A DNA stretch of 37,199 bases, taken from a virus. The position numbers were made by a program, and so were the translations under genes. The number at the start of each line of letters is the position of its first letter. Position 1 is the stretch's first letter. Where the stretch lies: positions 1-37,199 of the IMG/VR virus record IMGVR_UViG_3300018481_000042; one strand, written 5' to 3'. The notes below the pieces were generated by a model, which was given only the letters and a program-made list of their open reading frames with translations, was not told where the DNA came from and did no database searches. Positions 1 to 37,199 of this stretch are shown piece by piece.

Positions 1-1
1 A

Positions 2-757
2 GAGCGCATCGCGTTCGAGGCGCAGCTGGTGCATGCGGTGATCACCGCGCGCGCTCCGCTGAAGACGCGGCTGCGGCATGAGATTCTCGGAGAGGGCGAC
101 GAGCGTCGTTGCAAGGTGTGGGGGACGTTCAAGGGGGAGGACAAGCCGCACGAGTACACCAGCGAGACGCTGGCCAAGTTGCGCGACGCCCGTGGTCGCA
201 ACGAGTACGGCAACATCAAAGGTTCGCCGCTGTGGGACACGAACCCGGAGGTGCAGCTGGCTTATTCCACCGTGCGACAGTGGTGCCGCCTGTACGCGTC
301 GGAGGTTCTGCTCGGCGTGTACACGCCGGACGAGCTTCCGCCGGACGAGCCGCGAGACGTAACGATTCCGCAGGTCGAGGGACTTGCTGCAAGATTGCGC
401 GCTGCCAAGCTGGCGGACGCAAAGGGTCGCGGGTTCGACGCCGCGCACGTCAATCGCGAGGCGGCGACGCGCACCATCATTGAGGGCGATGCCAATACCG
501 GCGAAGCCGAGACGAAGGATGTGAAGGATGAGCGAGACGGGAGCGATAAACCTGACGCTGACGCCGGAGGGCAAGGCGACAGTGCAGCTGTCGGAGATGA
601 CAATCGAAACGAAGGCGCAGGCACTGACGCTGTCAGCGCAGCTGGCGAAGTTCGCGGAGATGCTGCCGGAGACGAAGCCGCGCCAGCGAAAGAGCAAAGC
701 AAAATCTTCCCGCCAGACCGCATCACGAGTGGCCCGCAAGGCGGCAAAAAACGGTGA
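2..757 (+). CDS. recT: RecT-family ssDNA-annealing recombinase, 5' end outside window
   Basis: The reading frame is open to the left edge, so the N-terminus is missing; the first GTG, at 29, is probably internal. The visible part resembles the second half of RecT-type single-strand annealing proteins of alphaproteobacteria and their phages: a K/R-rich beta region, then GEGDERRCKVWGTFKG, an LRDARGRNEYG segment, and the hallmark block GSPLWDTNPEVQLAYSTVRQ followed by W..LY..EVLLGVYTPDEL. RecT proteins coat single-stranded DNA and anneal complementary strands in phage recombination, normally with a partner exonuclease, which is not in the window. From about codon 165 the frame becomes low-complexity and rich in D, G and A, and overlaps another gene at 528. 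Its TGA stop overlaps the next GTG start (GTGA at 754-757), which supports this frame being translated to its end. Confidence 0.82.
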   Translation, partial: ERIAFEAQLVHAVITARAPLKTRLRHEILGEGDERRCKVWGTFKGEDKPHEYTSETLAKLRDARGRNEYGNIKGSPLWDTNPEVQLAYSTVRQWCRLYASEVLLGVYTPDELPPDEPRDVTIPQVEGLAARLRAAKLADAKGRGFDAAHVNREAATRTIIEGDANTGEAETKDVKDERDGSDKPDADAGGQGDSAAVGDDNRNEGAGTDAVSAAGEVRGDAAGDEAAPAKEQSKIFPPDRITSGPQGGKKR

Positions 758-785
758 CGCTGAGACAGCGGACGCCGCGAGTTAA
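528..785 (+). CDS. Small basic-tailed protein overlapping the recT 3' end in another frame
   Basis: An 85-aa protein starts at an ATG with a good ribosome binding site (GAAGG at 514-518, 9 nt upstream). It overlaps the last 230 nt of the recT frame in a different frame and the first 32 nt of the next gene. The first 50 residues look like ordinary coding sequence, with INLTLTPEGKATVQLSEM and TKAQALTLSAQLAKFAEML. The last 35 are Lys/Arg/Ala-rich (RQRKSKAKSSRQTASRVARK), which suggests nucleic-acid binding. I do not recognise a family. Its position beside an annealing protein and a nuclease suggests a role in recombination or replication, but that is inference. Its amino-acid pattern in this stretch looks more protein-like than the recT frame does, so both frames may be used. 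Confidence 0.6.
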   Translation: MSETGAINLTLTPEGKATVQLSEMTIETKAQALTLSAQLAKFAEMLPETKPRQRKSKAKSSRQTASRVARKAAKNGDAETADAAS

Positions 786-1077
786 GGACGAAGGTTACCT
801 TAAGTGGCTGCGGCAACATCCCTGCGCCTGCTGCCGCAGGCCACCGCCATCTGACGCCGCTCATATTCGAGCGGCGTCACTTGAGCACGGGAAGGAGATG
901 ACGGGAATGGCAACGCGCCCGGATGATAAGTGGGCGCTACCGTTAAATCATAAATGCCACATGACTCAACACGACCGTGGCAACGAAATCGAATGGTGGG
1001 AATCGCGAGGCGTGAAAGACCCGTTTGCGTTGGCGATGACATACTACCAGCGCTATCAGAAAAGGAACAAGACATGA
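754..1077 (+). CDS. Ref/DUF968-like HNH-type nuclease
   Basis: A 107-aa protein starts at GTG overlapping the recT stop (GTGA), which implies translational coupling. It has the layout of the phage Ref / DUF968 recombination-nuclease group: YLKWLRQHPCACC with a Cys pair, an AHIR motif near residue 37, then GMATRPDDKWALPLNHKCH and a following QHDRGN. The Cys and His residues resemble the zinc and metal ligands of an HNH fold. The C-terminus (WWESRGVKDPFALAMTYYQ) also matches the family pattern. P1 Ref is a RecA-dependent nuclease that makes D-loop-targeted breaks. Linkage to RecT supports a recombination role here. The family assignment is from memory of the motifs, and activity is inferred. 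Confidence 0.75.
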   Translation: MTLRQRTPRVKDEGYLKWLRQHPCACCRRPPPSDAAHIRAASLEHGKEMTGMATRPDDKWALPLNHKCHMTQHDRGNEIEWWESRGVKDPFALAMTYYQRYQKRNKT

Positions 1078-1460
1078 GCACCACACCGACACCCCTGCCG
1101 ACCCGCCGCACTGTTCTGTCGATTGAGAACGAGGTGGAGCGCGCGCTGGACCGTGTGCACCAACATTTGCCAAAAGCGATGCCGCTGGAGGAGCTTGGCC
1201 GCATGTCGGGTGAGGCCATTAAGACCCAGTATGAGGCCACGGCAAAGGCCATCGAAAGCCTATCGGATGAGGTGAATACGCGAATTAAGGGGCTCGAAGA
1301 GCAGCTTGTCATAGCCGACCGCGACCTGAAGATGATCGAAGAGGCAGCGGCGATCTACCGCGACAAGGGCCATCATGCGCAGGCGGAAATTGAGCACGCG
1401 AGCACGTCGTCGGCGAACCTGCGCAAGCTGATCGACAGCTTCAAGGGCAAGCCTGCATGA
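1074..1460 (+). CDS. Coiled-coil hypothetical protein
   Basis: The frame opens further upstream, but the start is placed at the ATG at 1074. This ATG overlaps the previous stop (ATGA) and is preceded by AAGGAA at 1062-1067. The 128-aa product is hydrophilic and largely helical. After a Pro/Thr-rich N-terminus it has long heptad-like stretches from about residue 20 (SIENEVERALDRVHQHL) through LSDEVNTRIKGLEEQL to the end, with no Cys and no membrane segment. I recognise no family. It sits in a chain of small early genes joined by 4-nt overlaps, so it is probably an accessory early protein that may form oligomers. Confidence 0.7.
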   Translation: MSTTPTPLPTRRTVLSIENEVERALDRVHQHLPKAMPLEELGRMSGEAIKTQYEATAKAIESLSDEVNTRIKGLEEQLVIADRDLKMIEEAAAIYRDKGHHAQAEIEHASTSSANLRKLIDSFKGKPA

Positions 1461-1963
1461 GCACGCTGCTTGCGATGGACCCGAAGAGCCTCCGCCTGAA
1501 TTGGGTGGAGCGTCCGACGCGAGCGCCGCGCCTGCGGCCACTGCTGACGCCGTTTCGCGTGGTCACTAGCATCACCGCGCTGACAGCGTTGCTGGCGGTG
1601 TACGCGATCCCGCGCGGTCAGTCGGTGCAGCCGCCGCGCGAGCCGTCGCGGTTCGACAACGCGATGGCGGACACGGCGATATTCGTGACGACGACGCCGA
1701 AGAGCGACATGGAAACGCCCGCGCGCGTGATCGACATGGGCAAGCCGGTTGGCGTAACGCAGGCGTCGTTCGACCCGCGACCGGTGAAGACCGAGCGCGT
1801 GGTGCCGGAGCCTCCGGCGAAGGTGGCGGCGTTGCGGGTTGAGGAAGAGGAGGGGGAGGTGAGGCCTGCAAGGCGCACGCGCTCGCGCGGCGGCGATGTC
1901 TGTTCGCGGCACGGCATGCGCAAGGTCATGGTGGGCCAGTATCGGTGGAGGTGCAGGCGATGA
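1457..1963 (+). CDS. Single-pass membrane protein with C-terminal CxxHGM...WRC motif
   Basis: A 168-aa protein coupled to the previous gene by ATGA (1457-1460). A basic, Pro-rich N-terminus is followed by one hydrophobic segment (about residues 33-50, VVTSITALTALLAVYAIP). Next comes a long Pro/Glu-rich linker, an acidic run (EEEEGE) and a basic patch (RPARRTRSRGG). The last 22 residues contain CSRHGM and end YRWRCRR. I have seen similar CxxHGM...WRC-type C-termini in small proteins of Bradyrhizobium and its relatives. They look like a small metal-binding or disulphide knob. The function is unknown. If the single helix inserts with the N-terminus in the cytoplasm, the motif would face the periplasm. 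Confidence 0.72.
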   Translation: MSTLLAMDPKSLRLNWVERPTRAPRLRPLLTPFRVVTSITALTALLAVYAIPRGQSVQPPREPSRFDNAMADTAIFVTTTPKSDMETPARVIDMGKPVGVTQASFDPRPVKTERVVPEPPAKVAALRVEEEEGEVRPARRTRSRGGDVCSRHGMRKVMVGQYRWRCRR

Positions 1964-2229
1964 GCGAGGAGAAAAAACATCTGGAGGCGCTGTACCAGCA
2001 CGTTCACCAGCGAGTGCGAGCCCTGAAGATGGGCGAGGCCGGGTCCATTCCCTGCAACCGTGAATTTCCGGCGGATGAAGTGCGCCAGTATCTGTTCGGT
2101 TACGCGACGCACAAGGACAAGTGGTTCAAGCCAACGCTCGACCGGGTAAGCAATGTGATTCACGTCGTGCGCGTACCGGTGCCGGTAGCGCCGACCGGTC
2201 TCGAATCGGATGAGAAGGAGGTTAGATGA
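1960..2229 (+). CDS. Small hypothetical early protein
   Basis: The start is taken as the ATG at 1960, which overlaps the previous stop (ATGA); a start at 1945 lies in frame but inside the upstream gene and has no advantage. The 89-aa product begins MSEEKKHLEALYQHVHQRV and contains CNREFPADEVRQYLFGYATHKDKWFKPTLDR, followed by a short beta-like VIHVVRVPVPV tail. I recognise no family. It is soluble and of mixed charge. It sits within the coupled chain of small early genes. Confidence 0.72.
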   Translation: MSEEKKHLEALYQHVHQRVRALKMGEAGSIPCNREFPADEVRQYLFGYATHKDKWFKPTLDRVSNVIHVVRVPVPVAPTGLESDEKEVR

Positions 2230-2684
2230 AAAAGAAAACACTGGGCGACATGCCGATTGAAGAGCAGCACCACGAGGTGATGAACACCATTGCGTTCGCG
2301 CTCGACAAGGTGCTGAACGGCGAAGACGCAATGGAGAACAAGATCAAGCGCAAGACAGGATTCGTGTTGCTGGTGTTTCCGTTCGGCGACCAGAGCGGGC
2401 GCTGCAATTACATTTCGAACGGCGCGGACCGCGATGACGTCGTTCGGCTGATGAAGGAGCAGGTTCGTCACTTCGAAGAGGACAAGGACGAGGACGAGCC
2501 GCCGCTCGACATTGATGAGAACATGGCGAAGTTCAACGCGCAGATTAACGCCGCCTGCCACCTGCTGCGCGACGGTCAGATGACGCGCGAGGAGTGCAGG
2601 CAGTACCTGATTAAGGAATGCAGCGTTGCCGACCATAACCTCGACATGCTGCTTGATGTCTACGACCCGGTGAAGAATCAATGA
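2226..2684 (+). CDS. Hypothetical protein with a phage FPFGDQSGRCNYISN motif
   Basis: A 152-aa protein coupled by ATGA (2226-2229) to the gene before it. The central part (FVLLVFPFGDQSGRCNYISN, then ADRDDVVRLMKEQVRHFEE) follows a pattern I know from many uncharacterised proteins of phages and proteobacteria, in which a short beta strand ending in CNYISN precedes a helix. A very acidic linker (EEDKDEDEPPLDID) leads to a helical C-terminus (FNAQINAACHLLRDG). No catalytic residues are evident. It is probably soluble and early-expressed. Confidence 0.75.
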   Translation: MKKKTLGDMPIEEQHHEVMNTIAFALDKVLNGEDAMENKIKRKTGFVLLVFPFGDQSGRCNYISNGADRDDVVRLMKEQVRHFEEDKDEDEPPLDIDENMAKFNAQINAACHLLRDGQMTREECRQYLIKECSVADHNLDMLLDVYDPVKNQ

Positions 2685-3118
2685 GAAAGCGCGTCGAGCT
2701 TCAGCTGGAGGATGCGCGCGTCACGACCGGCCACATGCGCAGTGACGAGTCCTACGGACTGATGGGCGCGTTCAGGCTGATTTCGCCCAAGGGGTACGAC
2801 CTGTTCGTGGTGTCGTCCGGGACGAACCCGTCGCCGGAAGGCCAAGGTTGGGAGCACGTCTCGGTTGCTGGCAACAGCCGCTGCCCGAACTGGCCTGAGA
2901 TGTGCTGGATAAAAAATCTTTTCTGGGAGCCGCACGAAATGGTCGTCCAGTATCACCCGCCCGAGTCCGAGTACGTCAATTGCCACCCATACTGCCTTCA
3001 TCTTTGGAGGCACCCAACCCTGCCCTTCCCAATGCCGCCCAGCCTGCTGGTCGGACCAAAGACGGTGGGGAGGTATTGGGGGGGTGGCGGAGAAACCACC
3101 AGCGGGCCGGAATCTTAA
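2681..3118 (+). CDS. DUF7694-like conserved phage protein
   Basis: A 145-aa protein coupled by ATGA (2681-2684). The central 100 residues match a widespread phage and prophage family that I recall as DUF7694. Features are a GLMGAFRL strand, GWEHVSV, then RCPNWPEMCWIKNLFWE, and the signature VVQYHPPESEYVNCHPYCLH followed by LW and PPSLLVG. The aromatic, Cys and His residues are the conserved ones. The function is unknown; members usually lie among small early or lysis-proximal genes. The last 20 residues (Gly-rich) look non-conserved. This is the last gene of the tightly overlapping early chain; 127 nt of non-coding DNA follow. Confidence 0.75.
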   Translation: MRKRVELQLEDARVTTGHMRSDESYGLMGAFRLISPKGYDLFVVSSGTNPSPEGQGWEHVSVAGNSRCPNWPEMCWIKNLFWEPHEMVVQYHPPESEYVNCHPYCLHLWRHPTLPFPMPPSLLVGPKTVGRYWGGGGETTSGPES

Positions 3119-3245
3119 GCCTGTGACGGCTACAGGACGGACGGAGAGAGGGAAAGTGTGGCAGGAAGTGAGGATTACAGCGGCCAGCCGGTTCAGCCGG
3201 TTGCCCGGTGCAATCCGCACCAATCCCCTGATCAGGAGTTCTCTT

Positions 3246-4013
3246 ATGTTTAGAAAGTTGTTCGCTCCACTTGCGTTTGCTGCGGCGCTGGTGGCTTCAC
3301 CTGCGTCCGCTCTTGTTATCGACACGTTCGATGTCACTGGCTCGACCAGCACGCTGACGCTTAATGCAGTCGTGCCGGGCGGTAATCAGCCCACCAACAA
3401 TCCATGTCTGATCTGTGGCACGAACCAACCTGCCCAGCCGACCGGATTTGGGTACAATAACTTCGACGCGACGGGTAACGTCAGCATCTACAATATGTTC
3501 TCGACGGCAACTGTCGGCGGCAGCCTCGCTCAAGATACCTTGGGCACTGGCTACACGGTTGGTGACGGCTCGGTCCTGCGCGCTTACCTGTTGGCGCAGG
3601 CTTCAGGCACCACCTTCAGCGTCGGCATTGACGTGAATGAGGCCAACACGGCGCAGACGCTGGAGGCGTTCTACTTCCTGAATCTGACCGACCGCACGGT
3701 GCTGGCTTCCTACACCACGCCGACGCTGCTGCCCGCACCCAACAACGGCACGGGCTATCCCGACTACCTGTTGAGCGGTTTCAACATCGACCGTGGCGAC
3801 ATCTCTCTTGGCGATACGGTTATCTTCTTCGCGCGCTGGTCAGGCGCGAACGATGGCGCGGAATCGTTCTTCCTCGTTGCGGAGCCGCAGGTGAACGGCG
3901 TGCCGGAAGCCTCGACTTGGGTAATGATGATCGCTGGCTTCTTGGGCGTCGGCGGGATTGCACTGCGGCGTAACCGTCGCAGGAACGATCAGCCGCTCGT
4001 GCGGCTTACCTAA
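3246..4013 (+). CDS. PEP-CTERM (exosortase-substrate-like) secreted protein
   Basis: The frame opens at 3084, but the start is the ATG at 3246, which has AGGAG at 3234-3238 with 7-nt spacing and begins a classic signal peptide (MFRKLFAPLAFAAALVASPASA, cleavage about residue 22). The 255-aa product has a beta-rich middle and no domain I recognise. Residues 219-246 form a tripartite sorting tail: PEAST (220-224), a hydrophobic segment WVMMIAGFLGVGGIAL (225-240), and a basic cluster RRNRRR. This is the PEP-CTERM signal, normally cut by the inner-membrane protease EpsH/exosortase on the way to the cell surface or exopolysaccharide matrix. Nine extra residues follow the basic cluster, slightly more than usual. 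It is a stand-alone gene after the early operon, closed by a terminator: a moron-like position. Its presence in a phage is very unusual. Confidence 0.88.
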   Translation: MFRKLFAPLAFAAALVASPASALVIDTFDVTGSTSTLTLNAVVPGGNQPTNNPCLICGTNQPAQPTGFGYNNFDATGNVSIYNMFSTATVGGSLAQDTLGTGYTVGDGSVLRAYLLAQASGTTFSVGIDVNEANTAQTLEAFYFLNLTDRTVLASYTTPTLLPAPNNGTGYPDYLLSGFNIDRGDISLGDTVIFFARWSGANDGAESFFLVAEPQVNGVPEASTWVMMIAGFLGVGGIALRRNRRRNDQPLVRLT

Positions 4014-4077
4014 ACAGAAGAAACGCCAAGGCAGGCCTACCCCTTTGCCCAGTTAGCCCCCTGCCAGTTACTTCGAA

Positions 4078-4112
4078 GGGGACAGCTTGAAAAAGCTGTC
4101 CCCTTTTTATTT
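4078..4112 (+). terminator. Rho-independent terminator of the rightward unit
   Basis: A perfect 11-bp stem (GGGGACAGCTT at 4078-4088 paired with AAGCTGTCCCC at 4093-4103) closes a GAAA tetraloop and is followed by TTTTTATTT. It lies 65 nt after the PEP-CTERM gene and stops plus-strand transcripts just before the convergent late genes. The opposite orientation lacks a T-run, so it should act mainly rightward. The stop codon of the facing mini gene (4107-4109) lies inside its T-tract. Confidence 0.93.
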
Positions 4113-4193
4113 GTCGAAGAAACCGAATTCATCCAGCACCCAGTGAATGACGTAGCCAAGGACGAGCGCGGCAATCATCGAAAGCCAGACCAT
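4107..4193 (-). CDS. Mini membrane protein (28 aa), last gene of the late unit
   Basis: Reading the minus strand from ATG at 4193 gives MVWLSMIAALVLGYVIHWVL followed by DEFGFFDK and a stop: one transmembrane helix with a short charged tail. The frame stays open upstream through Gly-Glu-Phe-Val-Ile-Tyr-His-Pro to a point 2 nt past a strong Shine-Dalgarno (AGGAGG at 4226-4231), where the well-placed ATG (4219) is out of frame by one base. The real protein may therefore be about 36 aa if one G is missing from the assembly or a -1 slip occurs. It is near the endolysin, so a lysis accessory role is possible but unproven. Confidence 0.5.
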   Translation of the reverse strand: MVWLSMIAALVLGYVIHWVLDEFGFFDK

Positions 4194-4222
4194 CGGGTGA
4201 TAGATTACGAACTCCCCATTCG

Positions 4223-4315
4223 TTACCTCCTGTCGAGCATGACAATCAGCAGCACGACAATGGATACACCCAACACCGCGCCGCCGAGCACGCCCCAGAG
4301 AAACGCGTCATCCAT
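4223..4315 (-). CDS. Mini membrane protein (30 aa)
   Basis: Minus-strand ORF from ATG at 4315: MDDAFLWGVLGGAVLGVSIV followed by VLLIVMLDRR and a stop. It is a single hydrophobic helix (about residues 5-26) with acidic residues at the N-terminus and basic residues at the C-terminus, so the C-terminus is probably cytoplasmic. The start overlaps the upstream gene (ATGGATGA), and its end contains the AGGAGG that should serve the next mini gene. The arrangement, with hydrophobic micro-proteins downstream of an endolysin and a holin candidate, fits an accessory holin, an antiholin or an unrelated membrane effector. Its small size limits certainty. Confidence 0.55.
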   Translation of the reverse strand: MDDAFLWGVLGGAVLGVSIVVLLIVMLDRR

Positions 4316-4472
4316 TCTTACTCGTGCTTTCGGGGGCCAGAAAGTCTATCGCTTCATCCAGCGCCGCGACCACCTCCGGCACGTCCATATCGTCTTCCGG
4401 GCCGACAGCGTCGCCCGTCTCGGTGTCGAAGGTGAAGAGCGTCTCGCCATCTCGCGTGATCATGATTTTCAT
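4308..4472 (-). CDS. Small acidic hypothetical protein
   Basis: A 54-aa protein, MKIMITRDGETLFTFDTETG and onward, with an acidic middle (GPEDDMDVPEVVAALDEAID) and no membrane segment. The start chosen is the ATG at 4472, with GAGG about 10 nt upstream. An in-frame ATG at 4487, created by a 15-bp duplication, would add five residues. It resembles small phage proteins with a leading beta hairpin that report no known domain. It overlaps the following mini membrane gene by 8 nt and follows the holin candidate. Confidence 0.55.
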   Translation of the reverse strand: MKIMITRDGETLFTFDTETGDAVGPEDDMDVPEVVAALDEAIDFLAPESTSKNG

Positions 4473-4499
4473 AGCTAACACCCTCATAGCTAACAGCCT
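4470..4499. repeat. 15-bp tandem duplication over a start region
   Basis: Two adjacent 15-bp units (4470-4484 and 4485-4499) share CATAGCTAACA and differ at one base of the remaining four. On the minus strand each unit contains an ATG in the same frame, so the duplication adds a second in-frame start to the small acidic gene. Confidence 0.75.
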
Positions 4500-4554
4500 C
4501 GGCAAATTTGTGGTGGTGGAGGTGGCATAGGCGGCAGTGGGTCTACCTGTGATT

Positions 4555-4770
4555 CTACTTTCCCAAGCGGGGCGATCCTCCGTTAACCACGCCGACGAAA
4601 TCCAGCAGCATGAAGATGATAATCAGCACGCTGACGACCAGCAGCGCGAGCTTGGCCCAGCGGTTGAAAGGTTCTTGAATCGGAATCGCGTCGATCAGGT
4701 AGTGCAGCAAGCCAACGATCAGCGCCAAGACGATGATGTAGACGACCAGATAGACCAGCGATGTAATCAT
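4555..4770 (-). CDS. Holin candidate, two transmembrane helices
   Basis: A 71-aa protein with two strongly hydrophobic segments, about residues 3-27 (SLVYLVVYIIVLALIVGLLH) and 39-62 (AKLALLVVSVLIIIFMLLDF), separated by an IDAIPIQEPFNRW loop with charged and polar residues. Size, topology and position 11 nt after the endolysin stop fit a class II-type holin, which would open the inner membrane for the endolysin. The loop pattern (IP.....F.RW.K) also resembles a small membrane family named after Thivi_2564 that I have seen in phages and bacteria. No functional residue proves holin activity, so the assignment rests on context. Confidence 0.65.
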   Translation of the reverse strand: MITSLVYLVVYIIVLALIVGLLHYLIDAIPIQEPFNRWAKLALLVVSVLIIIFMLLDFVGVVNGGSPRLGK

Positions 4771-4781
4771 GATTCTCTCCT

Positions 4782-5345
4782 TCAGTGACCGTTTGACGGG
4801 TCGTCCACCTGTTGCGGCATCGGGTCGCCAAGCACCCGGATGACCTTGTCCGGCTTGCCGTCGTAGTTGCGGTCGGCGATGTTCTGAAATAGCAATGCCT
4901 CGCTCGCGCGCCTGCGCACCAGCCCGGTGAGAACTTTGCCGCCGCCCTTATTCCATTTCTGGAATTCCAGCGCAGCGCCCTCGAAGTTCTTTGCGTTGAC
5001 CTTCTTGAGCAGCGTCGACTTGGCAAGGTTGCCCGCGCCGCAGTTGTAGCAGAACGACACCAGCGCATCGTACTGCCACTGCGTCAGCGCAACCTTGACC
5101 AGCCGCTTCACTTCGCTTTCGTAAACGCGCATGTCGTCAACGAAGGCTGCGTTACATTGCGCCATCGACCAGACATCACCGGCCTTGAACTTCGCCTTGT
5201 TGGTCGTGCCCCATCCAATCGTTAGAACGCCAGCCGGGCACTTGTACGAGGTGTAGCGGTCCGGCCCGCAATTCTTCATGCAGCTTTCGAAGTGCTTGAT
5301 CAGGTTCGCCCCGGCTGGCGATAATGCGAGAGCTTCGTTCGGCAT
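4782..5345 (-). CDS. Endolysin, GH24 lysozyme
   Basis: A 187-aa muramidase of the T4/P21 lysozyme type, which cleaves the N-acetylmuramic acid to N-acetylglucosamine bond in peptidoglycan. The catalytic glutamate is E20 in HFESC. The second catalytic element is CPAGVLTIGWGTT, with Cys36 and Thr42 in the C-x5-T spacing in which Cys often replaces Asp. Between E20 and C36 there is a 7-residue insertion carrying further Cys residues (C22, C26), so a disulphide is possible. ALVSFCYNCGAG and the LVRRRASEALLF helix near residue 150 are also typical of the family. There is no signal peptide or anchor helix, so export needs the holin. It is preceded by gpD and followed by the holin candidate. Confidence 0.92.
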   Translation of the reverse strand: MPNEALALSPAGANLIKHFESCMKNCGPDRYTSYKCPAGVLTIGWGTTNKAKFKAGDVWSMAQCNAAFVDDMRVYESEVKRLVKVALTQWQYDALVSFCYNCGAGNLAKSTLLKKVNAKNFEGAALEFQKWNKGGGKVLTGLVRRRASEALLFQNIADRNYDGKPDKVIRVLGDPMPQQVDDPSNGH

Positions 5346-5354
5346 GGTGTGCTC

Positions 5355-7121
5355 CTACTGGGCGTAGCCCTGTCGCCGCTCTTCGTCATAGCGCTTGATG
5401 CGCGCCTGCTCTTCAGCAGACAACCTGCGCCGTCTGATTTGGGCAATCAGCTTGTCCGCTTCCGCGCGCGAGATGAAGCCAGCCTTGAACCGCCCCTCAA
5501 TGCGCCCCTCCTCCGTACCGATGGCAAGGCCCTTGAGAAACTCGGCTACGCCATCCGGAGCCTCTGCGTCTGGTAGAGGCGCAGGGTTCGACAGGGACCG
5601 TGGCTGAGGCCTGCCCGGATCATTTCCAAAGCCGCCGCCTGCACCAGTTGGGTTCGGCGCTTTCACAACGATGCGCGTGGTGTAGCCAACGCCGCGCTGA
5701 TAGTTGTGCTCGACCTCTTCAGCCGTATAGGTGCCATTGATGCCGGGCCTCGCACCCATGATTGTGATGGTTGAGTCAGCCTTCGCGCGCGGGTCGCCGT
5801 TAATCAGGCACCAGCCGGTGCCCTTCTCCCACTTGCTTTGCTCTGCGTTGCCCTCAACCTTCTGCCCGGCAACGTTCTTATCGACTTCCGACGCCAGCGT
5901 GAACGCCGTCGCCAAAGCTTGACCGTACGGGAATTGCGCTTCGATGGATTCCTTGGTCTGCTTCCACACGCCCTCGTCAAGGTCGAAGTAGCGCGACGCC
6001 GCCGAGCCGTACTCCGGACGCGAGATGAATGGCTTGATGCGCCAACCTATCAGGTTGACGCCCCAGATTGCTTCGATGTTCGGCATCTTCTCGCCATCGG
6101 CGTTGACGCCCTCGTTCTTGCCGACAATGGTCGCGATGTTGCCTTTGATTTTGAAGTGACCGCCAAGCTCGCGCGCGATCTTCTCGCCCCACGCCTGTAC
6201 GCTTTCGTTCTGGATGTTCCAGTAATTGCGCCTGACCGCCATCATCTTGGGCGAGAGCTTGATGGTCATACCGGCCTTGCCAAAGAACTTCGTTGCGGCT
6301 TCTTGCAGCGAAATCTTGCCCTCGCTGAACGTGCCGGGCGCGTCAGGCGGTGCGTTCTTGTCGCCGATTTGCGATGTCACGAAACCTTCCGGCGATATGG
6401 GCGGGTCCGCCGCAGCTGCAGCCTGCGCCGCCGCTGCGATGGCCTCTGGCGATCCGGGCTTTGGCGTTGGCGTGCCGCCCCCCACGCCTGAGCCAATGGT
6501 TGCGCCTAGCGCCGCTCCCGCAGCCGCTCCAATCGGTCCGCCAATGGCCCCGGCCACAGCGCCGAGCGCCCCGCCGACGAGCTTCCCTGCAAGACTACCT
6601 CCAGCTGCTCCGGCCAGATCGGGCGCAGCGCCGCCCTCGTCCGTCGCCGCTTCCGAGTCCCGCTTCTTGCCCTCGCCGACCGAGTCGCTCTGCTGCTCCT
6701 TGGCTGTACCCTTGGGCGAGCCGCCTTCGCACTCAAGCCAAAGCCTGCGACCGCCACCCTTCCGACCGAAGCCGGACTCGCAATTCGCGAGGTGGCCGTC
6801 AAAGACCTCCTCCGCGCCGGGACCGCCCCACGTGGCTTCGTTGTAGCTGCCCATCTTGAACGCATCCATTGACGCGCCGACGTTGATGACGCGCGGCCCT
6901 TCATGGTGCCAGCCCATCACCACCTGAATGCGCGCGGAGTCGCCCGGAATGATTAGCTCGGCATTGCGGTCGTCCAGCTCGATGTTGCAGCGATCCTGCG
7001 CGCCCATCACGCTGATGACCTGTACCGAAATCAGGTACGGCGAGAACCGCGACGTGAGGTCTTTGCCCGCAACAAGGATTTTGACATACGCGTAGCGGCG
7101 CGGGCCTTGATGCTCAGGCAT
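5355..7121 (-). CDS. D: Late-control protein D-like tail hub (gpD)
   Basis: A 588-aa homologue of P2 gpD, a phage VgrG/gp27-type protein at the tail tip. The N-terminus (AYVKILVAGKDLTSRFSPYL, then SVQV and CNIELDDRN) and the C-terminal ARPGINGTYTAEEVEHNYQRG with TTRIVVKAP fit the family. The 8-nt overlap with gpX (ATGCCTGA) repeats the P2 order X-D. It is about 200 residues longer than P2 gpD (about 390). The extra length includes a charged spacer (about 135-165), a Gly/Ala zipper-like segment (about 170-214, repeated GxxxG) and a Pro/Ala linker. The C-terminal 70 residues (FLKGLAIGTEEGRIEGRFKA, then RRRRLSAEEQARIKRYDEER) form a charged helix not seen in P2. In P2 this protein was named from its effect on late transcription; the tail role is the likely one here. 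Confidence 0.9.
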   Translation of the reverse strand: MPEHQGPRRYAYVKILVAGKDLTSRFSPYLISVQVISVMGAQDRCNIELDDRNAELIIPGDSARIQVVMGWHHEGPRVINVGASMDAFKMGSYNEATWGGPGAEEVFDGHLANCESGFGRKGGGRRLWLECEGGSPKGTAKEQQSDSVGEGKKRDSEAATDEGGAAPDLAGAAGGSLAGKLVGGALGAVAGAIGGPIGAAAGAALGATIGSGVGGGTPTPKPGSPEAIAAAAQAAAAADPPISPEGFVTSQIGDKNAPPDAPGTFSEGKISLQEAATKFFGKAGMTIKLSPKMMAVRRNYWNIQNESVQAWGEKIARELGGHFKIKGNIATIVGKNEGVNADGEKMPNIEAIWGVNLIGWRIKPFISRPEYGSAASRYFDLDEGVWKQTKESIEAQFPYGQALATAFTLASEVDKNVAGQKVEGNAEQSKWEKGTGWCLINGDPRAKADSTITIMGARPGINGTYTAEEVEHNYQRGVGYTTRIVVKAPNPTGAGGGFGNDPGRPQPRSLSNPAPLPDAEAPDGVAEFLKGLAIGTEEGRIEGRFKAGFISRAEADKLIAQIRRRRLSAEEQARIKRYDEERRQGYAQ

Positions 7122-7407
7122 CGTCGGTACCTTGCGTCATGTCTCCTTCAGGCGTCTTGCCCCACAGCACCACGCCCTCCTTGGTCTGCGGCGCGCCGCG
7201 CAACACCTCGTAGTCTATCGGTACCCGCACCTGCGTGCCGACAGGAAGGAATGGAGAGTAGCGGTGCACCTTGGCAAGGTGTGGATTATGGTCGAGGAAA
7301 ATCTCAACCATGCCGCGCGCGCGGTTGCGGTATCGCCGCCAGATAATCTGGTCGACGGTGATGCGGTCCGACATGACGGTGACGAGGTCGTAACTGCTGA
7401 TTGGCAT
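7114..7407 (-). CDS. X: Tail protein X (LysM-like)
   Basis: A 97-aa protein in the P2 gpX position, between gpU and gpD. The pattern fits the small gpX/LysM-like fold: a conserved start (YDLVTVMSDRITVDQIIWRR), RARGMVEIFLDHNPHLA, then PVGTQVRVPID. The first-residue pattern MSDRITVDQIIWRRYRNR corresponds to the GDTVDLICWRHYG-type core of gpX. It probably sits at the tail tip or baseplate, and a peptidoglycan-contact role is likely by fold but not shown. Ten residues at the N-terminus precede the core. The stop overlaps the gpD start. Confidence 0.88.
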   Translation of the reverse strand: MPISSYDLVTVMSDRITVDQIIWRRYRNRARGMVEIFLDHNPHLAKVHRYSPFLPVGTQVRVPIDYEVLRGAPQTKEGVVLWGKTPEGDMTQGTDDA

Positions 7408-7422
7408 TTCGAGCCCCCTGAT

Positions 7423-7995
7423 TTAGGCGCTGCTGCCGCCGCCGCTGCCCATTGCGCCAGAACTCCAGAGCTGAGTCTGGTACTCCGCAGGGTCGTTCGG
7501 AATCGGCACGCGCTGAAACACCGCCTCGAAGTCGATCATCTGGCCGATGCCGTCCTGAGCGATGTGCGAATGCGCGCGTTGCAGCGTCTCAATGATGAAC
7601 CAGCCAAAATGCCAGCCATCGCCCCGCACCAGAATGTGCGCCTGCCCAAGCCTGCGCATGTTGTCGAGGACGTCGAGGTGAAACAGTCCTCCGCTGGAAA
7701 TCATGTCGCCGGTGTTTTCCTCCAGCAACCCATCCCCGCCCAACCGTGAAGAGGGGCCGAGCACCGGGTTGCCTATGCTGCGCTGGCGCATGTGTCGCGC
7801 GAAGAAGTGAGGAAACACCTTGCCCTTGAGCGTCAGCGTCTCGTCGCCTTCGCCTACCCATTCTCGGTAGAGTGCTGCCCCGGCTATCTCCTTTTTGGCC
7901 CAATCTGCCTGCGTGTGGTGCGACATCTCGCCGAGACTGAGCGGGTAAACCTGAAACTGCACCGGTCCCCACTGAAACAGAACCCAGTTCGCCAT
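7423..7995 (-). CDS. U: Tail protein U
   Basis: A 190-aa homologue of P2 gpU: the start MANWVLFQWGPVQFQVYPLS, the SHHTQADWAKKEIAGAALYREWVGEGDE block, and VLDNMRRLGQAHILVRGDG followed by GWFIIETLQ. In P2-like phages gpU is a baseplate or tail-tip component needed with X and D to complete the tail. A Gly/Ser tail ends the protein. It lies immediately downstream of a small unknown gene whose end carries GAGG and a double stop just before this ATG, so it is translationally coupled. Confidence 0.93.
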   Translation of the reverse strand: MANWVLFQWGPVQFQVYPLSLGEMSHHTQADWAKKEIAGAALYREWVGEGDETLTLKGKVFPHFFARHMRQRSIGNPVLGPSSRLGGDGLLEENTGDMISSGGLFHLDVLDNMRRLGQAHILVRGDGWHFGWFIIETLQRAHSHIAQDGIGQMIDFEAVFQRVPIPNDPAEYQTQLWSSGAMGSGGGSSA

Positions 7996-7998
7996 TCA

Positions 7999-8202
7999 TC
8001 ATTCCTCTCTGAATTCGTCCCAATCGCTGGCTGGTCCGGTGATGGCGCGCCAGTGCAGGGTCCTGCGCTGGTCGTCTTCGCCGCTGGCTGAATGCTGGAA
8101 GATGCGCAGGCACTCCAGCATGTCGCCGCGAAAGAACTCGGCGATTATCGTTATCCCGCAGTAGTCAACCCGGTAGGTGACCACCCACGGTTCTTCACTC
8201 AC
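7999..8202 (-). CDS. Small hypothetical protein between T and U
   Basis: A 67-aa protein starting at GTG (8202), overlapping the tape-measure stop by the GTGA pattern. The sequence begins MSEEPWVVTYRVDYCGITII, continues AEFFRGDMLECLRIF and ends with a polar, Trp-containing tail. It has a beta-beta-alpha look with no membrane segment and no family I recognise. No gene of this kind lies between T and U in P2. Its conservation with the tail operon is implied by tight coupling on both sides. Confidence 0.68.
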   Translation of the reverse strand: MSEEPWVVTYRVDYCGITIIAEFFRGDMLECLRIFQHSASGEDDQRRTLHWRAITGPASDWDEFREE

Positions 8203-11200
8203 GCAGCCATCGTGTCCGAGTCTGCGTGACTGTTGTTACCGGCGTTGCGCATTTCCCTGTTCATGTCAGCCATCATCGACCGGCGTGCGAACTGGTAATC
8301 CGTCTTGTCTACCTTGAAGCGAACGTTGACCTCGCGCTGTCGCCTCTCGTTGTAAAGCTCTGCAGTGTCGAGCGCGTCGCCGGTTCTGCTGGCGTCGCGC
8401 TGGTTTGCGGCAGGCGGTCCCGTTGGTGCCGCTGGCGCTGGCGCTTCCGCAGGCGCTGTCCTCGGACGCGCCCTGAGAAGCGGGCTGGCCTCGTAAGCCT
8501 TTTCCCTCTCCACCTTCTTTTCTTCCGGCGTCGCCTCAACCACTGTCGATGGCGTCTCCTTGCCCTTGCGCGCTGCAATCTGCCTTTTGCGTGCCTCCGC
8601 CACCTGCTGAGGCGTCATCATGCGACGCAAGCCGCGCGCCACGGCTTCGCGTTCGTGCGCCGGTCCAGAGTATGCTCCGAGCCCCTGACCGACGACGCCC
8701 GCCGCGCCGGTGATACCTGCGTGTATCTTGCGCGGGTCGTCCATGTACTGCGTGCCAGTGCCGCCAGCGCCTGCGGCTGCGCTCTCTTCAAGGAATTTCA
8801 CTCGGCGCGGGTCATCAAGCGCGAGAATCTTTCCGGTCTTCGGGTCGATCACATCAAAGTCTGCGGCCTTACCTTGGTTGTGTCGCAGTGAACCAACCCT
8901 GCCCGGAGCCCCTTCCATGCGCTGTCCGCCGGAAGTAACGCGCACGCCGACGCCGGATGCTTCGGCGGCATATTCGAGCGCCTCGCGCAGCTGCGGGTCG
9001 AGCGCGCCCTTACGAACAGCGGCGACGCGTCCTTGCGCCTCAGTAACGCCACCGCCCTCGCCCGGAGCAGCCGGACCGGTTTGCTGGTTCGGGTCAATCG
9101 AAGCGCTCTGCACCCTGCCGCGCTCCGGGCCGACGCCAGCGGTGCCTCCGGGGATTCCGGCGCGGTTGCCGATGCCAGTGTTGCGTGCGCCGTACCACGC
9201 GCCCCAGCCGTGTTTGCTCGCGTGCTTGAGCGCAAAGTCGATTGTCGCTTTCTCGTTCTTTGGATCGCGCGGATCGAGCCCGGTCGCCCTCTGAAAGTCG
9301 TTACCGAGACCGCCGCCCATATACATCTGGAAAGCGCCCCAGCTATCCTCGCGCCCGTTGAAGCTACCCTTGCCCGTTCGCGGCACCGACGACTGAAACG
9401 TGCCAAGGCCTTCCGACTTCGCGACTGCGACCGCTGTGTCCGGGTCAATGCCGTACTTTGCTGCCGTCTCGCGAATGTGCTGCTCCATGCCGCGCGGGTC
9501 TTCGCCTTTGCCGACCCTGCCACGCGCTGCACCAACACCGGGCGTGCCCGGCAGCTGCCGACCGGCTGGTCCGTAGCCGGTGCCCTGACCGGTGCCCGGA
9601 CGGGCAGACGGCCCCGCTGGCGAGAATTGCGAACCACCGCCTCCACCGCCCCCACCGCCACCGCCGTCGCTTCCTACGCGCCCGCTCGGGTGATAGCTGG
9701 CCTTCAGGTAGCGGGCGTCCATCGACGTGCCGTACTGCTGCTGGCCTTCCTCAATGGCGTCGTCCGGGTCCCTGTAGCGCCCCATCCGGCTTGCGAGCGT
9801 GTTCTCGCCGCCCGAGCCGCCGGGCCTGTCACGCTGCCACGGCGCAGGCTCCTTGAGGTCTTCGATGCCGAGCGCGTCGCGCAGCTGGCTGCGCAGCGGA
9901 TGTCCCTCGCGTTGGGAGTCGTTCTTCATGGCTCTGGCGGCGTCTATTGCCATGCCAGCCGGGCCGCGAAGCATCCTCGGCCCCGGTGTCGTCTTGCCGG
10001 TGTCGATGGCGTTGTAGATGCCCTTCGCTCTGTCAAAGTAGCTCTGGTCGTCCGCCGCCAGCTGGAAGTAAGCCTGCTGTCCGTCTCGCTCGAACCCGAC
10101 ATTGCCGTCTGAGGCTCTGATGAACCGTGCGCCGCCGCGCTCGTCGCCTTCGAGGCTCTGCCGATGCAAAAGCTCCTGCGGCGCGCGCGGCTGTTCTTGC
10201 ACTCGCGGTGCGATGTTAGTCGGGTCCGGCGCGTCCACAGCGCCGGGACGCTTGATGAAATCGCGAGCCGTCTTGTAGAACGGGATGGAGTTCTCCGGCT
10301 TGCGAAGCCTCTCTTTCTCCTCCTTCGTATACAATTCCGGCATCGCGCCGCCTCGGAGAAGCGCGTTCCACCCCTTGCGCGCGAAGACAAGCAAGTGGTT
10401 CATGAAATCGAGTTGCTCATTGAGAGCTGCGAGCGCTCTCGTCAGACCAAGGTCTGCAAGCAGCCCACCGAAATTTGTCATCAGGTCTGAAAGCTGCGTG
10501 CCGAGCATATCAAGCTCGTGCATCACGCCTTCGGCTCTGTTCTCCGCAGCCTTCTCACCGCCTTGGTATCCTCGGGCGCGCTTGACGTTGTCGCCAATTT
10601 CATACCAGCCCGCCGCGACCGCGCGTGTAGCGATGGCCTCTCTGTTGCTCAGAGAGTTCATGATGCGCATCTGCTGCTCTGGGCTTTTCTCGCTCATGAG
10701 CCTGACCCACTCGCCGACCGGGTCAACAGACGCCTGAAGATGCTTCTTCAGTTCGCCGCCCTTGCCCCAGCCCATCAGGCTGGCCATCTGGTCGCCGCCG
10801 AGCTTGTCCATCAGGCTGGTGAACACTTGCGCAGCTTCGCCAGAATTGCCGAGCACATCCTTCATCTTGCCAATGATCGCCATCGACCGTTGCAAGCCGT
10901 CTACGCCTTCATAGCCCCACCCCGCCATTTGCCCGGTCATCTTGTTCAGGTACGGCGCGATTTCCTTCATGTTGAGACTGAGCTTGTTCGTTCCGAACGA
11001 GAGCGCTTGCATCACGTCCCGGCCCTGCTCCATCGGGATGTTCAGGTTGCGCATGGCGTCGGCGGTGACTTCGCCCATCGTAACAATCGGCGTGTTCATG
11101 CCGTACGCGAACTTGGCGATGTCGCCCATGTGCTTGATGGTGTCGTCTGCTGACGCACCGAGCTTGTCCTGAAATTGCTGGAACGCCTGCTGCGTATCCA

Positions 11201-11744
11201 TCAGCGCGTTGCCGCTCTCGCGCGAGACCCTCTGAATAGAAGTGCCGAGCTTTTCCATTGCGGCTTGATTGACGCCCATCTGATTCTGCCAGACGCGCAT
11301 GCTGTCATCGAACTTCGCGAACTGCTCAAAGGACTGCACCGCGATGTCGACGGCCTTGCTGAGCGACATGTAGCTGGCCGCCATCGCGCCAATGCCAGCT
11401 GCGGCAGGACCGAACATTCGGGTCAGACCCGCTATAGCGCCCGTCTGTCGTGTGGCAGCGGCGGTGCCACGGTTGGCCCACGCCACCTGCATCGCGCCGC
11501 CCATCGCGACCTGCTGGTTGGCCTGCTGAAACGCACGCACCTGTGGGAGGTGCACGTTTCTGTAGTGGTCTCTGGTCATGCCCAAGTTGCGGGCAGACCG
11601 CGCCATCATGCGCTCATCGCTTCTGCGGATAGCGTCCTGAGCAGCCTGACTCAGCTGCTCAACGTTGCGGATAGCGCTGCGCGTACCGGCGGCGGTGTTA
11701 TCGACCGCGTTGATGCGTATGGTGGTGTCGTGGGTGTCTGACAT
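8199..11744 (-). CDS. T: Tape-measure protein with two cell-wall hydrolase domains
   Basis: A 1,181-aa tail length ruler. N-terminal half: coiled-coil, a hydrophobic segment (about 105-135, MFGPAAAGIGAMAASYMSLS) and a P2/Mu-type tape-measure core (DDSMRVWQNQMGV, IQRVSRESGNALMDTQQAFQ). The C-terminal third holds two enzymatic-looking domains after Gly/Pro-rich linkers. About 750-855 is a lysozyme/transglycosylase-like domain with Glu778 in AVAKSEGLGTF, SWGAFQMYMGGGLGNDF and GWGAWYGARNTG. About 912-1012 is an M15-like peptidase domain with H955-NQGKAA-D962 (H-x6-D zinc motif) and a later His in KIHAGI. Both would help the tail tube cross the cell wall. The gene starts in TAATG overlap with the chaperone and ends in GTGA overlap. 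A basic C-terminus follows. Confidence 0.93.
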   Translation of the reverse strand: MSDTHDTTIRINAVDNTAAGTRSAIRNVEQLSQAAQDAIRRSDERMMARSARNLGMTRDHYRNVHLPQVRAFQQANQQVAMGGAMQVAWANRGTAAATRQTGAIAGLTRMFGPAAAGIGAMAASYMSLSKAVDIAVQSFEQFAKFDDSMRVWQNQMGVNQAAMEKLGTSIQRVSRESGNALMDTQQAFQQFQDKLGASADDTIKHMGDIAKFAYGMNTPIVTMGEVTADAMRNLNIPMEQGRDVMQALSFGTNKLSLNMKEIAPYLNKMTGQMAGWGYEGVDGLQRSMAIIGKMKDVLGNSGEAAQVFTSLMDKLGGDQMASLMGWGKGGELKKHLQASVDPVGEWVRLMSEKSPEQQMRIMNSLSNREAIATRAVAAGWYEIGDNVKRARGYQGGEKAAENRAEGVMHELDMLGTQLSDLMTNFGGLLADLGLTRALAALNEQLDFMNHLLVFARKGWNALLRGGAMPELYTKEEKERLRKPENSIPFYKTARDFIKRPGAVDAPDPTNIAPRVQEQPRAPQELLHRQSLEGDERGGARFIRASDGNVGFERDGQQAYFQLAADDQSYFDRAKGIYNAIDTGKTTPGPRMLRGPAGMAIDAARAMKNDSQREGHPLRSQLRDALGIEDLKEPAPWQRDRPGGSGGENTLASRMGRYRDPDDAIEEGQQQYGTSMDARYLKASYHPSGRVGSDGGGGGGGGGGGSQFSPAGPSARPGTGQGTGYGPAGRQLPGTPGVGAARGRVGKGEDPRGMEQHIRETAAKYGIDPDTAVAVAKSEGLGTFQSSVPRTGKGSFNGREDSWGAFQMYMGGGLGNDFQRATGLDPRDPKNEKATIDFALKHASKHGWGAWYGARNTGIGNRAGIPGGTAGVGPERGRVQSASIDPNQQTGPAAPGEGGGVTEAQGRVAAVRKGALDPQLREALEYAAEASGVGVRVTSGGQRMEGAPGRVGSLRHNQGKAADFDVIDPKTGKILALDDPRRVKFLEESAAAGAGGTGTQYMDDPRKIHAGITGAAGVVGQGLGAYSGPAHEREAVARGLRRMMTPQQVAEARKRQIAARKGKETPSTVVEATPEEKKVEREKAYEASPLLRARPRTAPAEAPAPAAPTGPPAANQRDASRTGDALDTAELYNERRQREVNVRFKVDKTDYQFARRSMMADMNREMRNAGNNSHADSDTMAA

Positions 11745-12184
11745 TATGGCTCTTCGCTCATGTCAAATCCGGGCTGGTTGTCGAACGGCAAGGGGTCGCC
11801 CGGTCCCTGCATTCCTTGCGGCGGATAACCACCGCTGCCGTTTGTCGTGGCGCGCTCTTGCGGTTGTTCTTGGGGTTGCGGCCCCGTCTTTTGCGGGACA
11901 ACAGCGTTGGTGATGTCTTCGCGTATCTGCGGCGTGAGCAGCGTCATGAACGCCTCCAGCACCCGGTCCGTGTCCGGATAGCGAAGCTCGCGAATGACAG
12001 CCTCCTCGACGCCAGCGAAGTCGATCAGAAGCTCCAGCATCGTCTTGTAGTGACCTTCATTCCACAGCAGCGTGTGGCCGAACTTCATGGGCGAGAGGGT
12101 GATGCTCTCAATCCTCCTGCCCAAGACGTCAAACGGCAGATACAGCTGGATTGTGCGTCCGCCGTTTTTATCGTGAACGATCAT
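11744..12184 (-). CDS. E: Tail assembly chaperone (P2 gpE / Mu gp41-like)
   Basis: A 146-aa protein directly upstream of the tape measure. It begins RTIQLYLPFDVLGRRIESITLS, followed by KFGHTLLWNEGHYKTML, FAGVEEAVIRELRYPDTDRVLEAFMTLL. This matches the Mu gp41/P2 E-type chaperone layout (a small beta part, then G....L..L...D). Such chaperones bind the tape measure during tail assembly. In many phages a -1 frameshift extends them; here I found no second downstream frame. A Pro/Gln/Gly-rich tail (residues about 100-146) follows the fold instead. Its TAA overlaps the tape-measure ATG (TAATG). Confidence 0.82.
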   Translation of the reverse strand: MIVHDKNGGRTIQLYLPFDVLGRRIESITLSPMKFGHTLLWNEGHYKTMLELLIDFAGVEEAVIRELRYPDTDRVLEAFMTLLTPQIREDITNAVVPQKTGPQPQEQPQERATTNGSGGYPPQGMQGPGDPLPFDNQPGFDMSEEP

Positions 12185-12345
12185 TTGTGATACCAGATTG
12201 CGATGACCGCCTCGCCGCGCTCGTTGCGCTGGTCAACGAACTCAACATCTTCGGCAGTGCGACCCGCGCCGTCTTGGTCCGCCACGACGACGCGCTTGTT
12301 CTGGTCATGCCGCTGGAGCGCGGCAATCAGCTCGGCGACCGTCAC
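12181..12345 (-). CDS. Small (54-aa) protein between tail tube and chaperone
   Basis: Translation of the minus strand from GTG at 12345 gives VTVAELIAALQRHDQNKRVV followed by VADQDGAGRTAEDVEFVD and QRNERGEAVIAIWYHK, then TGA. Both ends are coupled: the start overlaps the tail-tube stop (GTGA) and the stop overlaps the next ATG (ATGA at 12181-12184). The pattern LIxALxxxxxxxxVxVxDxDG is shared by many small proteins of phages and bacteria with unknown function. The real N-terminal residue would be Met from GTG. There is no membrane segment. Confidence 0.78.
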   Translation of the reverse strand: MTVAELIAALQRHDQNKRVVVADQDGAGRTAEDVEFVDQRNERGEAVIAIWYHK

Positions 12346-12914
12346 GGGATCGCCAGCGTGCGAACCATGTCGGCGTTGATGTTCTGACCGCCGATGATGA
12401 GGTCGGACGTGAAGAAGTCCCAGCCGTAGATCGGCTCCGGGTCCTCACCGATGTCTCGTTGCATGGCCAGAGAATAAGAGGTGATGCTCTTAATGCTGTA
12501 CTCGTGTGACATCAGGTTGCCGCGCGAGAACGCCGTGGGATTGACGCGACCAAGCCTCCCCTGAATTCGCGCGATGGCCTGCAGCGCGATGGACGTGCGC
12601 CGGTCGCGAATCATGCCGTAAATCGTGAAGCGGTGATATTCCGAGCTGTTCTGGCCCAGAAACTTCATGATGTCCGGGTCCCAGCCAGCAAGGTTGAACG
12701 TCGCCTCCAGCCGGTTGATGTGCGTCGGCACCTCAATGGCAATCGGCGCGCCAGCTGGCGTGTGCTCGGCGTAGTTCTCTTCCATCGTCGGCAGCTTCAC
12801 TTCCTGCAAGACGAGGTGCGTGGAGACGCCGGGCATTCCCCCTTCGGCTCCGACAGTGTTGCCGCAAATCACGTTTGCGCCTTCCATCACGTAAACCGTA
12901 CCTGTAGCAGCCAT
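12342..12914 (-). CDS. FII: Tail tube protein FII
   Basis: A 190-aa homologue of the P2 major tail tube protein: VYVMEGANVICGNTV, then STHLVLQEVKLPTMEENYAE, TPAGAPIAIEVPTHINRLEATF and NLAGWDPDIMKFLG are near-diagnostic. It polymerises as rings to form the tube through which DNA is ejected. The C-terminus (YGWDFFTSDLIIGGQNINAD) is also typical. An AGGAAG ribosome binding site precedes the ATG. A GC-rich hairpin lies in the gap before it, possibly setting mRNA levels between sheath and tube. Confidence 0.95.
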   Translation of the reverse strand: MAATGTVYVMEGANVICGNTVGAEGGMPGVSTHLVLQEVKLPTMEENYAEHTPAGAPIAIEVPTHINRLEATFNLAGWDPDIMKFLGQNSSEYHRFTIYGMIRDRRTSIALQAIARIQGRLGRVNPTAFSRGNLMSHEYSIKSITSYSLAMQRDIGEDPEPIYGWDFFTSDLIIGGQNINADMVRTLAIP

Positions 12915-12949
12915 GTGTTACTTCCTTTTTTGTCTGAGAAGGATGGGTG

Positions 12950-12967
12950 GGCGGGCCGAAGCCCGCC
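12950..12967 (-). promoter_or_regulatory. GC hairpin with TTCG loop between sheath and tube genes
   Basis: On the minus strand GGCGGGC pairs with GCCCGCC across a TTCG tetraloop, 7 bp, about 10 nt after the sheath stop. No U-run follows, so it is not a standard terminator. It could be a processing or stability element between two abundantly made tail proteins. Confidence 0.5.
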
Positions 12968-12977
12968 GTTGTTTGGT

Positions 12978-14744
12978 TTACGTCGTGGACAGCTGAAGCT
13001 GCGAAGCCAAGTCGGCGACCATCTCGTCCAGCGCCTCGCGATAGCGCGAGGACTCAATGGTGATGTGCTTGAGGACCGGCGGCTCCTCAGCCTTGAAGCC
13101 GACCGTCAGATGCCCAAGCCTGATTTCTTCAGGCGAGTTGCCTTCAGTGCGGAAGTTCACCTTGAAATCAAGGATGTGATTCTCCGCCTTCAGGTCGCGC
13201 AGGAAGTAGTGCATCGTCTGGAGAATGGCTTCCACTGTGTGGCCGATGATGTTGTAGCGGCCAAGGAAGTAGCGCAGCGCGCGGAGCAGTCCGAGATGGA
13301 TGAAATCCCGGCCTCTCATCACGTTGTACATTTGCCAAATCGGATCTTCACCGGCGTTGTCGGTCGACACCAGCACGAAGCCGCCGGACGCGAGCGCAAA
13401 GTCAGAACCGACTTCACCACGCACCAGCACGCCGATATTGGCCGCAAGCAACTCCTGCGCTTCGTTCGCGCTGTCGGTCAGATTGAAACCGATTTCGCGA
13501 TTAGGCGAGATGATGCCCTGCACGGCTTGGTTCGCCGACGAGTGGAACGGCGCGCCGGTCTCATGGTCGCGCCGAACCATGATGCCTGCCATTCGCGGCG
13601 CAATCGGGCGAATGACGATGTTCGAGGAAATCGGGTCCATCACCCGGCAACCGCCGACCAGTGGAATGAGCCGATGGCTCTGCATCGTCTCGCGCCAATC
13701 AAGGTCGTTGTCGAACGACGTCCCGGCAGACTCCACAATCATCATGCCCATCAGCTGATTGCAGACCGGCGTCGCGTTCGCCACCACCGGGTTTGCACCT
13801 GCGACAATCTCCGCTGTGTAGGCGGCCTTTGTCCCGGTGCTCTGCCACGTGAGCGTGAACGACGCGCCCGTGCCAGCACCGGACGTATTGAGCACTTCCT
13901 GCGGCTCCTCCGGCGGGTCCTCGGTGCCGATGACGAAGCCGGGCGAGATGATGATCGCCGTCAGCACGTTGCCGCCAGCGACGGAGATGGTCGCGACTTC
14001 GAGAATGACATCGTTCTCAAGCCGCATCTGTTCGCCGACGCCATAACCGATGCCGCCAGTGGCGATAATAGCCGTTGCCACCTGATGGCCGGGATCGGGC
14101 ACCGCAATGGTCGGAGCTGTGTCGTACCATGCGCCCGGCAGCTCAAGCTCGATCAAGCCCAGCGTGCCGTTGCTCAGGCCATACGCGTGGCCCTGTGCCT
14201 GCACCGCGTCCGGCCCGCCGCCCGAGAATGTGACGGGGTACATGTGTTCCTCGACGTAGTTGCTGCCGCCAGCGGTGCGCTCGATTGCGCCGACGCCGTT
14301 GGCCATCTGGCTGGTGTACCCCGGCGCGAGAAGGATGCGCGGCGTGCAGCCGAGCTTGGATGGGCTCTTGAGAAACGACCACAGGCCGGTGCCGTTGATG
14401 CTGTCGCCAGCAATATTGGAGATGGTTTGCTGGAGCTTGGTCGCAGGGTCAACGTCGGTGCCCTCGGCCGTGCGAACAACAACGACACGCGCGGCGAACT
14501 GCGTCTCGCCAAGCTGGTCGTTGATGCCGCGAATGGCGTCGGACAGGTAGCCCAGCTCGCCGAGCTTCTTTGTCGTCTTGTTGTCGTTCGAGTTGAGAAC
14601 AACCGGCGTGTTGAGCGGAAACATGGCGACGTCCGCCAGTGGTGCCGGTCCGATGAGGCCGATGGTCGAAAGGTCTGCGGCCAGTACCGGACGCGCGCCT
14701 TCGTCAACTTTGCGTAGTGAAATTCCGAAGATCGGGTCAGCCAT
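12978..14744 (-). CDS. FI: Tail sheath protein FI with inserted beta-repeat domain
   Basis: A 588-aa contractile sheath subunit, P2 FI type: ADLSTIGLIGPAPL, FPLNTPVVLNSN, ELGYLSDAIRGINDQ, a TKLQQTISNIAG stretch and CTPRILLAPGYTSQM in the N-terminal part. Later come a conserved NLTDSANEAQELLAANIGVL and, in the C-terminal third, MYNVMRGRDFIHLGLLRALR plus FKVNFRTEGNSPEEIRLGHL. It is about 190 residues longer than P2 FI (396). Most of the difference is an insertion of roughly 150 residues (about 165-315), Gly- and Thr-rich with repeated beta-like elements (TGGIGYGVGEQMRLEN, SGAGTGASFTLTW). Such repeats occur in phage decoration or adhesion domains, so this may project from the sheath surface. The start has AGGAGA upstream. 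Confidence 0.93.
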   Translation of the reverse strand: MADPIFGISLRKVDEGARPVLAADLSTIGLIGPAPLADVAMFPLNTPVVLNSNDNKTTKKLGELGYLSDAIRGINDQLGETQFAARVVVVRTAEGTDVDPATKLQQTISNIAGDSINGTGLWSFLKSPSKLGCTPRILLAPGYTSQMANGVGAIERTAGGSNYVEEHMYPVTFSGGGPDAVQAQGHAYGLSNGTLGLIELELPGAWYDTAPTIAVPDPGHQVATAIIATGGIGYGVGEQMRLENDVILEVATISVAGGNVLTAIIISPGFVIGTEDPPEEPQEVLNTSGAGTGASFTLTWQSTGTKAAYTAEIVAGANPVVANATPVCNQLMGMMIVESAGTSFDNDLDWRETMQSHRLIPLVGGCRVMDPISSNIVIRPIAPRMAGIMVRRDHETGAPFHSSANQAVQGIISPNREIGFNLTDSANEAQELLAANIGVLVRGEVGSDFALASGGFVLVSTDNAGEDPIWQMYNVMRGRDFIHLGLLRALRYFLGRYNIIGHTVEAILQTMHYFLRDLKAENHILDFKVNFRTEGNSPEEIRLGHLTVGFKAEEPPVLKHITIESSRYREALDEMVADLASQLQLSTT

Positions 14745-14776
14745 TGGTCACTTCTCCTGTTTGAAGTTTCGAATTT

Positions 14777-15070
14777 TCAGATTGGGTGCGCAGGCGAAGC
14801 GATTTCGAGTTGCTTCGCCGTCATAGCGTGGAGGCGCACCGCCAACAAAAGCTCCGGCTCTGCGCCAACTGCCGGAGCTGAAAAGATGCGAATCTCGCGA
14901 ACGTAGTCGCCGATGTTCTGGTCCTGCACGACGGGCGTAACCACGATTTGCCCGACCGGATTGCACTCCATCCGCGCGCCCATCAGCGACAGCGCAGACA
15001 CTGGCGTTGTCTGATGCGCAACGGGTATCGGCGTCGATTGCCGCCCCTCGAAGAACGCTTGGTCAGCCAT
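14777..15070 (-). CDS. Hypothetical protein upstream of the sheath gene
   Basis: The frame extends further upstream, but the start is set at the ATG at 15070. This ATG has AAGGAGA upstream and overlaps the previous gene by 8 nt (ATGGCTGA). The 97-aa product begins MADQAFFEGRQSTPIPVAHQ and contains VVQDQNIGDYVREIRIFSAP and LLLAVRLHAMTAKQLEIA, suggesting a small beta-sandwich. I recognise no family. Its place between the fibre block and the sheath suggests a structural or assembly role, but nothing specific can be said. Confidence 0.7.
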   Translation of the reverse strand: MADQAFFEGRQSTPIPVAHQTTPVSALSLMGARMECNPVGQIVVTPVVQDQNIGDYVREIRIFSAPAVGAEPELLLAVRLHAMTAKQLEIASPAHPI

Positions 15071-15617
15071 CGCTAGTCTCCTTCTTGGCTGCATCAAAGA
15101 CCTGACGCAGCGTGCCATCGCTGAAGCCAAGGTGACCGAAGGCGCGACGCATGCGCCGGTCGTTCCAGTGGATCATGGGGAATTCGCGTAGCCAAATCTG
15201 CAACGGGACATCGTCAAGCCCGTCGACATAGTCGCGCCATCGTTGCAGCAGACCGGCGCGGTGCAGCGCGATCAGAAACACGCTGCGATGGACCGACATT
15301 GGGTCAGGATCAACAAACCTGCCGTTGTCGTATCGCTTCTGCCGGAATGACTCGTGGTCATGACCGGCGTCGAACACCTCAAGCAGGCGCTCGCCTGCGG
15401 GAAACAACCCCTCCGACGCGTCGAGCGTCGTTGCCATCACGGTGTCGCGCATGACCGTCATCTTGATTGACACCGGGTTGGTCAACTCCTTGCGGAATTC
15501 GTACCAATCCCTTCCGTCAGACGCGCGACGACTGAACATCACTTTCTGATTGCGCAGAAAATCAGGGACGACTTCCGGCTCGTAGATTTCCCATTCACCG
15601 TGATCAACGACCCTCAT
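15063..15617 (-). CDS. Fibre-associated protein A (chaperone candidate)
   Basis: A 184-aa protein coupled by ATGA to the fibre gene before it. It starts MRVVDHGEWEIYEPEV and has a core VMFSRRASDGRDWYEFRKEL. A second protein in this window (31534-31995) shares G-x-WE-x-Y-x-P at the start and a core VLMYARRIDTGDDWYDYRKQ, and also directly follows a fibre gene. The two are therefore paralogues tied to fibres. Short ORFs after fibre genes are commonly fibre assembly chaperones, so that is the working call. The C-terminal 85 residues (SVHRSVFLIALHRAGLLQRW, MIHWNDRRMRRAFGHLGFSD) are absent from the paralogue. No known family is named. Confidence 0.62.
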   Translation of the reverse strand: MRVVDHGEWEIYEPEVVPDFLRNQKVMFSRRASDGRDWYEFRKELTNPVSIKMTVMRDTVMATTLDASEGLFPAGERLLEVFDAGHDHESFRQKRYDNGRFVDPDPMSVHRSVFLIALHRAGLLQRWRDYVDGLDDVPLQIWLREFPMIHWNDRRMRRAFGHLGFSDGTLRQVFDAAKKETSDG

Positions 15618-17506
15618 CCCTCATACCTCGTCGTGTACCAACCGCCGTTGATGTTCACTTCATGTCTGCGGAATTTCCAGCCGTGATAGAAGCCGCCATA
15701 GTCTACGTAGTAGCCGGTAATAGCCGCGCCCCAGTGCGGCTCGTACATTCCGCCCCAGCCATATGACCAGTTGGTTTCACCGGCGATGTACCACTTGTCC
15801 TCGCGAACGAAGCTGGCGTTGGCGTCATTCCAGCGCGTGTTCGCCGTGTACCAAGCGATGTCCCACGCGCGATTGTTGACGTAGTCGTGCAGCCAGCCGT
15901 AGGCCGCCATCCACATGTGGCCGCCGTTGTTGACGTACATCCGCCATCCGCCATCGTGGCCAAGGATGCCAAGATTGTCGTCGTTGTGGTGGATGTACAT
16001 ATTCCCCCACGTGTGATCCCACATCCGGATGTAGTTTGCGTTGCCTTCCATGACGATGTCGCCACGAACCATCAACTGGCCGTTCACGTCGAAATTGCCG
16101 TGGCTTGTGCCGCCCCACATCGTGATGCCGTGGCCCTGCGTGTAAATTGAGTAGCAGGAGATGTGACCGGACGTGAGCGGTGAGCCACCGCACGAGATGC
16201 CGCCCGCGTTGAAGTCCCACGTTCCGCCGTTGTAGTAGATGCGCGCGTTGCGCTGATTGCCCATCCAGACGACGCCAGTGTTGTCGGCGCGATAGGTCCA
16301 GAAGTCACCCGCGTTACCGATGTTGCCGTTGATGTTCGCGCCGCCTGTCGTGATGTCGAGCCTATTGTAGACCGTCGCTACTGCGGTCTGACGCGAGATG
16401 TGCAGGCCCGTTCCAAGATACGTGCCACCATCTGCATAGCGATGCAGAACGAAGTCCGAGCCAAGGTTGCCGCCGCTCTCTGCCGCGTTATCGCCGACGA
16501 ACATGTGCCAGCGCGCGGCAGTGTTCGGTGCCTGCCCGTGAATTGACCGAGTCTGCCCCGCACCGGTTGGGCGCAGGATTGCCATCGGATTGACGGTGTT
16601 GATGGTCAGGTTGCCGTTCATCACGCCGCCTTGGCCGATGATGCCGTCAACGTAGGCCTTGGTCGCAGCTTCCATCGCGCCAACGGGCGTGCGCCACAGG
16701 TTCAGCGCGCCGACCATGTTGCCGCCGCCGAGCGGCAGATAAGTCGAAATGTATTCCTGCATGCGCGAGCGGGACCACGCGGTCGTTGGCAGCACCGTAT
16801 CGTTCTGGCCCGCTGGCGGTGTCACGGCGCGCTGGAGCGCGATGAACGGCACCGTGCCATCGCGCCGGATGAATGCCTGTGCGTCGAGGCCAGCCGCCGC
16901 CAACGCCTGCGCTGCGGCGATGACTTCGTCGCGAGCTATCGCCACCTCTGCCCGGTCGGCCTCGACCTCTGCATGCATTGGAGCAACAGCATCGTGGTAG
17001 AGCTTGGTCGAGTCCGCCATGCCCGGCGTCGAGGAAACCACCCAACTGGAGTGCGGCCCCGGATTGCCGTGAAACGCCGTGACGTTCAGCAACAGCTCGC
17101 CGCTCTCCTGATCGTAGTCGAGCACGCGCGCAATGGCGTAATCATCAACTACGGCGGTGTGCTCGACTATCACGTAAGGTGATGGCGTGAAGCTCGCGCG
17201 CTGCGGTCCCTCGTCAATGATGAAAGTCATATTGCCGAGCGCGAGGGTCTGCGTCGTTGACGACGGGCCGAGCAGAAAGCCAAGCGTCGTAACTTCAACG
17301 ATGTCTTCGGTCGCCGGAATCAGGATCTCGTTAATGCGCGCGAGCGCTATAGCGCGCACTTCTTCAATCGTACCGGCAACCGTCTTCTCCTTGCTTTCGA
17401 TGGCCTGAAAGCGGCCTTCAAGCGAGGGCAGCAGGCGCTTCATGTACGGAAGCAGCTGCGTCCCTGCCTTCAGTTCAAATTCTTCATCCAGCCGTTTCAG
17501 TGCCAT
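15614..17506 (-). CDS. Tail fibre protein A
   Basis: A 630-aa fibre. Residues 1-140 form a helical-plus-beta attachment part (FELKAGTQLLPYMKRLLPSL). Residues about 150-230 are an Ala/Glu-rich coiled coil (VEADRAEVAIARDEVIAAAQ). A fibre signature follows (NMVGALNLWRTPVGAMEAAT with KAYVDG), then a long repeat-rich shaft dominated by N, G, W and Y. A stretch around 445-465 (GHISCYSIYTQGHGITMWGG) resembles ITCHAINTQGNGV in the second fibre at 31992-33386. The C-terminal tip (about 560-630) is extremely Trp/Tyr-rich (WNDANASFVREDKWYIAGET, YYVDYGGFYHGWKFRR), as expected for a receptor-binding end. It sits after gpI as in P2, where H is the fibre, but no P2 H homology is visible beyond layout. The partner gene follows directly (ATGA overlap). 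Confidence 0.85.
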   Translation of the reverse strand: MALKRLDEEFELKAGTQLLPYMKRLLPSLEGRFQAIESKEKTVAGTIEEVRAIALARINEILIPATEDIVEVTTLGFLLGPSSTTQTLALGNMTFIIDEGPQRASFTPSPYVIVEHTAVVDDYAIARVLDYDQESGELLLNVTAFHGNPGPHSSWVVSSTPGMADSTKLYHDAVAPMHAEVEADRAEVAIARDEVIAAAQALAAAGLDAQAFIRRDGTVPFIALQRAVTPPAGQNDTVLPTTAWSRSRMQEYISTYLPLGGGNMVGALNLWRTPVGAMEAATKAYVDGIIGQGGVMNGNLTINTVNPMAILRPTGAGQTRSIHGQAPNTAARWHMFVGDNAAESGGNLGSDFVLHRYADGGTYLGTGLHISRQTAVATVYNRLDITTGGANINGNIGNAGDFWTYRADNTGVVWMGNQRNARIYYNGGTWDFNAGGISCGGSPLTSGHISCYSIYTQGHGITMWGGTSHGNFDVNGQLMVRGDIVMEGNANYIRMWDHTWGNMYIHHNDDNLGILGHDGGWRMYVNNGGHMWMAAYGWLHDYVNNRAWDIAWYTANTRWNDANASFVREDKWYIAGETNWSYGWGGMYEPHWGAAITGYYVDYGGFYHGWKFRRHEVNINGGWYTTRYEG

Positions 17507-17511
17507 GTGCG

Positions 17512-17961
17512 TTACCTTGCTCCGCTTGGCGCAGCATCCGGGTCAACCGGAATGTCGCCCAGCTCGACCGCGTCAACGATGGATGCGCTGATTTCGGTGC
17601 AGGCTTCGCCCACCATCTTGTAGCTCTTGCCCGGCGCAAGCGCGCGACCGCAGAACATCGCGGTCGCGCCAAGCTCCACCTGATAGACCTTCAGCGGGTC
17701 ATAGGACGCGGGCACGTTCCTGCCTGCTCTCCACTCGGGCGGGCTATCCTTCGACGGCAATGCGTTGCGGTCAACGATATGGACGCGGTCATCAATCCAA
17801 TGACCCGGACGTATCTCGCGGCGCGAGCCCTTGCCATCAGCGGGCGTAAACTCTCCGCCGCCCTGCGGAATTACCGCGTTCTGCCGGGCACGCATCGCCG
17901 CTACGCGGTCCTCTCGCATCGGCATGGTGACGTTGCGGTGTGGATACTGGTCGGTTGCCAT
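17512..17961 (-). CDS. Small structural-region hypothetical protein
   Basis: A 149-aa soluble protein between the 791-aa structural gene and fibre A. It has a charged, Pro/Gly-containing N-terminal half (VIPQGGGEFTPADGKGSRRE, RPGHWIDDRVHIVDRNALPS). The C-terminal half is small and beta-rich: YDPLKVYQVELGATAMFCGR, LAPGKSYKMVGEACTEIS. The C-terminal part looks like a small beta-barrel of the kind seen in baseplate or fibre adaptor proteins, but I recognise no family. It is flanked by fibre-type genes on both sides, so a baseplate-fibre linker is a reasonable guess. Confidence 0.65.
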   Translation of the reverse strand: MATDQYPHRNVTMPMREDRVAAMRARQNAVIPQGGGEFTPADGKGSRREIRPGHWIDDRVHIVDRNALPSKDSPPEWRAGRNVPASYDPLKVYQVELGATAMFCGRALAPGKSYKMVGEACTEISASIVDAVELGDIPVDPDAAPSGAR

Positions 17962-17975
17962 TCTTCGTTCTCCGG

Positions 17976-20351
17976 TTAGATGAATACGCCGACGTCAACA
18001 CGTTCGCTGACGATGAATGGCGCGAGCGCACTATCTGTCGTGCCCTCGCACCTGATTTTGTAGCCCGTCAGCGCCGTACCGCCGAGCGCCGCCAGATTCC
18101 ATGTGCATCGGAAGTACACCGTTGTTGGATCTTCCGGGTTGGGCTCCTCCTCAATGAGAGAAGGCGTGCGCATCGTGGTGTAGCCAGCTCCGGTCAGCAG
18201 GCGCGGCAAGAAGGTGTGGTACCCCGGACCGCGCCAGCCTTCGATTTTGAAGTCCACGTAAACGGTGTTGACCGTCTTAGCGACAGGCATCGTTCGCGCC
18301 TTCGAGATGTGGCACATGGTCTGGCGCAGTCGCTCGGTGTACTGCCGCGAGTTGGCGGCAACACCAATGCCCGGCATTTCGTCGGTCGTCCCGGTAAGGA
18401 TGGCGCGGAAGTGAAACATCGGGATCAGCCCGTTCACCGGATGCGTCCCGGCGGTGTAGCCAAGCGGCACCCAGATTCCATCCGGCTTTTGAATCTCAAA
18501 AGAGATTGTCGTGCCCGGCGGACGCGTCGAGTCGTAGTTCAGGTCGATGGTGCCGATGCCCAAATCCAAGTAGAGCGGCTGCAGCTGCACCACGCAGCGG
18601 TTGGTGTTGAACTTGGCGAAGTTCAGCCGGAACGGCATGTCCTTGGTCAGGTCGCCCGCAGCCCATGCGCCGTCCGACGAGGTGAACAGCGATCCTTGCG
18701 CGAACTTGTTGTTGTGCACCAAGCTCGTGAAGTGGTTGCCCGCTGTCTGCACCACGATGGCGTAACGCTCTCCCTTCGCCAGATAGGTCGGCAGGAAACT
18801 GGCGCGCGAGTGGTTGGGGTAAACCCGCAACAGATCAGCCGTGACAGTCGAGCGCGCGATAACGCGCTTGAAGTTCGGCGCACCGACCTCATTGCATTCC
18901 GCGATCAGAACGTGGACGTCGCCTGTGCTGGCAACGCGCGTCAGGAACAGGTCGACCGATGTCAGCCAGCCGCCCTGCGAGTTCAGGAACGTCTGCGAGA
19001 CGACCGAGCCTGACAGGCCTTCGACGGTGACAATCTGCCGCCAGTAGTACGAGTCGATAATTTCATCGACCCAGAACTGCACCAGCCTGAGCACCGTATG
19101 GTTCGGGTTGTCCATCACGTCGAGAATCTGGAACGTCTCGCCAGACTCCGGGCGCGTCAGGATGTTGCGGAGCGGGTCGTAAATCAGGTTGGTGTTCGGC
19201 GTCATCCCGCCGCCAAAGTATTCCGTGTTCGCCGGATTGGTGCCGTAGTCATGTCCGGCTGGCGCGTACCACCACACGCCGTTCGAACACACCACCATCG
19301 GCGTGCCCCAGCGAATGCGCGTGCGGGTCTTCGTGCACAACTCCCAACTAATGGTCTGGTGCTGATACTGAGAAATCGACAGCTCGCTGTCGTTGCCGAG
19401 AACTTCCAGCCGCGACACCTGCGTGTAGGCAGGCAGCACGAAGTTCGCCTGATTGATGACCTTGTCGTCGGTCGGGTCGAACAGGCCCATCTGGTCGCTG
19501 CGTGCTGCCTCGAATGAAAAGCGAGCGCCTTCCTCGACCTTGGCCAGCATGTTGGGGTGGGACATGTCGCTCTCGTCGTCGGTAAGGAAGTGGTCCGCAC
19601 CCCATGACGTGTAATTGTCCGGGACGTCCTGCCTTTCCTTCAATCGCGCAACGTCGGTTGCCAGACCAAGCACGAACCGCATCGAAGCGGTGCCGTTGAT
19701 ACGCGCGGCCAATGCGGCAATGTCGGTCGCCAGCGTGTCGATACGTGACGCCGTGCGCATGCGCCATGCGTCGTTCTCGTTCAGTCGTGCATCAAGGTCC
19801 GCGATATTCGGAGCGCGGTTCTCGTCGGCCATCGTGATGGAAACGATGCCGCTCGGGTCGAGCAGAATCCACGCAACCGCGAGCGTATTCGAGGCAACAG
19901 CTGGATGCTGCGGGTCAGGCTGCTCGGCACCGACCACCGTGGAGATGTTGGCCCAGCGCCGGTTCTCGGTGGACACCACGCGCGCGACGGTGGCCCGCGT
20001 TACCGGGTCAGTAAGGAACGTCCTCGGCTCGGTGTCGGTCTCAACCTCCTGCCCCCATACCACCACCGTCACGTAGCGTCGCGTCACCACCGGCAGAACG
20101 CCGAGCAGGTCAAGCGATGCGCCGCCCTCGCTGTCGTTATAGAACACGTGGCCGTTGTGATAGAGCCGCCCGTTGCCAACCGTCACGACCGCAGGCGCTG
20201 TCTGCACCGTGGTGAAGCCGGTGAAGGCCATGCCGGGGATGAGCGTGTCGCTGACGATGTGGTCAAAGCTGTAACGCGGGAAGAGGCCGAAGTTGTTGAA
20301 GTCCTCTACCGAAACCTTCTGCCAGTCTTGGATGTTGACCTTACGTTCCAT
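17976..20351 (-). CDS. Large baseplate/fibre structural protein (DUF4815-like?)
   Basis: A 791-aa protein starting at ATG 20351 with AGGAGA 7 nt upstream. The N-terminal 210 residues (VNIQDWQKVSVEDFNNFGLF, VTVGNGRLYHNGHVFYNDSE, VTRRYVTVVVWGQEVETDTE) look like the start of baseplate-associated phage proteins that I would tentatively place near DUF4815. A helical linker (LATDIAALAARINGTASMRF) precedes a beta-rich middle (about 270-600) with WTxxRIRWGTPMVVCSNGVW-type elements. The C-terminal part contains TVNTVYVDFKIEGWRGPGYH and repeated beta strands. Its role is likely a baseplate arm or fibre base, because it lies between gpI and fibre A. The family name is uncertain; a structural tail role is well supported by context. 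Confidence 0.7.
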   Translation of the reverse strand: MERKVNIQDWQKVSVEDFNNFGLFPRYSFDHIVSDTLIPGMAFTGFTTVQTAPAVVTVGNGRLYHNGHVFYNDSEGGASLDLLGVLPVVTRRYVTVVVWGQEVETDTEPRTFLTDPVTRATVARVVSTENRRWANISTVVGAEQPDPQHPAVASNTLAVAWILLDPSGIVSITMADENRAPNIADLDARLNENDAWRMRTASRIDTLATDIAALAARINGTASMRFVLGLATDVARLKERQDVPDNYTSWGADHFLTDDESDMSHPNMLAKVEEGARFSFEAARSDQMGLFDPTDDKVINQANFVLPAYTQVSRLEVLGNDSELSISQYQHQTISWELCTKTRTRIRWGTPMVVCSNGVWWYAPAGHDYGTNPANTEYFGGGMTPNTNLIYDPLRNILTRPESGETFQILDVMDNPNHTVLRLVQFWVDEIIDSYYWRQIVTVEGLSGSVVSQTFLNSQGGWLTSVDLFLTRVASTGDVHVLIAECNEVGAPNFKRVIARSTVTADLLRVYPNHSRASFLPTYLAKGERYAIVVQTAGNHFTSLVHNNKFAQGSLFTSSDGAWAAGDLTKDMPFRLNFAKFNTNRCVVQLQPLYLDLGIGTIDLNYDSTRPPGTTISFEIQKPDGIWVPLGYTAGTHPVNGLIPMFHFRAILTGTTDEMPGIGVAANSRQYTERLRQTMCHISKARTMPVAKTVNTVYVDFKIEGWRGPGYHTFLPRLLTGAGYTTMRTPSLIEEEPNPEDPTTVYFRCTWNLAALGGTALTGYKIRCEGTTDSALAPFIVSERVDVGVFI

Positions 20352-20361
20352 AAAAATTCTC

Positions 20362-21840
20362 CTAGAGAAGGTTGAAGACCTGTTGGTCCACTGTGGTTTC
20401 TGTCCACGCGCGCTCGCGCAGCTCGATCAGTCGCGTTGGGTCGTAGGCAACACGCACGCGGTCACGCAGCGCCTGCGAGGTGACGACGGCGCGATTGCCA
20501 CGGTCGAAGTCCCGAAGGTCCGGCGCGCTCGCAAAGTAGTTGTCGTCGGTGACGAAACCCTCGTCGCCGAACCACGACCAGACGTCGTCGTCGGTGTGCT
20601 GGTCGACCATGATGTCGGCCGTATAGGCAGGCCACGAAACGTAATCGACGCCGACGAACGAAACTCCGCCGGTGATCACCGCAGCGATGCCGGGATCGTG
20701 CAGGAAGACGCGGTCCGCCAGCATGCGGGCTGCGCTGTAGTCAGCGTCTGCATAGTAGACGATGGGGTCTCCGTAGAGCGGGCTGTAGGCGGTCATGCGC
20801 GCGTTCTCGGCGCGAAGCTCGCCTGAGCCAAGATAGGTCGTCCAGCCGCTCGCCAACGACGCGTCCTGTGACGCCAGCTGGCCAGCGCCCCACGCTGGCG
20901 GTGGTGGCGTGTCAATCGTGTTGCGGCTGTCGCTCCAATCGCCGACGAAGAAGAAGCTGTTGCCCCAACCGATGTCGCTGTCGCGCTGATAGCGAACGTC
21001 AATCGGGTCCATGCCCGGCAGCACTGTGTCGAGGTGAAGCTGCGATTGCTCGTGGCTGTAGGAGCCGTCGAGCCTGATGGTTACCAGCTGCGGCTTGACA
21101 AGCTCGGCACAAACGAAGGCCTCGTCCTCTACGAAGTCTTCCGTAGTAAACGCCACGCCCGCGTTGCCGGGTATCGCCACGCGTTCATAATCAACGGAGG
21201 CCACGCCGTTGATGGTCTTGGTGAAGCTGTAGATTTGCAGCGGCTGGTCGACACCGTTGATGCGCAGATAAGCCTTGCGCCCGTGCAGCGCCTCGCCGTC
21301 GTCCAGCCCGACATGCCAGTTACAGCCGCCGTCGCCACAGAACAGAACGTCCACGCCATCCCAGCCCACCCCTTCGTAAAAGGTGATGCGCAACTCCGGC
21401 ATCAGGTGAATCCAGAAGTCGTATTGCTCCTTGGTCAGGCTTGGCGACGCAAAGAACGCCTGCGGCGGACGCAGCGCCTGTTGAATGCTGTAGCTCTGCG
21501 GTCCGACGAAATCGCGGCCCGAGTAGTGCAGCGCCATGCTGATGCCGTCGAGCGTGCCGCGCAGCGACTTGAACTCGAACTGCTTCGCGGTCCACTCGCG
21601 CTGCGTGCTCTCGCTCCAACCCGCTTCCCACAACAGCACGCCCATCGCGTAGCCGAGATAGGGCAGGTTGTTGTAGCTGATCTTGTACGGGTCCCACTGG
21701 TCGATGATGATTTCGGCGTAGGTGCCAATCAGCCGTTCGCCGTCAACGTCGGCCATCGCTTTTTCAAGACCGGTCGCAGCGCGATAAAGCAGCTTCGAGC
21801 CCGGATACTGGATGACGCCTTCAGTGACGATGTCGTTCAT
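20362..21840 (-). CDS. I: Tail protein I (gpI), extended
   Basis: The start is taken at the ATG at 21840, overlapping the gpJ stop (ATGA); upstream residues in the same frame are inside gpJ. The 492-aa product has an N-terminal gpI domain: IIIDQWDPYKISYNNLPYLG, then AMGVLLWEAGWSESTQREWT and the K..RGTLDGI helix, as in P2 gpI (about 175 aa). A C-terminal extension of more than 300 residues is beta-rich: KAYLRINGVDQPLQIYSFTK, AFVCAELVKPQLVTIRLDGS, and it ends LRDRVRVAYDPTRLIELRER. gpI is a baseplate component placed between J and fibre genes, which fits. The extension is not part of P2 gpI and may anchor the large fibre block that follows. Confidence 0.85.
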   Translation of the reverse strand: MNDIVTEGVIQYPGSKLLYRAATGLEKAMADVDGERLIGTYAEIIIDQWDPYKISYNNLPYLGYAMGVLLWEAGWSESTQREWTAKQFEFKSLRGTLDGISMALHYSGRDFVGPQSYSIQQALRPPQAFFASPSLTKEQYDFWIHLMPELRITFYEGVGWDGVDVLFCGDGGCNWHVGLDDGEALHGRKAYLRINGVDQPLQIYSFTKTINGVASVDYERVAIPGNAGVAFTTEDFVEDEAFVCAELVKPQLVTIRLDGSYSHEQSQLHLDTVLPGMDPIDVRYQRDSDIGWGNSFFFVGDWSDSRNTIDTPPPPAWGAGQLASQDASLASGWTTYLGSGELRAENARMTAYSPLYGDPIVYYADADYSAARMLADRVFLHDPGIAAVITGGVSFVGVDYVSWPAYTADIMVDQHTDDDVWSWFGDEGFVTDDNYFASAPDLRDFDRGNRAVVTSQALRDRVRVAYDPTRLIELRERAWTETTVDQQVFNLL

Positions 21841-22769
21841 ACCGCGCGTCCGGCCAGCGTCACGGTTATCTTGGTAACCACGACGACCCAATCAGACGGC
21901 ACCGTGATGGTTTCCGTTGGCGACAGCACGTCGACATGATGCACGCCGCCCATCTGGCAGGCCGCGTGAATTGCCGTCAGCGAATGGTCATGACCGAGCC
22001 AGAACTGCTCCGCCACCAGCGCCTGCAAATTCGCGTCGACGCGCGCGAGTATCTGGTCATGTATCGCTCCGGGGTAGAGCCACACGGCAACCTCGTACTC
22101 GATTTCCATAATCTTCGGTGGATTGACCGAGACAACGTCCGTGAGCCCCTGCCGCGACAGGTTCTGGATGTACAAGCGAACCTGCACGAGCTGCTCGTCA
22201 CTCGGCTTCGGGTTGGCAACCGAGTCCATCAGGCAGGTGACGAGAATGGTCGGGTAGTAGTCGTGCATCACCGAGCGGATGGCGGTGACGTCGCGCAGCG
22301 CAGGCAACGCAGTGAGCGCCCAGAACTCGTATGCCTCCGCCGTGCCGTGCGGTGACAGCGTGTTCGGCGACAGCCAGATGCGGCGACGGTAGCGGTCATC
22401 ACTCTCGTTCGGCAGGCGCGGTACGCCGCCCGGATAGCGCGAGGCAATGGCGTCGAGGTCGGTGCCGATGGCGTAAGCGAGCGTGATACTGCGCGCCGCC
22501 TGATTGACGCGGTCGCGCAACAGCAGCTCGAAGTACGCGCAGGCCTCTTGGTTGATCTTGATGGGATCGAACTCAAGCTCCTCGACGTCATACTGCGCCG
22601 CCACTGGCGGGTCGTGCAGTGCCCACAATTCCTTGAAGCGCACCATCCGGTCAGTGATAATTTGCTCAACGTCGATGTCCTCCAGCACCTGCATCGGCTG
22701 GAGGTTCGCAGGCAGCAAAACCGAAATCCGCTCGGTCAACCTGTCAGTCAGTGACTGCCCGTTAGCCAT
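21837..22769 (-). CDS. J: Baseplate protein J
   Basis: A 310-aa P2 gpJ-like baseplate wedge protein. The start is set at the ATG at 22769, 8 nt inside the upstream gene's end, with GGGAG upstream. Family features: QVLEDIDVEQIITDRMVRFK near residue 30, ELLLRDRVNQAARSITLAYA, then GTDLDAIASRYPGGVPRLPN and the ESDDRYRRRIWLSP block. HGTAEAYEFWALTALPALRD and the ILARVDANLQALVAEQFWLG helix near the C-terminus complete the pattern. It assembles with V, W and I into the baseplate. The neighbouring order W-J-I matches P2. Confidence 0.93.
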   Translation of the reverse strand: MANGQSLTDRLTERISVLLPANLQPMQVLEDIDVEQIITDRMVRFKELWALHDPPVAAQYDVEELEFDPIKINQEACAYFELLLRDRVNQAARSITLAYAIGTDLDAIASRYPGGVPRLPNESDDRYRRRIWLSPNTLSPHGTAEAYEFWALTALPALRDVTAIRSVMHDYYPTILVTCLMDSVANPKPSDEQLVQVRLYIQNLSRQGLTDVVSVNPPKIMEIEYEVAVWLYPGAIHDQILARVDANLQALVAEQFWLGHDHSLTAIHAACQMGGVHHVDVLSPTETITVPSDWVVVVTKITVTLAGRAV

Positions 22770-23328
22770 TCGGTACTGCTCCCGGTGTTGTGCCAATGCC
22801 ATATGCGGGCGCGCCAGCGACCAATCCGGCGCGGCTCTCCCAAAGATTATAACCGCGCGAGACCAGCCCGATGGAGCGCTTCACCTGCGCGGTGCCGTCG
22901 CCGAGATGGCCGCGCGGTCGGTAGACGCCGTCCATTCCTGTGGTGAGGTGACCGGTACGCAATTCCTCGGCTGACGTGAGATTTGAGCCGTTCGCGCGGT
23001 TGGCGACCCGCACTTGCTGCATGCGGTAGCCCGGCTCCCACAGGTCGATGCCGGTGGCGATGGCCCAGTAGAACCGGGCAATCGTCGGCACCGTCGCGTT
23101 CTCGCCGATGAGGTGCGGCACGAACGAGCCGCACCAGCGACGCAGCACCCGCTCGTGGTAGCGGGTGGAGAAGATGAGCAACATGGACTGAACGACGTGG
23201 TCCCACCCCGTAATCATCTTGCCCGTGTGCCGGTCGATACCGATGCGCACGGGCGAGAGAATGATCCGGCCATGTTTCAGGTCCGGCCAAATATCAAGGT
23301 TGGCGTCGTAGACGTAGTTGCTCGCCAC
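22762..23328 (-). CDS. W: Baseplate protein W (gp25-like)
   Basis: A 188-aa protein in the P2 W position, starting at GTG 23328. Its core TGKMITGWDHVVQSMLLIFS followed by TRYHERVLRRWCGSFVPHLI matches the gp25/gpW pattern (G...V..SI..IL.T..GER...P.FGS.......). gp25-like proteins are conserved baseplate wedge parts at the junction between baseplate and sheath. The protein is longer than P2 gpW (about 115 aa): a C-terminal 60 residues (DGVYRPRGHLGDGTAQVKRS, GYNLWESRAGL) are additional. It overlaps gpJ by 8 nt. Confidence 0.85.
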   Translation of the reverse strand: MASNYVYDANLDIWPDLKHGRIILSPVRIGIDRHTGKMITGWDHVVQSMLLIFSTRYHERVLRRWCGSFVPHLIGENATVPTIARFYWAIATGIDLWEPGYRMQQVRVANRANGSNLTSAEELRTGHLTTGMDGVYRPRGHLGDGTAQVKRSIGLVSRGYNLWESRAGLVAGAPAYGIGTTPGAVPNG

Positions 23329-23329
23329 G

Positions 23330-23764
23330 TCAGGTTACCGCAGCGCCCGGCTTTGGCGTCGACATCGAACGCGGCGGGTCCTGCGCAGGCTTCGGCTGCG
23401 GTGTGCGGTCCTTGCGCGGGTCCCCCCGGCGCGTGGCCGCGCGCTTCTTCTCCACCGGCCCCTTCAGCGAGAAGCGCGGCGCGCCGGACTGCATAAGCTT
23501 GTCGTACCTCGGCACCCGCTTCGGCAGTTCATCCGGCTTGGTCGAGCGCCCGCGCGTAGTCTGCGCGAGAAACTTCTTCTGCTTCTCGGGGAGCTTGCTG
23601 AGCGGGTTCATGCCCATCATGCCTTGGTCGATGTAGTATTGCGCCCATGTCGGCGAGGACTTCACATGCAGGCCGTCGTCGTCCTTCTGCACGCGATAGC
23701 CGCCGATCTCGTCGCCCTCACGCACGCTCGGGTCATAGAAGTAGTATTTCTGAACGTAGGCCAT
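23330..23764 (-). CDS. Hypothetical basic protein between V and W
   Basis: A 144-aa protein. The N-terminal 50 residues (VQKYYFYDPSVREGDEIGGY, KDDDGLHVKSSPTWAQYYID) look folded. The rest is basic and Pro-rich with little complexity (KLPEKQKKFLAQ, GPVEKKRAATRRGDPRKD), probably disordered. I recognise no family. P2 has no gene at this point. It is linked tightly to V and W. Possibly a baseplate accessory protein. Confidence 0.65.
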   Translation of the reverse strand: MAYVQKYYFYDPSVREGDEIGGYRVQKDDDGLHVKSSPTWAQYYIDQGMMGMNPLSKLPEKQKKFLAQTTRGRSTKPDELPKRVPRYDKLMQSGAPRFSLKGPVEKKRAATRRGDPRKDRTPQPKPAQDPPRSMSTPKPGAAVT

Positions 23765-23782
23765 GCTTCGCTCTCCTGTTGA

Positions 23783-24433
23783 TTACTTGTCGTCGTTTGG
23801 AATTGGGTCCTTCGACAGGATCGGTGGCTTCGACAGAATGATTTTGCCGTCCGTCACCACCACCCAATCGCTCTTGCTGCGTATCTTCGCGCCTTGCTTG
23901 TGCGCCGCTACGCGGTTGTCTTTGCCGACGCGGTGAGTGATTCCACCGCTGTCGTTCATCCGCATCTTGACCTTGGCCTTGTCACCACCGGTGTGGCCTT
24001 CCTTGCTTTTCTTGCCGCCGCCTTGGTCGCCGCCCTGCAACCACATATCGACGCCGTTCTTGCTCTGCTTCTGGCGATAGTCTTCGAGCTGATAGCTTTC
24101 CTCGCCGTCGCTGTTCTTGTTGGCGTGCTCGGGCCGCTTGAATTGCTTGTTCGGCGCATAGGGCGCGATGGAGCCCTGCGAGATGTCGCCGTTAGGCGCA
24201 ACCACCTGCAGCGTCTGCCCCTTCTTGTAGAACCGGCTTTCGGTCGCGCCGCCGCGATGGTTCGAGGTGTCCAGCCAAGGCGAGAGGATTTCCTTGCCCT
24301 TGCTGTCCTTGCCGATAACCATCCTCAGCTGATCGCCATCCACTTCGTGCACAGTGCCGACAACGAACGTGTTCGCCATCCGGCGGCGAACGTCGGCGAG
24401 CTGCATGAGAATGCGATCAATTGCTTCTGCCAT
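23783..24433 (-). CDS. V: Baseplate spike/assembly protein V
   Basis: A 216-aa homologue of P2 gpV, the membrane-piercing spike under the baseplate hub. The N-terminal OB-type region (NTFVVGTVHEVDGDQLRMVI, GKEILSPWLDTSNHRGGATE, FYKKGQTLQVVAPNGDISQG) is typical. The C-terminal part is beta-repeat-like with alternating polar residues and ends with KSDWVVVTDGKIILSKPPIL. An insertion of low-complexity sequence (KNGVDMWLQGGDQGGGKKSK) lies in the middle. An iron-binding HxH at the spike tip, seen in P2, is not evident. Confidence 0.9.
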   Translation of the reverse strand: MAEAIDRILMQLADVRRRMANTFVVGTVHEVDGDQLRMVIGKDSKGKEILSPWLDTSNHRGGATESRFYKKGQTLQVVAPNGDISQGSIAPYAPNKQFKRPEHANKNSDGEESYQLEDYRQKQSKNGVDMWLQGGDQGGGKKSKEGHTGGDKAKVKMRMNDSGGITHRVGKDNRVAAHKQGAKIRSKSDWVVVTDGKIILSKPPILSKDPIPNDDK

Positions 24434-24440
24434 AAGACCC

Positions 24441-25097
24441 TCACTCCAGCTCGATGCGGATTTTCGAAACCGTCTTACTCATGAGTTCTTGCGCCAGCTG
24501 TCGCAGCGTCAGGTCGGCGTCCACTTGCTGCTTATTGCCCGACCGCCTGCGCGGGTCGGTGCCTGACACCGTCGTCATCGTCACCGGCAGGCGTTTGCCC
24601 TTCGGCACGTAAGGCATGATGATGCAGCGGCAGTTGGGATGGGTTGGCCAGTGCCGCTCGGCGACCTCAACCCGCATCGGCCCTGCCGCCTCAAGCGCCT
24701 CGCACTCCATGCAGACGAGGTCGTCTTTCTGCGTCACAATCACCACCATCGTGCCCGGTCGCCGCTGGCCAAAGTCCGAGTCCTCACGCCTGCCTTCGAG
24801 CTTTCGCTGAGCGTCGTTTGCAAACACGCCGTGGTTCACCTTCACCTCGTAGTGCATGCGCTTGCCGTCAGGCTTTGCGCGCGTCACCCGCATCAGCCCG
24901 CGCACCTGTTCGAGCGAAAGACCGGTTGTCTTTGCGAGGTCGCGCGCCATCGTCGCGACCAGCTGGTCGCCCATTTCGTTGAGGCCTTCGAGAAGAGAGG
25001 GCGCAACGAGCTTCTGCGCCTTGGCAAGCCGCGCGGTGTACGCCAGCAAGTCGGCGGTATCTATCCCGATGTTGACGCCGCTAGGGAGCTTCGCCAT
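24441..25097 (-). CDS. Minor tail Z/virion morphogenesis-like protein with C-terminal Cys/His motif
   Basis: The frame extends upstream, but the start is the ATG at 25097, which overlaps the previous gene by 17 nt. The 218-aa product has an N-terminal helical part of the minor tail Z / HK97 gp10-like kind (DLLAYTARLAKAQKLVAPSL, AKTTGLSLEQVRGLMRVTRA, and a VKVNHGVF strand). The C-terminal part contains CMEC followed, about 25 residues on, by HPNCRC. The second motif is the signature at the C-terminus of Mu gpF-like head-morphogenesis proteins, where it probably binds zinc. The combination of a Z-like front with a MuF-like metal motif is unusual. In the P2 map a tail-completion gene would sit near here. 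Confidence 0.7.
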   Translation of the reverse strand: MAKLPSGVNIGIDTADLLAYTARLAKAQKLVAPSLLEGLNEMGDQLVATMARDLAKTTGLSLEQVRGLMRVTRAKPDGKRMHYEVKVNHGVFANDAQRKLEGRREDSDFGQRRPGTMVVIVTQKDDLVCMECEALEAAGPMRVEVAERHWPTHPNCRCIIMPYVPKGKRLPVTMTTVSGTDPRRRSGNKQQVDADLTLRQLAQELMSKTVSKIRIELE

Positions 25098-26001
25098 CCG
25101 CCTCCACCTTGTCGGGCTTATCCTTCGCAGCAACCTTCACCACGTTGGTTCGTATCGTCTGCATGTCGATCAACCCCTTCAGAGGGTCGTCATTCATGTC
25201 GACGTCGTCGGCTCCAATCTCGCGCAGGATCGGCGCTTCGCCCTGCGGGTCGGTCAGGTCGTCACCGTATGGTGTCGCTATCACCGGCAAATCGGACGCC
25301 AGCGGCGCAAGCCCCATGCCGCGCAACGCGTGCCTGCGGACACCGAGCGCGGCCTGTACCTGCTCCCACTTCGGCGCGATGTCTTGGCTGGTCAGCGCCA
25401 CGCAAATTTCGCCCGCATGCTCCATGCCGGGATTGCTCTTCGACACGCGGATGAACTCCCTGATGGGATGCCCGGCAGGGACCGGCACGCCCGGCGGCAG
25501 GTCAGAAATCACCTCGCAAACGATACTCAGCTGCCGCGCCGCCCAGCGCCTGTCGCGCTCAGCTGCCGCGCCGCGCTGGCCGGTGATGCGGATCACGCGC
25601 ATGACGAGATGCTTGAGAATTTCGCCCCACGGGTTCTGCGGGTCGGCGAACAGCAGCGAGATGACTTGGTTCTCAACCATGTCGAGGGCGATTTCCATGC
25701 CCTCGTCGGTGAGCGGTGTCTTGATGACAGCCTCGCCGGTCTGCCCTTCAATCTTCGAGGCGACGCCAATCTCCAGCACCAGTGCCAACTCGCGGTCCGC
25801 GTTCAACAGGTCGGTGCCGTCGATGGCGCTGCGGTTGTCCACGTCGGTATAAACGACGATGTACGGCTTGGCCTCGCCGCCTGCGGTCAGCTTCTGCGAC
25901 AGTGGCGTGTTGTCGGAATCGAACACGCGGTCATCCGCCCACGTCTGGCCACGCAGCGCGGCAACAGCACACATCCTTGTCAGCATGCGGACGACGCTCA
26001 T
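25081..26001 (-). CDS. Neck/tail-completion candidate
   Basis: A 306-aa protein coupled to the previous gene by ATGA. The N-terminal half has a mixed beta and alpha look with VLTRMCAVAALRGQTWADDR at the start, then AKPYIVVYTDVDNRS, ALVLEIGVASKIEG. A middle helix-rich part (MVENQVISLLFADPQNPWGE, LKHLVMRVIRITGQRG) resembles phage neck or tail-terminator proteins of the HK97 gp10 neighbourhood. An acidic C-terminal tail (DVDMNDDPLKGLIDM) ends it. I do not recognise a specific family. Position between the connector proteins and the Z-like gene argues for a neck or tail-terminator role. Confidence 0.62.
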   Translation of the reverse strand: MSVVRMLTRMCAVAALRGQTWADDRVFDSDNTPLSQKLTAGGEAKPYIVVYTDVDNRSAIDGTDLLNADRELALVLEIGVASKIEGQTGEAVIKTPLTDEGMEIALDMVENQVISLLFADPQNPWGEILKHLVMRVIRITGQRGAAAERDRRWAARQLSIVCEVISDLPPGVPVPAGHPIREFIRVSKSNPGMEHAGEICVALTSQDIAPKWEQVQAALGVRRHALRGMGLAPLASDLPVIATPYGDDLTDPQGEAPILREIGADDVDMNDDPLKGLIDMQTIRTNVVKVAAKDKPDKVEADGEAP

Positions 26002-26399
26002 TCGAGCACCCGCAACAGGTGCACGTCCGGTCGTCCGCCGGGGTCCGGGTGAATGAAGCTCACGTCGTAAAGCTCGTCTCGCTCCGGGAAATAAACCCGG
26101 TCGCCCTTCTGCAGCTTCGCCTGCTCGGTGTGCTCCCAGCGAATGCTCAGCGAGACATCCGACGTTGCTTGCTGATGGATAGCGCCGCCGCCGGTCGGTT
26201 CGACCGCACCGCGCGTCTGGTCGTAGATACCGATGGCGATCACCACCATGCGCGACGGGTCAGGCACTGATTCCCGATAGCCGGTGTTCTGAACCATCAT
26301 CGGGCGCATCACCACCTGCTCACCCCACACCTTGTCGATTTCATCATCGACCGGCACCATGATGTCGGGGAGGATGACCCTGCTGGAGCGCCTAACCAT
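25998..26399 (-). CDS. Head-tail adaptor-like protein
   Basis: A 133-aa protein. The last 60 residues carry a beta-barrel pattern (LSIRWEHTEQAKLQKGDRVY followed by FPERDELYDVSFIHPDPGGR) like phage head-completion or neck proteins, where a GDR or GD.V... strand and a D.YDV strand occur. The gene is packed between others: its start overlaps the upstream stop by 8 nt and its end overlaps the next start by ATGA. It probably helps join the portal or connector to the tail. The family name is not certain. Confidence 0.65.
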   Translation of the reverse strand: MVRRSSRVILPDIMVPVDDEIDKVWGEQVVMRPMMVQNTGYRESVPDPSRMVVIAIGIYDQTRGAVEPTGGGAIHQQATSDVSLSIRWEHTEQAKLQKGDRVYFPERDELYDVSFIHPDPGGRPDVHLLRVLE

Positions 26400-26775
26400 G
26401 CTCGATGGTCGCGTTGACGATGGTCACCTGCTTGCCGATTTCCAGCAGCGTGGTGTCCAGATTGATTTCAAAGTCGTGGATGTTGTCTTCGGTGTTGTCA
26501 GTGCCGACCGTCATCGCGTCAATCACCAGCGTGCCGGTGCCGTCCGAGATGGTGCCGACGCTAGCGATGCCCGCCACCGTCACGTAGCCGGTGGTCGGAG
26601 CGCACAGGTGCAGGTCGTCGCCGACCAGATAGAACGACGGCTTTTGCAACAGCAGCGACGCGAGAATGAGGCCATCGGCATTGCGCAATTCAATCGCGCC
26701 GTTGCCGTTGCCTCCGTCGATACTGTCGAGCACCGCCTTCATGCGCAGACGCTTCACGTTGAGCGAATATTCCAT
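26392..26775 (-). CDS. Structural-region hypothetical protein
   Basis: A 127-aa beta-rich protein: MEYSLNVKRLRMKAVLDSID, IELRNADGLILASLLLQKPS, YVTVAGIASVGTISDGTG, and an acidic middle (DNTEDNIHDFEINLD). The strands and small size suggest a decoration or neck component. I do not recognise the family. It follows directly on the DUF4054-like gene (the TGA stop is immediately before the ATG) and precedes the adaptor-like gene, in the normal position for a small neck or tail-tube-proximal protein. Confidence 0.65.
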   Translation of the reverse strand: MEYSLNVKRLRMKAVLDSIDGGNGNGAIELRNADGLILASLLLQKPSFYLVGDDLHLCAPTTGYVTVAGIASVGTISDGTGTLVIDAMTVGTDNTEDNIHDFEINLDTTLLEIGKQVTIVNATIEHG

Positions 26776-27234
26776 TCAGATCACCGCTATGTGTGGAACG
26801 TTGCGACGCAGGAAGGAGAGGTAGCGCTTGCCGTAGTAAGTGCCCTCCCAGAATTCGGACGCGTCGGAGCCGCCGCTGCCCTCGGACGACGTCGCGCCCT
26901 TCGCGTCGACGCGCTCGTAGGAAACCATGCGGTCGCGGAAGCGAACTGTTTTCACGAATATCTTGCCGACTTCCGGGTCGACCGTGCCGCCACCGCCAGA
27001 CTCACCGCCTGAGCTTGCGCCTCCGGTCTCAGAGTTATGCATGGCAAGGAAGTGCGCCGCCGAGTACATGACGGCGAGCTTGGCGTCGATGGGTGACCAG
27101 TACGTGTCCACCCACTGCATGGCCGAGAACAGCTCGAACTCGATCTTGTCGTCCGACACGTCGACGAACTCAGGAAATGCTTTCCTGAATTCGGCGACGG
27201 TCGGCGGCAGTGTTGCGTTGTAGACCAAGGCCAT
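26776..27234 (-). CDS. Head-tail connector (DUF4054-like)
   Basis: The frame extends upstream to 27351, but that part lies in the neighbouring gene, is extremely K/R/P-rich and looks spurious. The start is ATG 27234. The 152-aa product has the DUF4054 pattern: TVAEFRKAFPEFVDVSDDKI, then A..WVDTYW and a hydrophobic helix AVMYSAAHFLAM. A Gly/Ser-rich loop (SSGGESGGGGT) and a tail (FWEGTYYGKRYLSFLRRNVP) with the conserved .YG..Y...R pattern follow. DUF4054 proteins are head-tail connectors placed after the capsid gene, as here. Confidence 0.82.
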   Translation of the reverse strand: MALVYNATLPPTVAEFRKAFPEFVDVSDDKIEFELFSAMQWVDTYWSPIDAKLAVMYSAAHFLAMHNSETGGASSGGESGGGGTVDPEVGKIFVKTVRFRDRMVSYERVDAKGATSSEGSGGSDASEFWEGTYYGKRYLSFLRRNVPHIAVI

Positions 27235-27238
27235 CGGC

Positions 27239-27529
27239 TTACTTCTTTTCTGCCGCCTTCTGCTCGTCGGCGGCTTTCTTGGCGTCAGCCTCTGCTTTCT
27301 TGGCGTCGGCTTCCTTCTGCTCCTTGGCGCTGAGCTTCTTGACGCCGCCATGCCCGCCGCTGATTTCGAACATCGGCGGGTCTTCCATCTGCGCCATCTC
27401 CTCGACCTTCTTGTAGTCAGCCTCCGACATGTTGAACTCCTTCTCCTCGCCGGGCATGACAGTCACCTGCACACCCTCGTCGTTGAAGAAGCCGCGCGGC
27501 TGTCTGCCGGTATTCTTGACCTTGGCCAT
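27239..27529 (-). CDS. Small protein with charged Lys/Ala tail
   Basis: A 96-aa protein, start ATG 27529, with GGAGG 7 nt upstream. The N-terminal half (PRGFFNDEGVQVTVMPGEEK, EFNMSEADYKKVEEMAQ) looks like a small folded domain of the type seen in phage head proteins. The C-terminal 40 residues are a repetitive KAEADAKKAADEQKAAEKK-like helix, probably coiled coil or disordered. I recognise no specific family. It separates the capsid-side leader from the connector genes. Confidence 0.65.
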   Translation of the reverse strand: MAKVKNTGRQPRGFFNDEGVQVTVMPGEEKEFNMSEADYKKVEEMAQMEDPPMFEISGGHGGVKKLSAKEQKEADAKKAEADAKKAADEQKAAEKK

Positions 27530-27599
27530 CTGGCCCTCCTGTTGATGTCAACCGTGTTAATCGTGTCGCCCGAAATTTCGCGCCGCGATTAGCGCCACG

Positions 27600-27697
27600 A
27601 TTTCCGTAACGATTATTTCCGTAACGATTTCAGTCGGTTCAGCTAATTCGCCGAATTTGCCGAATTCGCCGAACAACTCGCCGCGAATTGGCGAATT
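27600..27697. repeat. Tandem and inverted repeat block after the capsid gene
   Basis: The 171-nt gap between the small charged gene and the capsid stop holds two perfect adjacent 15-bp copies of ATTTCCGTAACGATT (27600-27614, 27615-27629). Next to them are three adjacent 9-bp units, AATTCGCCG, AATTTGCCG and AATTCGCCG (27645-27671), then the inverted form GGCGAATT (27690-27697). On the minus-strand transcript these can fold into alternative hairpins just after the capsid stop. No U-run terminator is present. It is the largest and most structured non-coding gap in the late region. Confidence 0.8.
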
Positions 27698-27700
27698 GAT

Positions 27701-28657
27701 TTAGACGCCGTCGAGATACCGCATTGCGGCAGGCATCCGGATTTCCACGCCACCGACACGGAAGATGCCCGGCACGTCGAACACCATCGGCCCGCGCTGC
27801 CAGACCGGCAGGAATTTGTGGCGCATGGGAATCCACATCTTCAGAACCTGCGGGTCACGACGATAGGCGACCATGCGGGAGGTGTTCTGCGCACCGCCAG
27901 CGAGTTCGAGTCCGCGCACGCCCGCGAGCGTGAGCGGCCGTCCGGTCTGCACCGTCAGCACGTTGTACTGCTTGATCCAATCGAGCAGCGTCATCGAAGA
28001 GTATTGGATGATGCGCCCGGCAAGCCCGACCAGAACGCCGGGCGGAAGCAGGACCGTGTCAGCGTAGTAGAGCCAGTTCGTGCCGGACGCGATGCCGGTC
28101 AGCGCGCTGTTGAAGTCGCGAATAACCTGCTCGTTGGTCTTGCTTGCGAACGTCGTTGCACCGGCGGCACCGTCTGCCGGAGCGAGCGTTGCTGTCACCA
28201 GCGACGAGTTGATGACGCCCTGCATGCCCTTCGCGGTCGAGCCACGCAGTGCAATCTGGTCCACGAACTCTTCGTAGGCACGACGGCATGCGGTGGCCTT
28301 GTCGGCCGCGAGGTTGAGGCCCGGCGTGTTCATCGCCTGCGCTACCTCCTCAAGGGTGTAGCGATAGCCGATGGCCGCCATTTCCATCCCGCGTTCGAAC
28401 TTCTCGCGGGTCAGTTCGGCGATTGGCACGTCGAGCGCAGTGTGATGAAACCAATCCGCACGACCCACCATGTCGGCTGAGTAGTACGTGATCGACTTCA
28501 CCCACTCGTTGCCGGTCTGCGTGTCCACCGGGACGAGGTCGGGATACTGAACGTCGGGGTACTGAATCTTCACCACCTCGCGTTCGATGACCGTGGTCTG
28601 ATTGACCACGAAGTTGTACGCGCTTTGCTGCGCGTCACGTGTGTAGATGTCTCGCAT
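27701..28657 (-). CDS. Major capsid protein (DUF2184-like)
   Basis: A 318-aa capsid protein of the DUF2184 group: an N-terminal arm with AQQSAYNFVVNQTTVIEREV, then YSADMVGRADWFHHTALDVP, MAAIGYRYTLEEVAQAMNTP, a GVINSSLVTATL strand and MLVAYRRDP-type residues. The C-terminus, WQRGPMVFDVPGIFRVGGVE with RMPAAMRYLDGV, is typical. These fold as HK97-type shells. The start has CAGGAGG 5 nt upstream. It is preceded by a decoration-protein gene and a protease-scaffold gene. Confidence 0.9.
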   Translation of the reverse strand: MRDIYTRDAQQSAYNFVVNQTTVIEREVVKIQYPDVQYPDLVPVDTQTGNEWVKSITYYSADMVGRADWFHHTALDVPIAELTREKFERGMEMAAIGYRYTLEEVAQAMNTPGLNLAADKATACRRAYEEFVDQIALRGSTAKGMQGVINSSLVTATLAPADGAAGATTFASKTNEQVIRDFNSALTGIASGTNWLYYADTVLLPPGVLVGLAGRIIQYSSMTLLDWIKQYNVLTVQTGRPLTLAGVRGLELAGGAQNTSRMVAYRRDPQVLKMWIPMRHKFLPVWQRGPMVFDVPGIFRVGGVEIRMPAAMRYLDGV

Positions 28658-28716
28658 TGCCGCCTCCTGACGGGGTTCTGTAAAAGAGTGGAGCTGCTAC
28701 GTCGGGATGACGCGGC

Positions 28717-29286
28717 TTAACGCTGGATGCCGAGAATGATGGAATTCAGCGTGTTGGCGTTCTTGCTGTAAGCCCAGCGCGCGCCGGGGATTGGCCCGAT
28801 GCCGCCCGTGTTGGTGAGCACGCCGTCCGCTGCACCGAAATGCACCGGGTCGCCCGCAACTGTTGCGACCGTCGCCTGCGCGTAGATTGACCCCTGCGTG
28901 AGGATGCCCATCTCCATCGTCTGCGCGTAGGTTTCCGGCAGAATGCCCGAAGCGAAATGCACGAGCGTCGGATCAAGAATGGTGATGCCGAGAAAGCCCG
29001 CGAGCGTGCCGCCGATAACGGCGTTCGCCGGTTCGGTGGTGCTTTGCGACACTGCACGGCAGTACGGGATGCCCGCAGCCGTCTCGCAATTTCGCGAGAT
29101 GGCGTTGTAGAGCACCATCCGGTTGATCATGCCCGGAAGGCCCTCGCGCATCGTCTCGCTGAACGTGCTCTGCGGAATGCCGTAAGGCGTCACCACAGGC
29201 TGGCCGTCCTTCGGCACCGGCAGCATGCCAGTGCGGTCGGAGCGCAGTTGCGTCTCGTTCCTCTGCTGTTCGTTAACTTCAGCCAT
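28717..29286 (-). CDS. Capsid decoration/cement protein candidate
   Basis: A 189-aa protein between the protease-scaffold and the capsid. The residues GILTQGSIYAQATVATVAGD, followed by PVHFGAADGVLTNTGGIGPI and PGARWAY, match a beta-barrel pattern of phage head-stabilising proteins. The N-terminus (PYGIPQSTFSETMREGLPGM) is a distinct arm, and the FLGITILDPTLVHF segment may be a further strand. Placement immediately before the capsid gene is the usual place for decoration or structural cement proteins. Exact family not named. Confidence 0.75.
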   Translation of the reverse strand: MAEVNEQQRNETQLRSDRTGMLPVPKDGQPVVTPYGIPQSTFSETMREGLPGMINRMVLYNAISRNCETAAGIPYCRAVSQSTTEPANAVIGGTLAGFLGITILDPTLVHFASGILPETYAQTMEMGILTQGSIYAQATVATVAGDPVHFGAADGVLTNTGGIGPIPGARWAYSKNANTLNSIILGIQR

Positions 29287-29323
29287 AACCTTGTCTCCTG
29301 TTGAATTGAGTTGGTGGTCGATA

Positions 29324-29341
29324 ATCCGTCAGGTGACGGAT
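29324..29341 (-). promoter_or_regulatory. Perfect inverted repeat after the protease-scaffold gene
   Basis: ATCCGTCA at 29324-29331 and TGACGGAT at 29334-29341 form 8-bp arms around a 2-nt centre, just at the stop of the protease gene. It could act as a weak hairpin attenuating transcription, or as a dyad binding site. There is no T-run. Confidence 0.45.
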
Positions 29342-29931
29342 CAGGCAGTGCGTCTGCCTGCGGTCTTCCAGCGCTCCGACAATTCCTTGTCGTAGTCGGC
29401 ATAGGCTTTCGCGGTCAGGTCGCCGCTGCCCGAGAAGTTGTCGCGCGCAATCACGTCGACCACGGCGCGCAGATTGTTGTTGTTGCCGCTGTTGTCGACC
29501 ACCGAGACGGCCAGCGTGTTGAATGACGCCGTCACCATTTCGTCGGTCCAGTTCTTGGCGGTGTCGCCGAGCTTGGCGTTGACCACCTGACGACGAATGT
29601 CCTCGTCGGACTTGTCGTCGCAGACGCAGCTGTCGAGCAGCGCCTTCGCCCGCACCTCGATGCCCGCACGCGCGCGCGCCATCTCCTGCAGCTTCTGCGG
29701 GGTCACCTTGCTGTCGACCAGCTGCTGCTTGAGCGTGGCGACTTCTGCCTGCGAGGCCTGCAGCTGTGTCGTGACAGTCGCGCTATCGTTGGTCGCCTGT
29801 GTCTTCGCCGTCGCCACTGCCGCGTTGGCGTTCGCGACTTCGGTTTCGAGCTTGGCGATTGCCCGCTCGACAATTGATGCGTCGCGCTCGTCAAGTTCGA
29901 TAACGATGCCGTCTACCGTGAGCTTCTTCAT
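29341..29931 (-). CDS. Nested scaffold protein from an internal start
   Basis: Inside the protease gene, ATG 29931 (codon 184 of the long frame) is preceded at 6 nt by AGGAG (29938-29942), stronger than the initiation sites of many genes here. Translation from it would give a 196-aa product of the same frame, consisting of the coiled-coil scaffold without the protease domain. This mirrors lambda Nu3 within gene C and similar nested scaffolds. The start is a prediction and no separate promoter is seen. Confidence 0.7.
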   Translation of the reverse strand: MKKLTVDGIVIELDERDASIVERAIAKLETEVANANAAVATAKTQATNDSATVTTQLQASQAEVATLKQQLVDSKVTPQKLQEMARARAGIEVRAKALLDSCVCDDKSDEDIRRQVVNAKLGDTAKNWTDEMVTASFNTLAVSVVDNSGNNNNLRAVVDVIARDNFSGSGDLTAKAYADYDKELSERWKTAGRRTA

Positions 29932-30480
29932 CTTCAACTCCTGTTTTCTGTCTCCGATACGGAGCTTGTTTCCACCACGCGCCGTATCGGTGATCGCAAC
30001 GTGGTTGGCACGAATGGATGTCTGCTTGGCGTGGTACTTCTCGCCGTCCGGGGTGACGCCGTCGCCCCATTCCAGCTGCGCGGTGTAGCCAACCGACAGC
30101 TCGATCTTTCCGCTCTGCACCTCGGCGATGGCTCTTGAGTCCATCAGCATCAGAGGTACGCGCAGGAATTCGCCCTCGCGCAGCACGTCCTCGCCGACAG
30201 CGCCGACCGCGTAGTCCTTCCAGTTGTCTGACGTGACCGGCACCGGAGGATGCTCGACGCAAACTGGCTTGCCCGGCAGCGAACGCACTGAGTCCTTGGC
30301 GAACACCTCCGCCTCGGGACGCCACACGCGCACGGTGCCCATTTCAGGCTTGCCAACCTCGTGCCCGGCATATTCCTGAATGCCCGTGCGCGCGACGCGC
30401 GGCCTGCAGACGAGATAGCCGTCCGACAGCTTGCGCATCTTCATCTCTTTGGCGTCTAGCATCATCGTGAAGTTCGGCAT
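29341..30480 (-). CDS. Prohead protease fused to scaffold (DUF2213-like)
   Basis: A 379-aa protein. Residues 1-175 form a DUF2213-type protease domain: a GYLVCRPRVARTGIQEYAGH segment, VEHPP with His77, a SDNWKDYAVGAV strand, and ELSVGYTAQLEW with Ser129, the likely catalytic pair of the prohead protease clan. Residues 184-330 are a helical scaffold region (ASIVERAIAKLETEVANANA and a long Ala/Gln/Thr coiled coil). The C-terminus binds or fills the shell (AYADYDKELSERWKTAGRRT). An internal ribosome binding site precedes Met184, giving a separate scaffold. It removes the scaffold as the head matures. Confidence 0.88.
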   Translation of the reverse strand: MPNFTMMLDAKEMKMRKLSDGYLVCRPRVARTGIQEYAGHEVGKPEMGTVRVWRPEAEVFAKDSVRSLPGKPVCVEHPPVPVTSDNWKDYAVGAVGEDVLREGEFLRVPLMLMDSRAIAEVQSGKIELSVGYTAQLEWGDGVTPDGEKYHAKQTSIRANHVAITDTARGGNKLRIGDRKQELKMKKLTVDGIVIELDERDASIVERAIAKLETEVANANAAVATAKTQATNDSATVTTQLQASQAEVATLKQQLVDSKVTPQKLQEMARARAGIEVRAKALLDSCVCDDKSDEDIRRQVVNAKLGDTAKNWTDEMVTASFNTLAVSVVDNSGNNNNLRAVVDVIARDNFSGSGDLTAKAYADYDKELSERWKTAGRRTA

Positions 30481-30489
30481 CGGCCGCTC

Positions 30490-30786
30490 CTATCTCTTGC
30501 CCAGCTCGCGCGTCATCACGTCGACGACGCGCTTGATGGACTCTTCGTTCTTGCTGACTTGTTCTTCGAGGATGGAGATTCGCTGTCTCATGTCGTCCAT
30601 GCGCGCGACCGTATAGGCTGCGCCGCGCGTCTCCATTGTCGAGACACGCGTTTCCATCCGGACGTAATAGGCAATGATACCCGCGCCCGCTGTCGCTATC
30701 GCGAGAGCCTGCGCAATCAGGAAAATCATCAGCGTCTGATTTTCCTTGAACCACGTCGTCACTGACGGTGGCCTGACGTCAGACAT
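30490..30786 (-). CDS. Membrane-anchored coiled-coil protein
   Basis: A 98-aa protein with one hydrophobic helix (about 17-42, LMIFLIAQALAIATAGAGII), followed by YYVRMETRVSTMETRGAAYT, then heptad repeats (MDDMRQRISILEEQVSKNEE, SIKRVVDVMTREL). The topology, a short N-terminal cytoplasmic end and a periplasmic or cytosolic coiled coil, recurs in small phage and bacterial proteins of unknown role, sometimes linked to lysis. It lies at the start of the head module rather than beside the endolysin. Confidence 0.7.
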   Translation of the reverse strand: MSDVRPPSVTTWFKENQTLMIFLIAQALAIATAGAGIIAYYVRMETRVSTMETRGAAYTVARMDDMRQRISILEEQVSKNEESIKRVVDVMTRELGKR

Positions 30787-30795
30787 CTAAGGCAG

Positions 30796-30814
30796 CTCCA
30801 CCCCCACGGTGGAG
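30796..30814 (-). promoter_or_regulatory. Hairpin in a 36-nt gap
   Basis: CTCCACC and GGTGGAG (7 bp, 5-nt loop) sit between the 150-aa hypothetical gene and the membrane coiled-coil gene. The flanks carry no T-run, so a role as a full terminator is unlikely. Confidence 0.35.
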
Positions 30815-30822
30815 AGAAAGTC

Positions 30823-31275
30823 TTACCCGTTCGCGCGCGGGTCCTTGGCAGGGTCTTCAGGCGGCATCGGAGTCAGCGGCGTCGGCGCAGGTGACGGCGG
30901 TAGCCCAACTTGCGTGAATGCTACCGGCGGCTTGTCCGCATCCTCAATGCGCCACTTCTCCATGAACAGCTTCAGGCTGTCCACTACCATTGCAAAGGTC
31001 GTGATCTTTCCGTCCACCTCAATGGTGTCCGTCAGTACCTCACTCAGAGCACGCGCCACTTGCGCGCCCGGCATGGTGCCGTAGACCTTCGTGGAAGGCT
31101 CAGCTTCGCCGAATGGCTGCACCGTCTGCCGCAACACCGACGCGCCTTCGCTCGGCTTGCTCGGCTCTTCAAGCAGCACCTCGCCGTAACCGCGAACCTG
31201 TCCCGGCACGTTGTACGGCGTATTGAATTCGACGCGCGACATTCGCCACGTTGCGTTGACGCTGACCTCGACCAT
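30823..31275 (-). CDS. Hypothetical protein
   Basis: A 150-aa protein whose first 110 residues look folded: VEVSVNATWRMSRVEFNTPY, QVRGYGEVLLEEPSKPSEGA, ALSEVLTDTIEVDGKITTFA, then MVVDSLKLFMEKWRIED. The C-terminal 35 residues are Pro-rich (LPPSPAPTPLTPMPPEDPAK). The start overlaps the upstream stop (TAATG). I recognise no family. It belongs to a cluster of small unknown genes between the fibre block and head genes. Confidence 0.65.
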   Translation of the reverse strand: MVEVSVNATWRMSRVEFNTPYNVPGQVRGYGEVLLEEPSKPSEGASVLRQTVQPFGEAEPSTKVYGTMPGAQVARALSEVLTDTIEVDGKITTFAMVVDSLKLFMEKWRIEDADKPPVAFTQVGLPPSPAPTPLTPMPPEDPAKDPRANG

Positions 31276-31541
31276 TAGCGCGCTTCCTTCCAGCCACCGT
31301 TAGGCATCGACTGACGCGGCGGCGGCTTGTCCTGTTCGGGCTGCGGCGGAATCGGCTCCGGGCGAAACGGCTGCGGCGGCGGCGTCTGCTGCCCCGGCTG
31401 CGGCTGCTGCTGCTGCATCTGCTGCAACTCCATCGCCTTCTGCAAGAAGATGATTTGCATATGCAGTTCGCCGATGACGAAGCGAACCTCCTTCTCAACC
31501 ATTTGGTTCAGTTGCTGCTGCGGCGTCTGTTGTTCATTCAT
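31275..31541 (-). CDS. Gln/Pro-rich small protein
   Basis: An 88-aa protein: an N-terminal helix (TPQQQLNQMVEKEVRFVIGE, LHMQIIFLQKAMELQQMQQQ) followed by a poly-Q and Pro/Gln tail (PQPGQQTPPPQPFRPEPIPP) that is probably disordered. The CAG-rich tract may expand or contract. It overlaps fibre-associated protein B by 8 nt and the next gene by TAATG. No family is known. Possibly an assembly or adaptor protein. Confidence 0.65.
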   Translation of the reverse strand: MNEQQTPQQQLNQMVEKEVRFVIGELHMQIIFLQKAMELQQMQQQQPQPGQQTPPPQPFRPEPIPPQPEQDKPPPRQSMPNGGWKEAR

Positions 31542-31995
31542 CTAGAAGTCCCCTTGCGGTTAGTAGTTGTTCGAGGCGTTCAATCCGCCCCTTCACGTCA
31601 TCCAGTTCTTGCAGCAGATTGCGCGTCTTCGGCTGGTACTTACTCCCGGTAAGGGTGCCATTCTCGTAGACCGTGCCGCTGAACTCTGCGAATGGATCAT
31701 CTCCGGTGTAGCCTTGCAGTTCGATCAGCATCGCACCGGCGGGGAAGATCATTTGTACGTCGCGCGTCACCGCCTGCACAACGAGCGGGCCATCCAGATG
31801 CGATGGCCATATCGTCATCAGCACCGTGTCGCCATTGAACTGCTTGCGGTAGTCGTACCAATCGTCACCCGTGTCGATGCGCCGCGCATACATCAGAACG
31901 TGCTGCTGCATGATGGGACCTTCTTGTGTCCGACCAGGAAACGGCCTCGGTGACGTTGGCTTGTAGGCCTCCCACTGACCATGCTCTTTGATCAT
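31534..31995 (-). CDS. Fibre-associated protein B (paralogue of A)
   Basis: The frame extends upstream, but the start is set at ATG 31995, which overlaps the fibre B stop (ATGA). The 153-aa product shares with the 15063-15617 protein the start G-x-WE-x-Y-x-P (GQWEAYKPTSPRP), the core VLMYARRIDTGDDWYDYRKQ and a following hydrophobic strand (VLMTIWP). A FPAG motif is also common to both (FPAGAMLIELQGY here, FPAGERLLEVFDA there). The C-terminus instead has a coiled coil (LLQELDDVKGRIERLEQLL). As with A it directly follows a fibre gene, so the pair fits a fibre chaperone or fibre-cap family, not previously known to me. Confidence 0.65.
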   Translation of the reverse strand: MIKEHGQWEAYKPTSPRPFPGRTQEGPIMQQHVLMYARRIDTGDDWYDYRKQFNGDTVLMTIWPSHLDGPLVVQAVTRDVQMIFPAGAMLIELQGYTGDDPFAEFSGTVYENGTLTGSKYQPKTRNLLQELDDVKGRIERLEQLLTARGLLDE

Positions 31996-33386
31996 GGATA
32001 ACCTACCGTGCCCCAGTTGCCGCCGTCCCACGTGACCTGAAGCCAGCGATAGCCGACCTGTACATGGCTCCCGTCCCAATACTGAAACCCGACCGCCACG
32101 GCCCCTCCCGCAGGTTCAATGTAATCGGCTGCGCTGTTGTGCTGATGATGACCACGCCACGCAAGCCGCGTGTTGACGACAGGCGATCCGTGATTGCGCG
32201 TTGTCCAGATCATCCACTCGTTGCCTTGGCCGAACGAGTTGCCGCCGTAGTAGAGATTCCAGTTGTTGTACTTCATGCCGAAATTGCAAGCGAAGCTGCC
32301 GGGAATGTGGAACGTCATGTAGGCGTCCCAATCGCCACTTCCCGAGCGAACCTCCAGCGCCGACGAACCGCCGCCATAGGTCGTTGACCAGTACGATCCG
32401 CCTTGGCAATTCACCAAGCCGGTTGCCGTGACGGTGGAGCAGGAGACTCCGTTGCCCTGCGTGTTGATGGCGTGGCAGGTGATGCCGTGAACATTTATGG
32501 CGTGAGCAGTTATGGCGTGGCTGCTAATCGGTCCGTTCATGTTGTGCGTGCCACTGGCGACGCTCCAGTGAACGTTCGCGCCGTCGTATGTCACGTAGCG
32601 GTCGGTGTTCACGTCGCCAAAGCGGAAGGTGCCGTGACGCCAAGCATAAGCGGCGTGAATATCGCCAGTGGCAATGATCTTGCCACCAACGGTCAGTTGA
32701 CCGCCAGCGGCGACGTTGTGCGACATGGTAACGTCGCCACCCCTGTTGATCCTGAATGGTCGAAGACCATTCCATCCTGAATCAGGCTCGTTGACGTTCG
32801 TCAGCATCAGGTAAAAGTCGTCGCTGTTGTGGTGCGTGATGACGCTGAAGACATCGCCGCGCCAGATCACCTTGTCGCCCTGACCAAGAATCCTGAACTT
32901 GCTGGTGATGCTCGACAGGTCTGACTTCAGTTGCAGCACAGCCGTGCTGTCCACGACGGCGTTGAGTGTGCTGCTGGTGACTGAGAAACCATACGCTGTG
33001 CCGTAGAGCGCGATATGCCTGCTGACATCATTTTGCGAGGCAACGGCTGTGCTTCCGAATGAGAGTCCGCCGCTCATCGTGTCGCCGGTCTTCGCCACGC
33101 GCAACGCGTCCTGCGTATCGACGTAACTCTTGGTCACGTCGGCAACTATCTCGGACCACGTGGCGTTGCGTCTGGCGTAATACTTGCTGTCTATCGGCGC
33201 TTCGAGCACCGCCGCGATAATCTCAGCCCACGTCAGGTCCTTCCTGCCGTAGGTCTTGCCGTCCGCAGGCGCGTCCTCGACTGAGGCCTTTATCGTCCAG
33301 CCAAAGCCATTCCATCGGTAGGTCACACCGTTGGAGGTGTATTCCTGCCCGGACGATGGCGAAATTGGAAAGTTAAAGGCGGCCAT
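31992..33386 (-). CDS. Tail fibre protein B
   Basis: A 464-aa fibre. It begins with a compact domain common to phage fibres (FPISPSSGQEYTSNGVTYRW, NGFGWTIKAS) and two copies of a spacer motif (residues about 39-58 and 63-83: DGKTYGRKDLTWAEI and DSKYYARRNATWSEI). A long beta shaft follows, with a His-rich 5-residue repeat around 283-317 (SSHAITAHAINVHGITCHAI). The tip contains WMIWTTRNHGSPVVNTRLAW, and the C-terminus YRWLQVTWDGGNWGTVGYP is a receptor-binding-like end. Fibre A shares the QG-HGI/QGNGV element. The partner gene follows by ATGA. Confidence 0.85.
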   Translation of the reverse strand: MAAFNFPISPSSGQEYTSNGVTYRWNGFGWTIKASVEDAPADGKTYGRKDLTWAEIIAAVLEAPIDSKYYARRNATWSEIVADVTKSYVDTQDALRVAKTGDTMSGGLSFGSTAVASQNDVSRHIALYGTAYGFSVTSSTLNAVVDSTAVLQLKSDLSSITSKFRILGQGDKVIWRGDVFSVITHHNSDDFYLMLTNVNEPDSGWNGLRPFRINRGGDVTMSHNVAAGGQLTVGGKIIATGDIHAAYAWRHGTFRFGDVNTDRYVTYDGANVHWSVASGTHNMNGPISSHAITAHAINVHGITCHAINTQGNGVSCSTVTATGLVNCQGGSYWSTTYGGGSSALEVRSGSGDWDAYMTFHIPGSFACNFGMKYNNWNLYYGGNSFGQGNEWMIWTTRNHGSPVVNTRLAWRGHHQHNSAADYIEPAGGAVAVGFQYWDGSHVQVGYRWLQVTWDGGNWGTVGYP

Positions 33387-33393
33387 CAGAACC

Positions 33394-34887
33394 TCATGGC
33401 GGTGTGAGCTTGTACGGGTGCGCGTCAGGAAGCTCGTTCCGCAACACCGCGCCCCACCGCTGCTGAAGGTAGCCTTCCAGCTTCAGCCGCGAGGCGTCCG
33501 GCGTGTTGTATGTAACGTAGATGATTTCGTTGATGCCACCAAAGCCCTGCGACGGTGGCGGCCCCTGATAGGCACCGAACGAAAGGAACGGCACGTCCAG
33601 ATAATCCAATGTCGTTCCGGTGGAATAGAAAGGGCCACCGCTCATCGACATTTCAACCGGCCCTGTACCCAATCTTATGTTCGGCGGTCCGACTATTCTG
33701 GCGAAGCGCGCGTACAGCATCTTGGTGACGTAACCCCACGTCAACGGGCCAGCCGGGAAGAAGCCAGCGTTGTAGGTGCCGACCCTGAACGTACCGGTTT
33801 CGATAATCACATGATGCGACGTTGTCCCGCCGCGCATCAGCGTGCGCCAGTTTGTGTTCACGCCCGGCTCTGCCACAACGATCATGTCGAATTCAGTCGG
33901 CGCATTCGCGGCCACGAAATTCACGCCTTCACCGAACGACATCAACTGACCGCCGTAATACGTCGGCTGGTACGCCGCGTTCGTCTGTATCAGCGTCAGC
34001 GCGGTGCCTGCCTTGTTGTGCCACTGGCTGGCCTTCTGACCGCTCACCGCCACCGCCACCTGATCCTTGGCATCGAACCAGCCAAGAAGATTTGCGCCAA
34101 GCTCTGACGGCGTCCACTTCGGCGTGCCCCACTTGGTGCGCAGATAGCCTTCCACCACAACGCGCTCTGCATCCGCAAGCCTGCGGTTGTACATGACGAC
34201 TTCCGCATACTCGTTGTCAGATTCCTCCAGCCTGTCGCTGGTATTCCATCCGCCGAGCAGAAGCGTGTTCGCAAACCCCACATCCCCCATCGCCGACCCG
34301 GTGCGGATCAGCACACCATTGGTGAACAACCGCGAGGGTAGCTGAGCCGATGACCCATCGCCCGAGTACAGCCTCCAATCAAGGTCGTGGCCAACTGTCG
34401 GCGCTGGCAGAAGCCATCCAGCTCCCGAGTTGTGAGCGCAGTCGCACTGCGAACCCCACCACCCGTAAAGATTATTCGACGTCCCGGCCGCGTAGTCCGA
34501 AGAAAACACACGCCCCGGCTTGGCCGTTGACCACTTCCGCGCGACGATGAACAGCGTGTAGTCCTTGTCGACACCGGTTGGCGCTGAGTGTCTGTAGCGC
34601 GACACACCACCGGTCTGCCGTACTACGTTTTTTCCGTTGAGCGCGTTGGTGCGCAGTGTCGGATACGAACCATCAGTAACGAGCGAGGTGCTAACGTCCG
34701 CAAGGTTAGGCCAGAGGGTCACCGACGAGTCGTTCGCGCCGGTCAGCTTCGAGGCATCCATCCATATCTTGCAGCCGCTATAGTCGGTCGGCAGGAACGA
34801 TGGCCACACACGCGTCGCGCCCGAATAGACCATGTCGGCAACGCCAGCGCCGAAATAGATTTTCTGGGCTTCGGCAATCTCGGTCAT
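33394..34887 (-). CDS. Adhesin with two LamG-like lectin domains
   Basis: A 497-aa protein coupled by ATGA to the collagen-like gene. An N-terminal attachment stretch (EAQKIYFGAGVADMVYSGAT) is followed by two repeats of the same overall domain. Each starts with a W.D/W.A pattern (SGCKIWMDASKLTGANDSSV, NLLGWFDAKDQVAVAVSGQK) and ends in a helix (YNRRLADAERVVVEGYLRTK, PDASRLKLEGYLQQRWGA), as in concanavalin-like/LamG folds, about 230 residues each. Such domains bind sugars, so this is a likely receptor-binding or decoration protein recognising host polysaccharide. The repeats are clearly related to each other but not close. Confidence 0.85.
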   Translation of the reverse strand: MTEIAEAQKIYFGAGVADMVYSGATRVWPSFLPTDYSGCKIWMDASKLTGANDSSVTLWPNLADVSTSLVTDGSYPTLRTNALNGKNVVRQTGGVSRYRHSAPTGVDKDYTLFIVARKWSTAKPGRVFSSDYAAGTSNNLYGWWGSQCDCAHNSGAGWLLPAPTVGHDLDWRLYSGDGSSAQLPSRLFTNGVLIRTGSAMGDVGFANTLLLGGWNTSDRLEESDNEYAEVVMYNRRLADAERVVVEGYLRTKWGTPKWTPSELGANLLGWFDAKDQVAVAVSGQKASQWHNKAGTALTLIQTNAAYQPTYYGGQLMSFGEGVNFVAANAPTEFDMIVVAEPGVNTNWRTLMRGGTTSHHVIIETGTFRVGTYNAGFFPAGPLTWGYVTKMLYARFARIVGPPNIRLGTGPVEMSMSGGPFYSTGTTLDYLDVPFLSFGAYQGPPPSQGFGGINEIIYVTYNTPDASRLKLEGYLQQRWGAVLRNELPDAHPYKLTPP

Positions 34888-36626
34888 CCGATAACCACGT
34901 AGAGCACACCAGCGGTCTTCGGTCCGGCGTTGTACTGAGCCTGTGTCACCTGCACGACCTTGCTGTCCACGTACTGCTTGGTCGCGACCCCAAGGTTGGC
35001 AGTTGGATCAGCCGCCGCAATCAACGCGCCCGTCAGCGTGCCGCCCGCAAGCGCGAGCTTCTCAGTGTCCAGCTCGGCAATCGCTGTCTGCACGTTGGTG
35101 GCAGCGACGTTGCCCGCTGGCGCGAACGTCGTCGTTGCGGCCGTCGCGGTCGCCACGACTTCCGACCACGTCGAACTTTTGCGACCGTAGGTCTTGCCGT
35201 CTGTCGGTGCCTCACCGATGCCGCCAGCCGGTCCCTGTACGCCCTGAATTCCCTGCGGTCCCTGCGGTCCGGTGTTGCCTATCGGCCCCTGCACACCTTG
35301 AGGCCCGACCTCTCCAGTTTCGCCCTGCGGTCCCTGCGGTCCGGCCGGGCCAACCTCGCCCTGAATTCCCTGCGAGCCAACACCGCCGCCGCCGTTGACC
35401 TGTACCCACTGCGTGGAATCCACGTCCTGCATGCGCAGCCACAGAATTCCGGAGTCGTCCTCGAACCAGAATTCACCGGGCATCGCCGCCGATGGCGGGT
35501 AGCTCTGCACGTAAATCTTGCCGACGATTTCAGACCACAGGCCGTCCTTGCGACCATAGGTCTTGCCGTCGTAGGGCGCTTCGTTGTCGCCGAAATCTCC
35601 GGGCGGTCCGACTTCGCCCTGAATGCCTTGCTCGCCCTGCGGCCCGGTCTCGCCGCGCGGACCAATCACACCTTGGTCGCCCTTGTCGCCCTTCGGCCCT
35701 TGGTTGCCGGTGTCGCCCTTGATGCCTTGAATGCCTTGGTCGCCCTTCGCGCCCGTGGCACCCGTGTAGCCTTGGTCGCCCTTGTCTCCCTTCACGCCCT
35801 GCATGCCGGTCGGCCCGGTCGGCCCGGTGTCGCCGGTCGGCCCGCGCAAACCAATCGGCCCCTGTGGCCCGACAGGCCCCTGAATGCCCTGCGGCCCTAT
35901 CGGTCCCGGTTGCCCGCGCGTGCGCAGGATGACCGTGATTTCCATGTTGTTGCTGAAGCTCGCGCCAACATGCCCGACGTATTGAACCCACACCTCAAAC
36001 CAATCGGTGCGATCAATCGCAGGAGCCATCAGCCTGAACGTGATGTTCTGCGCCGACAGTCCGCGCCGCTGAATGACGAACTCATCCTCAAACGTCGCGG
36101 TCGTAAACGCGATGGTCGGGTCGAGTCCGTCCTGCGTCAGGCGGTCGAAGTAAATCCGCGTCGCCTGCGTCGGGTCGGAGTTGTTGTAGCGAATCCGGCC
36201 AGCGCCGGGGTCCATCGCCTGCGTGGCGCTGTCGAACCTGTACAGCCACATCGAAGACGACGCGCCCGCCGGTCCCTCCGGACCGGGAGGACCGACAGGT
36301 CCTACTGGCCCCGGATCGCCCTTCTCGCCGCCGCCTTCGCCAATCAGCACGCCGTCTTCAATGCGAAGTCCGTCACCGATAACGAGCGCCTGCGCAGGTC
36401 CCCTTGCCGGGTCAAAGCGGCCGACCAGCGTATTGGTGTCGGCCTCAAGCACGATGTCGTCGTTGTAGTTCGAGAAGATGCCCTCCATCAGAGGGTCGCC
36501 GTCGTCGTCGGTCTGAAGGCGATTCACCAGCCAGACGAGCGGGTCTTTCACCGTAACCGGCAGCGGTTGTCCCGCGTCCGGCACGATGGTGTAGCCACGC
36601 ATCCTCGCCTTGGACTTCGTCGTCAT
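34884..36626 (-). CDS. Collagen-like tail fibre with three triple-helix segments
   Basis: A 580-aa fibre. Globular N-terminal part (residues 1-100: VKDPLVWLVNRLQTDDDGDP), a short collagen segment (about 102-121, GDPGPVGPVGPPGPEGPAG), a globular part (122-236: FVIQRRGLSAQNITFRLMAP), a long collagen segment (238-344, many GxQG/GPQ triplets), a spacer domain (345-416), a third collagen segment (417-469) and a C-terminal trimer part (AELDTEKLALAGGTLTGALI with KQYVDSK). The spacer EAPYDGKTYGRKDGLWSEI (349-367) is repeated at 472-490 (EAPTDGKTYGRKSSTWSEV) and again in fibre B. Trimeric collagen is typical of phage fibres. Confidence 0.92.
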   Translation of the reverse strand: MTTKSKARMRGYTIVPDAGQPLPVTVKDPLVWLVNRLQTDDDGDPLMEGIFSNYNDDIVLEADTNTLVGRFDPARGPAQALVIGDGLRIEDGVLIGEGGGEKGDPGPVGPVGPPGPEGPAGASSSMWLYRFDSATQAMDPGAGRIRYNNSDPTQATRIYFDRLTQDGLDPTIAFTTATFEDEFVIQRRGLSAQNITFRLMAPAIDRTDWFEVWVQYVGHVGASFSNNMEITVILRTRGQPGPIGPQGIQGPVGPQGPIGLRGPTGDTGPTGPTGMQGVKGDKGDQGYTGATGAKGDQGIQGIKGDTGNQGPKGDKGDQGVIGPRGETGPQGEQGIQGEVGPPGDFGDNEAPYDGKTYGRKDGLWSEIVGKIYVQSYPPSAAMPGEFWFEDDSGILWLRMQDVDSTQWVQVNGGGGVGSQGIQGEVGPAGPQGPQGETGEVGPQGVQGPIGNTGPQGPQGIQGVQGPAGGIGEAPTDGKTYGRKSSTWSEVVATATAATTTFAPAGNVAATNVQTAIAELDTEKLALAGGTLTGALIAAADPTANLGVATKQYVDSKVVQVTQAQYNAGPKTAGVLYVVIG

Positions 36627-37199
36627 GCAGCTCTAATCCACCACGGAGGAGGCGGAAGCGTTGGCCGCACACCACCGACCACCGGTAGCGCTGTCTGCCC
36701 GGCCCACGTCGTCGTCCCCGGATAAGAGCCCGGCATCGGAGTCTGCGGTGGCAGCGCCGCCGCTTCGACCACGCCCTCGCCCGCAATTTCCGCAAAACCC
36801 GCAATGATGATTGCGGAGCCGTGCACAAGGTCGTCGCCTTGGACGACCGCGCTCAGCGTTTCGAGGTCGCCTGTGCCGTAGGCCGTGAGCGTCGCGAAGC
36901 CAGCGAGCCTCGCAGGCCGGGCGGCGATTGCACCTGTGCCGAACGTGACAGAGAGGCCCGCGCCCGTAATCTTGAAGCGGTCGACGTTGACCAGCGCGCC
37001 CGTGCCGCGCGTTAGCCCAACACCGGTACCGGAAACTGTCCCGGTGTTTGGCCAAAGCTCGCCCGTGCCGCTTGTCGACAAGACCGCCGAGCCGAAGATG
37101 TCAGCTTCGCGCGTGTTAAGATTTGCGACGCCAGATGAGGCACTTACGCCTGCGCCGTCGACGTCACTGCGCGTCGTAACGACCAGCGCACCGGTGCCA
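36623..37199 (-). CDS. GTG-repeat structural protein, 5' end outside window
   Basis: The frame is open to the right edge; the TTG at 37081 is probably internal. The visible 191 residues contain repeated short beta motifs (GTGALV, GTGELW, GTGVGL, GTGALVNV, GTGAIAA, GTGDLETL), spaced about 15-25 residues apart. A Pro/Gly-rich end (ALPPQTPMPGSYPGTTTW) and PPPPWWIRAA close the protein. This repeat style is typical of phage structural or adhesion proteins with a beta-prism or beta-helix build. The stop overlaps the collagen-like gene start (ATGA at 36623-36626), placing it first in the visible part of this late block. Confidence 0.72.
   Translation of the reverse strand, partial: GTGALVVTTRSDVDGAGVSASSGVANLNTREADIFGSAVLSTSGTGELWPNTGTVSGTGVGLTRGTGALVNVDRFKITGAGLSVTFGTGAIAARPARLAGFATLTAYGTGDLETLSAVVQGDDLVHGSAIIIAGFAEIAGEGVVEAAALPPQTPMPGSYPGTTTWAGQTALPVVGGVRPTLPPPPWWIRAA

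Follow-up and report, generated by a model that had tools for sequence, protein, structure and literature searches.

We identified in the genome of a myophage a gene for an exported protein that ends in a PEP-CTERM sorting tail and that, judging from its sequence and those of its relatives, most likely relies on the exosortase of the host. As a whole, we favor with moderate confidence a model in which the host exosortase displays the phage protein, the tail serves as a host key, and a CBM-like domain is put to use in exclusion during infection. The sequences also tip the balance, if not by much, toward a widespread phenomenon: phages of soil Proteobacteria, most of them virulent, would display lectin-like proteins via host exosortases and exchange the tails as host-specific keys, including an uncatalogued VPGPxxGxGLP signal and an undescribed exosortase family seen so far, in this analysis, only in a few Alphaproteobacteria.

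The phage gene, its product and its relatives

The window, as we call the whole stretch of DNA analysed (37,199 bases, entered in IMG/VR as a virus), is clearly that of a myophage, with genes for tail sheath, baseplate, tape measure, major head protein, prohead protease, tail fibres and lysozyme. The PEP-CTERM gene (3246..4013, + strand) is an open reading frame whose 255-aa product runs from MFRKLFAPLAFAAALVASPASA to VPEASTWVMMIAGFLGVGGIALRRNRRRNDQPLVRLT. The sequence reads as a ribosome binding site (AGGAG; 3234..3238, + strand) 7 nt before the ATG, and an intrinsic terminator with a 14-bp stem (4075..4106, + strand) lies 3' of the gene. Both signals with which the gene had been credited, the ribosome binding site and the terminator, stand; a sigma-70-like promoter was looked for and not found.

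The product has the anatomy foreseen in the original prediction (signal peptide, beta-rich middle and tail). The predicted N-terminal signal peptide (residues 1-22; 3246..3311, + strand) shows an ASA cleavage-site pattern, and nearly all full-length relatives share its hydrophobic and charged profile. The conserved mature domain, a predicted beta sandwich (residues 24-212; 3315..3881, + strand), is supported by the family alignment (A2), an AlphaFold2 model and dN/dS, and carries the motifs PC[LI]ICG and DGxxSFF. The C-terminal exosortase sorting tail (residues 219-247; 3900..3986, + strand), assigned to the PEPxxW class with curated tail models, runs from VPEASTW through a hydrophobic stretch to RRNRRR. 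The profile search that the prediction had called for did not refute it: the protein narrowly passed the PEP-CTERM models PF07589 (20.8 bits against a gathering cut-off of 20.7) and TIGR02595 (16.3 against 16). With the PEPxxWA-CTERM model (NF035944) it scored 27.9 bits, under the cut-off of 35 that is passed by a close sister (L011, 39.4) and by a second one (L017, 38.7). A C-terminal model over its cut-off and a signal-peptide profile at the N-terminus are both present and together point to a PEP-CTERM protein. The family has no match in PHROGs and Pfam recognises the tail alone; it is a large family of exported phage proteins, unannotated until now.

A single-sequence scan of IMG/VR returned nine relatives and a profile scan at least 138, of which 80 were kept. 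In the window, the gene lies, as predicted, between recombination and lysis genes: a RecT-like gene (phrog_561; 2-757) is on one side and a convergent phage lysozyme (an endolysin, by family match; 4782..5345, - strand) on the other. An HNH-type gene and, upstream, a DUF7694 phage gene (2681..3118, + strand) are also among its flanking genes. The nearest relative (L012:9938-10705), whose mature domain is 89% identical, also neighbours a DUF7694 gene and sits, like the window gene, at the junction of DUF7694 and lysis/tail modules, but it is inverted with respect to DUF7694 and codirectional with the tail genes. Other phages carry the gene elsewhere. In about 14, its start follows the terminase large subunit gene by approximately 26 bp, capsid and portal genes come next where the contig extends that far, and expression together with the late operon is probable. 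Further sites adjoin DNA polymerase A and recombination genes, or tail fibre genes with GcrA encoded close by. With four or more types of genomic location among unrelated, otherwise ordered phages, the suggestion that the gene resembles a moron holds, and its behavior as a mobile accessory gene is supported. Purifying selection is clear from the coding sequences, with dN/dS values of 0.09-0.15 between the window gene and its nearest relatives and a median of 0.11 over 137 pairs. Searches by tblastn gave no match even at an E value of 1, either with family members in 50,697 INPHARED phages or with one member (L045) in 72,556 plasmids; tail-only tblastn queries also returned nothing, an uninformative result because they are short and of low complexity.

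Two other observations concern the surroundings of the gene. Phage-borne GcrA, an alphaproteobacterial cell-cycle regulator, is encoded nearby at 13 loci (e.g., L047:4765-5187), which is a clue to alphaproteobacterial hosts. Moreover, tailed exported proteins with differing types of mature domain occur as tandem pairs at four loci (L056, L064, L086 and L028), the last with a 4-bp overlap between the open reading frames.

Tail classes and host exosortases

The 66 distinct members of the family divide by tail into VPGPxxGxG (40), PEPxxW (nine), classic PEP (nine), VPLPA (six) and other (two) classes. Three of these are curated exosortase signals, with cut-offs passed in members that share the mature domain; the tails of relatives pass both the VPLPA-CTERM (TIGR03370) and the PEPxxWA-CTERM (NF035944) models. 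On a tree of the mature domain alone, the tail class must change 15 times or more, and several of these changes are forced by well-supported branches alone. One relative (L017) joins two signals in a composite tail, VPGPTVGA and then VPEPATWAMM, which is what a replaced tail would predict. We extended the comparison with a census that kept 80 of 163 PEPxxW loci (partly from isolate-derived records, which may include host DNA) and 80 of 187 VPGP loci, in 37 mature-domain clusters. The two largest clusters mix both tails: they are the window family and an unrelated second family (type L108/L010) in which the tail class changes at least three to four times. Pairs with 85-86% identical mature domains and unlike tails were found in the second family and in smaller families. 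Two second-family paralogues (L111 and L189) even share a contig of 80.6 kb (IMGVR_UViG_3300045110_000102), one with a PEPxxW and the other with a VPGP tail; this may mean that one host reads both, which would count against the tail as a host key. As the alignments read, the mature domain is kept while the sorting tail is repeatedly swapped, and the swaps probably fit different hosts.

The exosortase model TIGR04178 found no match in any of 40 phage records. Tail switching and this absence strengthen the case for dependence on the host, as the original prediction had proposed, although the records may be fragments and the absence is suggestive only. We propose that the phage protein would be exported via the Sec pathway and that the host exosortase would recognise its interchangeable C-terminal tail, cut it off and deliver the protein to the surface of the cell or to the exopolysaccharide matrix. 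For a phage that lacks an exosortase, the tail would therefore be a host-specific key; a lineage moving to a host with a different exosortase would retain the mature domain and have its tail replaced. The cellular PEP-CTERM/exosortase systems (EpsH, XrtA; Haft 2006, PMC1569441) offer a close likeness, with a signal peptide, a C-terminal proline-rich motif, a hydrophobic helix and a basic end, curated tail models in common and little homology outside the tail. Unlike them, the phage proteins are encoded without an exosortase, and one conserved mature domain bears several exchangeable classes of tail. Similarly, the tails that pass TIGR03370 and NF035944 recall VPLPA-CTERM/XrtD and PEPxxWA-CTERM proteins, and XrtD is encoded in G300, a genome that also has a related tail, yet in the phages these signals are alternatives on one protein family.

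The commonest tail, VPGPxxGxGLP, was matched by no NCBIfam model in the members scanned. A profile of it gave five weak matches in 398 Pseudomonadota genomes, none of them a VPGP tail on inspection, and related tails were present in 4 of 385 alphaproteobacterial genomes. In one genome (G674, locus L276), a small protein with the motif MPGPIAGAGLP is encoded directly before a membrane protein that resembles exosortases and archaeosortases and scores 16.3 bits with TIGR04178, under the cut-off of 23. The genes around its homologue in G771 (L277) are arranged identically, and in both proteins C, R and H are conserved and follow one another as expected. Homologues of the exosortase-like protein were found in 9 of the 385 alphaproteobacterial genomes; at the three best-scoring loci (G674, G771 and G348), a GAG-type tail protein adjoins it, in two of the three with VPGP/MPGP motifs. 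A search of viral contigs for the exosortase-like protein (A5) found none. From gene order and motif, the VPGP-like tail and the exosortase-like protein would constitute an undescribed exosortase/signal pair. We found no description of VPGP as an exosortase signal in the open PMC literature, the scope of the search.

At these three loci (L276, L277 and L291, the last in G348), the neighbours' tails read MPGP/VPGP/PAP..GxGLP. Two genomes with GAG-like or VPLPA-like tails carry known exosortases, XrtA in G883 and XrtD in G300. The former also has a cluster of secreted proteins (L278, G883:C56:3000-17000), two of them with GAG-type tails and similarity to choice-of-anchor C proteins.

Fold and possible use of the displayed domain

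The AlphaFold2 model of the window protein is a beta sandwich (pLDDT 85.8). Foldseek returned nothing for it at an E value of 0.001 in PDB and BFVD, and a PDB profile search gave no sequence match. By VIA-align, it scored a Z of 7.5 with an Akkermansia enzyme domain and about 5 with lectins and CBMs, values within the common beta-sandwich range. For the model of the second family (pLDDT 81.7), CBM29, CBM22 and CBM61 ranked high, with Z up to 8.0, again at the level of a common fold. The phage proteins would share with these CBMs and with ConA-type lectins an overall beta-sandwich arrangement (Z about 5-8), but they show no sequence relation to them. Because the fold scores are at the common-fold level, we treat the term "carbohydrate-binding-like" as a lead.

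On this lead, the displayed domain would most likely be a small carbohydrate-binding-like beta sandwich that coats polysaccharide on the surface of the infected cell. There it would most likely serve to limit further adsorption, either as superinfection exclusion or by sparing progeny from infected cells and debris. The effect would be comparable to that of Llp of phage T5, an exported phage lipoprotein that blocks the receptor (PMC9586334), and would act during infection and not in a lysogen. As with the T5 Llp/Cor superinfection-exclusion lipoproteins (PMC9586334), a small exported phage protein would take a host sorting route, possibly to the envelope during lytic infection. Llp is, however, a lipoprotein and not an exosortase substrate, and for the phage PEP-CTERM protein the exclusion role is one that we infer. 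Shielding of the receptor or surface is the likeliest use of the predicted displayed protein and still, taken alone, stands well under even odds; sorting by an exosortase is much better supported by the sequences.

A different use, unlikely in our estimate but the strongest of the alternatives, is that the sorted protein reshapes the exopolysaccharide, through aggregation or the retention or release of virions, without blocking adsorption. The exosortase substrates known so far have been connected with exopolysaccharide and with the formation of flocs (PMC1569441; PMC9850573), ties that would favor such a matrix or biofilm modifier, as may the CBM-like fold. Changes that outlast the cell would, however, bring a smaller gain to a virulent phage, and nothing specific favors a matrix role over receptor shielding.

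Cellular relatives, lifestyle and other explanations

Among 84,980 prokaryote species genomes, a first pattern scan (A1) gave 47 pattern matches and no relatives, and a second just three remote relatives (36-38% identity), of which two come from Comamonadaceae and the third from a Pseudomonadota MAG that is unclassified; both scans need short conserved peptides and contigs longer than 3 kb, and rare or divergent copies may escape them. Two of the three relatives (L089 and L090) have VPLPx tails and ordinary-looking open reading frames around them, a reading of which suggests that these copies are chromosomal. All three genomes encode an exosortase over the cut-off. In a survey of Comamonadaceae, 2 of 201 genomes had strong matches.

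The same genomes bear on the original prediction of a conversion gene, which in the lysogenic sense was not upheld. A surface protein expressed from the prophage to the benefit of the lysogen would suit a stand-alone gene with its own ribosome binding site and terminator, and 3 of the 40 phage records do carry a tyrosine integrase. The other 37 records and the window do not (an absence that is suggestive only, since the records may be fragments), the 84,980 species genomes held no prophage copy and no close copy of the gene, and in about 14 phages it occupies a late-operon position after the terminase. The phages of this family appear, suggestively, to be mostly not visibly temperate, and the scarcity of integrases argues against lysogenic conversion, which we consider improbable, and for a role during infection.

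We give a slightly lower probability to a protein that stays in the inner membrane, for instance to assist lysis or to block injection, with the tail as only a membrane anchor and its likeness to a sorting signal incidental. The terminal helix could plausibly span the membrane, and the window gene adjoins lysis genes. Yet the specific PEPxxW, PEP, VPLPA and VPGP motifs are retained, and each is exchanged as a unit, and most relatives have the gene away from lysis genes. Finally, an artefact, in which the gene is host DNA or comes from a chimeric contig, has a negligible probability: IMG/VR contigs are predicted viruses and the PEPxxW census includes some isolate-derived records, but many contigs from independent samples place relatives between terminase and capsid genes or beside DNA polymerase or tail genes, and the chimeric join at the window gene for which the prediction had allowed is rejected because this phage context is conserved, down to the DUF7694 and tail-gene neighbours that L012 has in common with the window.

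Host-dependent exosortase sorting would, if true, mean that phages exploit a host protein-sorting pathway. In the open PMC literature that was searched, we found no description of such exploitation by viruses, nor of a phage with a PEP-CTERM gene or family of its own; a Microcystis paper that mentions both PEP-CTERM and phage deals with host genes. The phages would then amount to tail-swap experiments done by nature, in which sorting signals are matched to exosortases, so that what the tails specify and the destination of the proteins would become directly testable. The class of tail would also offer a hint, readable in the sequence, of which hosts uncultured soil phages infect. The analysis further brings to light a protein family that is large and has lacked annotation and, in Alphaproteobacteria, an exosortase and a signal that are candidates for a new pair.
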